Source: Gemmatimonadota bacterium
GTDB lineage: Bacteria > Latescibacterota > UBA2968
DNA: 64,000 nt
Direction of reading: 5' to 3'
Assembly (NCBI GenBank): GCA_009838845.1
Contig: VXRD01000115.1
Location: 1 to 64,000 of the forward strand
The translations under genes and the position numbers were made by a program. Shown piece by piece: positions 1 to 64,000 of this stretch (positions are counted from its first letter, which is position 1; each line of letters begins with the position of its first letter). The notes beneath the pieces were generated by a model. It saw only the letters and a list, made by a program, of their open reading frames with translations, had not been told where the DNA came from and made no database searches.

Positions 1-986
1 GCTCGGCCCTGATGGTGCCGCTACGCTTGATCGAAAAGATGCGCTACGGGCGCGCTGTGGCTCGGACGAAGATCGCGCATCCACCGATCTTTATCATTGG
101 ACATGCCCGCACGGGCACGACGCACTTGCACTATCTCCTGACACGCGATCCGCAGTTCGCAATCGTCTCGTTGTTCCAATCCATCGCCCCGACATTCTTT
201 CTGATCAGCCGTGGTTGGATCAAGCGTTTCATGGCCAAACAGCTCAATCCAAAACGTCCGCAGGATAATGTCAAACTGGAGATGGACCTGCCCAATGAGG
301 AGGAATTCGCGATTGCCAATTCCTCTGAGCTATCCAACGTTCACTTCCTTACATTCCCATCCAGGGCGACGGAATACTTTGAAAAATATATCTTCCTGAG
401 GGGGCTGACTGAGCGGCAACAGGCGCGCTGGGATGCCGTCATCACGGACATCATTAAAAAAGCCACCCTTGCGGGCGGTGGAAAACAGTTGGTACTCAAA
501 AGCCCCTCCAACACCGGCCGAATTCCCCACCTCCTGCGCCTTTTCCCCAATGCCAGGTTCATTCATATCGCAAGAAATCCCTGCGATGTCTATTACTCGA
601 CAAACCATACATTAAGAAAGATGTTTGAGTTGTTCCTGCTGGAGGAGCATCCGGGCGATTTTTCGGACTTCGTCATCACCGAGTACAAGGCTCTAATGGA
701 ACAATACCTGAAAGACAGAGCTTTGATCCCTGAAGGCAATCTGGCAGAAGTGAAGTATGAGGACCTCGTAGCTGATCCACTGCGCGAACTGGAACGCATC
801 TACGCGACACTCGGATTGTCCGATTGGGAAAGCGGAGGAAAGCAGGCAGTGATCGAGTACCTGAGCACACTCTCGGACTACCAAAAAAATACATTCGAGC
901 CGGACCCTGACGCTATGGCGCGCATTTCACGGACCTGGCGGTTTGCCTTTGAAGAATGGAATTATGAACTACCAGTAAAGCTATAG
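1..986 (+). CDS. Sulfotransferase family protein (5' end outside window)
   Basis: This protein probably transfers a sulfuryl group from PAPS to a hydroxyl or amine acceptor; the acceptor cannot be told. Numbered from the ATG at 12, the P-loop-like 5'-phosphosulfate-binding motif GHARTGTTHLHYLL lies at residues 30-43. The 3'-phosphate-binding strand, RFIHIARNPCDVYYST, lies near residues 180-195. Both are hallmarks of the sulfotransferase fold (Pfam Sulfotransfer family). The frame stays open to base 1 and family members usually carry more sequence before the P-loop, so I read the gene as truncated by the window edge. No signal peptide or membrane segment is visible in the part seen. A PAP-phosphatase-like gene at 1763-2722 could recycle the by-product, but it is on the other strand. 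Confidence 0.85.
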   Translation, partial: SALMVPLRLIEKMRYGRAVARTKIAHPPIFIIGHARTGTTHLHYLLTRDPQFAIVSLFQSIAPTFFLISRGWIKRFMAKQLNPKRPQDNVKLEMDLPNEEEFAIANSSELSNVHFLTFPSRATEYFEKYIFLRGLTERQQARWDAVITDIIKKATLAGGGKQLVLKSPSNTGRIPHLLRLFPNARFIHIARNPCDVYYSTNHTLRKMFELFLLEEHPGDFSDFVITEYKALMEQYLKDRALIPEGNLAEVKYEDLVADPLRELERIYATLGLSDWESGGKQAVIEYLSTLSDYQKNTFEPDPDAMARISRTWRFAFEEWNYELPVKL

Positions 987-1025
987 ACCAGCCTCAATCT
1001 ATGTGCCAGTTTTAGATGAATTACT

Positions 1026-1763
1026 CTAAAAATCCCTCGCATTAGCCTCCACCATCACCTCAATAGCTACCAAATGCGCTGCAACGCGCACATTCATCGG
1101 CTGTGCTGTCGGGCTTTCTGACGTCACCAGATGCCCTGTATGGCCTCTCTGATACAAAGCGATCGGTATGCCCTCCCCATATTTTCGCCTCGACACCTCC
1201 ATATTGGGATGAATCACCCCATTGACCGCAATCTCGTCCTCAATCTCGGACTGTTTGTTAATCGGACACACCTGTGCCACCCGCGCCACCATCGCCCGCC
1301 CCAGGGATTCTCGGACCCCAAACATCTCGTACAAATAAAACCCCGGACTCTCCCAATCCTCGTGCAAATCGATCACACCTGCAAAAACCCGTCCTTCTAC
1401 AAACCCCTTCAAAATCTCAATCTCGGGCACATCATCGCGCAAAAACGCCCAATTCACATCCACCTCCTGTGCATTGAGCCGCGCATTGTGAACATAGCTC
1501 CACGGGCACAAACACGGAATAACCTCAAAACGCACCCGATCAGCCCAGCGATCCCACTCCCCCTCTAAAAAAGCGAGCGCAGCCTCCACGCCAGCCGGTT
1601 CATCGCCGTGCGTCCCCCCATTGATATACACAACAGGCGCGTCTCCCTTGCCAGCAGACACGCGCAAAACCGGCAAACCATCAACCTCCCCCAATATCTG
1701 CACATCAACACCAGACACCGCTTCCACGCGCCTGACAACAGCATCGTAATCCCGTTGAACCAT
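1026..1763 (-). CDS. M14-type zinc hydrolase (succinylglutamate desuccinylase/aspartoacylase-like)
   Basis: This is a predicted zinc-dependent deacylase or carboxypeptidase-like hydrolase. The metal-binding motif NGGTHGDEPAG lies around residues 50-59, with His and Glu in the HxxE arrangement. A downstream DLHEDWESPG segment near residue 135 supplies the third ligand His. This pattern fits the AstE/AspA branch of the M14 superfamily; the 245-residue length is short for that branch. It ends a minus-strand operon with the bisphosphate nucleotidase upstream: the stop TGA of that gene shares one base with this ATG (TGATG), which implies translational coupling. A GTG one codon earlier (1766) is an alternative start. 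The substrate is unknown. Confidence 0.75.
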   Translation of the reverse strand: MVQRDYDAVVRRVEAVSGVDVQILGEVDGLPVLRVSAGKGDAPVVYINGGTHGDEPAGVEAALAFLEGEWDRWADRVRFEVIPCLCPWSYVHNARLNAQEVDVNWAFLRDDVPEIEILKGFVEGRVFAGVIDLHEDWESPGFYLYEMFGVRESLGRAMVARVAQVCPINKQSEIEDEIAVNGVIHPNMEVSRRKYGEGIPIALYQRGHTGHLVTSESPTAQPMNVRVAAHLVAIEVMVEANARDF

Positions 1764-2722
1764 CACATATCCCGAAGCGCACCAATCACCCGCGCGTGAA
1801 TCTCACGGGCACTCACCACCACCCCGCGATTGTCCTCCATCTGAGCAGCAGATACAAAATCCAGCGGCCTGCCAAACATATCGCTCACCTTCCCACCGGC
1901 TTCCTCAACAATAAGAGCACCCGCAGCGTGATCCCATATATTCTCGCGATAATCGGGATATTCTGGCGACGGCAGCCTCAAATACAACGCCGCATCGCCG
2001 CGTGCCACCGCACCGTATTTCACCTGACTATCCATCCTGAGCGAAGGAGAAACAATCCCAACCGCCCGAGCCACAGCTCCCTGTGCATCGAAATCGCCGT
2101 GTGACGACTCCACGCTCTCGGCAAACCGCCACGCAGGATCATCAATCCGAACATCAGCAACATCGCCACCCTCAAGAGACATCGCTCGTGTACCCTCTCC
2201 CCTAACAGCCACAAATAACACCCCGCAATCGCCCTCCATCTCCTCCATATCCACAGGCAGAGCCGGACACGCCAGCGCGGCAACCTTCACCTCACCGCAA
2301 TCGACGAGCGCCAGCGCCACCGCGTATTGATCCCCGCGCAAAAAACCCTTTGTACCATCAATGGGATCGAGTGTCCAGAAACGCTCTGCAACATCCCCAT
2401 TACCCGCATCAATCCAATCGCAAATTGTACCCTCATCCGCCTGTGCATACGCCCGAACAAACTCGCACACAGTCTTCCGCATCGCCGTTTGCTCTCCACC
2501 CCGAAGCACCGACGCATCTTCCTCCGCCACAATCGGATCATTGGGAAAAACCGACTTTAATCGTCTGCACACAAGTGCCTGCGAGCCAAAATCCGCAACC
2601 GTCACCGGACTGCGATCCTCCTTCTCCATCGCTCCAACAAGTGATTTTCGCACATCCACACAAAGCCGCGCAGCCTCGCGCACAGCCTCAACAGCGACCT
2701 CGCGCTCCCGATCATATCCCAT
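1763..2722 (-). CDS. 3'(2'),5'-bisphosphate nucleotidase / inositol monophosphatase family
   Basis: The product belongs to the lithium-sensitive Mg-dependent phosphatases (FIG superfamily). The metal motif LDPIDGTKGF in the middle of the protein has the GTKGF ending typical of HAL2/CysQ-type PAP phosphatases rather than plain inositol monophosphatases. An upstream EED (VAEEDAS) and the C-terminal WDHAAGALIVEEAGG motif complete the metal site. The likely reaction is PAP to AMP, which relieves product inhibition in sulfate assimilation and sulfotransfer. The start ATG at 2722 has AGGGG five bases upstream; a GTG at 2728 is the alternative. Only a few bases separate it from the nuclease-like gene upstream, and it overlaps the M14 gene downstream, so it lies inside an operon. 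Confidence 0.85.
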   Translation of the reverse strand: MGYDREREVAVEAVREAARLCVDVRKSLVGAMEKEDRSPVTVADFGSQALVCRRLKSVFPNDPIVAEEDASVLRGGEQTAMRKTVCEFVRAYAQADEGTICDWIDAGNGDVAERFWTLDPIDGTKGFLRGDQYAVALALVDCGEVKVAALACPALPVDMEEMEGDCGVLFVAVRGEGTRAMSLEGGDVADVRIDDPAWRFAESVESSHGDFDAQGAVARAVGIVSPSLRMDSQVKYGAVARGDAALYLRLPSPEYPDYRENIWDHAAGALIVEEAGGKVSDMFGRPLDFVSAAQMEDNRGVVVSAREIHARVIGALRDM

Positions 2723-2730
2723 AAACACCC

Positions 2731-3630
2731 CTATTTCTTTTGCACACCAAAATGATCCATCTCGCCGCGATCAATCCAACCCGGCAATCTAATCTTCTCC
2801 GACATCTTCCACGCCGTCAAATAAAGCGAAACCGTAAAGCGCGCAGCCCGCTTTGCTTGCTTCTCTGCAAAAGCGCGCACCGCAGGCTCATTCTTCCAAT
2901 CCACATCTTTTGGAACGAGATACTGCTCCATAGACAACGCAGACTCAACCTCTCCGTAACTCTCGTGCATCTGTGCCACAATACCCGTCATCAAACTATC
3001 CACGGACGCGGCAGTCAAACCCTCGGCAATCTCTTCGGGTCTCAAATCCAAATTCTGAAGCAACCCATCAATCTTCTCGTGAATACGCGTCCTCGACGAC
3101 TTGCCATCTACCACGCGACCATTCCAGTGAATCGTCAGATTCAGAGGTTGACAAACTTCCTGAGCAAAATGCGCCACATACCCGGCGTATATCAAACACT
3201 TATTCTGAATATGTGGATTATCGGGCCACTTGCGAAACTCTGCAAAAGATAGAGCGAGTTGCTCGGTATATTCCGCTGTTACGTAAGGCAACAAACCCAC
3301 CTGCTCTGGCCTCTTCCCCAACTCTGCACATAGCCTTGCAAACGCGTACCGCGACGCGGGCAAATCCGCCACCTCAAACAACTCCATATTAAAATAATGA
3401 ACCGGATGACCAGCCTTCTCCAGATGAAGCGTACCGCGATTCTTTGCAACATCCGGATCAACCGCCGCATGAGCCACCATACCTGCGCCAGCCCTGAGAA
3501 AAGCAGGCGCATCTGCCGGAAGCGCCTGAACAGCCGCCCGCGTCAAAATACCATGCCCTCGCGGCCACCAGCCCCAGGCGGACGACCCGAATACAAACAG
3601 TACCAATAAAACCATACCCAATCGACGCAT
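2731..3630 (-). CDS. S1/P1-nuclease-like secreted protein, diverged paralogue
   Basis: This predicted exported protein has a signal peptide (MRRLGMVLLVLFVF...SSAWG) followed at the mature N-terminus by WWPRGH. That matches the zinc-ligating Trp and His of S1/P1 nucleases and phospholipase C. It retains VDPDVAKN, VHYFN and IHEKIDG elements. In the central motif HFAQEVCQPLN, the usual ligand Asp is Glu and the usual ligand His is Asn. The neighbouring paralogue has the canonical HYAEDMCQPLH there, so this copy may have lost or altered its trinuclear zinc site. The start at 3630 is chosen because AAAGGAG precedes it; an ATG at 3660 would overlap the upstream gene. It is the second gene of the four-gene operon. 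Confidence 0.8.
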   Translation of the reverse strand: MRRLGMVLLVLFVFGSSAWGWWPRGHGILTRAAVQALPADAPAFLRAGAGMVAHAAVDPDVAKNRGTLHLEKAGHPVHYFNMELFEVADLPASRYAFARLCAELGKRPEQVGLLPYVTAEYTEQLALSFAEFRKWPDNPHIQNKCLIYAGYVAHFAQEVCQPLNLTIHWNGRVVDGKSSRTRIHEKIDGLLQNLDLRPEEIAEGLTAASVDSLMTGIVAQMHESYGEVESALSMEQYLVPKDVDWKNEPAVRAFAEKQAKRAARFTVSLYLTAWKMSEKIRLPGWIDRGEMDHFGVQKK

Positions 3631-3649
3631 CGATAATCTCCTTTCTTTT

Positions 3650-4543
3650 CTACTCCCCATCCCAAACCTCTCGCTTCACATAATCTGCAATCTCCAAACG
3701 CTCGGACAATCGCCAGGCAGTCAAATAAAGCCGCGCGGTAAACCGCGTTGCAGCGCGGGCGCGATCTTTTGCAAAGGCGACCACCTCGGCATTCGGTACC
3801 CAATTCTCCTCATCATATCTGGGAATATTCGGTCCCATTTCATAAACCCGATCAACCAGTGCAAACCCCTCTTCAAACTCCCGCATAATCTCAGACATCG
3901 TGTTTTCAAAAGGCGTCACATCCTGATCGCGCGACAAATCCCCTGGCTCCATCTTCAAAAACTGCACCAGGCCATCCACCTTCAGGTGAATACCCCTCTG
4001 CAACTTTTCGCCCCCCTCCTGCACGCGTCCATCATAGTGAATCGTCAAATGCAAAGGCTGGCACATATCCTCGGCATAGTGCGCGAGAAAACCCGCATAA
4101 ATCAGGCACTTACTCTGAATATGCGGATTATCGGGCCACTTGCGAAACTCTGCAAAAGCCACCGCCAGCCGCTCTGTCCACTCATTCACCGCATAAGGCA
4201 CAAAACCCATCTTCTCGGGCGACACCCCATGCTCATAACACAACTTCACAAACGCATAGCGACTCTCGGGCAACGCCTCCACATCGAGCATCTCGCGATC
4301 CAAAAAATGCTCGGGATACTCTGCGCCTCGCACCTGCGGCGTACCCCGGTTCTTACCCATATCGGGATCAATACTCAAATGCGCCACCGTCTTTGCCCCC
4401 TGCCTGAAAAACGCGGGAACCTCATCGGGCAAAGCCGCCACAGCGGACAAAGTCAGAATATGATGCCCCTCCAGCAACCAGCCTCGAGCAGGAGAACACA
4501 CCCCTGCGAGGAGTAAAACGGCAATAGCAAATCGTTTGATCAT
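3650..4543 (-). CDS. S1/P1-nuclease-like secreted protein
   Basis: This predicted periplasmic or secreted zinc-dependent nuclease/phosphatase of the S1/P1-phospholipase C superfamily has a signal peptide (MIKRFAIAVLLLAGVCSPARG) that leaves a mature N-terminal WLLEGH with the Trp1...His6 spacing of P1 nuclease. Further ligand positions are visible as SIDPDMGKN, the HxxxD...H motif HYAEDMCQPLH, and IHLKVDG (HxxxD). All expected ligands seem present, unlike the adjacent paralogue, to which it is clearly related by tandem duplication. The ATG at 4543 follows AGGAGG by five bases; the TTG one codon earlier is less likely. It is the first gene of the operon, directly after the tRNA-Sec terminator. 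Confidence 0.85.
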   Translation of the reverse strand: MIKRFAIAVLLLAGVCSPARGWLLEGHHILTLSAVAALPDEVPAFFRQGAKTVAHLSIDPDMGKNRGTPQVRGAEYPEHFLDREMLDVEALPESRYAFVKLCYEHGVSPEKMGFVPYAVNEWTERLAVAFAEFRKWPDNPHIQSKCLIYAGFLAHYAEDMCQPLHLTIHYDGRVQEGGEKLQRGIHLKVDGLVQFLKMEPGDLSRDQDVTPFENTMSEIMREFEEGFALVDRVYEMGPNIPRYDEENWVPNAEVVAFAKDRARAATRFTARLYLTAWRLSERLEIADYVKREVWDGE

Positions 4544-4576
4544 CAATACCTCCTGGAGTCACACATAAAGAAAGAC

Positions 4577-4605
4577 AGCGGAGAAACTCAGAAAGTTTCT
4601 CCGCT
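4577..4605 (-). terminator. Terminator after tRNA-Sec
   Basis: There is a perfect 12-bp inverted repeat (AGCGGAGAAACT and its complement) with a five-base loop. In the minus-strand direction it is followed by a pyrimidine/T-rich run. It lies just beyond the 3' CCA of tRNA-Sec and before the S1/P1 operon, so it should end the selenium operon transcript. Confidence 0.8.
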
Positions 4606-4613
4606 ATCTAAAA

Positions 4614-4711
4614 TGGCGGGAATGTGTGGGAATCGAACCCACCAAGCGTGGGGTTAGCACGCAACAACGGGTTTGAAGCCCGCGGGGGACACCAGTTCCC
4701 CATCCACTCCC
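4614..4711 (-). tRNA. selC: tRNA-Sec (anticodon UCA)
   Basis: Read on the minus strand, this 98-base gene folds as a selenocysteine tRNA. The acceptor stem is extended (5' GGGAGUG with CAUUCCC), with discriminator G and an encoded CCA. A long D stem forms as GGGGA/UCCCC. The anticodon arm is CGGG-CUUCAAA-CCCG with UCA anticodon. A long variable arm has a GCGUG/CACGC stem, and the T arm contains GGGUUCGAUUCCC. The eighth acceptor pair looks like G-A, which is imperfect. It starts two bases after the selD stop codon, so the tRNA is co-transcribed with selD and must be processed out. Its presence shows the organism decodes UGA as Sec. selA and selB are not in the window. Confidence 0.95.
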
Positions 4712-4713
4712 AA

Positions 4714-5757
4714 TCACGCTCGTACCTCAATCTCACCGGGATGTTCTGAAACCACCTCGCCAATATCTCGAGCCATCACACCACGCTCAATTAATGCCCC
4801 AAGAAAAGCATCAGCCACATCGGGCGCAAGTGCAATTAACAGGCCACCAGAAGTCTGCGGATCAAAAAACAAACGCCTCAAAGCCTCGTCAACATCATCG
4901 GCAAATCTCACCGCATGCCCTCGCGCCGCCCGATTGCGCCGCAAACCACCGCCCTCGCGCCCCTCTGCAATCTGCAAAGCCAGATCAAAACGCGGCACAT
5001 CAGAAGCCCGAATGCAAAACCCGACGCCACTCGCCTGCGCCATCTCCAACCCGTGACCGAGCAACCCAAACCCCGTAATATCCGTACACCCATGCGCTTT
5101 ATATGCAACCATCTCCTCGGCTGCAATGCGATTCAACTGCACCATAGAATCTACGGCAATCTGCAAAGCATCTTCATCGATCTCGCCATTTTGATAGGCA
5201 TCCGACATCAAACCCGTACCCAGCGGCTTGGTCAAAATGAGACGATCGCCCTCCCGGGCACCTGCATTGGTCTTCACATCATCTGGATGCACAACCCCCG
5301 TCACAGACAACCCGAACTTGGGCTCCACATCCTCCACAGAATGTCCACCCACCAAAACCGCGCCAGACTCCGCCACCTTCTCCTGTGCCCCTCTTAAAAC
5401 CTCGGCAATCACCTCTGGGGCGACATCATCACTCGGAAACCCGCAAATATTCAGCGCAGTAATCGGGCGCCCCCCCATCGCATACACATCGCTCAGCGAA
5501 TTGGCTGCCGCAATCTGTCCATACGCATTCGGATCATCGACAATAGGCGTAAAAAAATCCACCGTCTGAATAAGCGCCACATCCTCAGAAATCCGAAACA
5601 CCCCGGCATCATCAGCCGTATTCATCCCCACCATCAAATCGGGATGCGCCACAGGCGGCAACTTTTTTAAAATCACATCCAGCACCGCTGGATCGAGTTT
5701 CGATGCTCAACCACCGCAACTGACGAGCTGCGTCAATCTTCTACCGCGATACTTCAT
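4714..5757 (-). CDS. selD: Selenide, water dikinase SelD, itself a selenoprotein (UGA at 5709-5707)
   Basis: SelD makes selenophosphate from selenide and ATP, the selenium donor for Sec-tRNA synthesis. Translation must start at the ATG at 5757 and read an in-frame TGA as Sec17: the active-site loop is S-C-G-G-U-A-S-K-L-D-P. Sec17 and Lys20 fall exactly where E. coli SelD has catalytic Cys17 and Lys20. The total length of 347 residues including Sec equals the usual family length. The ATP/metal region follows (NTADDAGVFRI, TVDFFTPIVDD, NSLSDVYAMGG, GGHSVED). A standard caller would start at GTG 5685 and lose the active site. The ATG overlaps the upstream selenoprotein stop (ATGA), and tRNA-Sec follows by two bases. 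Sec in SelD ties its synthesis to selenium supply. Confidence 0.95.
5677..5693 (-). promoter_or_regulatory. bSECIS-like hairpin of selD
   Basis: On the mRNA, 13 bases after the UGA, a perfect 7-bp stem (AUCCAGC/GCUGGAU) closes a three-base GGU loop. The loop Gs lie 21-22 bases after the UGA, inside the range known for bacterial SECIS elements that bind SelB. The fold was recognised by eye. Confidence 0.7.
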
Positions 5758-6566
5758 TTTTTCAACTCCTCATCTTCTCTCGCCATCTGTTCCTTTTGCC
5801 AGCGATAATCGACCTTGCCATCGTAAAACATCCCGGGATTCTCTATCGCCCACAACTGCTTTCGAATCAACCAATTCTTGGGATCCAGAACATACGCGCG
5901 CTTTAACTCTGCAATCGCGTCTTCCCGCTTCCCCTGTTTTAGCAACGCGATAGCGCGCTGAAATTTCGCATCGGCCTCCTGCTCATCCGCAGTCAGCGCG
6001 CGGGGTTTCGCACCCTTATCCCCATCGCGCCATGCGCCAGGAATAGCCCCTGTTGTTATCCACTCGACCAATTCTCCGCGCAGAGTTCCCTTGTCAATAT
6101 TAACACTACCAACACTGCGGACAAGCCGTCCTTCTTCATCCACAAAAATCCCAACCGGCACGAATTTGACATTATACGCTTTGCCAATCGCATTGTGCTG
6201 ATCCAGCAATGCGCGATATGTGCCACCGGCCTTTTCAACCCAGGGTTTGGCAACCTCGGCACCCTGGGCATCCTGAGCAATAACCACCACCTCAACCTGC
6301 TCACCGTACTCCTGATAAAACGCTTGCCATCCAGGCAACTGAGCGCGGCACCCTCACCAGGACGCCCACATAAAAAACGCCGTCTTCTTCCCGCGAAAAT
6401 CACTCGAAGAAATCAGTTCCCCAGTGTACAAATCCGGCAGTGTAAACACAGGCGGCGCGTGCCCAATACCCAGACCCACAGCAGTGTCATTCGGCACTTC
6501 TTCACCAAACAGGGTATGAGCCGCCCCACTCATCACCAGGACCAATACAAATACTATTTTTTTCAT
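5754..6566 (-). CDS. Thioredoxin/TlpA-like selenoprotein with TPR-like tail (UGA at 6356-6354)
   Basis: This is a predicted exported thiol-disulfide or peroxiredoxin-type redox protein of 270 residues including Sec71. It carries a signal peptide (MKKIVFVLVLVMSGAAHTLFG), an AhpC/TlpA-like N-terminus (GHAPPVFTLPDLYTG, SDFRGKKTAFFMWASW) and then W-U-G-C-R-A-Q-L-P across the in-frame TGA. The usual TlpA motif is W-C-x-x-C-R-x-E-L-P, so Sec replaces the first Cys and the motif is one residue shorter (UxC). The fold continues with VVVIAQD and the cis-Pro region KFVPVGIFVD, then a helical TPR-like stretch (KFQRAIALLKQGKREDAIAEL) and a charged C-terminus. A normal annotation would give two fragments (6354-6566 and 5754-6338). 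Its stop overlaps the selD start by four bases. Confidence 0.88.
6324..6338 (-). promoter_or_regulatory. bSECIS-like hairpin of the thioredoxin-like selenoprotein
   Basis: Fifteen bases after the UGA, a 5-bp stem (UUGCC/GGCAA) closes the loop UGGAU. The GG of the loop is 22-23 bases downstream of the UGA, nearly the same spacing as in selD. Recognised by eye; the stem is short. Confidence 0.6.
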
Positions 6567-6622
6567 CTCGTATCCAATCTAACAGAATTTGAACAATGTG
6601 CAACACGCAAGCCCGTATTCAT
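6563..6622 (-). CDS. Possible 19-residue leader ORF upstream of the thioredoxin-like selenoprotein
   Basis: A short ORF starts at an ATG at 6622 and its TGA overlaps the ATG of the selenoprotein gene (ATGA). It encodes MNTGLRVAHCSNSVRLDTR. Both its start and the main start lie in the same 14-base context, GGATACGAGATGAA, so the translation start region looks duplicated. It could be a leader peptide for translational coupling, or a non-functional by-product of a local duplication. No homology can be claimed at this length. Confidence 0.3.
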   Translation of the reverse strand: MNTGLRVAHCSNSVRLDTR

Positions 6623-6649
6623 CTCGTATCCGAACCCGTGAACATCAAA

Positions 6650-6676
6650 CCGCTCGGCAATCATCTCACCGAGCGG
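6650..6676 (-). terminator. Hairpin after msrP (weak terminator)
   Basis: A perfect 8-bp stem (CCGCTCGG/CCGAGCGG) with an 11-base loop follows the msrP stop in the minus direction. The downstream tract TTTGATGTT is only weakly T-rich, so termination may be partial and some read-through into the selenium operon is possible. Confidence 0.5.
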
Positions 6677-6704
6677 CTTGAAATGCAACACGTATTGTAT
6701 TCCA

Positions 6705-7664
6705 CTAACCGTACAGATGCGCCACATAATCCCCATACCCATTGTACATTCGGGTCGGCACGCGATCCATCGTCCCGATCAACCGCTCCGTTGCCTGAGA
6801 CCAGCGCGGGTGTGGCACATTGGGATTTACATTAGACCAAAAATCGTACTCAGCAGGCGCCACCTTGTTCCAGAACGTCGGAGGTTGCCGTTTGGTGAAC
6901 TCGATCTTCACAATGGACTTAATACTCTTATATCCGTATTTCCACGGCGTAACCAACCGAATGGGTGCCCCGTGCTGTTTGGGCAACGCATGACCGTAAA
7001 TACCCGTCGTGAGCAACGTCAGTTCATTCGTCGCCTCTTCCATTGTCAAGCCCTCAAAATAAGGCCACGGATACCAGGACTGCGTCTTGATGCCCGGTGC
7101 CTGATCCGGACGATTGAACGTCACCATCCGCACGTATTTTGCCGACGACGTGGGCTGTACATAATCGATCAACGCCTTCATTGGAAACCCCGTCCACGGC
7201 ACCGTCATCGCCCATGCTTCCACGCACCGAAACCGATACACGCGCTCTTCCAGCGCGAACCGCTTGAGCAAATCATCCAGGTCATACGTCCCGGCCTTCT
7301 CCACATAACCCGAAATCTCAATCTCCCAGGGGCGCACCTCAAACTTATCCGTCAACTCGTGGACCTTGCCCTTATTCGTGGTAAACTCGTAAAAATTATT
7401 GTACCGCGCGGCAACCTTCTCCTCCGTCAATTCCCGCTCCACCGTGTACTTTTCATTGCGCTTTGCCGGATACAAACCCGGCAGCGACGGGGGAACTTCC
7501 ACCTCAAACTCATCTTCTGCCATCGCGCAACCCGCACCAATCACCGCACTCGCGCCCGCAACACCTATAGCCTGCATAAAGCGCCGACGATTCAGGTAAA
7601 TGTCTTCAGGCGTAACCTCACCTTCGGACAACTGCCAGCCTTTGGGAATATGGATAAAAGCCAT
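6705..7664 (-). CDS. msrP: Protein-methionine-sulfoxide reductase catalytic subunit MsrP (YedY)
   Basis: This molybdopterin enzyme of the sulfite-oxidase fold repairs oxidised methionines in envelope proteins. A Tat-type signal is visible (NRRRFMQAIGVAGASAVIGAG), and the mature part opens with the family-typical sequence ending RYNNFYEFTTNKG. The Mo-ligating Cys lies in YRFRCVEAWAM, and the C-terminal HGAPIRLVTPWKYGYKSIKSI block is characteristic. The 319-residue length fits the family. The start ATG has GGAGG seven bases upstream. No msrQ (the haem membrane partner) is adjacent, so it either lies elsewhere or another electron donor is used. The gene follows citrate synthase by 29 bases on the same strand. 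Confidence 0.95.
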   Translation of the reverse strand: MAFIHIPKGWQLSEGEVTPEDIYLNRRRFMQAIGVAGASAVIGAGCAMAEDEFEVEVPPSLPGLYPAKRNEKYTVERELTEEKVAARYNNFYEFTTNKGKVHELTDKFEVRPWEIEISGYVEKAGTYDLDDLLKRFALEERVYRFRCVEAWAMTVPWTGFPMKALIDYVQPTSSAKYVRMVTFNRPDQAPGIKTQSWYPWPYFEGLTMEEATNELTLLTTGIYGHALPKQHGAPIRLVTPWKYGYKSIKSIVKIEFTKRQPPTFWNKVAPAEYDFWSNVNPNVPHPRWSQATERLIGTMDRVPTRMYNGYGDYVAHLYG

Positions 7665-7693
7665 CGCATGCCTCCATTTTTTTTTACGGAGAA

Positions 7694-9001
7694 TTACCGC
7701 TGATCCATCGCCACATAATCGCGTTTATCTGATCCGGTATAAATCTGGCGCGGACGGGCGATCTTCTGTTCGCTATCCCCCAGCATCTCTTTCCACTGCG
7801 CCAGCCAGCCGCACGACCGTCCCACTGCAAATAACACCGTCATCATCCGCGTGGGCAATCCAATCGCCTGATAAATAATACCCGAATAAAAATCCACATT
7901 GGGATACAACTGACGCGAAATAAAATACTCCTCCTGCAGGGCAATCCGCTCCAACTCCAGCGCAATATCAATCAGGGGATTTTTACCCGTCACCTCAAAC
8001 ACACTATACGCGGTCTCTTTGACAATCGCCGCCCTGGGATCGTAATTCTTGTAAACCCGATGCCCAAACCCCTGCAACACCACCTCTTTGTTCTCCACCC
8101 GTTCGATATAAGCCGGCACCTTATCCACAGAGCCGATCTCATTGAGCATATTGAGCACGGCTTCATTCGCGCCCCCGTGTGCCGGACCGTAAAGCGCCGC
8201 TGCTGCACCGGCCATAGATGAATACGGATCTGCCCCTCCACTGGCAATACCCCGCATGATACTGGTAGATAAATTCTGACCGTGATCGGCGTGCAAAATG
8301 AGCAACACTTCCAGCGCGCGCTCGAGCACCGGATCAGCCCGGTACGCCTCCCCCTCTGCCCCAAACAACATATTCAAAAAATTGCCGTAAAACCCCAACC
8401 CGGGATCTGACGACACATAAGGCGAGCCAGCACTGCGGCGATGCACCGCAGCACCTATGGTCGCAACATTGCCGATCAACCGACAAATATGACGAATCTG
8501 TGCCTCTTCGGTTCCAAAATCTCCCTCATCGTCGTAAAAAACCGACAGTGCCCCCAGCGCACCCACCAGCATACCCATCGTATGAGACCCTTTGGGAAAA
8601 CCATCGATAAAAGACAAAATATCGTCTGAAATCACCGTTTGAGAATTTACCTGCTCGGAAAATCCATCCAATTGATCGCGGCTGGGCAACTCGCCATAAA
8701 CCAGCAAATAAGCCACTTCGAGATAAGAAGACGCCGCCACCAACTGCTCAATGGGATACCCGCGATAGCGCAAAATCCCCTTCGCCCCATCGATATACGT
8801 AACCGCACTGCTGCAAGACGCCGTATTGACATACGACGGGTCGTATCCCAACAGGCCAAAATCATTATCCGAACCCTTGATTTGGTTCAAATCTGCCGAA
8901 CGCACATGGGCACCGTCCTCAGAATACGTGCCATAAGTAATAGGTAAATCATACTTTTTATCTGTCCGATTATCAATAACTTTAAGTGAATCCTTGCTCA
9001 T
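7694..9001 (-). CDS. gltA: Citrate synthase
   Basis: The product condenses oxaloacetate and acetyl-CoA to citrate, the entry to the TCA cycle. Active-site regions are clear: HADHGQNLSTS with the first catalytic His, GPAHGGANEAVLNML with the second, and FGHRVYKNYDPRA with a catalytic-region His and Arg. At 435 residues with the N-terminal domain (GTYSEDGAHVRSADLNQIKG) it resembles the long hexameric bacterial type. The start at 9001 is preferred because GAAAGGGG lies just upstream; an in-frame start at 9019 has no such site. It follows the spermidine-synthase-like gene after 48 bases without a visible terminator, so the two may share a transcript. Confidence 0.95.
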   Translation of the reverse strand: MSKDSLKVIDNRTDKKYDLPITYGTYSEDGAHVRSADLNQIKGSDNDFGLLGYDPSYVNTASCSSAVTYIDGAKGILRYRGYPIEQLVAASSYLEVAYLLVYGELPSRDQLDGFSEQVNSQTVISDDILSFIDGFPKGSHTMGMLVGALGALSVFYDDEGDFGTEEAQIRHICRLIGNVATIGAAVHRRSAGSPYVSSDPGLGFYGNFLNMLFGAEGEAYRADPVLERALEVLLILHADHGQNLSTSIMRGIASGGADPYSSMAGAAAALYGPAHGGANEAVLNMLNEIGSVDKVPAYIERVENKEVVLQGFGHRVYKNYDPRAAIVKETAYSVFEVTGKNPLIDIALELERIALQEEYFISRQLYPNVDFYSGIIYQAIGLPTRMMTVLFAVGRSCGWLAQWKEMLGDSEQKIARPRQIYTGSDKRDYVAMDQR

Positions 9002-9049
9002 CACAAGCCCCTTTCTCATAATCCACCCATTTGGAGGAGAATTGTTCTG

Positions 9050-9715
9050 CTATTGCGCTATAACCTGATAAACTCTACGCGAAATGCTCTCATCTGCAGG
9101 ATCGGACGCCACAGAAACCGCATCAAAAACGCGCTGCAATGCCCGTTCATAAGATGCCCCACCCCCACAAATCGCAAGTGCCCCGCCCACCCGAAGTCGC
9201 ATTTGCAACACGCGCAACATCGACAAACTGTAAGCCTGACGATTCCCTGCTCGCGCCACCTGATCTGGCCCAACATCAATATGCATCGCAATACCGTGAT
9301 AATTGCGCGGAGAACCCTGCACATAAGAACAAAAATCGCCCACAATAAGCTCGACTCGTGCGTCATTCAGCAAATCGGCATTGGTCAAAAAGGTGCGATT
9401 CCATTCTACAATTTGCGGTTCAATTTCCACCACACAAACGGACTGCACAGCCCTGTGCTTCAGCACCTGCCGCAACGTCACGCCCAATCCAAGCCCACCG
9501 ATCAACACATCGGCATATCTCTGACCTGGAGAAATGCCAGATAGCGCGAGATCGGCAAGTGCGATCTCCAAATTGGAACTGCTACTCGCAATCACACACC
9601 CATTTATAGAAAGCACATGATGCACCTGCTCGTCAACCGTCACCGCGTCAAGCCGAAAATTTCCATTTTGCGTCTGGACCGATGCCACATGACCTGACGT
9701 ACTATCGCTCTGCAT
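9050..9715 (-). CDS. Spermidine-synthase-like protein (class I methyltransferase fold)
   Basis: This 221-residue protein has the Rossmann-fold pattern of the polyamine aminopropyltransferase/spermidine-synthase-like group. The nucleotide motif is VLIGGLGLGVTLRQVL, the acidic second strand VCVVEIEPQIVEWNR, and a third strand VELIVGDFCSYV; the fourth is HGIAMHIDVGPDQV. The short N-terminal beta region is typical of SpeE-like proteins. Residues that would prove aminopropyl transfer are not obvious, so many relatives are annotated only as methyltransferase-fold or spermidine synthase-like. It is the first gene of a likely three-gene transcript (with gltA and msrP), with a good promoter at 9761-9788. 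Confidence 0.75.
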   Translation of the reverse strand: MQSDSTSGHVASVQTQNGNFRLDAVTVDEQVHHVLSINGCVIASSSSNLEIALADLALSGISPGQRYADVLIGGLGLGVTLRQVLKHRAVQSVCVVEIEPQIVEWNRTFLTNADLLNDARVELIVGDFCSYVQGSPRNYHGIAMHIDVGPDQVARAGNRQAYSLSMLRVLQMRLRVGGALAICGGGASYERALQRVFDAVSVASDPADESISRRVYQVIAQ

Positions 9716-9760
9716 TCATCGCGCCTTTTTTTCTAAAAAACCAATTTGAGCCAGTGTTAC

Positions 9761-9788
9761 AATATAACGGAGATTCCAAAATTTTCAA
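9761..9788 (-). promoter_or_regulatory. Sigma-70-type promoter for the spermidine-synthase-like gene
   Basis: On the minus strand: -35 TTGAAA (9788-9783), a 16-base spacer and -10 TATATT (9766-9761), each one base from consensus. The predicted start of transcription is near 9754, leaving a leader of about 40 bases. Confidence 0.5.
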
Positions 9789-9822
9789 ACACATTTGGTC
9801 GGAAAACGGGATCATTACCCAC

Positions 9823-9851
9823 TTGATTTTTCAAACGCGAATCCCTTTATT
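9823..9851 (+). promoter_or_regulatory. Possible promoter of the HAD-dgoD operon
   Basis: TTGATT (9823-9828) and TTTATT (9846-9851) are separated by 17 bases and precede the HAD start at 9879. Each matches four of six consensus bases, so support is modest. Confidence 0.35.
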
Positions 9852-9878
9852 GACGCACCGCCCAACAGGAATACATTT

Positions 9879-10700
9879 ATGAGTCAACACATCGGCAACA
9901 TTGAAATCATTGCAACACACATCCCCCGGGGGCATTATCGCTCAGTGCTCTTTGATTTTGACGGCACATTGTCGCTCATTCGCCAGGGCTGGCGCGAAAT
10001 CATGATCCCCATGATGGTCGAAGTACTCTCCGAACTCAACACCGGCGAAACCGAAGCGGAACACCGCGTTCTGGTCACCGAATTTATCGACCGCCTCACC
10101 GGCAAACAAACCATCTACCAGATGATTCAGCTCTGTGAAGAAATCCAAAAACGCGGTGGCACACCAGACGATCCGCTCGCCTACAAACAGCGTTTTCACG
10201 ACCTGCTCAACGCCCACATAGACCATCGCATTCGCGGCCTCGAAACCGGCGAAATTGATCCCAATGACCTCATGCTACCCCATACCCGCGCACTGCTCGA
10301 CAATCTATCCAACCGCGGCCTGGTACTTTATTTAGCCAGCGGCACCGACCTCGTCTTTGTCCGCCGCGAAGTCGAATTACTGGGCCTTACGACCTACTTT
10401 GAAGACCGCGTCTTTGGCGCATTGGACCAGCACGAAAATTTTTCCAAAGCCATGGTCATTCAGAACATGCTCAAAACCCACGCCATAGACGGCTCCGAAC
10501 TCCTCGGTTTTGGCGATGGATACGTCGAAATCGAAAACGTAAAAGCTGTGGGCGGCACCGCAGTCGGCGTTGCATCAGACGAAGTCAAACGCAAAGGCAT
10601 CAACGCCTGGAAACGAAACCGCCTCATCGAAGTCGGTGCAGATATCATCATCCCGGAATACCGCGAGCAAAAAACCCTCATCGCGTATCTGTGTGATTAA
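9879..10700 (+). CDS. HAD-superfamily hydrolase
   Basis: This predicted phosphatase of 273 residues has motif I FDFDGTLS near residues 25-32 (nucleophile and acid Asp), a motif II-like YLASGTD, and motif IV FGFGDGYVEIENVK, where Asp residues bind Mg. A helical cap follows motif I, as in phosphoglycolate-phosphatase-like members. The ATG at 9879 has AGGAA upstream; an earlier in-frame start at 9795 would lie in the promoter region. It is the first gene of a plus-strand run ending at 15330. Its place before a sugar-acid dehydratase suggests action on a sugar phosphate, but the substrate is not shown by the sequence. Confidence 0.85.
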   Translation: MSQHIGNIEIIATHIPRGHYRSVLFDFDGTLSLIRQGWREIMIPMMVEVLSELNTGETEAEHRVLVTEFIDRLTGKQTIYQMIQLCEEIQKRGGTPDDPLAYKQRFHDLLNAHIDHRIRGLETGEIDPNDLMLPHTRALLDNLSNRGLVLYLASGTDLVFVRREVELLGLTTYFEDRVFGALDQHENFSKAMVIQNMLKTHAIDGSELLGFGDGYVEIENVKAVGGTAVGVASDEVKRKGINAWKRNRLIEVGADIIIPEYREQKTLIAYLCD

Positions 10701-10719
10701 CCACCCTAAAGGAGTTAAC

Positions 10720-11844
10720 ATGAAAATCACCAAACTCGAAACCTTTCTCGTCAAACCGCGCTGGCTCTTTCTCAAAATGCACACAGACGAGGGCCTCATT
10801 GGCCTTGGCGAACCCATCCTCGAAGGACGCGCCCGTACCTGCGCTCAAGCCGTAGCAGAACTCGAACCCTATCTCATCGGCAAAGACCCCCGTCGCGTGG
10901 TGCATCACTGGCAGGCCATGTATCGCCATGCATTTTATCGCGGCGGACCCATTCTCACCAGCGCTCTATCGGGGGTCGAACAAGCACTTTGGGACCTCGC
11001 CGGAAAAGCCGCAGACATGCCCGTCTATGAAATGCTCGGCGGGCCCCTGCGCGACCGCATAAAAATGTACAAAGGCACGGGAGGAGGAGGCACACCCGAA
11101 CAGGCTGCTGCCGCAGTAAAAGAACGCAAAAAGCAGGGATTTATCGCCATAAAGACCGGACCGGCCAAAATTCGCCCGGCGCGCATTGTCGAATCCCCGG
11201 CCTTTATCGATCACGCCGTCGAAACATTTGCCGCCATGCGCGAAGCGGGCGGGCCGGACTTTGACATCGCCATCGACTTTCACGGCGCCATATCACCGCA
11301 AACCGCCGCCATACTCATCAAAGCACTGGAACCCTATCAGCCGATGTTTGTCGAAGAACCCATCCAGTGTCAAGACATAGAAGGCATGGCAGAACTCGCA
11401 CGCAAAACCCACTTGCCCATCGCAACAGGCGAACGCATCTTCACCAAATGGGGCTTCCGCGACCTCCTCGAAAAACGCGCCTGTTCCATCATACAGCCCG
11501 ACCTGTCACACGCTGGCGGCATCTTCGAGACCCGTCTGATCGCAGGCATGGCAGAATCCTATTACGCAGCCGTTGCCCCGCACTGTCCGCTCGGCCCCAT
11601 TTCATTAGCCGCCTGCATCCAGCTCGACGCCAGCATACCCAACTTTCTCGCGCAAGAACACACCATGTTTGGCGAAGACTATCTCAAAGAACCGTTCCAA
11701 TTCAAAGACGGCTACGTCGAATTGCCCAAAGGTCCCGGCCTTGGCATTGAACTGGACGACGACAAAATGGAAGACAAAATTGGCCACGACTGGACCAATC
11801 AAAGATCCCTTCATCCCGATGACGGATCGGTCGTTGATTGGTAA
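10720..11844 (+). CDS. dgoD: Galactonate dehydratase-type enolase-superfamily enzyme
   Basis: This 374-residue mandelate-racemase/muconate-lactonizing family enzyme most resembles D-galactonate dehydratase, which makes 2-keto-3-deoxygalactonate. The N-terminal capping domain opens MKITKLETFLVKPRWLF. The barrel carries metal ligands near residues 186 (DFHGA, with the adjacent catalytic His), 210 (FVEEP) and 236 (ATGERIF). The base His lies in APHCPLGPI. These positions agree with those known for DgoD. AAGGAG lies nine bases before the ATG. It stands between a HAD phosphatase and an SDR, as expected for a sugar-acid breakdown set. Related sugar-acid dehydratases cannot be excluded. Confidence 0.85.
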   Translation: MKITKLETFLVKPRWLFLKMHTDEGLIGLGEPILEGRARTCAQAVAELEPYLIGKDPRRVVHHWQAMYRHAFYRGGPILTSALSGVEQALWDLAGKAADMPVYEMLGGPLRDRIKMYKGTGGGGTPEQAAAAVKERKKQGFIAIKTGPAKIRPARIVESPAFIDHAVETFAAMREAGGPDFDIAIDFHGAISPQTAAILIKALEPYQPMFVEEPIQCQDIEGMAELARKTHLPIATGERIFTKWGFRDLLEKRACSIIQPDLSHAGGIFETRLIAGMAESYYAAVAPHCPLGPISLAACIQLDASIPNFLAQEHTMFGEDYLKEPFQFKDGYVELPKGPGLGIELDDDKMEDKIGHDWTNQRSLHPDDGSVVDW

Positions 11845-11866
11845 AATAGTTTCTTAAGGAGACCGC

Positions 11867-12604
11867 ATGTCACAACTCACCGGAAAAGTCGCGCTCGTCA
11901 CCGGCAGTGGGCGGGGTATTGGTCGCGCTATTGCCATCGCCTTTGCCACAGAGGGAGCCGACCTCATACTCGCCGCACGCACCGCAGAACAACTCGACGC
12001 CGTTGCCGAAGAAATTCGCGCCCTCGGTCGCAAAGTTCTGTCCGTACCCACCGATGTCACCAACCGCCAGAGCGTAGATGCATTGGCAGAAAAAGTCCGC
12101 GGAAAATTTGACCGCCTGGACATCCTCGTCAACAACGCGGGCGGCGGCATAGAGCGCAACAGTATCCTCGACAGCAATCCCGATGTCTGGATCGAAGACG
12201 TCACGGTAAACTGCATCAGCGCCTACCTCGTCTCGCACGCCCTGCTACCCCTCATGATTGACTCCGGCGGTGGCAGAGTCATCAACGTGGGATCGGGCAT
12301 GGGCCACCGCCCCACAGCGAGCAATTCTGCGTATCACGTTGGCAAAGCCGGCATGTGGATGTTCACCCAATGTCTATCAGAAGAAGTCTGGGAACACAAT
12401 ATCACAGTCAACGAACTCATCCCCGGGCCGGTAGCCACACATCTTACCGGCGGTCGCATGAGAGTGGGCGGTCCACCACCCTTCGCCCCCAGCGAAGTCG
12501 TCAAAGCACCCGAAGACGTCGTCCCACTCGCGCTCTTCTTAGCCACCCAACCCGACGGGGGACCGACCGCTCAAACCTTCAGCCTGACCCGTCGCCCGAT
12601 TTAA
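11867..12604 (+). CDS. Short-chain dehydrogenase/reductase (FabG-like)
   Basis: This 245-residue NAD(P)-dependent oxidoreductase has the cofactor motif TGSGRGIG at residues 12-19, the NNAG motif (LVNNAGGGIERNS) and the active-site tetrad with Tyr and Lys in SAYHVGKAG. The C-terminus, GGPTAQTFSLTRRPI, is the usual cofactor/substrate-loop end. A Shine-Dalgarno AAGGAG precedes the ATG. It lies in the operon with the galactonate-dehydratase-type enzyme and a phosphodiesterase, so a sugar or sugar-derived alcohol is more likely than a fatty-acid intermediate, but this is inference. Confidence 0.85.
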   Translation: MSQLTGKVALVTGSGRGIGRAIAIAFATEGADLILAARTAEQLDAVAEEIRALGRKVLSVPTDVTNRQSVDALAEKVRGKFDRLDILVNNAGGGIERNSILDSNPDVWIEDVTVNCISAYLVSHALLPLMIDSGGGRVINVGSGMGHRPTASNSAYHVGKAGMWMFTQCLSEEVWEHNITVNELIPGPVATHLTGGRMRVGGPPPFAPSEVVKAPEDVVPLALFLATQPDGGPTAQTFSLTRRPI

Positions 12605-12626
12605 CCTCATCCCAAAAGGAACAACT

Positions 12627-14579
12627 ATGTCAAAAAAAATCATCGCCTATGGCATGGACGGATTCATCACCCCCATGATGAAATACTTTGCCGACGAAGG
12701 CGTTATCCCAACTTTTAAACGCCTGCTCGACGAGGGCGCAGTCAACGAAACCTTCCCCTCCTTCCCGGTCTGGACACCCACCAACTGGGCAACCCTCTCC
12801 ACTGGCGCGCACACCGGCACCCACAGCGTCACGCGCTGGCGCGTCGAAGTAGGTCCCGGCGAACGCATCAACTCTTTTCACGGCCGCGCCAACAATGCCC
12901 AGCGCCTGTGGAACGCCCTCGAACGCGAAGGCCTCAAAGGCGTTGCCCTGCACTATCCGGCAGCGCATCCATCAGGCGTGGAAAAAGGGTATGTAATCGA
13001 CGGATTTGGTCACCCCGGACACGCCAGCACCGACTATGAAATCGCCGCCGCACAGGCTTATACCACCGCCGAGCACGTCGAAGAAATCGTACAAATGGAC
13101 CACGACGGCACAGCCGTGCGCCGGAGACAGCGAAGCATAGAACCCATCCCCGCACTATCGCCTGCGGATGGCTGGACCAATCTTCCACAAAGCGCTGCCC
13201 CGCCCCTCGCTTCCACCATTGAAATCCACGCGCGCCTCGGTGGCGACATCAACCGCTTTCACCTGCTCGTCTTCGCCAGTGCCAACAGCGGATACGACAC
13301 CCTGCGCGTCTGCCGATCCCAAAATGGCAGCGACCACATCGCCGAAACCAGCACGGGATCGTGGAGCAACTGGGCCATCGAACCCTTCTCCATAGAAGGC
13401 CGCGACCAACGCGCCTCTGTGCGCTTCAAACTTCTCGAACTCGAACCCGATGGCTCTCATCTCAAGCTCTACCGCTCTCAGATCACATATAGCGACGGCT
13501 TCACATATCCGGATGACCTCGCCGACGAACTCATCCAGCGATTTGGCCCCTATCAAGAACACGCCTCAATGACCCCTTACACATCTGGCATGACCGACTA
13601 TGACACCGCCCTTGAAGAATGCGAATATCAGGGCCTCTGGTTTGCCGATGTCGCCAATTACATGCTCCACGAAAAAGATGCCAGTTTCTTTATCTGTCAC
13701 TGGCACCTCTACGACTACATCAACCACATTCACCTCGACGGCGTCGATCCGGTTTGCCCGGCTTACGATCCCGACAAAGCCGACGACGTCATGCACCTCT
13801 TCCGCAAAGCCTATATCGTTGGCGACAAAATTTTAAAACGCATGTGGGATGCCGCCGATGACACCACATACGTCGGCGTGCTTTCCGATCACGGCGCATC
13901 GCCAGATGTGCGCATCGCCAATATCCGAAAATTCCTGCACGACACAGGATTCACCGTCCTGAAAGAAGACGCCAGCGACGGCGTCGAGCGCGATGAAGTC
14001 CTCGAAAGAGAAATCGACTTTGAAAAAACCCGCGCCTACCTCAAAGACGACAAGGGATTCGACATCTGGATCAACGCCGAACCCGGTCCCAAATTCGACG
14101 AAATCGAACGCGATGTCCTCCTCGCCCTTCGCACCTGGGTCGATGAAGAAATCGGCCGCAATGTCGTTGCCATCGCCCTGCCCAGACGCGACGCGTACAT
14201 ACTCGGGCAATGGGGCGACCAGTGCGGCGATGTCATTTTCGCATGGGATCACGGATTCGTCAGCGGCTACTACGGCCAGTGGAAAGGCATTGTGGGCGGC
14301 GGCTGCGTGGGCGCACCCGAAGTCTTCGGCGCACACCACGGCGGCTTCATCCCCACATGCAGCGACATCTCATCGAGCTTTGGTTCTTTTTTCCTATCGG
14401 GTCCCGGCATCAAAAAAGGCTACGAACGCCCCACCGACAAACTCGGCTACATCCACGCCGCAGACGTCGTCCCCACGCTTTGCCACATCTTCGGCATCGC
14501 CCCACCGGACCAGAGCCAGGGTGCGGTTGCCTACGATATTTTGGAAGGTCATGAGATGGTGCGGGAACGACCTGAATAA
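12627..14579 (+). CDS. Alkaline-phosphatase-superfamily phosphodiesterase/nucleotide pyrophosphatase
   Basis: This 650-residue metal-dependent phosphohydrolase has a first metal ligand in IAYGMDGFITP (Asp11) and a nucleophile Thr/Ser region TPTNWATLSTGAHTGTHS around residues 50-65. A second metal shell lies in WHLYDYINHIH and GVLSDHGASPD (about residue 418), and a third His near HHGGFIPTCSD. A beta-rich insertion occurs around residues 170-300. No signal peptide is visible, so it is probably cytoplasmic unless exported by an unusual route. It follows the SDR by 22 bases with AAAAGGA before the ATG and belongs to the same operon. The substrate is unknown; phosphodiester or phosphonate bonds are family precedents. 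Confidence 0.8.
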   Translation: MSKKIIAYGMDGFITPMMKYFADEGVIPTFKRLLDEGAVNETFPSFPVWTPTNWATLSTGAHTGTHSVTRWRVEVGPGERINSFHGRANNAQRLWNALEREGLKGVALHYPAAHPSGVEKGYVIDGFGHPGHASTDYEIAAAQAYTTAEHVEEIVQMDHDGTAVRRRQRSIEPIPALSPADGWTNLPQSAAPPLASTIEIHARLGGDINRFHLLVFASANSGYDTLRVCRSQNGSDHIAETSTGSWSNWAIEPFSIEGRDQRASVRFKLLELEPDGSHLKLYRSQITYSDGFTYPDDLADELIQRFGPYQEHASMTPYTSGMTDYDTALEECEYQGLWFADVANYMLHEKDASFFICHWHLYDYINHIHLDGVDPVCPAYDPDKADDVMHLFRKAYIVGDKILKRMWDAADDTTYVGVLSDHGASPDVRIANIRKFLHDTGFTVLKEDASDGVERDEVLEREIDFEKTRAYLKDDKGFDIWINAEPGPKFDEIERDVLLALRTWVDEEIGRNVVAIALPRRDAYILGQWGDQCGDVIFAWDHGFVSGYYGQWKGIVGGGCVGAPEVFGAHHGGFIPTCSDISSSFGSFFLSGPGIKKGYERPTDKLGYIHAADVVPTLCHIFGIAPPDQSQGAVAYDILEGHEMVRERPE

Positions 14580-14586
14580 AGAGAAC

Positions 14587-15330
14587 ATGACACAACAATT
14601 TGCTCTTATTCTTTTCGCCTATCTGACGATTACATCCTGTACCTCCACGAAGGGTGCAACCGAGGCTGAGTTCAGCTTTACTTTTCAAAGTGATGCCGAA
14701 GGCTGGACAGCCGGATTTGCCGACCTTCCCGCCAACTTCGAGCCATCGATCTACGAACTCGACTCCGGTTATCGCCCTCTGCCACCAGGTCTCGAAGGCA
14801 ATGGTCTCTACATACAGGGACACAATCGCAGCGACGACCTTTTCATGTTTTTCAAGAGGCGGATTGACAGGCTCAAGGCAGATGCGACCTACGCGGTATT
14901 CGCGTCCCTCGACCTGGCGACCAATGTTCCGCCCAACTTAGTTGGTATCGGTGGCTCTCCCGGCGAGAGCGTGTACGTAAAAGCGGGCGCATCTACCGTT
15001 GAACCCGTAGCAGAGGGGGCAAACCTCAGACTGAACATCGACAAGGGAAACCAGTCCAACGGCGGCGCGTCCATGGTCGTTCTGGGAAACGTCGCCCATC
15101 CCGAGGTTGTCGGCAGAGAGTTTCGGCTCAAGTCTCTTGACAATGCCGACAATCCAGTGCATGTCACCACTGATAGCAAGGGCGGGCTCTGGCTGATCGT
15201 CGGTACCGACTCTGGCTTTGAGGGACTGAGCACATTCTACTACGCCCGCATTGCTTACACACTCAAAATAATGGAATCCTCTAACTCGGGAGCTTCACTT
15301 CTCGGGCCGGGTAACGGGGGTATGGATTAG
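14587..15330 (+). CDS. Predicted lipoprotein, function unknown
   Basis: This 247-residue protein has a lipoprotein signal peptide: MTQQFALILFAYLTITSC with the lipobox Cys at 18. The mature part is beta-rich and contains a carbohydrate-binding-like opening (FSFTFQSDAEGWTAGFADLP) of the kind seen in jelly-roll domains, then conserved-looking blocks (VFASLDLATNVPPN, GGASMVVLGNVAHP, LWLIVGTDSGFEG). I do not recognise a named family. The ATG is eight bases after the phosphodiesterase stop, so it is the last gene of the operon and probably faces the periplasm. A longer upstream reading frame exists but would lie wholly inside the phosphodiesterase gene and is a shadow. Confidence 0.75.
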   Translation: MTQQFALILFAYLTITSCTSTKGATEAEFSFTFQSDAEGWTAGFADLPANFEPSIYELDSGYRPLPPGLEGNGLYIQGHNRSDDLFMFFKRRIDRLKADATYAVFASLDLATNVPPNLVGIGGSPGESVYVKAGASTVEPVAEGANLRLNIDKGNQSNGGASMVVLGNVAHPEVVGREFRLKSLDNADNPVHVTTDSKGGLWLIVGTDSGFEGLSTFYYARIAYTLKIMESSNSGASLLGPGNGGMD

Positions 15331-15425
15331 GTTTGCGCGGGCACTCAATACCGAATTATACATAATACCAACATCCTGGCAATAGGCGAAAAACTCGCCT
15401 CCTTCGACGAGAGAATGAAAACTAT

Positions 15426-15468
15426 TTGACATTTTATCTTAAAGTGCACACATTATGTGTACACTTTA
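15426..15468 (+). promoter_or_regulatory. Promoter and palindromic operator of the toxin-antitoxin operon
   Basis: A consensus -35 TTGACA lies at 15426-15431. A 29-base inverted repeat covers 15440-15468: 14-base arms, TAAAGTGCACACAT and its complement with one mismatch, around a single T. The best -10 (CATTAT, 15451-15456) sits inside the palindrome, so a bound repressor would block RNA polymerase. AAGGAGG follows directly. This is the usual arrangement for autoregulation by an antitoxin-toxin complex. Confidence 0.6.
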
Positions 15469-15478
15469 AGGAGGAATT

Positions 15479-15724
15479 ATGAAAGCATCTATTCTCGACT
15501 TAAGACGACGCATGAAAGATGTCTTGCTCGCACTTGACCGCAACGAAACGGTCACCATTTTTTATCGAGGCAAGGAAAAAGCCATCCTGTCTCCCACCCG
15601 AAAGCAAACAAACAAATCTGTAAAAGACCATGAAGCTTTTGGGATGTGGCGAGACAGAAAAGATATGGCAGATGTCGATGCTTACGTCCGCAATATGAGA
15701 AAAGGCCGCTTGAATGATTTTTGA
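15479..15724 (+). CDS. Type II antitoxin (VapB/Phd-like)
   Basis: This 81-residue acidic/basic mixed protein has an N-terminal DNA-binding-like part (MKASILDLRRRMKDVLLALDR, then ETVTIFYRGKEKAIL). It resembles the Phd/YefM-type fold, in which a short beta strand follows 'vtitrrGk'. A C-terminal tail rich in charged residues would wrap the toxin. It overlaps the PIN toxin gene by 11 bases, the standard antitoxin-first order. It should neutralise the toxin and repress its own promoter through the palindrome at 15440-15468. The family was assigned from pattern and context. Confidence 0.75.
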   Translation: MKASILDLRRRMKDVLLALDRNETVTIFYRGKEKAILSPTRKQTNKSVKDHEAFGMWRDRKDMADVDAYVRNMRKGRLNDF

Positions 15725-16091
15725 TACCGATGTTGTGATATGGGTGTTCAGAGGCCATGAAGGGGCTGCAAAACTCGTTGAAAGTATCGATGATCGTCAG
15801 ATATCAATTGTTACGTATATGGAATTTATCCAGGGTGCGAGAAATCGGCAGGAATTAAAAAAGATCAAGGATTTTCTCACTGATCACGCCTTTCAGACCC
15901 TACCTCTCACTGAAAATATCGGACATAGAGCATCTGTATATATGGAAGAATATACCCTTAAGACAGCACTGTATATGGCAGATGCGTTGATTGCAGCAAC
16001 AGCTATTGAACACCATTTAACCCTTTGTACAGCCAATAGAAAACACTACCGCCAAATCAACGAACTCAATCTAAAAATATTTCGTCCTTGA
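15714..16091 (+). CDS. vapC: VapC-type PIN-domain ribonuclease toxin
   Basis: This 125-residue PIN-domain protein is a Mg-dependent endoribonuclease that in characterised members cuts tRNA or rRNA to stop translation. The acidic residues are in place: Asp in MIFDTDVVIW (start), Glu in TYMEFIQGA (about residue 42) and Asp in YMADALIAATA (about residue 88), with the final acidic/Asn region CTANRKHYRQI. The N-terminus begins within the antitoxin gene. The length is typical for VapC. No frameshift is seen, so the module appears intact. Confidence 0.88.
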   Translation: MIFDTDVVIWVFRGHEGAAKLVESIDDRQISIVTYMEFIQGARNRQELKKIKDFLTDHAFQTLPLTENIGHRASVYMEEYTLKTALYMADALIAATAIEHHLTLCTANRKHYRQINELNLKIFRP

Positions 16092-16115
16092 CCTCTGACG
16101 ACCATCTTTAAACTG

Positions 16116-16877
16116 CTACCGACAACATCGGAACCCGATCCCCTTCCCCTGCCACCTGGGATTGAGACGTCCGCGCTCCTGCACCCGCACGGCTGGTGCG
16201 CCATTTACCCAACTGCCGCCGCGCATCACGCGCAAGCCCCCGCTCTCTGGTCCCTGGGGATTTTCCCGCGGACTATTGCGATAATAATCCACGCGGTGCC
16301 AATCCGCCACCCACTCCCACACATTACCCGACAAATCCGCCACCTCAAAAGGACTCACACCATTGGGAAAACTACCCACAGTCGAGGGCTTGCCCACATG
16401 CCCATTAAAATTCAACCGCGTCGGATCGGGATCCTCATTGCCCCAGGGATAAATACGTCCATCGCCACCCGCGGCCTTTTCCCACTCCGCCTCGGAACAC
16501 AACCGCTTACCTGCCCACGCGCAAAAATCCTGTGCATCAAACCAGGTCACACCAACCACTGGTTGCCGCGCGGCATTAAACCCCACAGAATCGGCACACG
16601 CCGAAGGATCGCGTCCTGTCGTCGCAACGAATAATCTGTAATCCGCGTTCACCACCTCAAAGCGATCAATCCAGAAAGCATTCAGAAATACCACATGCTC
16701 GGGACCTTCATCCCGCCCAAACTCATTGGTACCCATCACAAATTCGCCCGCTGGAATTTCGACCATCTCCTCAACCAACTCGTCCTCAGATTCTGGCTGA
16801 ACGGGATAATCATCGCCACAATTAGCTATCAGCCCCATCCCAATGAGCACGCACAAAAATTTCAAAACATCGCTCAT
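16116..16877 (-). CDS. SUMF1/FGE-sulfatase-domain lipoprotein without FGE cysteines
   Basis: This 253-residue protein has a lipoprotein-type signal (KFLCVLIGMGLIANC) and a formylglycine-generating-enzyme fold: IPAGEFVMGTNEFGRDE, AFWIDRFEVVNADYR, CAWAGKRLCSEAEWEKAA, YPWGNEDPDP, GNVWEWVADW and the end RGGSWVNGAP...GIGFRCCR. True FGE needs a pair of catalytic Cys in a C-x4-C motif after RGGSW. Here that stretch reads VNGAPAVRVQERGRLNP and has none, so it should not activate the sulfatases of this window. Such relatives are often surface sugar-binding or regulatory proteins. AGGAGG precedes the ATG. It converges with vapC. Confidence 0.85.
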   Translation of the reverse strand: MSDVLKFLCVLIGMGLIANCGDDYPVQPESEDELVEEMVEIPAGEFVMGTNEFGRDEGPEHVVFLNAFWIDRFEVVNADYRLFVATTGRDPSACADSVGFNAARQPVVGVTWFDAQDFCAWAGKRLCSEAEWEKAAGGDGRIYPWGNEDPDPTRLNFNGHVGKPSTVGSFPNGVSPFEVADLSGNVWEWVADWHRVDYYRNSPRENPQGPESGGLRVMRGGSWVNGAPAVRVQERGRLNPRWQGKGIGFRCCR

Positions 16878-16923
16878 CTCAGCCTCCTGATGAGACCGCT
16901 AAAACAGCGGCATCCGAAAGAGG

Positions 16924-16952
16924 TTGTTTGTTCTCAAAATCGCGTGTATTTT
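16924..16952 (+). promoter_or_regulatory. Possible promoter of the GNAT gene
   Basis: TTGTTT (16924-16929), a 17-base spacer and TATTTT (16947-16952) lie 43 bases before the GNAT start, in the divergent gap to the SUMF1 gene. The match to consensus is moderate. Confidence 0.35.
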
Positions 16953-16994
16953 TGCGTCTGAAATCTGGATAAACAGTAGTCCATTGGAGAAAGC

Positions 16995-17495
16995 ATGAAC
17001 AAAGTCACCACATATTATCTCGAAATGAAATCGCCTTCATCGCTCAACGAAAAAACAGAATCGAACGGACTGCAAGTACATGAATGCGAAATCAAACAAT
17101 ATCAATTTAACAAATTTCTATATCAATTCATAGGCGGACCCTGGGATTGGACGAACAAACTCTCCTGGTCAGATGAACAATGGAAAGCGCACGTAGAAAA
17201 CGACAACCTGAGAACATGGCTTGCCCAGTACAAAGGCGCGCCCGCAGGATACTATGAACTCCACAAGCAAGACGATGGCAACGTCGAAATCCTCTATTTT
17301 GGTCTGGCCACCAAATTCATCGGACAGGGCTTTGGAGGTTATCTCTTATCTCATGCAATAAAATCCGCCTGGAAATGGGGAAAAACAAAAAGAGTATGGG
17401 TGCATACCTGCACCCTTGACCATCCACATGCACTGCAAAATTACAAAACACGGGGCATGGAAGTCTATCACATAGAGACTGCTGACCATGAGTAG
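16995..17495 (+). CDS. GNAT-family N-acetyltransferase
   Basis: This 166-residue acetyl-CoA-dependent acyltransferase has motif A with the pyrophosphate loop in LATKFIGQGFGGYLLSHAI (the Q/R-x-x-G-x-G/A pattern as GQGFGG). A preceding beta strand, PAGYYELHKQDDGNVEILYFG, and a C-terminal HALQNYKTRGMEVYHIE strand are as in other GNATs. The central FIGGPWDWTNKLSWSDEQW segment is typical of a common uncharacterised subgroup. The substrate is unknown. GGAGA lies upstream of the ATG. It stands alone between the divergent SUMF1 gene and a dispersed repeat. Confidence 0.85.
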   Translation: MNKVTTYYLEMKSPSSLNEKTESNGLQVHECEIKQYQFNKFLYQFIGGPWDWTNKLSWSDEQWKAHVENDNLRTWLAQYKGAPAGYYELHKQDDGNVEILYFGLATKFIGQGFGGYLLSHAIKSAWKWGKTKRVWVHTCTLDHPHALQNYKTRGMEVYHIETADHE

Positions 17496-17504
17496 TGACA
17501 CCAA

Positions 17505-17543
17505 AACCTTCTGGATCGCGGCTCAAAACCCTGCCGCGATGAC
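17505..17543 (+). repeat. Dispersed hairpin repeat, copy A
   Basis: The core AACCTTCTGGATCGCGGC is followed by a 10-base loop and GCCGCGATGAC. Arms ATCGCGGC (17515-17522) and GCCGCGAT (17533-17540) pair perfectly. A flanking GC-rich block, 17548-17588, contains CCGTCCCCTACAAC, which also occurs next to copy C. It lies between the GNAT and SDR genes. Confidence 0.8.
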
Positions 17544-17618
17544 AAACGGGAGCCTGTCCCGTAGTGCCTTTATACGGGAACCGTCCCCTACAACACGCGA
17601 ACAAACCAAGGAGAACCC

Positions 17619-18353
17619 ATGAGACTACAAAACAAAAACATCGTCGTAACGGGTGGTGCATCGGGCATAGGGCAGGCGGCAGCGCGATGCTGTGCCCGGG
17701 AAGGCGCGCGCGTAGCCGTCGTAGATCTGGACGGAGCGGGGGTGGACCGCACAGTTAGAGAAATCGAAAACGCGGGCGGGAATGCAGCGGGATATCACGC
17801 AGACATAAAAGAAGAAACTCAGGTACGCGCACTCTTTGAAAACATCGGCAATGCCCTTGGACACATCGACGGCTTAATCAACGCCGCTGGCATCCTCGAA
17901 GGCGCGCTCGTCCCGGTCGATGAATTTGATGAATTTACCTGGGACAGAGTCATAGACATCAATCTGAAAGGCAGCTTTCTCGCCTCAAAATACACCGTAC
18001 CCTTAATGGAAAAAGCCAACAAAGGCGTCATCGTACTCATCGCCTCTGGCGCGGGCGTCAGAGGTGGCAGCTCATCCGTCGCCTATGGCTCCAGCAAAGG
18101 CGGTGTCCACGGCCTCTCCCTCGTATTGGCAACCCAACTTTCCAACCGCAACATCCGCGTCCACGGCGTATGCCCGGGCGGTATCGAAACACCACTCAAA
18201 ATGCGCGTCGTACAAAAACAAGCCGACGCCGCGGGGCGCGACATCTCAAAAATGGCAGCCGGACTCGGCGACCCCGAAGGCGTGGGAAAAATATTGTCCT
18301 TCCTCGTATCTGACGAAGCCGATTATCTTCGCGGCAGCATCTTCACGCGATAG
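17619..18353 (+). CDS. Short-chain dehydrogenase/reductase
   Basis: This 244-residue NAD(P)-dependent oxidoreductase has the cofactor motif TGGASGIG at residues 11-18, an Asp-ending second strand (VAVVDLDGAG) that suggests NAD preference, a conserved-Asn helix with the NAAG motif (GLINAAGILEG) and the catalytic Tyr/Lys in VAYGSSKGG. CPGGIETPLKM is the usual post-active-site loop. The C-terminus (YLRGSIFTR) is slightly short of the common VDGG ending. AAGGAG precedes the ATG. The next gene, a sugar isomerase, starts 11 bases after the stop, so both are probably co-transcribed and act on a sugar or polyol. Confidence 0.85.
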   Translation: MRLQNKNIVVTGGASGIGQAAARCCAREGARVAVVDLDGAGVDRTVREIENAGGNAAGYHADIKEETQVRALFENIGNALGHIDGLINAAGILEGALVPVDEFDEFTWDRVIDINLKGSFLASKYTVPLMEKANKGVIVLIASGAGVRGGSSSVAYGSSKGGVHGLSLVLATQLSNRNIRVHGVCPGGIETPLKMRVVQKQADAAGRDISKMAAGLGDPEGVGKILSFLVSDEADYLRGSIFTR

Positions 18354-18364
18354 GAGACCAGACC

Positions 18365-19228
18365 ATGCGCTTAGGTGTTGTTGGCCTCTTGCCCAGGGAT
18401 TTTCGCACCCTGCAATCGCCACATCTTCAAACCATCCAAAACCTCGGATTCACCGGCGGAGCCTTTCACTTTCCCGCAGAACTCTGCGAAGAAATCACAA
18501 CCGCCGACACAGACCGGTGCCGCGCACTTTTTGCCGAACACAACCTCGACCTCGCACAATTCTCCATCACATACCCCGAATGCCTCTTTGATCCCGATCC
18601 AGAAATCCGAAACGCAATCATCCACAAAATGAAAAAAGGCACAGAAATCGCCGCAGGCCTATCCGCACAAACCTATCTCCTGCGCCCGGGCAGCCGCAAC
18701 CCCGCCGGAAGCTGGACGCCCCATCGCCAAAACCACACACCAGAAGCATGGGATCGCCTCATTGAAACCCTGCGAGAAATCGCCCCCACCCTCGAACAAA
18801 ACGGCGTCACAGTCGTCATGGAAACCCACCTCGTCTCCATCCTCAAAAACCCGGAAACCTGCCGTAAAATGGTCAAAAACGTCGGATCGCCCAACCTGCG
18901 CCTGGTCATGGACTACGTCAACCACTTTGAAACCTTAAGCCAGGTCTATGCCAGCACTGACCGCCTGGACCACATCTTTTCCCAAATGGGCGCTTATTCC
19001 CCGGTCATGCACATCAAAGACATCGCCATCGGCAAGGGACTTGTGGTCCACCTCGACGAAACCGTACCTGGCAATGGCGAACTCGACCTCGCCCACTGCT
19101 TCCGGCATTTTCAGAACCACCACCCCAACAACTACGGCCTCATCGAACACCTCAAACCCGACCTCATACCCGAAGCCGCAGCCAACACCCGCGCCATCGC
19201 CACCCGTGCCGGTGTTCCGATAACATAA
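18365..19228 (+). CDS. Sugar phosphate isomerase/epimerase-like TIM barrel (AP-endonuclease 2 family)
   Basis: This 287-residue protein is of the xylose-isomerase-like TIM-barrel family. It starts MRLGVVGLLPRDFRTLQSPH, and metal-binding acidic and His residues appear in the order VVMETHLVS (Glu, His), LVMDYVNHFE (Asp, His), VMHIKDIAIG (His, Asp) and LIEHLKP (Glu, His). The barrel pattern fits members that isomerise or epimerise keto sugars, but relatives also act as endonucleases. AGGAG is nine bases before the ATG. The gene ends at a strong hairpin shared with the opposite strand. Confidence 0.8.
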   Translation: MRLGVVGLLPRDFRTLQSPHLQTIQNLGFTGGAFHFPAELCEEITTADTDRCRALFAEHNLDLAQFSITYPECLFDPDPEIRNAIIHKMKKGTEIAAGLSAQTYLLRPGSRNPAGSWTPHRQNHTPEAWDRLIETLREIAPTLEQNGVTVVMETHLVSILKNPETCRKMVKNVGSPNLRLVMDYVNHFETLSQVYASTDRLDHIFSQMGAYSPVMHIKDIAIGKGLVVHLDETVPGNGELDLAHCFRHFQNHHPNNYGLIEHLKPDLIPEAAANTRAIATRAGVPIT

Positions 19229-19260
19229 AAAACGGCGTCCAATCAAAAGATCGGACGCCG
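19227..19260 (-). terminator. Rho-independent terminator of the sulfatase-small ORF transcript
   Basis: An 8-bp stem (CGGCGTCC/GGACGCCG at 19233-19240 and 19253-19260) is extended by ATC/GAT and followed by six Ts in the minus direction. It lies 10 bases past the stop of the small ORF at 19271-19390, which supports that ORF being the last gene of a transcript. Confidence 0.8.
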
Positions 19261-19270
19261 CAAAAACCAT

Positions 19271-19390
19271 TCAATTCGGAGAAATCCAGCGTTTTTTCCA
19301 CTCTCGCATCATGTGAAAATACTGTTGCACCTTATGATAACGGCGCAAAATCTCTATCACCTTCAACCGCAAAACATCTTTCTGTTCCAT
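19271..19390 (-). CDS. Small basic protein of 39 residues, function unknown
   Basis: A short ORF with an ATG at 19390 and AGGAGG four bases before it follows the sulfatase gene by 11 bases and ends just before a strong terminator. The sequence begins MEQKDVLRLKVIEILRRYHK and ends REWKKRWISPN. It is rich in Lys, Arg and aromatic residues and could form one amphipathic helix. It has no signal peptide. The ribosome-binding site, spacing and terminator suggest a real gene; no homology or function can be given. It is too short for default gene callers. Confidence 0.55.
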   Translation of the reverse strand: MEQKDVLRLKVIEILRRYHKVQQYFHMMREWKKRWISPN

Positions 19391-19401
19391 AACGCCTCCT
19401 C

Positions 19402-20799
19402 TCAAGTACTCCTATCTCCTTCCCGATACCGATCTAAAATCCCCAGCAATTCCTCTGCCACCTCCGACTCTTCACAGAATAAATTATACTGCTCCTCCGG
19501 ATCGGATACCATATCGTAAAGCTGCATCGGCGGCGCATCTTCTGGCACATCTGCCTCCCGCAAACTCCAGCCCCCCGACCCGCGACAAGTCACCAGCTTC
19601 CATTGATCTTTGCGAATCGCAAACTCCCCGCTAATCGAATGATGCACCGTCGCCTCCCGAATCGTATCCTCCTGATCGCCTCGCATATACGGCAAAATAT
19701 CATAACTATCCTCACCCGCATCCCCTGGCAACTCCACATCGCAAATGCCGGCAACAGTCGCCAGCAAATCCGTCAAACACACCGTCTTATCACAACGCGA
19801 CCCCGGCTCAATCACCCCCGGCCACGAAGCGATAAACGGAATGCGATGCCCGCCATCCCACGCATCGGACTTCTGCCCCCGATAAATATAATTCCCCAAA
19901 TGATCGTACTTCTCCTTCAACCCTATCGGCTCTTCGTGACAGCCATTGTCACTCGTCACAATAATCAGCGTATCATCTCCCAACCCACTGCGCTTCACCG
20001 CCGACAAAATGCGTCCAACACTCCAATCGTGCTCCGTCACATAATCCCCGTATTCCCCCGCCTGACTTCGCCCTGCAAATCGCCCCCGCGCAAAATGCGG
20101 CGTATGCGGCGAAGGCGCGGGAAAATACAAAAAGAACGGCTTATCCCCATTCTCCTTCGCGTGCTGATTGATAAACCCCTCGGCGCGAATCGTCAACTCC
20201 AGCAAACACGTATCATGCATAAACCCCGGCGCACACGCACCCCCGCGCCAAAATTCTGGCCTCGGCGAATCCGCAGTCTCCTCAACCGGCTGCTCCACCA
20301 CCACCCCATCTTCAATATAACAATACGGAGCCATATCCAGCGACGCCGGAATAATAAACGAATAATCAAAACCCACCGTATGGGGTCCGTCCGTCAACGG
20401 CGCGGAAAAATCCACCGTCTCTCCATTCATCCTCTCCGCCCCATCTCGTACCTGCCAGCCCAACCCCAAATGCCACTTGCCCACACACGCCGTCGTATAA
20501 CCCTCATCGCGCAACAGCGATGGCACAGTCATCCGCCCATCTTCAATCAACGGCTCGGAATACCCATTCAAAACCCCGCGCTTCAACCGCGACCGCCAGC
20601 AATAACGCCCCGTCATCACCCCGTAGCGCGTGGGCGTACACACCGCAGAATTGCTATGTGCATCCGCAAAAATCATCCCCTCAGACGCGAGTTGATCCGT
20701 ATGCGGCGTTGGAATCTTCGAATCGGGATTCAAACAACTCACATCTCCATATCCCCAGTCATCTGCCAAAAGGTAGATAATATTTGGCTTGCGCATCAT
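19402..20799 (-). CDS. Sulfatase (Cys-type, formylglycine-dependent)
   Basis: This sulfate-ester hydrolase of the alkaline phosphatase superfamily has 465 residues. Metal-binding ADDWG lies near residue 13, and the C-x-P-x-R signature is SNSAVCTPTRYGVMTGRY with Cys54, which must be oxidised to formylglycine. The second metal site IIVTSDNGCH and a Lys/His-rich centre (WHLGLGW, HTPHF) are also seen. No signal peptide is visible. GGGAG lies five bases before the ATG at 20799; a second ATG follows at 20796. It is divergent from the GH43-like gene and is followed by a 39-residue ORF. The substrate is probably a sulfated sugar. Confidence 0.9.
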   Translation of the reverse strand: MMRKPNIIYLLADDWGYGDVSCLNPDSKIPTPHTDQLASEGMIFADAHSNSAVCTPTRYGVMTGRYCWRSRLKRGVLNGYSEPLIEDGRMTVPSLLRDEGYTTACVGKWHLGLGWQVRDGAERMNGETVDFSAPLTDGPHTVGFDYSFIIPASLDMAPYCYIEDGVVVEQPVEETADSPRPEFWRGGACAPGFMHDTCLLELTIRAEGFINQHAKENGDKPFFLYFPAPSPHTPHFARGRFAGRSQAGEYGDYVTEHDWSVGRILSAVKRSGLGDDTLIIVTSDNGCHEEPIGLKEKYDHLGNYIYRGQKSDAWDGGHRIPFIASWPGVIEPGSRCDKTVCLTDLLATVAGICDVELPGDAGEDSYDILPYMRGDQEDTIREATVHHSISGEFAIRKDQWKLVTCRGSGGWSLREADVPEDAPPMQLYDMVSDPEEQYNLFCEESEVAEELLGILDRYREGDRST

Positions 20800-20870
20800 A
20801 CAAACTCCCTTCATCATGTCTATTCAAAAGCCACAAAAATCATGATCACCATAATACACCCATCCACACC

Positions 20871-21908
20871 ATGACACAACCTCATTTTCTCCAAACACTC
20901 CAGCGCCACACATCCAATCCACTGTTGACCATCGAAGACATCACCTGGGACTACAAAAAAAAGCGATCCATCATGTTTCCCAGCGTCATCGACATGAGCG
21001 ACAAACTGGACAACTCCATTGATCGCTACTACATGTATCTCGCCTCACACGGCGGCAGAGAAATCGGCTTTGCAACCGCGCCAACGCTCGAAGGCCCCTG
21101 GACAATGCAAAAAGAAGCCGTCCTCCACATCGACAATTGCCCCGCCGTCAAGGGTCACCTCAGCTCGCCCGAAATCATTTATTACAACAACCGCTTCATC
21201 CTCTACTACCACGGCGGCTGTCCGCCAGAAGTCCTCGAAGAACAAAACCGCCGAATGCCCACCCACTATTATCGCCGCATTCAAAACTCAGGCGCCGCCA
21301 CCTCAACCGACGGCATCCACTTCGACATACACCCCGACCCCCTCCTCCTCCCCATCACCACACCCGATCACTGGCGTGCGGCCACCAACATGTATCTGCG
21401 CGTCGTGCCCACAGAAAACGGATGCCACGGCTTCTTCATGACCATGAGCCGAGAAGAAGCGGATTACAATAATGAAACCAAAAAACTTCCCAAAGAACAA
21501 CGGAGAGGTCGCCCCCATCCCACAAGCATCGGCCATGCCTATTCGCCCGACGGATTAGATTGGACCCTCGACGAAACCGGTGCCATCCTCACCGCCGAAG
21601 AAATATATGGGGAACACCAGCGCATTCGCCATATTGGATGCACGCTCATCGACGACACACACATCCTGGCGACCTATTCTTGCTTTGCCAACATCAATGC
21701 AACCTTTGAAAGCATCTTCGCTGCCACATTACAAATCAACGGCCAGGCAGTACGCCCTGTTCACAAACACGGCACAATCCTAACACCCCAGGGAGAATGG
21801 GAAAAGCAAAATGTGCGCGATCCTTTTCCCATATTTCACGATAAAAAACTCTATCTCTATTACGCCGGTGGCGGAGAAAAAGGCATTGGACTGGCAATCA
21901 GCGCGTGA
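20871..21908 (+). CDS. GH43/GH32-like five-bladed beta-propeller glycosidase
   Basis: This 345-residue protein has the repeating blade pattern of beta-propeller glycosidases: the blade HLSSPEIIYYNNRFILYYHGG, then GAATSTDGIHFDIHPDPLL, ATNMYLRVV, IGHAYSPDGLDWTLDE and the last blade VRDPFPIFHDKKLYLYYAGGGEKGIGLA. Related families (GH43, GH32, GH130-like) cut or phosphorolyse plant or algal side chains. The catalytic triad could not be placed with certainty. No signal peptide is seen. The start is set at the ATG at 20871, before the first conserved sequence; there is no clear Shine-Dalgarno. It is divergent from one sulfatase and followed by another. Confidence 0.7.
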   Translation: MTQPHFLQTLQRHTSNPLLTIEDITWDYKKKRSIMFPSVIDMSDKLDNSIDRYYMYLASHGGREIGFATAPTLEGPWTMQKEAVLHIDNCPAVKGHLSSPEIIYYNNRFILYYHGGCPPEVLEEQNRRMPTHYYRRIQNSGAATSTDGIHFDIHPDPLLLPITTPDHWRAATNMYLRVVPTENGCHGFFMTMSREEADYNNETKKLPKEQRRGRPHPTSIGHAYSPDGLDWTLDETGAILTAEEIYGEHQRIRHIGCTLIDDTHILATYSCFANINATFESIFAATLQINGQAVRPVHKHGTILTPQGEWEKQNVRDPFPIFHDKKLYLYYAGGGEKGIGLAISA

Positions 21909-21964
21909 TTGTTTTCTGAACGCAAAAACATCATTTCTTTTATTGTGTATAATACGAGGTCTTC

Positions 21965-23410
21965 ATGCCCAACAAACCAAACATCCTCTGGATCTGCACC
22001 GACCAGCAGCGCTTTGACACCCTCGGCTGTTATGGCAACCCCTATGTACATACCCCCAACCTGGACCGCCTCGCCGAACAAAGTGTCCTCTTCGAAACCG
22101 CCTTCTCGCAAAGTCCCGTCTGCACGCCCAGCCGATCCAGCTTTCTCACCGGACGCTACCCGCGCACCACGCGCTGCCGACAAAACGGCCAATCCATACC
22201 CGGCGACGAAATCCCCGTCACCAAACTACTCCACGACGCCGGATACGTATGTGGCCTATCCGGCAAACTCCACATCTCGGTCTGCAACCCCAGCGCGTGC
22301 CACGGCACAGAACGCCGCATAGACGACGGCTATGACCAGTTCTTCTGGTCGCACGACCCCGCCCCCAGATGGCCCACCAATGACTATCACCAGTGGTTGC
22401 ACGACAAAGGTCTAAAACGCGATGTCCAACCCTTCCCCGACTCCCGATACGTACAGACACTCCCCTCTGAAGAACACAGCCAGACCACCTACTGCATCCA
22501 GCGCGCCATCACCTTCATCCGCCGATGCGCTGAAGAAGGCATGCCCTGGACCTTCTCCCTCAACCCCTTTGACCCGCATCACGCCTTTGATCCCCCGCGC
22601 GAAGACCTCGAACGCTACCGCGATATAATCGACGACATACCCCTGCCCAACTACACCGAAGGCGAACTCCACGACAAACCCATCTGGCAACGCATTGATC
22701 ACGGCGGCTCTTACGGCGGCAAAGGCATGTATGCGTACGACCAAATGAACGACACCGATCACCGTTGGGTCACCGCGGCGTATTGGGCTATGGTCGATGT
22801 CATCGACCGGCAGATCGGACACCTGCTCGACTGCCTTGAAGAAACCGGTCAACGCGACAACACATACATCATCTTCACCTCTGACCACGGCGAAATGCTA
22901 GGCGACCACGGCATCTACCTCAAAGGTCCCTTCTTCTACGAACCCGCTGTGCGCGTCCCCCTCCTCATCTCAGGACCGGGCCTTCGCAACGACGGCTCGC
23001 GATCATCTGCACTCGTCGAACTCGTTGACCTCGCGCCCACCATCCTCGAATGGGTCGGCCTCGACCGCCATCCCGCCATGCAGGGCCGCACGCTCCAACC
23101 CATCCTGAAAGGTGACGCGCCCCTCAACCAGCACCGCGACGACATCTACTGCGAATATTACAACGCCATGCAGGGCCACAAAAATCCGCCAGCCCATGCC
23201 ACCATGGTCCGCACCGACCGCTACAAACTCGTCGCCGCACACGGCACTGGCGGAGGCGAACTCTACGACCTCGAAACCGACCCCACTGAAACGCACAACC
23301 AGTGGAACAACCCCAACTACACCACCGTGCGCCTCGACCTCATGACCCGCCTTGCCGACCGCATGGCCTGGACCGTTGATCCCCTGCCCCCGAGAGAAGC
23401 GGGATTTTAA
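21965..23410 (+). CDS. Sulfatase (Cys-type, formylglycine-dependent)
   Basis: This 481-residue arylsulfatase-family enzyme has the metal site ICTDQQRFDTLGCYG, the signature FSQSPVCTPSRSSFLTGRYP with Cys53 as the formylglycine site, and the second metal cluster FTSDHGEMLGDHG. Its length, and the C-terminal YDLETDPTETHNQWNNP as in choline-sulfatase/heparan-type relatives, suggest a full-length gene. No signal peptide. GAGGT lies just before the ATG. It is followed 13 bases later by the GH2 gene, so it probably opens the sulfatase-GH2-esterase operon, which argues for a sulfated, acylated polysaccharide substrate. Confidence 0.92.
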   Translation: MPNKPNILWICTDQQRFDTLGCYGNPYVHTPNLDRLAEQSVLFETAFSQSPVCTPSRSSFLTGRYPRTTRCRQNGQSIPGDEIPVTKLLHDAGYVCGLSGKLHISVCNPSACHGTERRIDDGYDQFFWSHDPAPRWPTNDYHQWLHDKGLKRDVQPFPDSRYVQTLPSEEHSQTTYCIQRAITFIRRCAEEGMPWTFSLNPFDPHHAFDPPREDLERYRDIIDDIPLPNYTEGELHDKPIWQRIDHGGSYGGKGMYAYDQMNDTDHRWVTAAYWAMVDVIDRQIGHLLDCLEETGQRDNTYIIFTSDHGEMLGDHGIYLKGPFFYEPAVRVPLLISGPGLRNDGSRSSALVELVDLAPTILEWVGLDRHPAMQGRTLQPILKGDAPLNQHRDDIYCEYYNAMQGHKNPPAHATMVRTDRYKLVAAHGTGGGELYDLETDPTETHNQWNNPNYTTVRLDLMTRLADRMAWTVDPLPPREAGF

Positions 23411-23423
23411 TAAGGAGCATTGC

Positions 23424-25202
23424 ATGTCCGAAACACAACCGCGCCCCGAACACCCCCGTCCGCAATTTCAGCGCAACACATGGTTGAACCTCAACGGCAC
23501 CTGGAACTTCGCCATAGACTCTGGAAAATCCGGCGAAGCCAAAGGCTGGCCCCAAAATCCCGCTGAATTAGACCGCGCCATCACCGTCCCCTTCTGTCCT
23601 GAATCCAGCCTCTCGGGCATACAAAATACGGACTTCATGCCCTCGGTCTGGTATCACAGAACCCTCGACATCCCCGACGAATGGACGGACAAGCGCGTAC
23701 TCCTGCACTTCGGCGCGGTCGATTACCACTGCAAAGCCTGGGTCAACGGTCGGCTCATCGGACAGCATTACGGCGGCAGTTCATCCTTCACATTTGACAT
23801 CACAGACGCGCTCACGTCTGGCGCGAACAACCTCGTCGTCTGCGCCAATGACGACACGCGCTCTGGCGACCAGCCATCGGGCAAACAATGCCCCGACCTC
23901 TATTCCCGCGGCTGCCACTACACGCGCATCACGGGAATATGGCAAACCGTCTGGCTCGAAGCCGTACCCGAATCGCGCATCGAAACGGTACGCATCGTAC
24001 CCGACCTCGACAGCAGCCGCTTTGTACTCACCCCCACATTCAAAAACGCGCATCGCGGACACAGCTTTCGCGCCGTCCTCCTCAACGGCAAAGAAGAAGT
24101 CGCGGTCTCCACCATGCCCGCCACGAGCGGCACTGCCATGTCCTTGCGCATCAAAAACCCGCAACCCTGGTCGCCAGACAACCCCCATCTCTACGACCTC
24201 CGCTTTGAACTCCGCGACGGCGACACCACCATCGACACAGCCAACAGCTATGCCGGCCTGCGAAAATTTCACATCGAAGGGCACAAATTCTACCTCAACA
24301 ACACCCCCATCTTCCTGCGCCTTGTACTGGACCAGGGATTCTATCCCGACGGAATATGGACTGCCCCATCCGACGAAATGCTCAAAGGCGACATCGAAAA
24401 ATCGCTCGCAGTAGGCTTCAACGGCGCGCGCCTGCACCAGAAAGTATTCGAAGAACGCTTTCACTACTGGGCCGACAAACTCGGATATCTCACCTGGGGC
24501 GAATACTGCGACTGGGGCATGAACTTCGGCTCACCCCAATCTATTCACAACCAGCAGCGCGAATGGCGAGAAATTGTCCAGCGAGACCTCAACCACCCCT
24601 CCATCCTCGCGTGGACCCCATACAACGAAACCCGGAGAGGCGCGACCAACCACTTTGAAGCGCATCGCCGGGCCGTACAGGAAACCTACGACCTCACCAG
24701 AGCACTCGATCCCTCACGCCCCTGCCACGACACCAGCGGCTACGTACACGTCTGCACAGACATCTACACCGTACACGACTACGAACAGGACCCCGTCAAA
24801 TTCCAGGCAACTTATGCCGCTGTATCCCCTAACGACTGGAAAAACACACCCATCCGCTTCCCCGAATTGAATGTGCCCTATCAGGGACAACCCTATGTCG
24901 TCGATGAATACGGCGGCACATGGTGGGACCCCAATGCCGTCGAAACAGAACAGGACGCAGACCGCAAAAGCAGCTGGGGCTATGGCAAGCGCCCCACCGA
25001 CATCGAAGAAGTGTATCACCGCATCGAAAAACTCACAGCCATACTCCTCAACCACCCCAACATCGCGGGGTATTGCTACACACAACTCACCGACATCGAA
25101 CAAGAACAAAACGGCATCTACACCTATGACCGCCGGGAAAAATTCGACGCAAAACGCCTGAAAAAATACTTCGGCGCCCCCGCGGCGATAGAAGAGGAGT
25201 AA
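23424..25202 (+). CDS. Glycoside hydrolase family 2 protein (beta-galactosidase/glucuronidase type)
   Basis: This 592-residue exo-beta-glycosidase carries the N-terminal jelly roll (RNTWLNLNGTWNFAID, WYHRTLDIP, LHFGAVDYHCKAWVNG), an Ig-like middle (PQPWSPDNPHLYDLRFELRD) and the C-terminal TIM barrel. The acid/base Glu sits in ILAWTPYNETRRG and the nucleophile Glu in PYVVDEYGGTWW. It lacks the C-terminal extra domains of LacZ, so it is of the short type. AAGGAG precedes the ATG at 23424. No signal peptide, so it should act on imported oligosaccharides. It lies in an operon between a sulfatase and the esterase. Confidence 0.9.
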   Translation: MSETQPRPEHPRPQFQRNTWLNLNGTWNFAIDSGKSGEAKGWPQNPAELDRAITVPFCPESSLSGIQNTDFMPSVWYHRTLDIPDEWTDKRVLLHFGAVDYHCKAWVNGRLIGQHYGGSSSFTFDITDALTSGANNLVVCANDDTRSGDQPSGKQCPDLYSRGCHYTRITGIWQTVWLEAVPESRIETVRIVPDLDSSRFVLTPTFKNAHRGHSFRAVLLNGKEEVAVSTMPATSGTAMSLRIKNPQPWSPDNPHLYDLRFELRDGDTTIDTANSYAGLRKFHIEGHKFYLNNTPIFLRLVLDQGFYPDGIWTAPSDEMLKGDIEKSLAVGFNGARLHQKVFEERFHYWADKLGYLTWGEYCDWGMNFGSPQSIHNQQREWREIVQRDLNHPSILAWTPYNETRRGATNHFEAHRRAVQETYDLTRALDPSRPCHDTSGYVHVCTDIYTVHDYEQDPVKFQATYAAVSPNDWKNTPIRFPELNVPYQGQPYVVDEYGGTWWDPNAVETEQDADRKSSWGYGKRPTDIEEVYHRIEKLTAILLNHPNIAGYCYTQLTDIEQEQNGIYTYDRREKFDAKRLKKYFGAPAAIEEE

Positions 25203-25208
25203 TCCCCC

Positions 25209-27128
25209 ATGGACCCCCGATGGCAAAACCTCCCGCACACCAACACCGAATTTACGCCCGCAACATATCCCGACCGCGAAACCTGGGAACGAGAAAAGGC
25301 GAGACTCAAAAAGCAAATCCTCTTTGCCGCTGGACTCTGGCCAATGCCCGAAAAACCCCCGCTCGACATCCACATCTACGACCGCATTGAAAGAGACGGG
25401 TACACCATCGAAAAAGCCTACTTTCAGAGCTTGCCCCACTTCTACGTAGGCGGCAGCCTCTTTCGCCCCCTCAACCCACAACCCAAAAGCCACCCCGGCG
25501 TCTTAAGTCCACATGGGCATGCACAACTGGGCCGCATACAACACGGCGACACATCCTATCCGGGCCGGGGCATCACCTTTGCCCGAATGGGCTGCACAAC
25601 CTTCATGTGGGACATGGTCGATTACAACGACAGTGCCCGACACCTCTCCGGCGCATACCAGGAAGAAACCTACAGTGTTGTACACCGCGCACCCTGGCCC
25701 CACAAACAAGATGACCGCATGCTCTGGAACATCGGCATCCTGGGCTTTCAACTCTGGAACAGCATCCGCGCACTCGACTTCCTCTGCGAACTCCCCGAAG
25801 TCGATACCAACCGCCTGGGCTGCACGGGCGAATCGGGCGGAGGCACCCAAACCTATAACCTCTATGCCGTTGACGACCGCCTGCACGTCGCCGCACCCGT
25901 CTGCATGGTCTCCGCCTACATGCAAGGCGGCTGTGTCTGTGAAAACGCCCCCCTGTTGCGCATCGACACCAACAACGTCGATATCGGCGCCACCTTCGCG
26001 CCTAAACCCCTCATCCTCGTCAGTTCCTCACAGGACTGGACGCAACACACCCCCGACGTCGAATACCCCGCTATCAAACGCATATACGACCTCTACGACG
26101 CCGACGACCGCATCTCTCAAATCCAGATTGACGCGCCCCACGGCTACAACCTCGAAATGCGCGAAGCCGTGTACCGCTGGTTTGCCCGCTGGCTCGACCT
26201 GCCCTTTGGCGACGACTTTAGCGAACCCCCCTTTGAAGTTGAAGAACACAAAGACATGCTCGCCTTTTTCAATGGCCTGCCCGACGGCGCAATCACCCAA
26301 CACGCAGACCTCATCCGCCAGTGCATCGCCGCATCCAAAACCGCACTGGAAACCTATCGCCCAAACACCCCCGACGCCCTCGCTGCAAATCGACGCACCC
26401 TGGGCGAAGCACTGCGCATAACCGTCGGCTACGACAACAGCACCGTCACATATCAACACAACACTCAAAAAGACGGCACACTCATCGGCAACCGCCGCAA
26501 TGTGCGCGTCCCCATCCGCACCTTCACGCCCGAAACCCCGTCCGACACATCTACCCTCTTAATTCACCCGCACGGCATGGACGCCCTGTACGCACCCATC
26601 ATCGAGGCTCTCCTCGACAAAAGTCACACCGTCTATGCCATAGACCCCTTCGGCACGGGCCAAAACATCGGAGAAGAAAACCCCGAAGAACCGCGCGGGG
26701 GCGGGAGATTCTTCAACACCTTTAACCGCACCGACGACGCCGAGCGCATATACGACATCGCACTCGCATTGCGCCACATCCCCGATGGCCCGGTAAACAT
26801 CGTCGGCTTTGGCAATGCCGGACTCTGGGCCCTCATCGCAGGTGCAATCACAGAACGCACCGATCTACAAATCGCATCCGACATCAACGCATTCAACACC
26901 GCAACCGAAAACGACTACCTCAAACACCTGCCCATCCCCGGCATACTCAAAGCGGGAGGCTTGCCCAACGCCGCCTCGCTCATCGCCCCAAATAACTTGC
27001 TCTTACACAACACCGGCGATACCTTCGACGCCTCATGGGCAGAAGCGGCCTACGCCCTTCATCCCGAAGCAACGCTGACAATAAAAGATGACCTTGCAAA
27101 AAACGAGGACCTGATCAATTTTTTGTAA
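25209..27128 (+). CDS. Double alpha/beta-hydrolase (acetyl-xylan-esterase-like), second domain degenerate
   Basis: This 639-residue protein seems to hold two alpha/beta-hydrolase units. The first (to about residue 330) resembles AXE/dienelactone-hydrolase-type esterases: PGVLSPHGHAQLG for the oxyanion region, the nucleophile elbow CTGESGGGTQTY near residue 208, and a His in DAPHGYNLEMREAV. The second (about 430-639) follows with LLIHPHGMDALYAPI and YAIDPFGTGQN, but at the elbow position reads VGFGNAGLWAL near 535, where the nucleophile Ser is missing. The first domain should remove acyl groups from sugar chains; the second may bind or hold the structure. The start is six bases after the GH2 stop, so both are tightly coupled. 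Confidence 0.75.
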   Translation: MDPRWQNLPHTNTEFTPATYPDRETWEREKARLKKQILFAAGLWPMPEKPPLDIHIYDRIERDGYTIEKAYFQSLPHFYVGGSLFRPLNPQPKSHPGVLSPHGHAQLGRIQHGDTSYPGRGITFARMGCTTFMWDMVDYNDSARHLSGAYQEETYSVVHRAPWPHKQDDRMLWNIGILGFQLWNSIRALDFLCELPEVDTNRLGCTGESGGGTQTYNLYAVDDRLHVAAPVCMVSAYMQGGCVCENAPLLRIDTNNVDIGATFAPKPLILVSSSQDWTQHTPDVEYPAIKRIYDLYDADDRISQIQIDAPHGYNLEMREAVYRWFARWLDLPFGDDFSEPPFEVEEHKDMLAFFNGLPDGAITQHADLIRQCIAASKTALETYRPNTPDALAANRRTLGEALRITVGYDNSTVTYQHNTQKDGTLIGNRRNVRVPIRTFTPETPSDTSTLLIHPHGMDALYAPIIEALLDKSHTVYAIDPFGTGQNIGEENPEEPRGGGRFFNTFNRTDDAERIYDIALALRHIPDGPVNIVGFGNAGLWALIAGAITERTDLQIASDINAFNTATENDYLKHLPIPGILKAGGLPNAASLIAPNNLLLHNTGDTFDASWAEAAYALHPEATLTIKDDLAKNEDLINFL

Positions 27129-27130
27129 AA

Positions 27131-27199
27131 AACCTTCTGGATCGCGGCTCAAGCATGCCCCTGCATGATTTAAGCAGGGGACCATACCGCGATGACGGC
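27131..27199 (+). repeat. Dispersed hairpin repeat, copy B, with an extra hairpin in the loop
   Basis: AACCTTCTGGATCGCGGC (left arm 27141-27148) and ACCGCGATGACGG (right arm 27186-27193) resemble the other copies, but the loop is about 37 bases. It contains a second 7-bp hairpin, CCCCTGC/GCAGGGG. It lies between the esterase and dipeptidase genes. Confidence 0.75.
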
Positions 27200-27249
27200 T
27201 CTATAACGCCTGATTTGCTTACCACTTAACATAAAACAGGAAAACAACC

Positions 27250-28515
27250 ATGAACGACCAAATGCAACACGCTCGCGACGTCGCACTCAACATCCTCAAA
27301 CCGTCACAGCGCGACCTGGATCACGGCCTGGAACTCCACGAACACGCCCTCGTCATCGAATCCTACGGCCTGGGCCTGCGCTCACCCGTCGATCCCGACC
27401 CCGTCAACGCTGCCATAGCAGCAGGCGCGTCTGACCGCGAACTGCAAGACCTCACCGAAGACATGGGCATGACCCGCTGGGCACTCACACCCGAACTCCG
27501 TCGAGAATACCGGGAAATCTGGCAGGCCTCTGGCGTCACCTGCACCTTTCAAAACGCAGGCGAAGAATGCAACGACCCCCTGCGCATCATCAAACGCCTT
27601 GCCAGGCACACATACAACACCGACGCCATGCCCGACTTCCTCCAGCGCGTCACCACACCCGACGACATCGCGGCAGCCCACAAAGCGGGCAAACGCTGCA
27701 CCTATCTCACCTGCAACGGCATCCCACTCGCCGGCGACCAAGCCAATCCGGACGAAGAACTGCGCTATATCCGCGTCTTTGCACAACTCGGCGCGCGCAT
27801 GATGCACCTCACGTACAACCGCCGCAACCCCATTGGAGATGGCTGCGGCGAATCCAACGACGCGGGCTTAAGTGACTTTGGACACGCCACAGTCGCCGAA
27901 ATGAACCGTCTCGGCATCATCATAGACCTCTCCCACACCGGCTGGCAAACCTGCCTCGACACAGCAAAAGCATCCACACAACCCGTCGTCGTCAGCCACT
28001 CCGTCGCCTGCACAGTCAATGAACACATCCGAAGCAAACCCGACAACATCATCCGCGCAGTACTCGACACCGGGGGCACCATGGGCATCACCAATGTACC
28101 CGCATTCCTCGGCGGCAGCGGCGACATCAGTGCCTTCCTCGACCACATCGACTACGTCGCCAAAACCTTTGGCACTGACGCCGTCACCATCGGCACGGAT
28201 CGAGGCTACCCCTCAAAATACAGCGCCGAAGCCAACCGCAAACTCAACCCCCGTCCCAGACAGCGCAACCGCTGGGAGGCACTCTGGCCGCCCGGAGACC
28301 CGCTCCGTTCCCCCGAATGGCGACAACCCCACCAGGAACAAAGCCTCACCTGGACCAACTGGCCCCTCTTCACCGTCGGCCTTGTACAACGGGGCTACAG
28401 CGACGACGACATCGCAAAAATCATCGGCGGTAATATCCTTCGCGTAGCAAAAGACGTCTGGAAAGATTCGGCTTATGCCGTCTCAGCTGAAAATATCCAA
28501 AAGAGGCCGAAGTGA
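27250..28515 (+). CDS. Membrane dipeptidase family M19 (renal-dipeptidase-like)
   Basis: This 421-residue zinc peptidase of the amidohydrolase fold shows the catalytic Glu region LGARMMHLTYNRRNPIGDGC, the IIDLSHTGWQTCLDTA block with a zinc His, VVVSHSVACTVNEHIRS (His) and the late Asp region TDAVTIGTDRGYPSK. The family cleaves L-D or D-dipeptides, or processes small lactams and opine-like substrates; the exact substrate is not shown. The N-terminus ELHEHALVIESYGLGLRS replaces the usual HxD motif HNDL with HEH, a divergence to note. AGGAAAAC lies before the ATG. Confidence 0.85.
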   Translation: MNDQMQHARDVALNILKPSQRDLDHGLELHEHALVIESYGLGLRSPVDPDPVNAAIAAGASDRELQDLTEDMGMTRWALTPELRREYREIWQASGVTCTFQNAGEECNDPLRIIKRLARHTYNTDAMPDFLQRVTTPDDIAAAHKAGKRCTYLTCNGIPLAGDQANPDEELRYIRVFAQLGARMMHLTYNRRNPIGDGCGESNDAGLSDFGHATVAEMNRLGIIIDLSHTGWQTCLDTAKASTQPVVVSHSVACTVNEHIRSKPDNIIRAVLDTGGTMGITNVPAFLGGSGDISAFLDHIDYVAKTFGTDAVTIGTDRGYPSKYSAEANRKLNPRPRQRNRWEALWPPGDPLRSPEWRQPHQEQSLTWTNWPLFTVGLVQRGYSDDDIAKIIGGNILRVAKDVWKDSAYAVSAENIQKRPK

Positions 28516-28530
28516 TGCGTGGAGTTTCTG

Positions 28531-28559
28531 TTGACTGTAGGATTAAAAATTGATAAAAT
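28531..28559 (+). promoter_or_regulatory. Sigma-70-type promoter of the ridA-like gene
   Basis: TTGACT (28531-28536), a 17-base spacer and TAAAAT (28554-28559), each one base from consensus, lie 27 bases before the start codon. This is one of the best promoters of the window. Confidence 0.6.
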
Positions 28560-28586
28560 AGCGCGACAAAAATAAAAAGGTAGAAG

Positions 28587-28991
28587 ATGCCAGAACGAAT
28601 CGAATTAAATCCGCCATGGCCGTGGGCAAGCAAATTCCGGATTGCTCAGGGCGTGCAGGTTGGAAACAGAGTATATGTCTCGGGACAGGTCGCTTTTGAC
28701 CCACGGGGCAACGTGGTTGGCCGGGACAATATGGGCGCACAGGCAAGTCAAGTGTTCGAGAATATCCGAGCGGTTCTCGCCGAAGCGGGTGCGACAATGG
28801 ACGACGTGGTAAAAATTACGGCGTTCATCACCGACATGAGCCGGTACGCGGACTATACTGCGGCGCGTGCAGAGGCGTTTCCGAATAATATCCCTGCCAG
28901 TGCCACAGTCGCAACACCAACACTGGTAAGCCCCGATCTGCTCGTCGAGGTTGATGCGGTTGCGGAGATTGGTAGCGGAAAAAGAGCGTGA
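28587..28991 (+). CDS. RidA-family protein (Rid/YjgF/UK114)
   Basis: This 134-residue protein belongs to the trimeric Rid family, whose best-known member hydrolyses reactive enamine/imine intermediates released by PLP enzymes. Family features: GNRVYVSGQVAFDPRGNVV, a central ENIRAVLAEAGATMDDVVKITAFITDM (shown in parts) and the C-terminal LLVEVDAVAEI. The Arg expected to bind carboxylate (usually in A-R-x-x-V/I near residue 105) is not placed with certainty. The location next to the SelA-like PLP enzyme makes an imine-quenching role plausible. A strong promoter (28531-28559) and AAAGG precede the ATG. Confidence 0.88.
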   Translation: MPERIELNPPWPWASKFRIAQGVQVGNRVYVSGQVAFDPRGNVVGRDNMGAQASQVFENIRAVLAEAGATMDDVVKITAFITDMSRYADYTAARAEAFPNNIPASATVATPTLVSPDLLVEVDAVAEIGSGKRA

Positions 28992-29053
28992 TTGCAAACC
29001 GCTTTTCATTCCGCGGGCATCTTCATTGTGAAAGCATACTTTTAGGAGAAATC

Positions 29054-30187
29054 ATGGGCATCGACAAAGCGCGTCAAATCTACGAAGACCTGGGCGTTGT
29101 TCCTGTAATCAACGCATCGGGATATCAAACAGTCATCGGCGGGTCGCGTGTGGGCACTGAAGTGCAAGCTGCAATGGACACAGCGAATCGCTACTTTGCG
29201 GACATGGACGAACTACTCAAAAAAACCGGTACACTCATCGCCGACACCCTCGGCGCAGAAGCGGCAATGGTCACACCCGGATGCGCGGCGGCATTAGCCC
29301 TCAGCTCAGCCGCCTGCATGTCGGGTAGCGACCCCGAAAAAATGGAACAACTACCCGATACCACGGGCATGAAACACCACATTTTGATACAAAAAAAACA
29401 GCGCTATCACTACGACCCGGTACTCACTGTTTTCGGCGCCAAACTCATAGAAGTCGGCGATGAAAACGGAACAACCGAAGCCCAACTCGAAGCCGCCATA
29501 TCAGACCAGACCGCAGCCATCCACTATTTCGCCCCCGGAGGCCAGGAAGGCGTCCTATCCCCTGAAGACGTCGTCCGCATCGCCCACGCCAACGGGATAC
29601 CCGTCATCGTCGATGCAGCGAGCCAGGTTTATCCCCTCGAAACCATGCTAAAATATCCCGACATGGGCGCAGACTTGATCGGCTACGGCGCCAAATACAT
29701 TGGCTCGTGTCACTCCACAGGCATCTTGTGTGGACGCAAAGACCTGATCGACGCCGCCTTTCTCCACTCCTTCATCGGTTATGAAACCTCCCCCTACGAC
29801 ACCATAGGCCGCCCGCTAAAAGTGGATCGGCAAGAAGTCATCGCCGTCGTCGTTGCCCTGCGCGAATGGTTCAGCCTGGACCACGAAGCGCGCCTATCCG
29901 AATACAAACGCAAAGCCGAAGCACTACTCTCAAACCTGAAAGACATCCCCCACATCGCAGCCAAATTCTCGGCCGACTCACGAGGCCTGAGCGATGGCGT
30001 ACACATCACCGTTGATGAAACCGCACTGGGCAAAACCGCAACGCAAATAATCGAAGAACTTCGACAGGGCAATCCAGCCGTATGGACACGCGGCAGTGCA
30101 AACACCTTCCGCGTCGCCGTAACCAACTTCATCGAAGACGACCAGGAAATCGTCACCGCACGCCTGCGCGAAGTATTAACCAGATAA
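29054..30187 (+). CDS. SelA-like/aminotransferase-class-V-type PLP-dependent enzyme
   Basis: This 377-residue fold-type I PLP enzyme belongs to the branch that includes D-glucosaminate-6-phosphate ammonia-lyase and relatives of SelA. It has VVPVINASGYQTVIGGSRVG at the N-terminus, TPGCAAALALSSAAC, VIVDAASQVYPLE with the Asp that binds the pyridine, and the probable PLP Lys in IGYGAKYIGSCHS. Length and N-terminus differ from true SelA (about 460 residues), so it is unlikely to make Sec-tRNA. The ammonia-lyase or lyase reaction on an amino acid or amino sugar is the family precedent. The start at ATG 29054 has AGGAG upstream. A bidirectional terminator follows. Confidence 0.75.
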   Translation: MGIDKARQIYEDLGVVPVINASGYQTVIGGSRVGTEVQAAMDTANRYFADMDELLKKTGTLIADTLGAEAAMVTPGCAAALALSSAACMSGSDPEKMEQLPDTTGMKHHILIQKKQRYHYDPVLTVFGAKLIEVGDENGTTEAQLEAAISDQTAAIHYFAPGGQEGVLSPEDVVRIAHANGIPVIVDAASQVYPLETMLKYPDMGADLIGYGAKYIGSCHSTGILCGRKDLIDAAFLHSFIGYETSPYDTIGRPLKVDRQEVIAVVVALREWFSLDHEARLSEYKRKAEALLSNLKDIPHIAAKFSADSRGLSDGVHITVDETALGKTATQIIEELRQGNPAVWTRGSANTFRVAVTNFIEDDQEIVTARLREVLTR

Positions 30188-30210
30188 CCTCGCGATACAA
30201 ATCCACACAA

Positions 30211-30246
30211 AAAAAACGCCATCAGCTATTTGCCGATGGCGTTTTT
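30211..30246 (+). terminator. Bidirectional rho-independent terminator
   Basis: A 10-bp stem (AAACGCCATC at 30214-30223 and GATGGCGTTT at 30235-30244) with an 11-base loop is flanked by an A run and a T run. It can therefore end both the PLP-enzyme transcript and the opposing sugar-isomerase transcript. Confidence 0.85.
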
Positions 30247-30260
30247 GCTTATAACCTCTC

Positions 30261-31046
30261 TCAAGCCCTGGCGAGATCGCGATATGCTCTGAACAGATCG
30301 GAATAATACGCCACAAACATCCACAGATCGCCCACTCCCTTATCGGGCCGTCGCTCTGTCTCGGCCGACATGTACCCCTCATATCCCTTCTCGTGCAACA
30401 GCCGGAACAACTCGCGATACGGGTAGCCCTGTCCTGCCAGATCGTGCATATGCACATGATCCAACCAGGGCCAAACCGTATCCAGCGCCTGTTTCACAGA
30501 CCCATCAACCACATCTTGCGGCACCGAATTCCAGACCAACCCAAAATTCTCGTGATCCACCAGCTCAGCCACCGCCTTGCACGCCTGCCAATCGAACTCA
30601 CCGTGCAACTCCAGACACGGCTTCACCCCCTTCTCAGCACCGTAATCACACAGCGGCTTCAGCGCCTCTGCCACCTGGGCAATCGTCTGTTCCCTGGGCA
30701 CCTCTGCTGGAAAATTATTCCCAAACACGCGCACGCGAGGCGCGCCCAGATCCGATGCCAGATCCATCCGAACCATCGTCTGCTCAATATGATCTCGAAG
30801 CTCGTCCGGATCCTTATCGTGATACCGATTGCCCGTCGCAACACTCATAATATCGATCCCCATCGCCGCGCAATCTGCCACCACCTGCTCTCGCTCTGCT
30901 TCATCAATCGACGCCTCCACCCCGTGACCGTGCCCCGCATCCGTGCGAAACTCCACCCCTTCAAACCCGTGATCCTTCAACATCTGCAACAAATCCCGTC
31001 GGGAAAGCGCCTTCAAAACACCATAAGTCATCCACGAAAGTCTCAT
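30261..31046 (-). CDS. Sugar phosphate isomerase/epimerase-like TIM barrel
   Basis: This 261-residue xylose-isomerase-like barrel starts MRLSWMTYGVLKALSRRDLL. Metal residues occur in GVEFRTDAGHGHG, LELHGEFDW (Glu and His), a central NFGLVWNSVPQDVV, DHVHMHDLAGQG (His, Asp) and the last MSAETERRPD (Glu). The fold fits hydroxypyruvate-isomerase and IolE/IolI-type enzymes. Thirty bases upstream ends the Gfo/Idh/MocA oxidoreductase gene, the classic partner in inositol- or sugar-type catabolism. AGGAG lies before the ATG. Differs clearly in sequence from the isomerase at 18365. Confidence 0.82.
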   Translation of the reverse strand: MRLSWMTYGVLKALSRRDLLQMLKDHGFEGVEFRTDAGHGHGVEASIDEAEREQVVADCAAMGIDIMSVATGNRYHDKDPDELRDHIEQTMVRMDLASDLGAPRVRVFGNNFPAEVPREQTIAQVAEALKPLCDYGAEKGVKPCLELHGEFDWQACKAVAELVDHENFGLVWNSVPQDVVDGSVKQALDTVWPWLDHVHMHDLAGQGYPYRELFRLLHEKGYEGYMSAETERRPDKGVGDLWMFVAYYSDLFRAYRDLARA

Positions 31047-31076
31047 TCTGATTCTCCTATCTGGTCAAAACTAAAA

Positions 31077-32186
31077 TTACAACCTATCCACCTGCATCTC
31101 TCCGCGCTTCAGCTCTTCCATAAGCTCATCGTATTGACCCCGATCAACCGGCATAGCGACCTCCTCTTTTCGCAGAGCCGAAAGCACAATCGCGTTAATC
31201 AGCTCCAGTGTTCGCCGCGCCGTCACACCATCCGTAATCGCCTCCCCCCCATCCAGAATCGCCGAAACAAAACTCTCCACCAGTGTTGGTCCCCCCTCAT
31301 CGGACGGCACATCCTCCCAGCTAATGTTTGGCTGATGCCCCTTTGCCCCCTTTATAAACGCCCGCATAGGCGCCTCGTACCGCCCCAGCCGAAACACATC
31401 TGGCACCTTTGAATTGGCATTCTTCTCATCCCGAAACTCAATCGTACCCAGATCCCCTGAAATCTGCCTGTAATTCAACCGCCTATCGCACGTACTCAAC
31501 TGCACATTCGCATGGGCACCACAGGCAAAACGGATATTGGCAACAACCGTATCCTCAATCTCCACACTGTGTCCCCAATTGCACATCATCGCAGAAACCG
31601 CAACCGGATCACCCACCATCCAGCACAGCAAATCCAGATCGTGGCTGGTCTGATTCATCAGCACCCCACCCCCTGCGTGCTCCCAGGTACACCGCCATAC
31701 ATCCCGGTCGTAATACACCTCTGGCCGCGTCTCAATCCACATCCACAGCACCCGGTAAATCTCTCCCAATGCCCCCTCATCAATCAGCCGCTTCAGCGCG
31801 CGATTGCCGGGAAACGTGCGATAATTGTGCCCCACAGCCAGCTTCAAATCCCGCGCCTGTGCCGCCTCGATCATCCTATCCGCTTCGGAAACCGTATTCG
31901 CAATGGGCTTCTCCACAAAAGTATGCAACCCCGCCTCCAAACAATCCAACCCCATCGGCGCGTGAAGATGGTGCGGCGTAGCAATCACCACCGCATCCAG
32001 ATCCTCGGCCTCGATCATCTCCCGGTAATCGCCCCAGGCGCGCGCACCCCGTTCTTCTCCAACCTGCCGCGCATAATCCAGATCCAAATCCGCCACCGCC
32101 ACCAACTCTGCCCGATCCAGCCCTGAAATCTCCCGCACATGCTGCCCGCCCATACCCTTCAAACCGACCACACCGAACCTGACCAT
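31077..32186 (-). CDS. Gfo/Idh/MocA-family NAD(P)-dependent oxidoreductase
   Basis: This 369-residue oxidoreductase has an N-terminal Rossmann fold (MVRFGVVGLKGMGGQHVREI, VAVADLDLDYARQV), the family motif FVEKPIANTVSEAD with the catalytic Lys in EKP, and the C-terminal domain with MNQTSHDLDLLCWMVGD that contains the catalytic His. Such enzymes oxidise hydroxyls of inositols, sugars or sugar acids. AAGGAG lies before the ATG. It forms an operon with the isomerase downstream, and it is divergent from the deiodinase-like selenoprotein gene with 81 bases between them. Confidence 0.9.
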   Translation of the reverse strand: MVRFGVVGLKGMGGQHVREISGLDRAELVAVADLDLDYARQVGEERGARAWGDYREMIEAEDLDAVVIATPHHLHAPMGLDCLEAGLHTFVEKPIANTVSEADRMIEAAQARDLKLAVGHNYRTFPGNRALKRLIDEGALGEIYRVLWMWIETRPEVYYDRDVWRCTWEHAGGGVLMNQTSHDLDLLCWMVGDPVAVSAMMCNWGHSVEIEDTVVANIRFACGAHANVQLSTCDRRLNYRQISGDLGTIEFRDEKNANSKVPDVFRLGRYEAPMRAFIKGAKGHQPNISWEDVPSDEGGPTLVESFVSAILDGGEAITDGVTARRTLELINAIVLSALRKEEVAMPVDRGQYDELMEELKRGEMQVDRL

Positions 32187-32212
32187 AACGCTCTCCTTTT
32201 TACTTTCCTATA

Positions 32213-32241
32213 TTGACAAACGACGTATCAATCCATAATAT
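32213..32241 (+). promoter_or_regulatory. Sigma-70-type promoter of the deiodinase-like selenoprotein gene
   Basis: A perfect -35 TTGACA (32213-32218), a 17-base spacer and -10 TAATAT (32236-32241) are seen. Transcription would start near 32248, giving a leader of about 20 bases with GGAGG before the start codon. So the gene has its own promoter. Confidence 0.6.
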
Positions 32242-32267
32242 ATTCAAAAAACCCCGGAGGACTTCCC

Positions 32268-32831
32268 ATGTCCAAGACCTTCCAAAATCGCGCCGAAGCC
32301 TTTGCCTGGCTCAGCCAAAATGACCCCCGTGCGCCCAAAGCCGGAGATCCCGCGCCAGACTTTGAACTATCGGACATCAACGGCGAAAATCCCGTGCGCC
32401 TCTCGCACCTTTGCAAAGACAAACCCGTTGCACTCATCTTCGGCAGCTTCACCTGACCGCCCTTTGTCCGCGAGGCAGTTAGCCTCCGCAACCTCTATGC
32501 AACATATCACAAACAGATCCACTTTCTCGTAATCTACATCCGCGAAGCCCACCCAGAAGACGGCTGGAAACTCAAAGACACGGGCATCTACGACCCAAAA
32601 ACCCTTGCAGAACGCCGAAAAGTTGCAAAAACATGCGAAGATGCCATGCAATACGGCATACGCACCTATGTTGACGACATGGACGACGCCGTCATGATCG
32701 ACTATGTCGCCTGGCCCGAACGCCTCTACCTGATCGGCACGGACAACCGCATCGCCTACGCCGGCAAACACGGTCCCTATGGATTCAGCCCCAAAGAACT
32801 CAAAGCGGCAATAGATCACATCACCCGTTGA
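32268..32831 (+). CDS. Iodothyronine-deiodinase-like selenoprotein (UGA at 32454-32456 = Sec63)
   Basis: A 187-residue protein is obtained only when the in-frame TGA is read as Sec. The active-site region VALIFGSFT-U-PPFVREAVSL matches the deiodinase hallmark (GSxTUPPF). Downstream, HFLVIYIREAHPEDGW aligns with the conserved Glu/His region of deiodinases and of AhpC-like folds, and WPERLYLIGTDNRIAYAGKHGPYGFSP is the conserved C-terminal block. There is no membrane anchor, unlike animal enzymes. In animals these enzymes remove iodine from thyroid hormones; bacterial relatives are poorly characterised and may be reductive dehalogenases or thiol-type redox proteins. GGAGG precedes the ATG at 32268. 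The 3' end overlaps the convergent rhaB gene by 16 bases. No sign of a frameshift or decay. Confidence 0.93.
32472..32486 (+). promoter_or_regulatory. bSECIS-like hairpin of the deiodinase-like gene
   Basis: Beginning 16 bases after the UGA, GAGGC and GCCUC pair around the loop AGUUA; GCG/CGC can extend the stem across one bulged C. The loop G is 22 bases from the UGA, matching selD and the thioredoxin-like gene. By eye only. Confidence 0.6.
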
Positions 32832-34288
32832 AATTTCTCAAACGCCTCCTCCCAGGCATCCGCATCCGTCGGGCTATACGTCTTAATCGCGGTAGAAGCG
32901 CGCACAACATCCCGGAGTTCATCCAGAGAACCAATCTGCCCCTTGCCCATCGCCTGCATCAAAAGATTGCCCATTGCAGTCGCCTCAGCCGGACCTGACA
33001 GCACCGCGCGCCCCGTCGCAGAAGCGATAAACTGGCACAAAAGCGTATTGTGTATGCCCCCGCCCACAATGTGAATATCCCCCAGCGTCTTGCCCAATAC
33101 ATCTTCGAGCTGACCCAGAACATAGCGACATTTGAGCGCCAGGCTCTCCAGCGCCGTGCGAATAATATCCCCTTCACTATCGGGTAGCAATTGACCGGTG
33201 CGCTTGCAAAAATCCCGAATGCGAGACGGCATATCCCCTGGCGTACCAAAATCGGCGTGATCCGGATCGATAAACGACGCGAGCCGATCCGACGCCATCG
33301 CCAGCCCCATCAACTCTTCCCACGAATAATCCTTCCCCGCCAAAGCCCACACGCGGCGGCACTCCTGCACAATCCACAGCCCCGAAATATTCTTCAAAAA
33401 CCGAATCGTATGATCAACACCGCCTTCATTGGTAAAATTGTGCGCGAGCGCACGCTTATTAATCGCGGGTGCGGGCAATTCCGCCCCCATCAACGCCCAG
33501 GTGCCACAACTGATATAAACCGCATCGGGCGAAGAAAGAGGCACAGCCGCAACCGCCGACCCCGTATCGTGACAAGCCGGTGCAATCACATCAATCGGTG
33601 TAACACCCATCTCATCCGCAATGCTCCTGCGCATGGGACCGAGCACCGTACCCGGAGACACCACATCCGGAAGCATATCCGTGGGAATATTGAGCGCATT
33701 GAGCATTGATTTTGCCCAGGCATTCTCGCGCGGATTGAAGAACTGCGTGGTCGTCGCATTGGAATACTCACACACCTTTATACCCGTGAACCAGAAATTG
33801 AACAAATCGGGCATCGTGAGAAACGTACGCGCGATATCGAGCTGGGGCGATTGCGAGAGACGCTGCGCGAGCAACTGATACAGCGTGTTGAGCTCCATAA
33901 ACTGAATACCCGTCTGCTCAAAAATCTCCTCGCGAGAAACGCGCTCAAACGCGACATCCATCATCCCCTGCGTGCGCGCATCGCGGTAACAAAAGGGATT
34001 GCCGAGCAAATTGTCCTGCGCATCGAGCAAGCCATAATCGACCCCCCACGTATCACAGCCCATGCCATTGAGCGGTTCCCCAGACCGAACAGCGAGACGC
34101 AACCCCGTACACATCTCGTCAAACAGCCGCAGCGCATCCCAATAATAATGATCGCCGATGGGTATCCCCTGATTGGGAAAACGGTGAATCTCTTCAATAT
34201 CGAGACGCGCGCCATCAAAACGCCCCAAAACAGCCCGACCACTGGACGCACCCAAATCATAAGCGAGATAATTGGTCGTCGATGCCAT
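32816..34288 (-). CDS. rhaB: Rhamnulokinase (FGGY-family carbohydrate kinase)
   Basis: This 490-residue kinase phosphorylates L-rhamnulose (or a related ketose) in 6-deoxyhexose breakdown. The N-terminal phosphate-binding motif is YLAYDLGASSGRAVLGRF; the RhaB-type GCDTWGVDYGLLD holds the catalytic Asp. The second domain has ACHDTGSAVAAVPL and the adenine region IHIVGGGIHNTLLCQ. Length fits RhaB. GGAG precedes the ATG. Converges with the selenoprotein gene. L-Rhamnose is a component of ulvan and of many bacterial surface glycans, so the gene agrees with the surrounding sulfatase/glycosidase content, though no rhamnose isomerase or aldolase is nearby. Confidence 0.85.
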   Translation of the reverse strand: MASTTNYLAYDLGASSGRAVLGRFDGARLDIEEIHRFPNQGIPIGDHYYWDALRLFDEMCTGLRLAVRSGEPLNGMGCDTWGVDYGLLDAQDNLLGNPFCYRDARTQGMMDVAFERVSREEIFEQTGIQFMELNTLYQLLAQRLSQSPQLDIARTFLTMPDLFNFWFTGIKVCEYSNATTTQFFNPRENAWAKSMLNALNIPTDMLPDVVSPGTVLGPMRRSIADEMGVTPIDVIAPACHDTGSAVAAVPLSSPDAVYISCGTWALMGAELPAPAINKRALAHNFTNEGGVDHTIRFLKNISGLWIVQECRRVWALAGKDYSWEELMGLAMASDRLASFIDPDHADFGTPGDMPSRIRDFCKRTGQLLPDSEGDIIRTALESLALKCRYVLGQLEDVLGKTLGDIHIVGGGIHNTLLCQFIASATGRAVLSGPAEATAMGNLLMQAMGKGQIGSLDELRDVVRASTAIKTYSPTDADAWEEAFEKFQRVM

Positions 34289-34309
34289 AAAAAAACTCCA
34301 TTTTTCGCA

Positions 34310-34338
34310 TTGTGTTTATAAAATTCAGTGGCTATTAT
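34310..34338 (+). promoter_or_regulatory. Probable promoter of the DMFase-beta-like gene
   Basis: TTGTGT (34310-34315), a 17-base spacer and TATTAT (34333-34338, one base from consensus) precede the start at 34388. AGGAG follows. Confidence 0.45.
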
Positions 34339-34387
34339 AGGACGCAGTTGGGAAGTGTCAAGTATTTCGTTATCAGGAGTGTGTATT

Positions 34388-36013
34388 ATGAGCAAAAATT
34401 TGAAAGCAGTTTTTCATTTTTGGAAGCGTTTTGCGTGTCAAAATGGCCTGAATCGCCGCGATTTAATCAAAGGCGTCGCCGCCACAAGTCTCGGTCTCGC
34501 AGCCGGAACCTTCGGCGCGCCACAACTCTACGGAAATTCAAACGTAGCGAAATCAAAACGACGCAATCGTATCCAACTCGAAAACGCCGAGCGTGGAACG
34601 CGGGACTGGTTGCTCACTAAGACCGACATCAACGACATCGAACCGGTGGAGTTGTGGCGTTCCCCGCGAATCGAAGGCTACTGCTCCGAGACGAGCGTGA
34701 GCGCTGGCGACACGATCAAGATCATGGTGAGCACGAATCCAGTGTCCCAGTTTGATCTGGAGATCTTCCGCACAGGCTATTACGGCAGAACCGGCGGTCG
34801 TTTCATGAAGCGCTTTGATTCTATACAGGGCAAAACCCAGGCCGATCCGTCGATAGGCGAAAACCGTCTGCGCGAATGCAAGTGGGAACCTACCGTAGAA
34901 TTCGAGATTCCAGACGATTGGCTGAGCGGCGTCTATCTGGGCAAACTCACCGCGAAAGAAGGGGGCGTGCAAAGCTACGTCATCTTTATTGTGCGCGATG
35001 ATCGCCCCTGCGATTTGCTCTTCCAGTGCAGCGACATGACCTGGCAAGCCTACAACAGCTGGCCTACCAACGAGTGGTCTCTTTACCACAACGACAAAAA
35101 TGGCTACACGGGACATAAGAAAAGGAAAAAGTGGAGCACCAACGCGAACGATACCGGGTGGGTGAGTTTTGACCGTCCCTACGCGCAGTTCTGCCAGGAT
35201 CATCTTGTCAAGAATCCCAATTCCGTGGGCACGGGCGAATTTCTTCTTTGGGAATTCCCCCTCTCCTATTGGATAGAGCAGCAGGGCTACGATGTGTCGT
35301 ATATCTCAAATGTGGATACGCACAGGCACGGTCCGAGATTACAACGCGCGAAAGGTTTCATTTCCGTGGGGCATGACGAATATTGGACGCGTAAGATGTA
35401 CGACAACGCCATCGCGGCACGCGACACAGGTGTCAACTTCGCGTTCCTGAGTGGTAATTCGGTTTGGGGTGTGGTGCCTTTGCTGCCCTCTGCCGAGGGG
35501 CAGCTCCACCGGATCATGCGACGCGAAGATAAGTTCCTTGGCGAGGAACTCAGCAACATGTTGAACAAGCGACGCGGCACCCCCGCCAAGTATCCAGCGG
35601 GACCGGACGCGGCGTTGCTCATGGGCGGACGAACGGCCGGCGTTGGCGGAGGTGACTGGACCTGCACCCAACCCAATCACTGGATCTATGACAGCACTGG
35701 CATGCAAAAAGGTGACACCATCGGTGGACTAATAGGCTGGGAATGGCATGGATCGCCTGCTCTCGAACTGCCTAACTTTGAAGTTCTGGCCGAGGGACCG
35801 ATGCTACCGAAGAGGTACAGTCCTCATGCCGCTACGATCTACGATGGGCCAAAGAATAATGTCGTATTCAACGCCGGGACGATCTGGTGGGCGCAAGGTT
35901 TGTCGTCGCCTCCCGGCCACGTATTGCCCGCACATAGGCATGCCAAACCGAAAGGTCCGGACCCGCGCGTGCAGCGTATGATGACCAATGTGTTCGATCT
36001 CTTTATCAAGTAA
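34388..36013 (+). CDS. Tat-exported protein with N,N-dimethylformamidase beta-subunit-like domain
   Basis: This 541-residue protein carries a twin-arginine signal (LNRRDLIKGVAATSLGLAAG) and then a domain related to the large subunit of N,N-dimethylformamidase (DMFase beta-like C-terminal). Seen are EGYCSETSVSAGDTIKIMVS, FRTGYYGRTGGRFM, DLLFQCSDMTWQAYNSWP, GHDEYWTRKMYDNA, FLSGNSVWG and the C-terminal AGTIWWAQGLSSPPGH. In DMFase a Tyr-Tyr-Glu iron site is known; YYGRTGG and HDEYW are candidate regions, but I cannot prove them. The small subunit is not seen. The likely role is in periplasmic amide or N-substituted sugar hydrolysis. The start at ATG 34388 has AGGAG upstream. Confidence 0.7.
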   Translation: MSKNLKAVFHFWKRFACQNGLNRRDLIKGVAATSLGLAAGTFGAPQLYGNSNVAKSKRRNRIQLENAERGTRDWLLTKTDINDIEPVELWRSPRIEGYCSETSVSAGDTIKIMVSTNPVSQFDLEIFRTGYYGRTGGRFMKRFDSIQGKTQADPSIGENRLRECKWEPTVEFEIPDDWLSGVYLGKLTAKEGGVQSYVIFIVRDDRPCDLLFQCSDMTWQAYNSWPTNEWSLYHNDKNGYTGHKKRKKWSTNANDTGWVSFDRPYAQFCQDHLVKNPNSVGTGEFLLWEFPLSYWIEQQGYDVSYISNVDTHRHGPRLQRAKGFISVGHDEYWTRKMYDNAIAARDTGVNFAFLSGNSVWGVVPLLPSAEGQLHRIMRREDKFLGEELSNMLNKRRGTPAKYPAGPDAALLMGGRTAGVGGGDWTCTQPNHWIYDSTGMQKGDTIGGLIGWEWHGSPALELPNFEVLAEGPMLPKRYSPHAATIYDGPKNNVVFNAGTIWWAQGLSSPPGHVLPAHRHAKPKGPDPRVQRMMTNVFDLFIK

Positions 36014-36032
36014 GGTCCAAGTGAGGAAATAC

Positions 36033-37148
36033 ATGAAACCTGTCGTCGCGCACAGTGCCAACCCTTATTTACCAGCCACAGCCACCTGGATATACGATCA
36101 AATTCGCGCACTGAAACGATATCGCCCCATCGTCCTCACACAAACGCGCCAGAACCTGGATCGCTTTCCCATAGAACCCGTCTTATCAGCCGAAGATATT
36201 CCCTCCATTCGCAGAACAACCCTCCGCCTCACTCGCAAAATGCGCGGCACGTACGCAGGCTATGAAAACTGGCTTTGCGAACACAACGCCGTCCTCCTTC
36301 ACGCGCATTTTGGACAAGAAGGATACCGATGTCTCTCCGCAAAACAGCGCGCGGGCATCCCCCTGATCACCACCTTTTACGGCCTGGACGTATCGGCACT
36401 ACCCCGGCAAAAAAAATGGCAAAAACGATACAAACGCCTCTTTGCCGAAGGCGATCTCTTCCTGGTTGAAGGACCCTTTATGGGCGAACAACTCATCGCA
36501 CTGGGATGTCCGGCCAACCGGGTAATCGTACAACACCTGGGCGTAGATCTCGAAAAAATCCCCTTTAGAACAGACCACACACCCAAACAACCCATCGTAT
36601 TGACATACAGCGTATTCCGAGAAAAAAAAGGATTGAAATACGCAATCCAGGCTTATGCAAAAATAGCGGAAAAATACCCGGACGCCCAACTGAGGATGAT
36701 AGGCGACGGACCTTTGCGCCCGCAACTACAAGCCGAAATACGAAATCTACACCTTGAAAACCGCGTCAAAATGCTCGGCCTGCTCCCCCATCCCACCGCA
36801 CTTCAAGAACTCAAACGCGCAACAATCCTCCTCTATCCCAGCGTCACAGCATCAGACGGCGACACTGAAGGCGGCGCACCCGTCGCCCTGATCGAAGCAA
36901 TGGCAATGGGTGTCCCCATAGTATCGTCCCAACACGCCGACATCCCCGAAGTCGTCATCGACAAAACCTGTGGCCTATTATTCCCCGAACGAGATATTGC
37001 GGGCCTCGCTGAAGGATTGGACACCCTCCTCAGCTCCCCCGAACAATTTGGTCGTGCTGGCTGCGCCCATGTCGAAGATCAACACAACCTTCAAAAACAA
37101 GCCGAAAAATTAGAGGTGATTTATGATCGGGTCCTGAAAAAAACATAA
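36033..37148 (+). CDS. GT4-type glycosyltransferase
   Basis: This 371-residue retaining glycosyltransferase has the GT-B fold. The N-terminal domain contains AHFGQEGYRCLSAKQRAGIPLI; the C-terminal nucleotide-sugar domain has FREKKGLKYAIQAYAKIAEK, MIGDGPLRPQLQAEI, MLGLLPHPTALQEL and the E-x7-E motif as EGGAPVALIEAMAMGVPIVS. The acceptor cannot be predicted. The start at 36033 follows GAGG; a longer frame from 35988 would overlap the upstream gene. It stands alone between the DMFase-like gene and repeat copy C. It may decorate surface glycans. Confidence 0.88.
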   Translation: MKPVVAHSANPYLPATATWIYDQIRALKRYRPIVLTQTRQNLDRFPIEPVLSAEDIPSIRRTTLRLTRKMRGTYAGYENWLCEHNAVLLHAHFGQEGYRCLSAKQRAGIPLITTFYGLDVSALPRQKKWQKRYKRLFAEGDLFLVEGPFMGEQLIALGCPANRVIVQHLGVDLEKIPFRTDHTPKQPIVLTYSVFREKKGLKYAIQAYAKIAEKYPDAQLRMIGDGPLRPQLQAEIRNLHLENRVKMLGLLPHPTALQELKRATILLYPSVTASDGDTEGGAPVALIEAMAMGVPIVSSQHADIPEVVIDKTCGLLFPERDIAGLAEGLDTLLSSPEQFGRAGCAHVEDQHNLQKQAEKLEVIYDRVLKKT

Positions 37149-37153
37149 AGAGC

Positions 37154-37224
37154 GGGACGGCACGGGGGCCGTCCCCTACAACAACACCTTCTGGATCGCG
37201 GCTCAACATCACGCCGCGATGACG
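37154..37224 (+). repeat. Dispersed hairpin repeat, copy C, with adjacent GC-rich hairpin
   Basis: A first hairpin (GGGACGGC/GCCGTCCC, 37154-37161 and 37168-37175) is followed by the core ACCTTCTGGATCGCGGC with a 10-base loop and GCCGCGATGACGGG. Its arms are 37195-37202 and 37213-37220. The CCGTCCCCTACAAC segment is shared with copy A. The rest of the gap to the sulfatase start at 37336 holds a lone TTGACA near 37272 without a convincing -10. Confidence 0.8.
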
Positions 37225-37335
37225 GGTGGTAGAACGACACACGCGCCCCAACCCCCAAAGTATAATTCTTGACATCCGCGGCTATTGGCACAATTTATGG
37301 CAGTGTGTTCCCGCGCATTTAAAATGGAGACCAAG

Positions 37336-38706
37336 ATGGCTAAACATCCCAACCTCGTATTTATATTCCCCGATGAATATCGCAAACAAGCCATGGGATT
37401 CATGAACGAAGATCCCGTAATAACCCCCAACATCGACCGATTTGCTTCTGAAAGCCTCGTATTAACCGACGCCGTAAGCACCAGACCCGTATGCAGCCCA
37501 TATCGGGCAATGCTCTTCACCGGACAATATCCCCACGCCAATGGCGTACTCGGCAACGTCAACTCCACCACAGTACAATACGAAAACTACCTGCGAGAAA
37601 ACGCACGGTGCTTCTCAGACGTATTACACGACGCTGGCTACAATCAGGCGTACCTGGGCAAACTACACCTCGATCCCCCCAATGAACAATATGAATACAC
37701 AGAAGGACCGAGATCAAATGGCGTCATCTGGGACTCATATACCCCACCGGGACCGCGCAGACACGGATATGACTTCTGGTACTCCTATGGCTGTTGCGAC
37801 TGGCACTTCAACCCCCATTATTGGACCGGCAATGACCCCATTGACAAACGCATCGACCCGAAAGAATGGTCTCCCAAACACGAAACCGACATCGCAATAA
37901 ACTACATCCGCAACGAAGGTGGCAAATATCGAGATCCCGAAAAACCATTCTCACTCGTCATATCCCACAACCCACCGCACATGCCATTCAAACAAGTACC
38001 GGAAAAATACGTCGACCAATACGGCGACGCCACCCATGAAGACCTCTTAACGCGCCCCAACGTACCCACAGATGAACGCGGCGACAGCGCCCGAGAAAAC
38101 GCGAAACACTACTTCGCCATGGTAACCGGCGTCGATGAAAACTTTGGACGCATACTGGACTGCTTAAAAACAGAGGGACTGGAAGAAGATACCATCGTAG
38201 TCTTCACCTCTGACCACGGTGAAATGATGGGCAGCCACGGCCGCATAGGCAAAACCGTACACTACGAAGAATCCTTTACCGTGCCATTTATCATCCGCTG
38301 GCCCGGAAAAATCACACCCGGCACAGATAATTTGTTAATTGGCACACCCGACTTGATGCCCACATTGCTCAACCTCATGGGTGTGGGACAGATCCCCGAC
38401 AGCGTCCAGGGAACGGATTACTCCGACATCCTCCTCGGCAGAGAAGGCACGCGTCCCACCTCTGCGCTCTACCTCAATGTAAACCCCGACAACCCCGCTG
38501 GCGGATCGCGCGGCGTGCGCACACACCGACACACGTATGTCGTCACGCGAACGCCTGAAAGCGAAGAAATAATCCTCCACGACAACGTAGCAGACCCCTA
38601 TCAACTCCAAAACAGCGCTGGCGATCACCCCGGCCTTGTAGCAGAACTTGAGAAAGAAATGAACAACTGGTTAGCAAAAACCGGCGACCCATGGTTACGC
38701 GAATAG
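37336..38706 (+). CDS. Sulfatase (Cys-type, formylglycine-dependent)
   Basis: This 456-residue sulfate-ester hydrolase has LVFIFPDEYRKQAMG at the first metal site, the signature VSTRPVCSPYRAMLFTGQYP with Cys53, and the second metal cluster VFTSDHGEMMGSHGRIGK. The WHFNPHYWTG centre and the C-terminal NVADPYQLQNSAG block are as in arylsulfatase A-like enzymes. The second position of C-x-P-x-R is Ser and the fourth Tyr, both accepted by FGE-type modification. The ATG at 37336 is preferred because GGAG lies before it. It is the first of two adjacent sulfatases, separated by repeat copy D. Confidence 0.9.
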   Translation: MAKHPNLVFIFPDEYRKQAMGFMNEDPVITPNIDRFASESLVLTDAVSTRPVCSPYRAMLFTGQYPHANGVLGNVNSTTVQYENYLRENARCFSDVLHDAGYNQAYLGKLHLDPPNEQYEYTEGPRSNGVIWDSYTPPGPRRHGYDFWYSYGCCDWHFNPHYWTGNDPIDKRIDPKEWSPKHETDIAINYIRNEGGKYRDPEKPFSLVISHNPPHMPFKQVPEKYVDQYGDATHEDLLTRPNVPTDERGDSARENAKHYFAMVTGVDENFGRILDCLKTEGLEEDTIVVFTSDHGEMMGSHGRIGKTVHYEESFTVPFIIRWPGKITPGTDNLLIGTPDLMPTLLNLMGVGQIPDSVQGTDYSDILLGREGTRPTSALYLNVNPDNPAGGSRGVRTHRHTYVVTRTPESEEIILHDNVADPYQLQNSAGDHPGLVAELEKEMNNWLAKTGDPWLRE

Positions 38707-38828
38707 ACGAATAGACGAATAGACGAACCCCACCCAACCACCCAAAACCTCTGGATTGCGGCTAAAACAATGCCGCAATGACGGCTTTCATGTAATTACC
38801 TGATTCATTAGATTCGCTGATTCGCTGA
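38702..38828 (+). repeat. Dispersed hairpin repeat, copy D, flanked by 8-base tandem repeats
   Basis: Left flank: three copies of GAATAGAC (38702-38725, starting within the sulfatase stop). Then CCCCACCCAACCACCC, the core AACCTCTGGATTGCGGC (arm 38755-38762), the right arm GCCGCAAT (38772-38779) and a right flank with GATTCGCT twice. Compared with copies A-C, both arms carry compensating changes (CG to TG and CG to CA), so pairing is kept. Confidence 0.8.
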
Positions 38829-38840
38829 AAGGAGCAATAA

Positions 38841-40151
38841 ATGCCAGACACCCCAAATCTCCTCGTCATCCACACCGACGAACAAAGTTGCTGGACATTG
38901 AGCGCGTATGGCGGAACACTCGTCGAAACGCCCCACATCGACTCCCTGGCAAGCGAAGGCGCGATCTTGACCAACTTCATGGTCAACGTCGCCGTATGCA
39001 CCCCATCCCGAGGCGTATTCCTCACCGGGCGCTACGAACATGTACACGGTGCATATCGCAACAACATCCCCCTCAACCGCGATGAAATCACATTTGCTCA
39101 GGCACTAAAAGATCGCGGATACGACACCGGATACGCGGGCAAATGGCATCTGGACGGACCCCCGCGCCCCGGCTGGGTACACCCCGAACGCACAATGGGC
39201 TTTGACGACGCCGAATACATGTTCAATCGCGGACACTGGAAAAAAATCGAAGATACCGACATGGGCGATGTGCAACCCACAGTGTTTAATTACAGAACCA
39301 TGGGCGATGAAAAAACCTATCCAACGGACTGGCTAACCGAAAAAACCAACGAATTTATGACGCGAGATCGCGAAAATCCATTTTGTTTCATGCTCAGCAT
39401 CCCCGATCCCCATCCCCCATTTACCGTGCGCCCACCCTACGACACCATGTACAACCCCGCAGACATGCCACTGCCCGACACGCGCAACGAAGAAAACCAG
39501 CCCAACTGGGTATCCAACAGACAGGCTCCAGAAGATGAAATCCTGCGCAAACACATGGCCCAATACTGCGGCATGGTCAAAGTCATCGACAACTGCGTGG
39601 GCAAAATGCTCGATGCACTGCGCGAAAAAGGCATCCTGGACAACACAATAGTCGTATTCACCTCCGACCACGGCGAATACCTCGGCGAACACGGACTCAT
39701 GGGCAAAAATCAACTCTACGAAACCGCGTATCGCGTCCCCATGTTAATCCGCTGGCCCGAGAAAATCCCGGCTGGCACGCGAATAGATCGCCTGGTCGGC
39801 TCCGTCGATTTCATGCCCACCATCCTGACCCTCATGGGATTTGAACCCTGTGGCCGCGAACACGGGCGAGATGCATCTGCACTCTTACGCGGCGAAGAAA
39901 TCGAATGGGACGACATCTGTTATATCCACCACGACCCGAACAGAGCCGGCGTATTCACCCCCAATTACGAACTCGCCTATGTAAAGGACCACGACGCCAT
40001 CCTCTTTGATCGCCAAAACGATCCCGACCAGGTGAACAACCTGTTTGACGCCCCCGAACACCGGGAAATGATCGCAACCATGACCGCCGACCTCGCCGCA
40101 CATCACGCATCGGTCAACTCGCCATCAGCAGAATGGTTGCGGGAGCTATAA
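38841..40151 (+). CDS. Sulfatase (Cys-type, formylglycine-dependent)
   Basis: This 436-residue sulfatase has LLVIHTDEQSCWTLSAYGG at the first metal site, signature MVNVAVCTPSRGVFLTGRYE with Cys53, and FTSDHGEYLGEHGLMGKN at the second. The C-terminus is short, so it belongs to a compact subfamily. No signal peptide. GGAGCA lies before the ATG. The flavin-reductase-like gene follows 11 bases later, probably on the same transcript. It differs enough from its neighbour at 37336 not to be a recent duplicate, so it probably has another linkage or sugar specificity. Confidence 0.9.
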   Translation: MPDTPNLLVIHTDEQSCWTLSAYGGTLVETPHIDSLASEGAILTNFMVNVAVCTPSRGVFLTGRYEHVHGAYRNNIPLNRDEITFAQALKDRGYDTGYAGKWHLDGPPRPGWVHPERTMGFDDAEYMFNRGHWKKIEDTDMGDVQPTVFNYRTMGDEKTYPTDWLTEKTNEFMTRDRENPFCFMLSIPDPHPPFTVRPPYDTMYNPADMPLPDTRNEENQPNWVSNRQAPEDEILRKHMAQYCGMVKVIDNCVGKMLDALREKGILDNTIVVFTSDHGEYLGEHGLMGKNQLYETAYRVPMLIRWPEKIPAGTRIDRLVGSVDFMPTILTLMGFEPCGREHGRDASALLRGEEIEWDDICYIHHDPNRAGVFTPNYELAYVKDHDAILFDRQNDPDQVNNLFDAPEHREMIATMTADLAAHHASVNSPSAEWLREL

Positions 40152-40162
40152 TAGGAGGATCT

Positions 40163-40642
40163 ATGGCATTTGATTCACGGCTGCAACGAGATATAATGGG
40201 ACGATTTGTAACCGGCGTAACCGTCGTCACCACGCGATACAAAAACGGCGACATAACCGGCATGACAGCCAATGCCGTCATGTCATTATCGCTGGACCCA
40301 CCGCTCGTCGTGGTATCGGTCGATAAATCGGCAACCATGCACAGCGCCTTATCTGACGGACAGTGTTATGCAATCAACATCCTTACCCGGGAGCAAGAGC
40401 ATCTGTCCAACCGATTTGCCATGCCGGGACCAAAGGACTTTTCCGATCTGACATTGCGCGAAAGCAAAACAGGTGCGCCGATCCTGGAGGGAACACTGGG
40501 ATATCTCGACTGCAAGATAGTGAACATCTTGCCAGCAGGCGATCACGACATGTTTGTAGGAGAAATACTGGCGGGAGAATTGGGAGAGGGGAACCCGTTG
40601 CTCTATTATGGAGGGAAGTATCGAAGTATGGCAGAAAAATAA
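40163..40642 (+). CDS. Flavin reductase-like (DIM6/NTAB family) protein
   Basis: This 159-residue FMN-binding split-barrel protein belongs to the flavin reductase family. Its features are MGRFVTGVTVVTTRYKNGDI, GMTANAVMSLSLDPPLVVVS (typical FMN-phosphate region), NILTREQEHLSNRFA and a terminal LLYYGGKYRSM. Family members supply reduced flavin to monooxygenases or reduce small substrates; none is adjacent. AGGAGG lies five bases before the ATG at 40163, which is therefore preferred over the earlier frame start at 40133 inside the sulfatase. It converges with the K+ channel gene (two bases between stops). Confidence 0.9.
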   Translation: MAFDSRLQRDIMGRFVTGVTVVTTRYKNGDITGMTANAVMSLSLDPPLVVVSVDKSATMHSALSDGQCYAINILTREQEHLSNRFAMPGPKDFSDLTLRESKTGAPILEGTLGYLDCKIVNILPAGDHDMFVGEILAGELGEGNPLLYYGGKYRSMAEK

Positions 40643-40644
40643 GC

Positions 40645-42360
40645 TCAGGTATGAACATACATATCCAAAAACCGCTTTTCCCCTTCTGAACTGCCAATAA
40701 GGAGAATTTCCGCTGCTCCTGGTAGCGGTTCATTGGGATCGGGATTGAGCTGCATTTCCTGGTTATTATTAACTGCGATAACCGTACAGTCCGTATTCCT
40801 GCGAATATGTGAATTTGCAATCGTTCTTCCAACAAGTGAAGAGGGTATCTTCATCCTGAACACGCTGATATCTTCACTAAACACACTCAGGCTCTCTGCC
40901 ACCATCAGAGTATCACTGCGTTTTAAGAAATTGAAAATCGCATCTGCGCCCATCGACGCATAAGACATGACAAAATCCGCGCCTGCGCGATGCAGAGTCG
41001 CAATATTTCTCTCTTGCGTAACGCGGCTGATAATCTGAATTTCCGGATTTAATCGCCGGCAATAAACCGTGAGATAAACATTGATATCATCGTCGTGTGT
41101 CGTAATAATAACCGTCAACGCATTCATAATCTCGGCTCTTTTTAAAACCTCAAAATCCGCGGCATTGCCCACAATGCAATTATCGAGCCTCTGAGCCTGG
41201 ATAACATCTTTTTCCACAATCCGATAGTCGAGCCCCTGTTCCACAAGCGTGCGCGCAGCCTCCATGCCAACGCCGCCGCCCCCAATGACGACAACGGGAG
41301 CATTTGAAACCTTGTAAATACAGAACAACTCGTTAAATTTATCCAACTGACTCTGCGTCCCCGTCATTACCAGCACAGTGTGGGGACCAATACGGGTATC
41401 GGGCAATGCCGGCTGAAAAATACCGCGTTCCCAAACGCCGACCGCCGTCAGACCCAGTTCTCTACGCAGACCAATCTCCTCAAGAGTTTGGCCCACAAGG
41501 GGCGTATGGGCCGCCGTGGTCTCGGCAATGAACAAATCGTCGTACTGGCCAATCACATGCGCTGCGGTCTCCCCACTCTGGGTGCGCCGCGCAAGAGATG
41601 CACCGAGCATTTTTTCGAGTTGAAGCACATGGTCGCATCCCGCTAATTCGAGAATATCCACGGAATCGGGGTCATCCACCTTGGCAATAATCGGCACAGT
41701 CGGATTGAGGTCGCGCACAGTAAATGCAATATGGGTATTAATTGGATCGGTATCTGTTGTCGCAACAAGAGCCGCTTGTTCAATCTGCATTTTTTTGTAC
41801 GTTTCAGGATTGTCTAAATCCCCAACCACAACATTGATACCCTGATCGTATAGTTGCTGCGCATGCGCCAAATCTGGCGTAATGAGATAGTAGGAATATT
41901 GGTAGCGATCCAGCTTATTGATAAGCGCTTGTGCAATGGGGTCATAGTGGGTCAACAAAACATGGTCTCTCGTACTGCGGGGCAACTGACGCGGCGCGCG
42001 GGCTTCGGATTGGGCTTGAATCCACGGCGCGTAAAAAAACTGAATAAAAGTAAACGGCAGAACAATAAGCAAAAAAACCATACCAGTCAGCAAAACGATC
42101 ATAGAGAATAAACGCCCCAAATCCCCCTGGAAAGTAATATCGCCAAAACCCAATGTTGACATAACCGTAAGCGTCCAATAAAAACCTGTAAACCAGCTAA
42201 ACTCCTGGCCCTCTCTCAGCATAATCAGATGAAAAAGAACGCTAAAAATTGTAACAATCACAGAAAAGGCCAGCAACAATTTGAACAAAGTTCCGAGATT
42301 TCGCCGAGTTGTGCGCCTTCGCAATAAAAAGGCGAATTGTGGGGCAAGACCCTTGATCAT
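40645..42360 (-). CDS. Two-TM potassium channel with duplicated TrkA-N/TrkA-C (RCK) region
   Basis: This 571-residue membrane protein has a transmembrane helix at about 24-47, pore helix and selectivity filter (YWTLTVMSTLGFGDITF, filter TLGFGD at 69-74) and a second helix at about 83-110. Two RCK units follow: the first from HVLLTHYDPIAQALI, the second from PVVVIGGGGVGMEAARTL with the Rossmann GxGxxG. TrkA-C-like domains follow each, with ELGLTAVGVWERG and SLVGRTIANSHIRRN. It probably gates K+ in response to NAD(H), ATP or cations. The full-length single-chain layout suggests a tetramer. A promoter with a palindrome precedes it. Confidence 0.88.
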   Translation of the reverse strand: MIKGLAPQFAFLLRRRTTRRNLGTLFKLLLAFSVIVTIFSVLFHLIMLREGQEFSWFTGFYWTLTVMSTLGFGDITFQGDLGRLFSMIVLLTGMVFLLIVLPFTFIQFFYAPWIQAQSEARAPRQLPRSTRDHVLLTHYDPIAQALINKLDRYQYSYYLITPDLAHAQQLYDQGINVVVGDLDNPETYKKMQIEQAALVATTDTDPINTHIAFTVRDLNPTVPIIAKVDDPDSVDILELAGCDHVLQLEKMLGASLARRTQSGETAAHVIGQYDDLFIAETTAAHTPLVGQTLEEIGLRRELGLTAVGVWERGIFQPALPDTRIGPHTVLVMTGTQSQLDKFNELFCIYKVSNAPVVVIGGGGVGMEAARTLVEQGLDYRIVEKDVIQAQRLDNCIVGNAADFEVLKRAEIMNALTVIITTHDDDINVYLTVYCRRLNPEIQIISRVTQERNIATLHRAGADFVMSYASMGADAIFNFLKRSDTLMVAESLSVFSEDISVFRMKIPSSLVGRTIANSHIRRNTDCTVIAVNNNQEMQLNPDPNEPLPGAAEILLIGSSEGEKRFLDMYVHT

Positions 42361-42402
42361 ATCGGTTATTCCTCAACAGGTAAACGGAGAACGAGGATTA
42401 CA

Positions 42403-42431
42403 AAGATAGAGTATCACAACAGTTGTGTCAA
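42403..42431 (-). promoter_or_regulatory. Promoter of the K+ channel gene with palindrome in the spacer
   Basis: On the minus strand: TTGACA (42431-42426), a 17-base spacer and TATCTT (42408-42403). A perfect 13-base palindrome, CACAACAGTTGTG (42415-42427), lies between and over the two elements, so it could be a repressor site. Confidence 0.5.
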
Positions 42432-42461
42432 TTTGGTTCTCAAAAAAGAAAGGAACCCGAA

Positions 42462-43892
42462 ATGTCATCCAGATACAACATCCTGCTCATAATCTCAGAA
42501 GACAACGGGCAACATATCGGTTGTTATGGCGACCCCTATGCACAAACGCCGCACATAGATAAACTCGCCTCTGAAGGCGTGCGATTTGAAAACATGTATG
42601 CGACGCAGGCCGTGTGCAGTCCTGGCCGGGCGAGTATTCTAACCGGATTATATCCACACCAGAATGGTCAGTTCGGATTGGCAACCCACAAATACGCCCT
42701 GTACGATACATTTCCCAACATGCCCCGCCTGTTAAAAAACGAAGGATACAGAACCGGACTAATCGGCAAATTGCACATCAACCCCGAAGACGCCTTTCCC
42801 TACGACCTGCGGTGGAATCCGAAAGAATTTATCAGCTTTGCCAACCGCGACGTACGCAAAATGGCCGAAGTAGCGGGCGAATTTATGAAACCATCAGACG
42901 AGCCATTCTTTCTACAAATCAGTTTTCCCGACGCGCACCTGCCCTTCCACCGTCAACAATTCGGCGTACCAGAACAACCACAGGAAGGCAAAGACGTCGA
43001 GACGCTTCCATTTATCGGCATTGATACCCCTCGTCTCCGAGAGGAAACAGCAGACTATTACAACTGCATGTCCAGATTGGACACCGGCATAGGACTGGTC
43101 TTAGAACAACTGAATGCCCTGGGAAAAGCCGAAAATACACTCGTAATTTTTACGACCGATCACGGTGCCCAGTTTTCCCGGGGAAAAACATCGATCTACG
43201 AGGGCGGATTGCGCATACCACTAATCGTGCGATGCCCCGGCATCAGCCTTAAAGGTCACACACGCGATGAATTGGTATCACAAATCGACATCTTGCCAAC
43301 CGTGACAGATATCCTGGGAATAGCGTGTCCCACAGGTGTGGCAGGCGCATCCTTTGCCCCCCTGTTAAAAGGACAAAAAATTGAATGGCGCACCCATCTA
43401 TACGCCGAGTGGGGAAGCGGTGGCGTCGTCACGTACTTCCCTCAGCGCTCCGTGCGAAATGACCGATACAAACTCATCGCCAATCTCCTCCAGGACCGCC
43501 CAAGCCCGAGCGCACTGGGATATTCGGACAGAAACCAAAAATGGACATCCGGCGCAACACAAGAGGAAATTGCCGGTTCAGATAAGCGCATTCGGGCAGC
43601 TTATGAACTCTATGAACAACCGCCAAAATACGAAGTCTATGACCTGCAAAACGACCCATGGGAATTTGAAAATCTATCCCATAATCCGGCATACCGCGAC
43701 ATATTACAAGAATTAAAAAAACGCCTTGAGACCTGGCAGAAAGAAACCAACGACGCCCTGAGACACCCCGAAAACCTGCATCGCCTCACCCGAAAACACG
43801 ACGAAATCCAGGAAAGGTACTACGCGGAAAGCGTATGGGGAAGTTCCCGAAATTACGAGTGGGATTACACCGAATACCTCTACGACCATTAA
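42462..43892 (+). CDS. Sulfatase (Cys-type, formylglycine-dependent)
   Basis: This 476-residue sulfatase has LLIISEDNGQHIGCYG for the first metal site, signature YATQAVCSPGRASILTGLYP with Cys52 and FTTDHGAQFSRGKTSIYEGG for the second. This C-terminal half, with ETWQKETNDALRHPENL, matches heparan N-sulfatase/SGSH-like (sulfamidase-type) members. No signal peptide. The ATG at 42462 follows AAGAAAGGA. Ten bases separate it from the GH-A-clan gene downstream, so the two are probably one operon and act on the same sulfated glycan. Confidence 0.9.
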   Translation: MSSRYNILLIISEDNGQHIGCYGDPYAQTPHIDKLASEGVRFENMYATQAVCSPGRASILTGLYPHQNGQFGLATHKYALYDTFPNMPRLLKNEGYRTGLIGKLHINPEDAFPYDLRWNPKEFISFANRDVRKMAEVAGEFMKPSDEPFFLQISFPDAHLPFHRQQFGVPEQPQEGKDVETLPFIGIDTPRLREETADYYNCMSRLDTGIGLVLEQLNALGKAENTLVIFTTDHGAQFSRGKTSIYEGGLRIPLIVRCPGISLKGHTRDELVSQIDILPTVTDILGIACPTGVAGASFAPLLKGQKIEWRTHLYAEWGSGGVVTYFPQRSVRNDRYKLIANLLQDRPSPSALGYSDRNQKWTSGATQEEIAGSDKRIRAAYELYEQPPKYEVYDLQNDPWEFENLSHNPAYRDILQELKKRLETWQKETNDALRHPENLHRLTRKHDEIQERYYAESVWGSSRNYEWDYTEYLYDH

Positions 43893-43901
43893 GGAAAAAA
43901 C

Positions 43902-45152
43902 ATGGCAAAAACACACCTGACAATTGAAGGCGAAAAATTTCTGATAAACGAGAAAATGACGTATTCAGACATTGATAGAACGAGACCCGGTGCCCATGGC
44001 CTGCTCATGAACGCCCGATTTATACAGGGCATTTTTGACGACGCGATGGCACCCGACCGCTTTGCGCGCTGGGGACACGGCGAATGGGATCCCTTGGCCA
44101 ATACCGAGCGCCTCATAGCTGCATTGCCCGAATGGTACCGCTATGGACTGCGCGCATTCACAACCGGATTCCAGGGCGGAGGCCCGTGTTTCACAGTGCC
44201 AAATCACACCATCCAGAACAACCCCTTTGGCACAGACGGCCTGAACCTCGACGCCAACTACGCCGAGCGGATGGACAAATTGATCCGGGGAGCAGATGCG
44301 GTTGGGATGGTCGTCATCGTCAGCTTCTTTTACGGCTCGCAAACCCGCTGGTTAAAAGATGAAAAGGCCATCCGCAACGCCGTAACAACCGCCTCGCGTT
44401 TTGTAAAAGAATATCCCAACGTCATCATCGAAGTCGCAAACGAGATGAATATTGGATCCTTTGCAAATCATCCCATCATACAAGAACCCGAAGGAATGGT
44501 AACACTATTGAATCTGGCGCGAAAAGAATCGGGCGGCTTGCCCTGTGGGTGCAGTGGCGGGGGTGGATATCGCAATCGAGAAGTCGCCGAAGCCAGCGAT
44601 GTCATACTCATACACGGAAACGGCTGCACGCGGCAGCGATATCACAACATGATACGAGAAGTGCAAAGTTGGAACCTGAACCGCCCCATCGTTTGCAACG
44701 AAGATTCCCAGGCCATCGGTCAACTCCAGGTCGCCTATAAAACGCAGACCTCGTGGGGATATTACAACAACATGACCAAACAGGAACCACCAGCCGATTG
44801 GGGAATCACCACCGGAGAAGACACCTTTTTTGCACACCGGATGGCAGACGGCATAGGAATCGACACAGATGCGATTGACGACCAGTACTACCTCCAGGGC
44901 CTGGAACCCAATTGGACATATCAGGGCCAGCGCTGGCTTCGACTGGCCAGCTTATATCCCGAAACAATCAGCTATGTCGATTTTTATCGGAATGACAAAT
45001 ACTACGACACCGCGTATGACGAACCCTTTTCCCTGCATTTTCAGACCAACTGGCAGCAAGGCGGCATAGACGTTCGGGACGATGACCGGGAATGGAAAGC
45101 CGTTATCCACTGTGGTGACGGTCAGGTAATCGAAAAAATTGTTCAATGTTGA
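43902..45152 (+). CDS. GH-A-clan glycosidase-like protein (cellulase/GH5-like)
   Basis: This 416-residue TIM-barrel glycosidase has the clan GH-A pattern: VIIEVANEMNIGSF supplies the Asn-Glu acid/base, and RPIVCNEDSQAIG a candidate nucleophile Glu on the later strand. Barrel strands are seen in GLRAFTTGFQGGGPCF and GMVVIVSFFYGSQTRW. The C-terminal domain (about residue 330 on) is beta-rich. No signal peptide, so the enzyme acts inside the cell or on imported oligosaccharides. I cannot choose a GH family with certainty. It is coupled to the upstream sulfatase and ends before repeat copy E. Confidence 0.7.
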   Translation: MAKTHLTIEGEKFLINEKMTYSDIDRTRPGAHGLLMNARFIQGIFDDAMAPDRFARWGHGEWDPLANTERLIAALPEWYRYGLRAFTTGFQGGGPCFTVPNHTIQNNPFGTDGLNLDANYAERMDKLIRGADAVGMVVIVSFFYGSQTRWLKDEKAIRNAVTTASRFVKEYPNVIIEVANEMNIGSFANHPIIQEPEGMVTLLNLARKESGGLPCGCSGGGGYRNREVAEASDVILIHGNGCTRQRYHNMIREVQSWNLNRPIVCNEDSQAIGQLQVAYKTQTSWGYYNNMTKQEPPADWGITTGEDTFFAHRMADGIGIDTDAIDDQYYLQGLEPNWTYQGQRWLRLASLYPETISYVDFYRNDKYYDTAYDEPFSLHFQTNWQQGGIDVRDDDREWKAVIHCGDGQVIEKIVQC

Positions 45153-45161
45153 AAAAGCGCG

Positions 45162-45372
45162 AATAGACGAATAGACGGAGCGATGTACAACTGGCTGTTT
45201 CTCAGGCCAGTTCATAGACGAACCCCGCCCAACCACCCAAAACCTCTGGATTGCGACTAAAACCATGCCGCAATGACGGCTTTCATGTACATTACCTGTT
45301 TCATTGATTCGTTGATGAACTGCTGGCGCAGTTGTACCCCGTTCCGATGATTCGTTAATTCGTTAATTCGCA
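45162..45372 (+). repeat. Dispersed hairpin repeat, copy E, with inserted hairpins and 8-base tandem flanks
   Basis: Two GAATAGAC units, then a hairpin segment (AACTGG/CCAGTT) not found in copy D, then the core AACCTCTGGATTGCGAC (arm 45250-45257) and GCCGCAATGACGG (arm 45267-45274). After it come ATTCGTT units interrupted by a second hairpin segment (AACTGC/GCAGTT). The two inserted segments are roughly inverted copies of each other. The repeat reaches the argD stop. No gene is seen in this 210-base gap. Confidence 0.75.
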
Positions 45373-46565
45373 TTTAAAAACTCATCCAGCGCATTTACCG
45401 CCTCATCAATATGTTCTTTCTCAATCACCAGCGGCGGCAAAAAGCGCACCACATCTGGCCCTGCGACACATACCAGAATATCGTTATTTTCCCGAATCGC
45501 ATTCATCGCATCCGCCGCTGGTATCTCCTTCAGTACTGCGCCCGCGATCAACCCGCTGCCGCGAATCTCCGTCACCTCCTCGGCGTGTTTGTCTTTCAGT
45601 GCACTCAGCTTCCCAAACAAATACGCACTCTTCTCCTGGATACCCGCAATAAATTCGGAATCAGATATCGTCTTAAACACCTCAATCGCCACTGCACACG
45701 ACACGGGATGCGCTCCAAATGTCGCGGCGTGATCCCCCGGCTCCACTGCATCGGCCACATCCTGCGTCACAAGCGTTGCTCCAATCGGCAACCCACCCGC
45801 TAAGGGCTTGGCAAGCGTCATAATATCTGGCGCCACGCCATACTGCTCATAGCAAAACAACGAACCAGCCCGCCCCAAACCGCACTGAATCTCATCGAAA
45901 ATCAACAACATCTTCATCTCATCGCACAGGGCGCGCACACCCTCCAAAAATTCCGGATCTGCCGAATGAATACCCCCTTCTGCCTGTAGCGGCTCCAGCA
46001 ACACAGCCACCGTCTGCCCATCTGCTATCTTCTCCACCGACTCCAAATCGTTCAAATCGGCAAATTCAATACCCGGCAGCATCGGCCCAAATCCCTGGTG
46101 ATATCTGGGCTGACCCGTTGCAGAAATCCCGCCATAGGTTCGCCCGTGAAAAGAATTATTCATCGCGATAATTTTATTCTTGGGTGCATCTTCAAAATTC
46201 TTATACCCCCACTTGCGCGCAAACTTCAGCGCGGCCTCGATGGACTCTGTTCCGCTATTGCAAAAAAACACGCGATCGGCAAACGAATGCTCGCACAACA
46301 ACTGCGCCAGCTGAGGCGCCGGAATCGTATGATACAAATTTGAAACATGGATCAACTTGCCCAACTGCGCGTTGGCAGCCTCTTGAATCACCGAATTATT
46401 ATATCCCAGGGCATTGACAGACAAGCCACTTACAAAGTCGAGATAGTGCTTCCCGTCCGTATCCACAATATGGACCCCATCGCCCTTTTCCAGCACAAAC
46501 TCGGGCCGTCCGTAGGTCTGCAAGATATACTTCTGTTCTAAGTCAATAATTTCTCGAGTCGTCAT
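45363..46565 (-). CDS. argD: Acetylornithine aminotransferase
   Basis: This 400-residue class-III PLP aminotransferase makes N-acetylornithine from N-acetylglutamate semialdehyde and glutamate. Features include YLDFVSGLSVNALGY at the N-terminus, FCNSGTESIEAALKFARKWG for phosphate binding, the Asp of LLIFDEIQCGLGR and the PLP Lys in TLAKPLAGGLPIGA. Length is standard. AAGGA lies before the ATG, 23 bases after argB. It is the last gene of argR-argC-argB-argD. Related ornithine/GABA aminotransferases are excluded mainly by operon context. Confidence 0.93.
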   Translation of the reverse strand: MTTREIIDLEQKYILQTYGRPEFVLEKGDGVHIVDTDGKHYLDFVSGLSVNALGYNNSVIQEAANAQLGKLIHVSNLYHTIPAPQLAQLLCEHSFADRVFFCNSGTESIEAALKFARKWGYKNFEDAPKNKIIAMNNSFHGRTYGGISATGQPRYHQGFGPMLPGIEFADLNDLESVEKIADGQTVAVLLEPLQAEGGIHSADPEFLEGVRALCDEMKMLLIFDEIQCGLGRAGSLFCYEQYGVAPDIMTLAKPLAGGLPIGATLVTQDVADAVEPGDHAATFGAHPVSCAVAIEVFKTISDSEFIAGIQEKSAYLFGKLSALKDKHAEEVTEIRGSGLIAGAVLKEIPAADAMNAIRENNDILVCVAGPDVVRFLPPLVIEKEHIDEAVNALDEFLNAN

Positions 46566-46588
46566 GCTAAATCCTTATGGTTAAAAAT

Positions 46589-47491
46589 TTACTGCACAAT
46601 TTGCGTGCCAATACCCTCGCGGGTAAAAATCTCCAGCAAAAGCGCGTGCGGAACACTGCCATCAATAATATGCGTCTTGTGAACACCGCCCTTCACAGAA
46701 CGCTCACACGCACGCAACTTGGGAATCATCCCCCCGCTGGCAATACCTCTCTCAATCAACATCTCCACATCATTGACATGCAGTGTTGAAATCTGCGAAT
46801 CCGGATCATCTGGAAACCGTCGGATACCATTCACATCCGTCAAAAACACCAGCTTCTCCGCTTGCAGTGCCCGCGCAATCTCACCTGCTGCCGTATCGGC
46901 ATTCACATTATAACTCTCGCCCTCTGGCCCCAAACCAACCGGCGAAATAACGGGAATCATACCTTCTTCACAAGCCAGACGGACGGGTTCGGGATCAATT
47001 CGGGCGACATCGCCAACATAGCCGATATCGACCTCTTTGGTCTTCCCGCCTTCCTCCTCTACCGTCGCAAAATGCTGCGTCACATACATCACCCCCGCGT
47101 CTTTGGCCGACATACCGCGCGCGCGACCATCGAGTATTTCCAGACCATCGACAATACGCCGGTTCACCTCGCCAAACAACGTATCTTCCACCACCTGCAT
47201 CGACGCCTTATCGGTCACGCGCAAGCCATTGACCCATTCAGATTCAATACCCGATGCCTCCAGACGCCTGCTAATATCCTTCCCCCCACCGTGTACAACC
47301 ACGGGACGCATACCCACGGTCTCCATAAACACCAGATCGGCCATGATCGTAGGAGACCCTCCCTCTTCAGGCTGTGTGCTACCGCCGTATTTCACCACAA
47401 TAATTTTGTTGCGAAATGCGCGAATATACGGAAATGCCTCAATCAAAATTTCAGCCTTTTCAATTATTTTTTGATCCAAGATTTTCTCCAT
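46589..47491 (-). CDS. argB: Acetylglutamate kinase
   Basis: This 300-residue amino-acid kinase phosphorylates N-acetylglutamate, the second step of arginine synthesis. Clear motifs are IIVVKYGGSTQPEEGG (phosphate loop with Lys), MRPVVVHGGGKDISRRLEA (substrate loop), VGLGPEGESYNVNADTAAGEIA and FLTDVNGIRRFPDD. The 13 residues that precede IDQKIIEKAEIL-type sequence resemble arginine-sensitive homologues with an N-terminal helix, so feedback inhibition is possible. The start at 47491 is chosen because its ATG shares one base with the argC stop (TGATG). Confidence 0.95.
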   Translation of the reverse strand: MEKILDQKIIEKAEILIEAFPYIRAFRNKIIVVKYGGSTQPEEGGSPTIMADLVFMETVGMRPVVVHGGGKDISRRLEASGIESEWVNGLRVTDKASMQVVEDTLFGEVNRRIVDGLEILDGRARGMSAKDAGVMYVTQHFATVEEEGGKTKEVDIGYVGDVARIDPEPVRLACEEGMIPVISPVGLGPEGESYNVNADTAAGEIARALQAEKLVFLTDVNGIRRFPDDPDSQISTLHVNDVEMLIERGIASGGMIPKLRACERSVKGGVHKTHIIDGSVPHALLLEIFTREGIGTQIVQ

Positions 47492-48423
47492 CACGTTTTG
47501 GTAATTCCACAAAGACGCGGTAAGCCCTGCATCAAATTCATATTTTCCACAGCCTGGGTAGCCGCGCCTTTTTGCAAATTATCTTCCAGAGCATTGATAT
47601 AGGCAAAACCGTTATCAACGCCCAATTTGATAATCAGTTTATGCGTATCTACCACATCGCGCGTACCCCACCAATGCGCGTCGGAATCTTCAACCACCTG
47701 CACCAGATCGTCAGCGTCATAAGCACTTGCAATCGCCTCGCGCAACTGCGCTGCAGCATCTTCATTTGCCAGCGCTTTCAAATCATCAGCCAATTCAACT
47801 CGAATATTTGCATTAATACCCGCAAATACCGACCGCAGCACAACAGGCGTAAAATTCACTTCAAAACCCGAATACAAAACCATTTCGGGCACGTGTTTGT
47901 GTCGCTTGCCATAGCTATATGCAATCTCATTTGACACATCCTCCACCTCGGCTCGCGCACCCGAATTGCCCGAAGTCGCCACAATCGTCGCTTCCCCCTG
48001 CACGAGTGCTTTGAGGGGATACAAAGCCAAAATAACACTCGTGGGATAACACCCCGGATTGCCCACCAGACGCGCCACAGCAATCTCTTTGGCAAACAAA
48101 GCCGGCATGCCATAAACCGCTTCTTTGAGCAACTCAGGCGCCGTATGCACCAGACCATAACCCCTTTCAAACGCCTCTCTCGGCAGCCGAAAAGCACCGC
48201 TCATATCAATAACCTTCGCACCTGCGGCCAGTGCCTCGGGCGCAAACTTCATCGACTCGGGATCCTTCGTCGCCAAAAACACCACATCGCAATCGACCAA
48301 ATTGCCATCCCGGCGCCTTGAATTTTGTCGAAACGCGATAGTTGCCCGATCGTGGTGTTTTAACACCTTTTGGATCTCCTGCCCCACCATCCCCGTATCG
48401 CCGTAAATGCCTATTTTGATCAC
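47491..48423 (-). CDS. argC: N-acetyl-gamma-glutamyl-phosphate reductase
   Basis: This 310-residue NADPH-dependent dehydrogenase makes N-acetylglutamate semialdehyde. The Rossmann motif IGIYGDTGMVGQEI opens the protein; the catalytic Cys lies in LVGNPGCYPTSVIL, and the conserved HKHVPEM lies later. Translation most likely begins at GTG 48423, two bases after the argR stop, with AAGGAC upstream. An upstream in-frame ATG at 48552 lies inside argR and would add 43 residues not seen in the family. The gene overlaps argB by one base. Confidence 0.94.
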   Translation of the reverse strand: MIKIGIYGDTGMVGQEIQKVLKHHDRATIAFRQNSRRRDGNLVDCDVVFLATKDPESMKFAPEALAAGAKVIDMSGAFRLPREAFERGYGLVHTAPELLKEAVYGMPALFAKEIAVARLVGNPGCYPTSVILALYPLKALVQGEATIVATSGNSGARAEVEDVSNEIAYSYGKRHKHVPEMVLYSGFEVNFTPVVLRSVFAGINANIRVELADDLKALANEDAAAQLREAIASAYDADDLVQVVEDSDAHWWGTRDVVDTHKLIIKLGVDNGFAYINALEDNLQKGAATQAVENMNLMQGLPRLCGITKT

Positions 48424-48425
48424 AG

Positions 48426-48914
48426 TCAGGTCCTTCCTGTATTCCCTATTTGCCCCTGAATGTCGCGCTCGAGATTCATCCGCGCTTCGGGAGACCGACA
48501 CAAAATAAAAATCGTATTCTCCCCCGCAAGAGTACCCACAACCTCGGGCCACGACATCTGATCGATGGACTCACAAACCCCCTGCGCGTGACCCGTTATC
48601 GTCTTTACAACCAGCGTATGGTCAACCCCATCCACACCCACGACAAAATCCTGCAATTCGCGCCGAAGCAAATTTTCGCCCTGTAAAACCAGCCGATCTG
48701 TCCCGATAAACGCACCGGGGACCTGATAGCGAAACCCACCTTCGCCATCGGGCACTTTAACCACGCCCAACTCCTTAATATCTTTGGACAAAGTCGATTG
48801 CGTGGTCGAAATCCCAACATCCACCAACGCGGTGCTGAGTTCCTCTTGCCGAGCAATGGGCTGATGTGCAATCAGCTCTAAAATTTTTTGCTGGCGTTCT
48901 TGTTTCGCGCTCAT
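48426..48914 (-). CDS. argR: Arginine repressor
   Basis: This 162-residue transcription factor is hexameric with arginine in characterised members. The N-terminal winged helix (QERQQKILELIAHQPIARQEE, STTQSTLSKDIKELGVVK) binds ARG boxes; the C-terminal half has the arginine-binding and oligomer region HTLVVKTITGHAQGVCESID and GTLAGENTIFILCR. It heads the argRCBD operon, and two ARG-box-like half sites lie just upstream (48951-48984), so autorepression is likely. The start ATG follows AAGGTCC. Confidence 0.94.
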   Translation of the reverse strand: MSAKQERQQKILELIAHQPIARQEELSTALVDVGISTTQSTLSKDIKELGVVKVPDGEGGFRYQVPGAFIGTDRLVLQGENLLRRELQDFVVGVDGVDHTLVVKTITGHAQGVCESIDQMSWPEVVGTLAGENTIFILCRSPEARMNLERDIQGQIGNTGRT

Positions 48915-48922
48915 AGGACCTT

Positions 48923-48951
48923 AAAAATACGTGAAAACTCGTCCAAGTCAA
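48923..48951 (-). promoter_or_regulatory. Possible argR promoter
   Basis: On the minus strand: TTGACT (48951-48946), a 16-base spacer and TATTTT (48929-48924). It directly abuts the ARG-box-like palindrome. Transcription would start only a few bases before the ATG, so the mRNA would be nearly leaderless; the true promoter may differ. Confidence 0.35.
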
Positions 48952-48984
48952 GAATAAAAATTCAAAAAAATGAATTTTTATTCC
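48951..48984 (-). promoter_or_regulatory. Twin ARG-box-like sites forming a 13-bp inverted repeat
   Basis: GAATAAAAATTCA and TGAATTTTTATTC (48952-48964 and 48971-48983) form a perfect inverted repeat around six As. Each half also fits the ArgR box TGAATWWWWATTCA with one mismatch. The right half contains the stop codon of the S9 peptidase gene. As RNA the repeat would be an AT-only-stemmed hairpin with a poor terminator; as DNA it is a plausible ArgR operator next to the argR promoter. Confidence 0.55.
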
Positions 48985-51317
48985 TTTTTGGCATACTTAT
49001 CCAACCACTCTGACATCTCCCACAAAACGTGCATAACCGACTCTCGCGCCCGATAGCCGTGGCTCTCGTGCGGCAACATCACCAATCGGCAGATCGCGCC
49101 GTGTCCCTTGAGCGCGTTGTAAAATCGCTCGCTCTGCATGGGAAACGTACCCGAATTATTATCTACCTCACCGTGAATGAGCAGCAAAGGCGCCTTAATT
49201 TTAGGCACATGATTAAAAGGAGACATCGTCGCATAAATATCTGCTGCTTGCCAGAATGTGCGCTCTTCTGCCTGAAAACCAAAAGGCGTCAACGTGCGAT
49301 TATACGCGCCACTGCGCGCAATACCACAGCAAAACAACTCGGTATGCGCCAGCAAATTCGCCGTCATAAAACCGCCGTAAGAATGTCCCCCCACCGCCAC
49401 TTTTTCTGGATCCGCCACGCCCAGGCGCACCAGTTCATCAACCGCGGCCCTTGCACTATCGGCAAGCTGCTCGACATAAGTATCATTCGCCTCGCGATCT
49501 CCCTCCCCCACAATCGGCATCGCCGGACCATCCAGCACAGCATAACCACGCGCCAAAAAAGGCAACGCACCGTGCGAACTGATACGCACAAATCGAAAAG
49601 GAGAATCCTTCACCTGACCCGCGGCATCTGCACTCTTAAATTCGCGGGGATAAGCCCACATCAGCACAGGTAGCGGACCATCGTCTCTTTTATATCCGGG
49701 CGGCAAATACAACGTCCCATTCAACTGCACCCCATCTTTGCGCTGGTACTGAACCAGCGACTTCTCCACCGCCTTCAACCGCGGCAGCGGATGAACAAAA
49801 TGCGTGAGCTGCCGCATATCATTGCGCACCAAATCTCGCACATAATAATTGGTCGGCTCATCAACACTCTCCCGGCTCATCAACACCGTATTGGCATCTA
49901 TCATCGTCGTTGGCCGCTCGTAAAACGGCCCCTGGGAATGCATGAGACGTTCCGCCTTACCCGTCTCCAGATCATAGCGATCCAAAAATGGGCGATCGCC
50001 TTTGGGCGACGCACCATCGCCTGCAAAAAACATATAGCGTTGCGACGCATCCGTCATCAACACAGACCGCCCATTGGGCAACCGCGTAAACACAGGCGCG
50101 CCCGGCGCGCCATAGCGATCTTCCCACGACCGATCAAACAACACCTGCGGTTCAAAATCCGAATCATCCGGGCGAATGCGCCACGTACGCACGCGCCGCG
50201 TCTTCCACCAGCGCTCTGAAACCAACGCGAGATCACCCGTCCCCCACGAACACCCACCATAGCGCATCGCCAGCGACATAAGCGCGCGCCCATCACCCTC
50301 ATAAGGCGCGTCGAGCGCATATACAACATCGCGCACCGCCACATCCACCTCGGGATCGCCGCTATCCTGTGCCACAACCCACGTCACGGTCGCAGGCGTG
50401 TCTGCCCGCCACCCAAACGAACGCGCACCTTCGGGCACGGCATCATACGCAATCGGAATAGACTCGGCCAATGGCAAATCCACCAGTTCGCGCACCTCGC
50501 GCCCGTCCATATCCCAAATCACCACCTTTGTCGGAAAACGATACGAAGGCACCAGATACGAAAACGGTCGGTGATAAGTCAACACCATCACATAGCGACC
50601 ATCTGGCGACGGATCAGCGCGACAGATCAGCCCCGAAGAACCCAGAGGTCTCACATCGCCATTCAGATGCACAAGCACAATCTGCGAAGTGGCATAATAT
50701 TCAAATAGCAACTCATCGTGTGCATTCTTCAACAAATCTTGATACGTGCGCGATGGTGCTGCCCGTTCGCCCACATTTTCCTGAATCACCGGGCCTTTGG
50801 GCACGCGGGGCTCCTCGGGGGGCCCACCCCGACCATCACACACCGCGCGCACCAACAGCCCCGAACCATCCGGCAACCAGACCATAGCCCCACCAAACAC
50901 CTGATTCAATTTCACATCGCCAACTGGACGCGCTCTGCCCGTCTTCGCACTGCCAACCCACAGATCAATCCCATTATCACCCGTCAACGAAAAAGCAAAC
51001 CACTGTCCATCGGGCGCCCAATAAGCCCGTCCAATTCTCGCATCCTTCGGCAACCCCGTCACAGGTATCTCACGACCATCGGCAATCCACTTGAGCGTCA
51101 GCCCATTGTAAAATCCCACGCGACTTTGCCCGTTCACATCCGGATCCAGACGCAAACCCGCCAGACGCAACTCGGACCGCGACACCTCTTCAATAGACGG
51201 TGCGCCCGGACGGTGCATCATCAACAGCACTGTCCTCGTCGGATCAATACTAAACGAAGGCGTCAAAGGCGCATCAACAATCGCGGCGAGTTCCTCGGGT
51301 GGCATCTCGTAAGGCAT
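48978..51317 (-). CDS. S9-family serine peptidase (glutamyl-endopeptidase-like, S9D)
   Basis: This 779-residue prolyl-oligopeptidase-family enzyme has an N-terminal beta-propeller (IGRAYWAPDGQWFAFSLTG, AMVWLPDGSGLLVRAV, RADPSPDGRYVMVL) that gates the active site, and a C-terminal alpha/beta hydrolase with the nucleophile Ser in VAVGGHSYGGFMTANLLAHT, the Asp in LLIHGEVDNNSGT and the His in LPHESHGYRARESV. The sequence LRLAGLRLDPDVNGQSR at the N-terminus is typical of the plant-chloroplast-type glutamyl endopeptidase group. No signal peptide. The start is 15 bases after the SDR-like gene, so they share an operon. Confidence 0.9.
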   Translation of the reverse strand: MPYEMPPEELAAIVDAPLTPSFSIDPTRTVLLMMHRPGAPSIEEVSRSELRLAGLRLDPDVNGQSRVGFYNGLTLKWIADGREIPVTGLPKDARIGRAYWAPDGQWFAFSLTGDNGIDLWVGSAKTGRARPVGDVKLNQVFGGAMVWLPDGSGLLVRAVCDGRGGPPEEPRVPKGPVIQENVGERAAPSRTYQDLLKNAHDELLFEYYATSQIVLVHLNGDVRPLGSSGLICRADPSPDGRYVMVLTYHRPFSYLVPSYRFPTKVVIWDMDGREVRELVDLPLAESIPIAYDAVPEGARSFGWRADTPATVTWVVAQDSGDPEVDVAVRDVVYALDAPYEGDGRALMSLAMRYGGCSWGTGDLALVSERWWKTRRVRTWRIRPDDSDFEPQVLFDRSWEDRYGAPGAPVFTRLPNGRSVLMTDASQRYMFFAGDGASPKGDRPFLDRYDLETGKAERLMHSQGPFYERPTTMIDANTVLMSRESVDEPTNYYVRDLVRNDMRQLTHFVHPLPRLKAVEKSLVQYQRKDGVQLNGTLYLPPGYKRDDGPLPVLMWAYPREFKSADAAGQVKDSPFRFVRISSHGALPFLARGYAVLDGPAMPIVGEGDREANDTYVEQLADSARAAVDELVRLGVADPEKVAVGGHSYGGFMTANLLAHTELFCCGIARSGAYNRTLTPFGFQAEERTFWQAADIYATMSPFNHVPKIKAPLLLIHGEVDNNSGTFPMQSERFYNALKGHGAICRLVMLPHESHGYRARESVMHVLWEMSEWLDKYAKKE

Positions 51318-51332
51318 GATTTTCCCTCTCCC

Positions 51333-52460
51333 CTAAAACCATCTCTTATAGTAAAATGGACTACTCTCGTCTTCATTCAACTGCTTCACCACCTCATAAA
51401 ACCACATATCCAGCGGCATCTCGTGCGCATCCAATCGCGGAAAAGGATTAAAATCATCGGTCGCCAGCGTCTTGCCAATCGTATCCAGCATCCCCAAACC
51501 CAACTCCGGCACATCCACGCGCCGGATACCCGCTCTCTCCATCAATTTATCATACACATAAGACATCGTCGTACCGCCCGGAATAAACGGCAAAGCGCGC
51601 GTCCGCATCACCGGAAAGAACACATCTATCACCTTCCGGTCTGTACCATAAGCCGCAGAAGTTGCCGCATGAAGCGCGTCCTTAGGCAAATACAAACTCG
51701 TCGAATACGCGCCATTGCGACCGTATTCCACCGCATCTGGATCGCGGCTCGGCTTGTCCAAACTGCCGCGCCAATCGCAAAAAGCCGTCACAGCCACGGA
51801 AATTCCCGAATCCATCAGCGCATCTGTAAACTGCACAGCCATATCGCCCATCAAAAATTTGGTCGCCTCAACAGCACGCTCACTCAAAGGCGTCAACTGC
51901 CACTGGAACAAACCCTCTGCATCGACATCCTTCACAAATGTCGGAGGATAGCCCGGCAACATCCCCGAACTCGCTGCTGCCATTGAATTGATATAAATCA
52001 CATCCTTCGCATCGGCTGCTTTGAGCGCATCTACAATTTTATCCAACGCCCTTCCCTCCAATGCGTACCCATCATTAATCCAGTGAAAACGGTCGCCCAA
52101 ATTAGTTGCGCGCATCTGCATCTCTTCGCCCGTCGCATATCCCAGCGACCTCGACAAATCGCGTGCCACCACCGTCAGACTTCCACTTTCGGCAACCAGA
52201 TCGAGCAAAGCCACTGCCACCGAACAGCCAATGCCTAGCCCCGTCCCCCCAACAATCACAAAATGTCGTCCTTTTACCCAATCAAGCGCGTACCGATCCA
52301 AAGCGACATGCTGTGCCGAACGCCGCTGATCCAGCAATTTCACAGCCTCTGCCGGAAACGCCTCAACCTCTTCTTTGCTCGGCCGCGAAAGTGCTGGCGC
52401 GCCTTCCACGACACGCACACCCGGCATCGGATTGGCAAATGGACTTGGAAAATCACTCAT
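51333..52460 (-). CDS. SDR/enoyl-reductase-like NAD(P)-binding protein
   Basis: This 375-residue protein has a nucleotide-binding motif HFVIVGGTGLGIGCSVAVALL about 65-85 residues in, then SLTVVARDLSRSLGYATGEEM, a strand DVIYINSMAAASSGMLPGYPP where Ser sits at the SDR catalytic position, and a long C-terminal part with FDVFFPVMRTRALPFIPGG-like sequence. Size and layout recall FabV-type trans-2-enoyl reductases (about 400 residues), but the expected Tyr-x8-Lys motif is not certain. I keep it at family level. AGGAG lies before the ATG at 52460; an earlier start at 52490 has none. It is the first gene of the pair with the S9 peptidase. Confidence 0.6.
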   Translation of the reverse strand: MSDFPSPFANPMPGVRVVEGAPALSRPSKEEVEAFPAEAVKLLDQRRSAQHVALDRYALDWVKGRHFVIVGGTGLGIGCSVAVALLDLVAESGSLTVVARDLSRSLGYATGEEMQMRATNLGDRFHWINDGYALEGRALDKIVDALKAADAKDVIYINSMAAASSGMLPGYPPTFVKDVDAEGLFQWQLTPLSERAVEATKFLMGDMAVQFTDALMDSGISVAVTAFCDWRGSLDKPSRDPDAVEYGRNGAYSTSLYLPKDALHAATSAAYGTDRKVIDVFFPVMRTRALPFIPGGTTMSYVYDKLMERAGIRRVDVPELGLGMLDTIGKTLATDDFNPFPRLDAHEMPLDMWFYEVVKQLNEDESSPFYYKRWF

Positions 52461-52487
52461 ATTATTTCTCCTGAAAAACGTGAAAAG

Positions 52488-52603
52488 CACCTACCCCCAG
52501 CCCCTTCCTGAGAGGAAGGGGAGAAAATCGGATATACATGATGTCCACTCTGATCGGGCCACACTCCCCTTTCCTTGCAGGAGAGGGGGTCGGGGGGAGA
52601 GGT
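52488..52603 (+). repeat. Inverted pair of GC-rich hairpin repeats (MITE-like)
   Basis: A first unit (52488-52521) holds CCCCTTCCT-GAG-AGGAAGGGG; a second (52566-52603) holds CCCCTTTCCT-TGC-AGGAGAGGGG followed by TCGGGGGGAGAGGT. In opposite orientation, the two units are copies of the same sequence and bracket about 44 bases. Similar G/C-rich units are scattered in many genomes. The gap between the SDR-like gene and the beta-CASP gene holds nothing else I can see. Confidence 0.65.
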
Positions 52604-52613
52604 CATTAGCCCC

Positions 52614-55109
52614 TCACCGATTATCCCACTCAATTGTAAAACCCGTACACTCTTCAAATTCTGTCGCGCGTGCACCTGCATCCTCTGGCACCATCGCCAC
52701 CGGCACCACCACGCGATTTTCATTCAGATAAATTTTCGCCGCACCGCGCACGACGCATTCTTCCGGTGTCATTGCCCGCGCTTCTCGGGCAACCTCATCT
52801 TGATTGGCTGACGGACGCACCCGAATCTCCCATCCAATCCTCTCGCCCACCGCGTCTAACAACCCGCGATAGCGATTGCCCACCTGAGAGGAAATAAAAG
52901 CCACCTCAATATACGAACCACTCTTCAGGCCCATTTTTGATGGCGCATGGGGTTGATCCCCAAACACCTTTCGGATCTCGCTATATGCTTTATTAATCTC
53001 CCATGCATCCTCCCTCTTCACTGCGACTTCTGTCTTTACACCCCCTGGCCAATCCAGTATCAAATCAAAACCCGTCTTTGCCTTAAAACCCGCTGCTGCG
53101 TCACCGCTTACCCGCTCCCAATCATCCACCTCACCCACATCAACAGCCAACACCACCGCCTTTTGATCCAGATGCAGCGCAGGCGCTTTCAAAACCCTTG
53201 CACCTGCGGGCACAGCATCTCGCGCCTCTTCAAAAAGCCGTCCCTGATGCGGCGTCTCCCGCAGCCTGAGAGACCAACCCGTCTCATCCTCCAACCTGAG
53301 AAGCGTCTCGCCATACTGCTCTTGAACCACATCGGGAAAATAAAAAGCCAGTTCATACACGCCGTCATCTACATACGCGCTGCACTTAAACAACCCCGCC
53401 TCGGGCGGAAAAATCGACATAATATGCGTGCGGGCTTCATTCATCTCCATCGGCCCGGCTTCTGACACTTCTTTTGGATGGAACAAATAAGCGCGCCGAT
53501 AATCCGGCTCAAAAAATCCCCGCGAACCCGACAACAACAACCGAAAAGCCTCCACCTCTGACGGCGTCGTCATCTCCGTACCAAACCACATCTCCGCCAA
53601 TTCCTGTGCGCGGAACGGCCCCTGTGCGCCCGTTTCCAACACATAATTGTGTACCTCCTCAAGCGTGTCATCGCTCAGCGCTCTTCCGCCTGCAATACCC
53701 GCCCGTGAAACGCGCCGACCATAGCCGCGTTGTCGCATCGTCCGCATTGCCTCCACGGAATATGCACCGCCATTTTCTGGCAACTGCACGCCCTCTGGCA
53801 AATATACATCCACCATCGAAGACAGTGCGCTGCGCGCCTCTGCATCGCCGTGAACGAGAAAACAGGTACGCGGTTTCAACCTCTGAACCAACCCCGTCAG
53901 TTCACCCCCATCTGCATGCGCCGAAAGCGAATAGGGTTCCACCTGACACGCCACCCGCACCCGCTGACCATTCAGCATCAACACGCGCTCTTCGGAGTCC
54001 CGTGCCTGCATCAAATTCAACAACGCACGCCCGGGAGACTCCTCATCCTGATACCCCGTTATCGCAATCAAATTCGCCGCATCGCCAGCCAAACGCTCGG
54101 CATAAAAACTCGACGCACCTCCGATCAACATCCCCGAAGACGCCACAATACAACACGGCGGCCCCGACAAAACCCGGCGGCGATCAGCCGGTGACGACAC
54201 CGCCCCCACAGCATCCGAATAAAAAACATCCTCACCGCGCTCTGCCCTGCGCCGCACCGCTGGCGCGAGATCATCTCCAAACGCCGAATACACCGCATTG
54301 ACCGACCGCACCATCCCATCGACAAACACGGGAAACTCCGGAATCTGCTTGCGCCGCATCGCCCGCGCCAAAATCAGAATAACCTCCTGTGCACGCCCCA
54401 CGGCAAAAGCGGGAACCAGCACCTTGCCCCCCGCTTCAATCACCTCGGCCACGCGCAATGCAAGCGCGGCCTCTTGCTGGGCGCGATCCGCGTGCTGGCG
54501 ATTGCCATACGTCGATTCCATCACCATCACATCGGGTCGGCACTGCGGCACCACCATGCCCGGAATAGTCAGTTGATTGGCAACCGACACATCGCCCGTC
54601 ATCAAAACACTTTCTCGCACACCCTCAATATAGATCAACGCCGCACCCAGAATATGCCCGGCGGGAATCCATGTCGCGGTCAACGCGCCATCGCAAATCG
54701 GCACCGTCGCAAGCCACGGCACATCCACCATGCGCCCCAATGCCGCATCGGCCGCCTCCGGCGGATAAAGCGGCAACTCGCCATCCCGGTCTTGCGCCAT
54801 CAGTTTCACAGCATCTGACAACAACACCCGTGTAATCGCCTGTGTTGCAGGCGTAGAATACACCTTCACATCCGCCGGAAGACTATTCACCAACACCGGC
54901 AACGCACCTGTATGATCGGTATGCGCGTGTGTAATCAGCACTTCATCGGGTAGCCCCACATCGTCCAGCACCGAAAAATTGGGCAACTGCGATCCCTGTG
55001 CAGCCCCCATACGAATACCCGCATCCACCAGAATGCGCCGACCTTCAATCTCAATTAATGTGCAGGAAGCACCGACCTCGTCGGCACCGCCTAAAAAGTG
55101 GAGTTTCAT
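52614..55109 (-). CDS. Metallo-beta-lactamase-fold beta-CASP nuclease with duplicated C-terminal module
   Basis: This 831-residue protein begins as a beta-CASP RNase: MKLHFLGGADEVGASCTLIE, the metal motif ITHAHTDHTGALP, IPAGHILGAALIYIEG, MTGDVSVANQL, VMESTYGNRQHAD, then VASSGMLIGGAS and SLSAHADGGEL, LVHGDAEAR. This part ends near residue 450 and fits archaeal-CPSF/RNase J-like nucleases. The rest is unusual: two copies of a roughly 100-residue module (583-687 and 731-831) that share Y-x2-LL...GW-x-L/I-R-x-R...EAR...P and end TGF...W. I do not know this module; it may bind RNA. The start ATG at 55109 has no clear Shine-Dalgarno. Confidence 0.8.
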   Translation of the reverse strand: MKLHFLGGADEVGASCTLIEIEGRRILVDAGIRMGAAQGSQLPNFSVLDDVGLPDEVLITHAHTDHTGALPVLVNSLPADVKVYSTPATQAITRVLLSDAVKLMAQDRDGELPLYPPEAADAALGRMVDVPWLATVPICDGALTATWIPAGHILGAALIYIEGVRESVLMTGDVSVANQLTIPGMVVPQCRPDVMVMESTYGNRQHADRAQQEAALALRVAEVIEAGGKVLVPAFAVGRAQEVILILARAMRRKQIPEFPVFVDGMVRSVNAVYSAFGDDLAPAVRRRAERGEDVFYSDAVGAVSSPADRRRVLSGPPCCIVASSGMLIGGASSFYAERLAGDAANLIAITGYQDEESPGRALLNLMQARDSEERVLMLNGQRVRVACQVEPYSLSAHADGGELTGLVQRLKPRTCFLVHGDAEARSALSSMVDVYLPEGVQLPENGGAYSVEAMRTMRQRGYGRRVSRAGIAGGRALSDDTLEEVHNYVLETGAQGPFRAQELAEMWFGTEMTTPSEVEAFRLLLSGSRGFFEPDYRRAYLFHPKEVSEAGPMEMNEARTHIMSIFPPEAGLFKCSAYVDDGVYELAFYFPDVVQEQYGETLLRLEDETGWSLRLRETPHQGRLFEEARDAVPAGARVLKAPALHLDQKAVVLAVDVGEVDDWERVSGDAAAGFKAKTGFDLILDWPGGVKTEVAVKREDAWEINKAYSEIRKVFGDQPHAPSKMGLKSGSYIEVAFISSQVGNRYRGLLDAVGERIGWEIRVRPSANQDEVAREARAMTPEECVVRGAAKIYLNENRVVVPVAMVPEDAGARATEFEECTGFTIEWDNR

Positions 55110-55171
55110 AAATAGTTGTCCCAAAAATCAAAATACGCTATTTTTTATTTACGAGACAGGAGGTGATGGCT

Positions 55172-55792
55172 TTGATCGACATTCAAGTCCAAAAAGAGAA
55201 AAAGCTTCCCGAAAAAATCCTTTCGATTGAGCAATTCCTGGAATGGTGTGAAGAAGACATTCAGGCTGAATGGGTGGATGGAAAGATTATAATTATGTCG
55301 CCAGCATCGCGTAAACACCAGCAAATTGCAGATTTTTTATCCGCCATTCTTCGGATCTTTTCAGAAACCAAAAACCTGGGTCTCGCCATCAGTGCGCCCT
55401 TCTCCATGCGCCTCGATACGACTCCCGCAATTCGAGAACCCGACCTGCTATTCATCAGCACAGCAAATTTGCACCGTCTCAAAGAAACTTATCTCGATGG
55501 CCCGGCAGATATTGCAATCGAAATCGTCTCTCCTGAAAGCATTGAACGCGACCGAGAAGACAAATTTGCCGAATATGAACAGGCAGGTATCTCAGAATAC
55601 TGGCTCATCGATCCCATTCTTGAACAAGCCGAATTTTATATCCTGAAACAGGGAAGATATCATCTCGCTGACATCTCCGACGGCATCTTCCGATCCCACA
55701 TCTTACCCGGGTTCGACCTGCAAATCGCATGGCTCTGGCAAAACCCCCTGCCCAACACATTGCGCGTCTTGCGCGAAATCGGCATTTTGTAA
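55172..55792 (+). CDS. Uma2-family putative restriction-type endonuclease (DUF820)
   Basis: This protein of about 206 residues belongs to the Uma2/DUF820 family, which has the PD-(D/E)XK nuclease fold. Seen are WVDGKIIIMSPASRKHQQIADFL at the start, REPDLLFIS with the Asp of the PD motif, and ADIAIEIVSPESIERDREDKFAEYEQAG, whose E-x-V-S-P and K correspond to the (D/E)XK part. ISEYWLIDP ends the core. AGGAGG (55158-55163) is eight bases before a TTG at 55172, the best start by spacing; an ATG at 55166 and a GTG at 55163 are alternatives. The family is often multi-copy in cyanobacteria and related bacteria, with unknown role. Confidence 0.85.
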   Translation: MIDIQVQKEKKLPEKILSIEQFLEWCEEDIQAEWVDGKIIIMSPASRKHQQIADFLSAILRIFSETKNLGLAISAPFSMRLDTTPAIREPDLLFISTANLHRLKETYLDGPADIAIEIVSPESIERDREDKFAEYEQAGISEYWLIDPILEQAEFYILKQGRYHLADISDGIFRSHILPGFDLQIAWLWQNPLPNTLRVLREIGIL

Positions 55793-55879
55793 TATCTTTG
55801 ATCTATGCTCAAATCATTCGCCTTCATACACCGTTTCACACTTCACACTTCTTTTATCTTTGAGTCTCCGTGTCTCCGT

Positions 55880-56899
55880 GTGAGGCCCTCTCGCATCTTA
55901 TTGCTCCTCTCTGCTATCCTGCTCTTCGGCTGTACTGAACGCCAGGTCCGCATCCACTTTGAACAGGCAGAAAAATATCGCCACGAAGGCAAAATCGACC
56001 TTGCAATCGAAGAATACAAAGCCATCCTCGGGCTTCGTCCCGATGCGATTGACGCCCTCAACAACCTCGGTTATCTCTACGTTGGAAAAGGCCAGTATGC
56101 CAATGCCATTGCACAATATCAAAAAGCCATCGCCGTCAAACCCGACTTTGCCGAAGCCCACTTCAACCTGGGCGTCGCCTATGTCGCGCATAGCCAACTC
56201 GACAGCGCCATAGCCGCGTACCAGCGCGCCCTCCAATACGACCCCGAAAACCACGAAATCCACAACAACCTGGGCGCTGCCTACACCATGGCGGGCAATC
56301 ACCGGGAAGCCGAAGCAAGCTACCAGCAGGCACTCAAACTCAAACCCGACTACGCCGACGTGTACCACAACCTCGGACTACTCTACACTTATGCAGGCAG
56401 ATACCGGGACGCCATCCCACAATACGAAAAAGCCATCCGCTACAAACCCAATTTTGCCGACGCGTACAATAACATGGGCAGTGCGCACCTCGAATTGGGC
56501 CAATATGAAGACGCCATCCAGCACTTTCAAACCGCCGTCCGTCTCCAGCCCAATCACGCACTCGCCCAGGAAAACCTTCGAGAAACCAAAACGCGCATGG
56601 ACGCGCTCCAAAGAGCACGCGAAGCCGGAGAAATGCGCGCCCAACACATCCTCGTCAAAACCGAAGCCGACGCCCAGCTTGTGCTCGACCAACTCGACTC
56701 AGGCGCAAAATTTGAAGCGCTTGCACAACTCTATTCCACCGACACGGCATCGGGGCGACAGGGCGGCGACCTCGGCGCATTTCTGCCCGGCACCCTCTTG
56801 CCCAAATTTGAACAAGCCGTAAAGAAAATCGAACCCGGTCAGATCGGCGGACCCGTCAAAACCCCGGCCGGTTATCACATCATCAAACGCATCTATTAA
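55880..56899 (+). CDS. TPR-repeat lipoprotein with C-terminal parvulin-type (PpiC) isomerase domain
   Basis: Starting at GTG 55880 gives MRPSRILLLLSAILLFGC, a proper lipoprotein signal with lipobox Cys18; the longer ATG frame from 55805 has no ribosome-binding site and a poor signal. The mature part has at least six 34-residue TPR units (for example AIEEYKAILGLRPDAIDALNN, LGAAYTMAGNHREAEASYQQ shown in part), then a parvulin domain: AQHILVKTEADAQLVLDQL, FEALAQLYSTDTASGRQGGD, LGAFLPGTLLPKFEQAV and GYHIIKRIY. The fusion suggests an envelope chaperone that folds outer-membrane proteins or lipoproteins. Converges with the GWxTD gene, four bases between the stops. Confidence 0.85.
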   Translation: MRPSRILLLLSAILLFGCTERQVRIHFEQAEKYRHEGKIDLAIEEYKAILGLRPDAIDALNNLGYLYVGKGQYANAIAQYQKAIAVKPDFAEAHFNLGVAYVAHSQLDSAIAAYQRALQYDPENHEIHNNLGAAYTMAGNHREAEASYQQALKLKPDYADVYHNLGLLYTYAGRYRDAIPQYEKAIRYKPNFADAYNNMGSAHLELGQYEDAIQHFQTAVRLQPNHALAQENLRETKTRMDALQRAREAGEMRAQHILVKTEADAQLVLDQLDSGAKFEALAQLYSTDTASGRQGGDLGAFLPGTLLPKFEQAVKKIEPGQIGGPVKTPAGYHIIKRIY

Positions 56900-56903
56900 C
56901 CCC

Positions 56904-59774
56904 TCAATCACCCAGCAAAAACTGCGCCTGCTTGCTCACGCTGGGCGTATTCGGTCTGTTCAAATCCGTCACCACCACCTCAATCTCCAACTGCTCTTTG
57001 CTATTCTCGGGCACATCCAGCGCAATATAAAGCGGTTCCGATATCGCAGTACCCATATGCTCATATGAAATCTGCACCCCATCTGTATGCGGAGTCTGGC
57101 TCAACAGCCGTCCCAATCCCCGAATCAGCCCCGTACCCTGTACCCCCTTAAGCCTGTACTCCACGCGGTACCGGGTTTGCCCAAACGCATCCCGGCTCAA
57201 ATTATAAACCTCGTAATAGAGATACACCGGTTGCCCCTTCGCAAAAATCTTAGACGGCAAAGGCACCACCCGCAAAGCCCCCTTTTGGAACTTCCCCACC
57301 TGCTCTCCCACCTCGACAATCTGCCCCGCCAGTTCCAGATCGCTCAGCGCCAGAGCTTCACCGCGGAAAGATGAAACCGCGACATAAGTCTTATGCACCT
57401 GAATTTTTCGGCTTATTGGATCACGCACCTGAGTACCCAATAAATACTGTCCCGGAGACAGCGCTGCACGCACCTGATCCACCATCAGCGTCCCCTTCTC
57501 TGCCTGCCCACTTATCGCTTCAGCCACCCGCACGCTATCCCGAAAAACCGGCCTCAGCGAACGATCATAGACCACCACGTCTCGATCCAGCATCACCTGT
57601 GAATTTCCCGACGGCGTCAAAGCGGCCATTGGCACACCCATATACGTCTCCATAGCTGTCTCGCGCTCAGATTCGCGGAAATTTGCCGTGTACATATAAA
57701 AATCCAGAGGATCGCCCCCGTAATCGTGCACATAAACCGAAGGCGTATGGGACACAACCCGTGCCACAACCGTCTCGGGCGCCATCCGCGACCACAGCGC
57801 GTGATTGGGCGAATTGGGCGGAATAGGCGCGAAATCGAAAAACCCGCTACCGGTCGGATCCAGAAATGTAATCTCGATCCCCCCGCCGATCTCGGCATAA
57901 ATCCACGACTCCCACTTATACCCCAGTTCAGACCCATCGAGCATAACACTGCGCCTGCGCGGTATCGGGAAAGTCGGCACACCCCGTAACTCAGACGTCT
58001 CAGACTCCACCCCAAATCCATAAGACGACCGCGACTGCCCGTGTATATGCTTGCTCGGCGACACTTCTTCAAGCGCATTTGCAGCCATCATATTCAGGCG
58101 GTTCTTCACCTTTGCGACTTTTTCATCCGTCTCAAACACCAGATAATCCGACCAGCTCTGATGATCCGGGTGCCCCAGCCGGATGTACACATCGCCTCGC
58201 CGGTCCCACCCCCGGCCGTGCCACTCTTCCAGGCCCTCGACAAAATTTGAACGCGCAAAATGCACCCGCCGATAATGCTCAACGCGGCGCTCGTTCACCT
58301 GTGTCGTCGGCGTGGGATCCTGCTCCAACCAGAAAACTTCTCGAAGCTGTGTTAGCGACCGCCCAAAAGCACTCTGAATTTTGGAAAGCACTTCCGCAGA
58401 AGCCACCAGAGACAAATCGTGGTAATACCCCCGTTCTGTCGGATCCAAAAACTGAAAATAGCGCTCAAAAGCCGCCTGTGCCTGAACAAAATCCCCCCGC
58501 TCAACATGCATCTCGGCCAAAAGCGGCAGATACTCTTTCGGCTTTGTCTGTGCCATCTCCACCAACTCGTCCAGACTATAAGTCTTCTTCCCCGCGCTCT
58601 TCAGCCGCATCGCCACATACGCCAGACGCGCAGGCGTAATGGGATGGCCGGGATTTACCGCTATCTGCCGCGAATACGCTTTCATCGCCTTGTCGTAATA
58701 GCGCAGCGACTCGTAAAAAACGCCCAGCTTGAAATACGCGTCATAGTGATCGGGAAAAAGCTCCACTACATTGCCAAAATAGTGATCCAGATCCACCCGA
58801 TCCATCCCCACCATCGCCAGATGGCACATCCCCAGATTGTAGTGCGCCGCCGTATAGGCTTTGTCCATCGCGCAGGTCTCGCGGAACAACCTCAGTGACC
58901 GAGACTTCTGGCCCGGCATCTTCAACGCCGCCAGTGCCCGCCCATTGCGCGCCTCCACAAATTTCCTCTGCTTCTTAATCGCCTTTAAAAACAACTCCTC
59001 TGCTTCTTTTACCTCATCCTGCTCCAGGCGAAGATAGCCCAGCGCGCACATCGCCACCACATCATTCGGGTGTAAAATCAGCATCCGATCGCAAATACGG
59101 GCAGCCTCCGTCACCAGCTTTTCATCCGGAGCCTGTGCCCGCGTGATATACTTATTCGGAATCAGCCCCCCCCGCTCAAAATACGCATCTGACACCGTCA
59201 CATAGCGACGCCCAAAGTGATAACCGTAATAATACTTCAACATCAGCGGATTTCGCGCCTGCCAGAACCGCGCCAAAAACAGTCCCTTATTCTTCCGATC
59301 CAATGCCTTGTAAAAAGCCGCCGTATCCGCACTGGCCACCTCTCCCAGAATCAAACCCGCCACCTGATCTTCAAACTCGCCAAAACTCGCCTGCAATTCC
59401 GCCCCGGCGACCTCCTGATCCTCCTCCTCTGCCTTGTCCTCTCGCTCCAAAATTTTGATATGTACCCGCGCCACCCGAAGCTCGCCCAGCAAAGACTTGA
59501 TCACCACCTCTGTCTCGGACTCTGACACAAGCTCACCCTTCAACACCGTGCCATCCTCCAGCAACACAGTAACATTGCGCGAAGGCTGCTCTATCATTTT
59601 AATCAGCGACTTTTTTATCCGCAGTTCGCCCATCGCCGTCTTGAGCACCACCTCATCCTCAGACTCTGACACAATCTCGCCCTTCAACACCGTGCCATCC
59701 TCCAGCAACACCGTTGCGCCATAAGCAGACACAACCACCAAAAAGAGACAAAGTGCAATTAAAAAAGTCTTCAT
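56904..59774 (-). CDS. GWxTD-domain protein with TPRs and a duplicated N-terminal module
   Basis: This 956-residue exported protein has a signal peptide (MKTFLIALCLFLVVVSAYG), then two near-identical modules of about 45 residues: VLLEDGTVLKGEIVSESEDE and later VLLEDGTVLKGELVSESETE, each ending in a GELR strand. The middle carries TPR-type repeats (LAYVAMRLKSAGK, FELGVF-like helices, LGYLRLEQDEVKEAEELFLK). The C-terminal half has the GWxTD-domain pattern: GRGWDRRGDVYIRLGHPDHQ and WIYAEIGGGIEITFLDP, followed by beta domains. GWxTD domains are typical of the FCB group, but their function is unknown. AGGAGA lies before the ATG. Confidence 0.85.
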   Translation of the reverse strand: MKTFLIALCLFLVVVSAYGATVLLEDGTVLKGEIVSESEDEVVLKTAMGELRIKKSLIKMIEQPSRNVTVLLEDGTVLKGELVSESETEVVIKSLLGELRVARVHIKILEREDKAEEEDQEVAGAELQASFGEFEDQVAGLILGEVASADTAAFYKALDRKNKGLFLARFWQARNPLMLKYYYGYHFGRRYVTVSDAYFERGGLIPNKYITRAQAPDEKLVTEAARICDRMLILHPNDVVAMCALGYLRLEQDEVKEAEELFLKAIKKQRKFVEARNGRALAALKMPGQKSRSLRLFRETCAMDKAYTAAHYNLGMCHLAMVGMDRVDLDHYFGNVVELFPDHYDAYFKLGVFYESLRYYDKAMKAYSRQIAVNPGHPITPARLAYVAMRLKSAGKKTYSLDELVEMAQTKPKEYLPLLAEMHVERGDFVQAQAAFERYFQFLDPTERGYYHDLSLVASAEVLSKIQSAFGRSLTQLREVFWLEQDPTPTTQVNERRVEHYRRVHFARSNFVEGLEEWHGRGWDRRGDVYIRLGHPDHQSWSDYLVFETDEKVAKVKNRLNMMAANALEEVSPSKHIHGQSRSSYGFGVESETSELRGVPTFPIPRRRSVMLDGSELGYKWESWIYAEIGGGIEITFLDPTGSGFFDFAPIPPNSPNHALWSRMAPETVVARVVSHTPSVYVHDYGGDPLDFYMYTANFRESERETAMETYMGVPMAALTPSGNSQVMLDRDVVVYDRSLRPVFRDSVRVAEAISGQAEKGTLMVDQVRAALSPGQYLLGTQVRDPISRKIQVHKTYVAVSSFRGEALALSDLELAGQIVEVGEQVGKFQKGALRVVPLPSKIFAKGQPVYLYYEVYNLSRDAFGQTRYRVEYRLKGVQGTGLIRGLGRLLSQTPHTDGVQISYEHMGTAISEPLYIALDVPENSKEQLEIEVVVTDLNRPNTPSVSKQAQFLLGD

Positions 59775-59852
59775 ATTACATCACTCTCCTGAAGAACCCC
59801 GGCAAAGGCAAATACAATACCCCTTCCCCGCATACCTGTCAAGCCATGAAAA

Positions 59853-59885
59853 AACGGCGGAAGGACATAGCGTCCCTCCGCCGTT
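59853..59885 (-). terminator. Rho-independent terminator after the PorV-like gene
   Basis: A 9-bp plus 4-bp stem (AACGGCGGA/TCCGCCGTT and GGAC/GTCC with an A-C mismatch) and a five-base loop are followed by six Ts in the minus direction. It lies 42 bases after the PorV-like stop and ends the envelope operon. Confidence 0.85.
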
Positions 59886-59927
59886 ATGATACTGTTCACA
59901 GGGCAGTCAGCAAACCACCCCCTGATG

Positions 59928-61046
59928 TTAGAAGGTAACAGCAGCGCTGAGGATATGCACCGAAGAGAAGAAAGCACTATCAAACTGCTTGAATGCATAA
60001 TCCACCTTCACGCCCTGACCACCTTCGGTCTTAAACTGCAACCCACCACCCGCAGAGATACCCTCTGTATCGTGGTTGGTCTTGTACCCACCTCGCAGCG
60101 TAAAGCCGATTGAGGACCCCGCTGCGCGATACGTATATTCGGCACCGACGTGAATGCGCTCATCAAAATCGATGGGATTGTTCACATCCAGAGCCAGATC
60201 CAGATGGTGTGGCACAGGCGTATTGCCCATCATCGAAATCACATCGATGAGCAAGCCCAGGCGGATATTCCGCGGCAACTCAAACTGCTCCCGCTGATAA
60301 ACCACCTCTGTGCTAAAATTCTGCACACTCATCGCCATCACCGTATTCCGGAACCCCGTATTGAAATACGTGCCCAGATCAAAGGCAAAGGCATTCTTGG
60401 AATTATCCACCGTCTGCCTGGAGGCTCCCAAAAAGATATTGCCAGTACCCAGGTCCTGATGGGCCATCCTGAGGGTCGCTCCTGCGGAAAAACGGTCGGT
60501 AATTTTAAGACCATAAGCCGCGGAAATGGCATAATTGCTGGTGGTAATCTCGCCCTCGTCTTTGAATCCGGCGCCAGCGGGATTTGGATCAATTGATGTT
60601 CCGTTGACAGTACCCGCATCGAAAGTCACAATCGAAAGACCGAACGTCCCTCTGCCCGGCACATTCACTGCAACGCCCGCGACCATACTCTTGGTATCGA
60701 CGAGCCAATCGACATAAGTGACATGTGCTTCCCGGCCTTCCATAAAAGCCAGCGCACCCGGATTGAAAAGAATCGCCGAACCACTGCCGATCAACCCCAC
60801 CCCGGCACCACCGAGAGCAGCAGTGCGCGCATCGGTGGGAATAGACAGGAAAGCAAAACCAGCCTGTCCGGTCTTGATAAACGTCGGCGAGGCTTCTTCA
60901 AAGCCCGGAACAACGGGATCCAGTTCTCGAACGCGACCATCAAAGTTATCGGTCACGCCAGTCGCAACGCTCCCCTGGGCAAACATATCGCTCGGCATCA
61001 GCCCCGCACACACAAGCGCAATCAGAATATATTTTTTCACGATCAT
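59928..61046 (-). CDS. PorV/PorQ-family outer-membrane beta-barrel protein
   Basis: This 372-residue protein has a signal peptide (MIVKKYILIALVCAGLMPSDMFAQG) and the family start GFAFLSIPTDARTAALGGAGVG, ILFNPGALAFMEGREAHVTY, followed by alternating beta strands and a C-terminal LSAAVTF ending in Phe, as expected for a BAM-inserted barrel. In Bacteroidetes PorV helps release type IX secretion substrates. The adjacent gene encodes a secreted protein with a FlgD/type IX-like C-terminal domain. I infer a type IX-like envelope role, but other Por genes are not in the window. It is followed by a strong terminator. Confidence 0.85.
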   Translation of the reverse strand: MIVKKYILIALVCAGLMPSDMFAQGSVATGVTDNFDGRVRELDPVVPGFEEASPTFIKTGQAGFAFLSIPTDARTAALGGAGVGLIGSGSAILFNPGALAFMEGREAHVTYVDWLVDTKSMVAGVAVNVPGRGTFGLSIVTFDAGTVNGTSIDPNPAGAGFKDEGEITTSNYAISAAYGLKITDRFSAGATLRMAHQDLGTGNIFLGASRQTVDNSKNAFAFDLGTYFNTGFRNTVMAMSVQNFSTEVVYQREQFELPRNIRLGLLIDVISMMGNTPVPHHLDLALDVNNPIDFDERIHVGAEYTYRAAGSSIGFTLRGGYKTNHDTEGISAGGGLQFKTEGGQGVKVDYAFKQFDSAFFSSVHILSAAVTF

Positions 61047-61055
61047 CCTCCTTGT

Positions 61056-63212
61056 TTAGCGAACCACAATGAATTTCTCGATATGAGTGCCCGGAACCTG
61101 GGGATCCCTGCTCTCAATATGTGCAAAGTAGATACCCGACACCAGGAACTGGTTATTGTCGTTGATCATCAGATCCCACGACAGATCGCCAGAACCCGCG
61201 GTGTGCTCAAACTCCTGAATCAGATCGCCGGTTATCGAGAAAATACGGATGATCGCGCTCGCAGGCAGATTTACGAACAGTAGTTTATTGGCCTGACCCG
61301 TAAAATTGAATCCACCTTGCTCTAAATCGCCGCCCTGAATCTGGAATGGATTTGGCACAATCCGCACACTCGTAATATCTCGTCCGGGTGCGCGGAATGG
61401 ACTTACGCCATCCCCCAGAGTGCGGGTGGCAAAATAGCTGCTCTCCAGACCATTGGCATCAACGGCTGTAACCGCGTAATAATACCGCGTACCGCGAATC
61501 ACAGTATCGTCATTGTAGGATGTACCATTGACCGTGAAAATATCCCGCAGACCGGGTGGTTTTGTCTCAAAACCCGCCATGCGATAAACCCGGTATGAAG
61601 CCGCACCGGGAACAGCAGCCCAGGAAAGTTCGTTTTGATCCGGACCAGATGTTATTTCTACTCGTGAGGGCCAATCTGGCGTAGGCGGCAAAACGGGCTG
61701 CAAACCAACCACCGAGTTTACCTCGCGGTTGTTCCACGCCTTGTGCGCCACAGCTATCGCCGCCTTCAGGGAATCCAATCCACTGTTGAGAAAAGCTTCT
61801 TTCTGGTCAAAAGAAATAGAACCTTCCGACCACTTTCTGCCCATCTCCTTATTCGCAGCAATAGATGGACCCGTAACAATCCAGGCCGACACAATGTGAA
61901 TGCTCTCACCGGGATTCAGTTCGGGCCAGGGACCAAATGTCACCATCCACTCCCAGTATCCCTGCTGAGACTCCACGGACGTCGCTACGTCTCTAATGCG
62001 CTCGGCCCGCATCGTATTCGACAGCGTGTAAAAATCGTGTACAGCCCCCATATCCGCACTATCTGTGGTAATCCAACTGGCGTCTGGCACCCAACGGGCA
62101 ACGCGCGGCTGCCGCATCTCGGGATCAGGCTCATTCATACTGTCCAGCCAGTTGTCGGAAAGCGTATTGGGATCGCTCACCGGCGTCTTATCCACGTGCA
62201 GGAACAATCGACCTTTGTATTCGGACTCGAGAAACTCACCCGCATCGATCAGTGCCTCGCGGATCTCGTCCAACTTCGGAACACCCGCCGCAGGTGCCGG
62301 TTCGCCGCGATCATCGCCATCGGGCCGGGTACCTGTGCGGTCTGAAGCATTGCCATCGTAGGAATACATCAGCTTGAGTTCGTCATCCCAGTTGTTCACC
62401 TCGTCGAGAATCCCGTGCTCGATTCCCGCGTCAAACGGACGCGAATCATTTCCAAAAGTCGGCGTGATGTGGGAACCACCAGATGGGCCGCGATTGGCCG
62501 CCTGCATAAACCAGTGGAAGCCGAGATGGAAATTTTGCAGCACCGGATTCTTGTCGCGGGTTTCCGGACTCAGGTCTGTACCGCGCTCACCGGTGCGCAC
62601 ATCGGGCACGCGGGGATTTTCGGGATATGTAAAGGTCTCAATCTGAAAAATAATATCCTGGGCTTCGGTATTCGCCCATTTCCACGTCTGGGTCCTCTGG
62701 TGGATACCGCCAGTATGGACGCGCTGACCTTCGTTGTACACATCCGAACCCAGCCCGGGAATCACAGCCTCAAACTGGTCGGCAGGCAAGCCATCAAAGC
62801 GGGTATCAAAAATCGTCCATGACTCCCGCTTGATCTCCGCGCCATCCTGAATCAGCAGAGGTGGCTGAATGCGAAATGCCTTGGGAGAACCTTTGCCCAC
62901 CGCATTGAAGAAAGAACTCGAAATATCGGCAAGGTCATCCGTACCGTCGTTGACATACTTGGGAATGGTGGTATTGGCGAGTTCTGGAAAATGCGCGGAG
63001 TAGCTGGGCATATTGAAATTATCCATAATAATCGCCGACCTCAGCCCCCAGTTTCGAGCGACCAGGTAGCGAATATCCGGGTTGGTGCGCCCCTCGTTCA
63101 GGCCGCCGGGCCAGGTTGTGCCCCAGTTCCGTCCCGGATTTTGCGCAAAAGCACTCTCCGCAGAGACCAGCAATCCCAGAACCATTAGAAGGGGTACATA
63201 TCGTCTCATCAT
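61056..63212 (-). CDS. Secreted protein with fibronectin III and FlgD/type IX-like C-terminal domain
   Basis: This 718-residue protein has a signal peptide (MMRRYVPLLMVLGLLVSAESAFA) and a long N-terminal region (to about 515) with no family I can name: it contains NWGTTWPGGLNEGRTNPDIR and RWVPDASWITTDSADMGAV. An FnIII-like domain follows (VEITSGPDQNELSWAAVPGA, YRVYRMAGFE, YYYAVTAVDANGLES). The C-terminus has VRIVPNPFQIQGGDLEQGG, IRIFSITGDLIQEFEHTAGSG and VSGIYFAHIESRDP, the FlgD/type A sorting pattern of FCB surface proteins. AGGAG lies upstream of two adjacent ATGs. It sits between the receptor and PorV genes, consistent with surface display. Confidence 0.8.
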   Translation of the reverse strand: MMRRYVPLLMVLGLLVSAESAFAQNPGRNWGTTWPGGLNEGRTNPDIRYLVARNWGLRSAIIMDNFNMPSYSAHFPELANTTIPKYVNDGTDDLADISSSFFNAVGKGSPKAFRIQPPLLIQDGAEIKRESWTIFDTRFDGLPADQFEAVIPGLGSDVYNEGQRVHTGGIHQRTQTWKWANTEAQDIIFQIETFTYPENPRVPDVRTGERGTDLSPETRDKNPVLQNFHLGFHWFMQAANRGPSGGSHITPTFGNDSRPFDAGIEHGILDEVNNWDDELKLMYSYDGNASDRTGTRPDGDDRGEPAPAAGVPKLDEIREALIDAGEFLESEYKGRLFLHVDKTPVSDPNTLSDNWLDSMNEPDPEMRQPRVARWVPDASWITTDSADMGAVHDFYTLSNTMRAERIRDVATSVESQQGYWEWMVTFGPWPELNPGESIHIVSAWIVTGPSIAANKEMGRKWSEGSISFDQKEAFLNSGLDSLKAAIAVAHKAWNNREVNSVVGLQPVLPPTPDWPSRVEITSGPDQNELSWAAVPGAASYRVYRMAGFETKPPGLRDIFTVNGTSYNDDTVIRGTRYYYAVTAVDANGLESSYFATRTLGDGVSPFRAPGRDITSVRIVPNPFQIQGGDLEQGGFNFTGQANKLLFVNLPASAIIRIFSITGDLIQEFEHTAGSGDLSWDLMINDNNQFLVSGIYFAHIESRDPQVPGTHIEKFIVVR

Positions 63213-63251
63213 AACAGATTATCTCCTGAAAAAAACAGATTGCAAACCTCC

Positions 63252-63279
63252 CCGGTTCCTCTCGTGCAAAAGGAACCGG
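63252..63279 (-). terminator. Intergenic hairpin between receptor and surface-protein genes
   Basis: A perfect 8-bp stem (CCGGTTCC/GGAACCGG) with a 12-base loop is extended by CCTC/GAGG past two mismatches. The T-rich run lies about 18 bases further on, so this may be an attenuator or a stabilising 3' hairpin rather than a full terminator. Confidence 0.5.
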
Positions 63280-63293
63280 AAGAGGTCTCAAAA

Positions 63294-64000
63294 TTAGAAG
63301 GACCAGCGCACGCCGAGATGGATATCCCGCGGATTGACGTAGAACAAATACGACCGCTGAGACATCACGCTCTCATCCAGTTCTTTGCCCGGCTTGTCGC
63401 CTTCTTGCAAGTTTCCGCTCGCATCCACAGTCCAGCCCAATGCCTCCATATACTTCTTGAAGTTATTGCCCGAACTCGTACCGAGATGGGATCGCGTATC
63501 CCATATCCGGGACGTAGAAGTCGTGGTAACATTTTTGAAGTTGAGCGGGTTGCGAATCTCCAGATAAACCGTTGGCGCCATCTTCACGTCAAACATCTTG
63601 GCAAACCGCAGATCCAGAAGTCTGGTCGCCTGCCACTGTGCGTTATCCAAAGAGCGCAGTGCCACGTCGTTGGACGGGTTGTAGTTGAACCACGACCCCG
63701 CCTGATGGCGGTAATAAAGGTTGGCTTCCCAGCCCCCCTTCAACATGCGCTGCTCGCCTCCGTAATCCAGCGGCGTGCGGAAATTCAGGCCAAACTTCAA
63801 AATCGGTCGCGCCTTAAAGCGCGGATTCGCGCCAGCGGGACTGCGCTCGATCAAGCGGAAGGGCGCGGTCGATACGGTCTGTACGTCGTAGATGCGCTCC
63901 CAGCGCACGATGCGCTTGCGCTCGGCTCGGAATTCATAGGACAAAAAGCCCGTCACAAATTGCCCGCGCGCCTTGCGCACAGACAACTCGAACCCGCGAG
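63294..64000 (-). CDS. TonB-dependent receptor-like outer-membrane protein, C-terminal part
   Basis: The gene enters from beyond the right edge: the frame is open to base 64000 and only the last 235 or so codons are seen. The part present shows alternating beta strands rich in Tyr, Arg and Trp (FVTGFLSYEFRAERKR, WEANLYYRHQAGSWFNYN, YLEIRNPLNFKNV) and ends LFYVNPRDIHLGVRWSF, the terminal aromatic typical of TonB-dependent receptor barrels. The plug and TonB box are outside the window, so substrate and family cannot be confirmed. Two genes downstream encode the surface protein and the PorV-like protein on the same strand. Confidence 0.7.
   Translation of the reverse strand, partial: RGFELSVRKARGQFVTGFLSYEFRAERKRIVRWERIYDVQTVSTAPFRLIERSPAGANPRFKARPILKFGLNFRTPLDYGGEQRMLKGGWEANLYYRHQAGSWFNYNPSNDVALRSLDNAQWQATRLLDLRFAKMFDVKMAPTVYLEIRNPLNFKNVTTTSTSRIWDTRSHLGTSSGNNFKKYMEALGWTVDASGNLQEGDKPGKELDESVMSQRSYLFYVNPRDIHLGVRWSF

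Follow-up and report, generated by a model that had tools for sequence, protein, structure and literature searches.

The gene at 32268–32831 (+ strand) of the window, as we call the whole 64,000-nucleotide stretch of an uncultured Latescibacterota bacterium that was analyzed, is predicted to encode a selenoprotein of the deiodinase family, a reading to which we assign a probability of about 0.97. The original prediction, that a deiodinase-family selenoprotein is concealed here by an in-frame UGA, was borne out by a match to the Pfam T4_deiodinase family, by 11 orthologues that keep the UGA and by selenocysteine (Sec) machinery in the genome. Which reactions bacterial deiodinase-like selenoproteins carry out has been a question since 2005. 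The protein encoded here is small and soluble, consists of one domain with Sec and belongs to the same clade as the animal enzymes; it comes with a specific prediction, a selenenyl sulfide between Sec63 and Cys123. If such proteins remove halogens, they would reveal the origin of thyroid hormone deiodination; if they are peroxidases, they would reveal its precursor activity.

An in-frame UGA decoded as selenocysteine

The frame opens with an ATG at 32268, meets an in-frame UGA at 32454–32456 (+) within the motif GSFT-U-PPF, continues for 124 codons and closes at a terminal UGA at 32829–32831, giving 187 residues with Sec63 at the catalytic position. A σ70-like promoter, TTGACA-17-TAATAT (32213–32241, +), lies upstream and matches the consensus at 10 of 12 positions. 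Two promoter-like sites were found against 0.3 expected from shuffles of the region, and the −35 box and its flanking bases are conserved in those members of the genus that have this site. A ribosome-binding site, GGAGG (32256–32260, +), was read from the sequence 7 nt 5′ of the ATG. The 187-residue frame, its UGA and the motif are as proposed originally, and so is the presence of a promoter and a ribosome-binding site.

A single in-frame TGA is found at the identical place in 11 orthologues with 59–97% identity, which come from four genera and independent assemblies. Eight are from genomes of the same genus, two represent different genera within that family, at 73 and 65% identity, and one comes from another family of the class (59%). 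Values of dN/dS against two orthologues were ∼0.15–0.16 on the 5′ side of the UGA and 0.12–0.13 on the 3′ side, and such equal purifying selection on both sides argues against a pseudogene or a genuine stop. In close relatives that lack the UGA, cysteine is aligned at position 63 in 11 of 11 cases.

Folding and orthologue comparison identified a bSECIS-type hairpin, GAGGC-AGUUA-GCCUC (32472–32486, +), that begins 15 nt past the UGA and has its loop 20 nt past it, with a G at loop position 2. The orthologue hairpins have GGUCA or CGUGA loops, and in one of them (L038) the basal pair is altered on both sides (CAGGC/GCCUG). The bacterial SECIS model calls for a hairpin 16–37 nt past the UGA with a G within the first two loop places, and the window hairpin, with its AGUUA loop, fits it (PMC13188914). 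Taken alone, the window hairpin is no more than suggestive (p = 0.07 against synonymous shuffles), and the folding of the 57-nt stretch after the UGA of this gene is not significant (z of −0.9). A qualifying hairpin below −3 kcal/mol was present in 43 of 44 family genes, and p ≤ 0.05 was reached in 20 of the 44, a set that includes near-identical genes, with ∼2 expected; it is only as this 44-gene set that the hairpin evidence is convincing.

The genome contains the decoding components. The tRNA-Sec gene selC, with anticodon UCA (4614–4711, −; ARAGORN and Rfam agree on about these ends), and selD (4714–5757, −) are within the window, and SelA and SelB are encoded side by side on a different contig. 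Translation of selD reveals its own in-frame UGA (codon 5707–5709), read as Sec within an SCGGUAS motif. Among 42 genomes compared, 32 have a UGA form of the deiodinase-like gene, and 31 of these encode SelB, versus 4 of the 10 that have non-UGA forms only (Fisher p = 0.00025, with shared ancestry ignored). The sole UGA-form genome without SelB (G007) is a 430-contig draft, and genomes with the Cys form mostly lack SelB. Because the UGA is conserved, a hairpin lies downstream and the Sec machinery is complete, this comparative evidence establishes the codon at 32454–32456 as that of Sec63.

Two other readings of the codon were weighed. Standard gene callers would end the open reading frame at 32456, as expected of a pseudogene, a sequencing error or a translation stop, but such an explanation is refuted by the retention of the UGA across genera and assemblies, by dN/dS that is equally low downstream and by the presence of tRNA-Sec, SelA, SelB and SelD, and we consider it extremely improbable. 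A code change in which UGA specifies Trp or another residue would leave the frame equally open; against it, the gene's own terminator is UGA, the tRNA with the UCA anticodon is tRNA-Sec, SelB is present, and Cys is the aligned residue in all 11 close relatives without the UGA, which makes this explanation just as remote. Neither of the outcomes that had been named as refuting the original prediction, the lack of a deiodinase match or a frameshift or sense codon at 32454–32456, was found.

A second UGA-hidden gene, encoding a Sec-redoxin with the motif WASW-U-GCR (Sec71), lies at 5754–6566 (−), immediately upstream of selD and selC. Its product has a signal-like N terminus, an AhpC-TSA/Redoxin domain (2e-15) and TPR; there is a hairpin 20 nt past the UGA, and 13 further genomes from the family (61–94% identity) also carry this in-frame TGA. 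The Sec-redoxin gene, the Sec-containing selD and tRNA-Sec form a compact selenium cluster (4614–6566, −), with selA-selB on another contig.

Deiodinase fold, active site and second cysteine

We searched the joined protein against Pfam and obtained a match to T4_deiodinase (PF00837) with E = 3.3e-31 and 108.8 bits, compared with a cut-off of 27. It spans residues 23–183 and thus both sides of the UGA, in line with the original claim that the GSFT-U-PPF deiodinase hallmark is flanked by family-like sequence in both directions. A sequence search of the PDB retrieved mouse DIO3 (4tr3, 1.3e-22) and DIO2 (9h48, 1.6e-15), and weaker matches were to AhpC-TSA, Redoxin and ResA. An AlphaFold2 model built on a 14-sequence alignment had a mean pLDDT of 81.6, with residues 96–106 of loop D modeled at pLDDT below 50. 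When the PDB was searched with this model, DIO3 (4tr3) was again the top match (2e-12, 32% identity), followed by DIO2 (9h48) and then by ResA-type thioredoxin-like proteins. The N terminus, read directly as MSKTFQNRAEAFAWL, does not have the membrane anchor of deiodinases, and no hydrophobic segment ahead of the domain, signal peptide or membrane anchor was seen in the 187-residue protein.

The NCBIfam model NF038285 (deiodinase_rel, "deiodinase family protein") also matched, at 2.8e-52 over the C-terminal half. Membership was rejected, as the 178.3 bits fall below the 250-bit cut-off and only half of the model is covered; 0 of 9 relatives tested exceed this cut-off. The same model matches a secreted EF-hand-type paralogue (L039) and proteins of another phylum, whereas the window protein lacks the long N-terminal half and is a bare domain without a signal peptide.

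The catalytic set of the window protein comprises Ser60, Thr62, Sec63, Pro-Pro-Phe, Tyr90, Glu93 and His95, so that both the Ser/Thr pair and the Tyr/Glu/His network of deiodinases are in place. Glu93-Ala-His95 (32544–32552, +), in the loop-D motif YIREAHPEDGW, is equivalent to E200/H202 of DIO3. Across 125 sequences of the bacterial clade, Ser60 is kept in 118, Thr62 in 124, Sec or Cys at position 63 in 125, Tyr90 in 125, Glu93 in 124 and His95 in 125. Proton-relay residues have been assigned in DIO2 and DIO3, and the residues conserved in the clade correspond to this relay minus its second histidine, DIO3 H219 (PMC11592359). The equivalent of that residue (H174 in DIO1) is proline in 118 of the 125 sequences and Pro110 in the window protein. 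On this alignment we recognize a core bacterial clade of 125 sequences that combines the Ser/Thr/Sec/Tyr/Glu/His set with proline in place of the second animal histidine, which is new here.

Other positions also differ from the animal enzymes. The position of DIO3 Arg275 holds varied residues in the clade and His168 in the window protein. The proximal cysteine (DIO1 C124/DIO3 C168) is replaced by Phe61, and 114 of the 125 sequences have an aromatic residue there (Tyr, Phe or Trp); the distal cysteine (DIO3 C239) is replaced by Ile131. Because the equivalents of H219, Arg275, C168 and C239 are absent, thyroid hormone-type binding by the window protein is not expected. Its common ground with DIO1–3 consists of the motifs GSxTUPPF, YIxEAHPxDGW, ER(L/V) and GxxGPxx(Y/F); in contrast to them, it is without the membrane anchor, His219, Arg275 and Cys168/Cys239 and has Cys123 instead, and in a pairwise alignment its loop D is two residues shorter than that of DIO3. 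ResA/TlpA proteins and peroxiredoxins likewise have a thioredoxin fold, but the window protein has neither CxxC nor PxxxTxxC and has the additional loop-D motif. Taken together, the alignments and the model establish the predicted fold and catalytic set as of the deiodinase type.

The second cysteine, Cys123 (32634–32636, +), lies on the helix after loop D, 60 residues past Sec63. In the clade alignment a cysteine occurs at 122–124 in 117 of the 125 sequences, whereas DIO2 and DIO3 have leucine there. The animal-type proximal cysteine occurs in two bacterial sequences (L152 and L230), both of which are without Cys123 (p = 0.004, with kinship ignored), and 7 of the 8 sequences without Cys123 have another cysteine in the domain, compared with 25 of its 117 carriers (p = 0.0003, with kinship ignored). 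In DIO1 and DIO3 the proximal cysteine is the resolving residue and forms a selenenyl sulfide (PMC9141512). The simplest reading of this pattern would be one resolving cysteine per enzyme, the location of which can move. We infer that Cys123, nearly invariant in the clade and missing from animals, behaves like such a relocatable resolving cysteine, a feature we believe to be new, and Sec63 and Cys123 probably constitute the catalytic pair.

Distribution and relation to animal deiodinases

Deiodinase-like bacterial proteins with Sec and with Cys were first described in 2005 from the Sargasso Sea (PMC1088965), and deiodinase-like selenoproteins were listed in 2026 with the motif UxxC (PMC13188914). 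The window protein has in common with these PF00837 selenoproteins the deiodinase fold, a catalytic Sec, a bacterial SECIS and Cys homologues. It differs from the UxxC description, as does the 125-sequence clade, in having UxxF (UPPF; Phe66 in 123 of 125, with no CxxC), with the second cysteine at position 123. UxxC is a published description of examples and not a curated definition, so the difference limits the sub-group and not family membership. The kind of protein has therefore been known since 2005, and the residue pattern of the clade, Cys123 and the nesting of the animal enzymes are what is new; our literature search found no paper that pairs "deiodinase" with "Latescibacter".

A single-sequence contig scan, which retrieved near relatives only, named assemblies of Candidatus Latescibacterota, one of them labeled Gemmatimonadota. 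PF00837 scored above its cut-off in 13 of 64 Latescibacterota genomes (a fifth). The family occurs in 101 of 392 genomes (26%) of a second phylum, that of carrier genome G336; among 127 sequences read from it, 116 have UGA and 11 have Cys at the catalytic place. The neighboring genes in G336 showed no hallmark of any phylum, and Planctomycetota would be a guess. In a sample of 322 genomes outside Latescibacterota there were at most 14 carriers, some of them degenerate or ResA-like. No relative was found in the viral contigs and phages searched, and the plasmids searched yielded one distant relative (25% identity). The bacterial family is patchy yet not rare. The earlier view of these proteins as rare in bacteria is contradicted by the counts in the two phyla, although the UGA conceals the genes from gene callers.

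We constructed a maximum-likelihood tree of 63 sequences, in which human DIO1 served only as an additional tip and the DIO2 and DIO3 sequences were those retrieved by the PDB search. In this tree the window gene groups with its orthologues (100/98), and the group falls in turn within a larger clade (99/92) of Latescibacterota, G336-phylum and animal sequences that excludes other bacterial deiodinase-like proteins. The branch of the animal deiodinases, which nest within the larger clade, is long, at 1.8 changes per column, and their closest sister, L043 (90/80), is unsure. Motifs of the ER(L/I/V) and GxxGPxx(F/Y) types are common to the clade and the animal enzymes and lacking in the bacterial proteins outside. 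Animal deiodinases thus seem to descend from the core bacterial clade.

The family includes longer forms. Deiodinase-like selenoproteins in which a signal-like N terminus and EF-hand-type calcium motifs precede the Sec domain were seen in L039 (genome G013) and, in the other phylum, in L146–L172; L039 represents a second deiodinase-like form within the genus of the window organism. In L054 (genome G002) the Sec domain (FGCLTUPPF) is followed by a long C-terminal part that ends in EF-hand-like repeats, in a 468-residue frame.

Possible chemistry and genomic setting

From these residues we propose, at about even odds, a soluble thioredoxin-fold Sec reductase with deiodinase-type chemistry that is resolved by Cys123. 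The Sec63 selenolate would attack a small substrate at a soft electrophilic atom, most likely the halogen of an iodo- or bromo-aromatic, and this atom would leave as X+, with the Glu93/His95 network helping to supply a proton. Cys123 would then react with the oxidized selenium (Se-X or Se-OH) to form an internal selenenyl sulfide, to be reduced by a thioredoxin-like protein or a small thiol. In animal DIO1 and DIO3 the resolving cysteine is instead the one located two residues N-terminal to Sec. That a halogen is the natural target is a tentative suggestion, somewhat short of even odds. Bromo- and iodo-tyrosines are abundant in sponges and algae, and the label RHO2 on one named relative may denote a sponge (Rhopaloeides) sample. 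Halogenated aromatics would thus be plausible substrates, although this chemistry is not evidence for them. Sponge Latescibacterota are known, from a report with no mention of selenium or halogens (PMC12993501).

We give halogen removal and peroxide reduction about equal weight. As a Sec peroxidase or redoxin, the protein would use Sec63 to reduce hydroperoxides (or sulfenic acids or disulfides), with Cys123 resolving and thioredoxin recycling, and deiodination would be an animal invention; this too falls a little below an even chance. It would agree with the weaker AhpC-TSA, Redoxin and ResA matches and with the layout of Sec and one distant resolving cysteine, which resembles that of atypical 2-Cys peroxidases. 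A redox role has been proposed (PMC1088965), and the distant relative on a Mycolicibacterium plasmid is flanked by genes for a carboxymuconolactone decarboxylase-family protein and a glutaredoxin. However, the peroxiredoxin PxxxTxxC motif is missing, as is CxxC, and the invariance of the EAH loop and Tyr90 is best explained by retention of deiodinase-type chemistry. The fullest form of the dehalogenation proposal, in which the Sec63/Cys123 proteins of Latescibacterota and the second phylum are reductive dehalogenases with an internal selenenyl sulfide, and animals acquired one, moved the cysteine beside Sec and gained the second histidine, seems to us rather unlikely as a whole.

Reductive dehalogenation of algal phenols, as suggested originally, would be one candidate activity; the neighborhood contains no gene that points to a halogenated substrate. 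The selenoprotein gene lies between a Gfo/Idh/MocA oxidoreductase gene (31077–32186, −) and a convergent FGGY sugar kinase gene (32816–34288, −), with sulfatase genes 5–12 kb away, a setting that would suit a joint role with these proteins in sulfated sugar catabolism. It is, however, on the strand opposite to both neighbors, with its own promoter and ribosome-binding site, and comparison across genomes largely refutes such a role. In G013 the Gfo/Idh and FGGY genes are next to each other, 16 bp apart, and the deiodinase gene is missing there; in G006 the deiodinase gene lies at the opposite end of the kinase gene, and in G001, G002 and G059 its neighbors differ; they are unrelated in more distant genomes. 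We regard a part in sugar catabolism as very unlikely and the oxidoreductase gene as a neighbor with no functional link. Since sister genomes lack or relocate the gene around the same sugar genes, the sugar-sulfatase island cited in the original prediction is misleading as a setting and gives no clue to the substrate, and inference of function from neighbors was rejected after this comparison. Judged by gene order, the selenoprotein gene is an independent, moveable unit inserted amid sugar genes. At their 3′ ends, it and the gene for the FGGY kinase share 16 bp (32816–32831).
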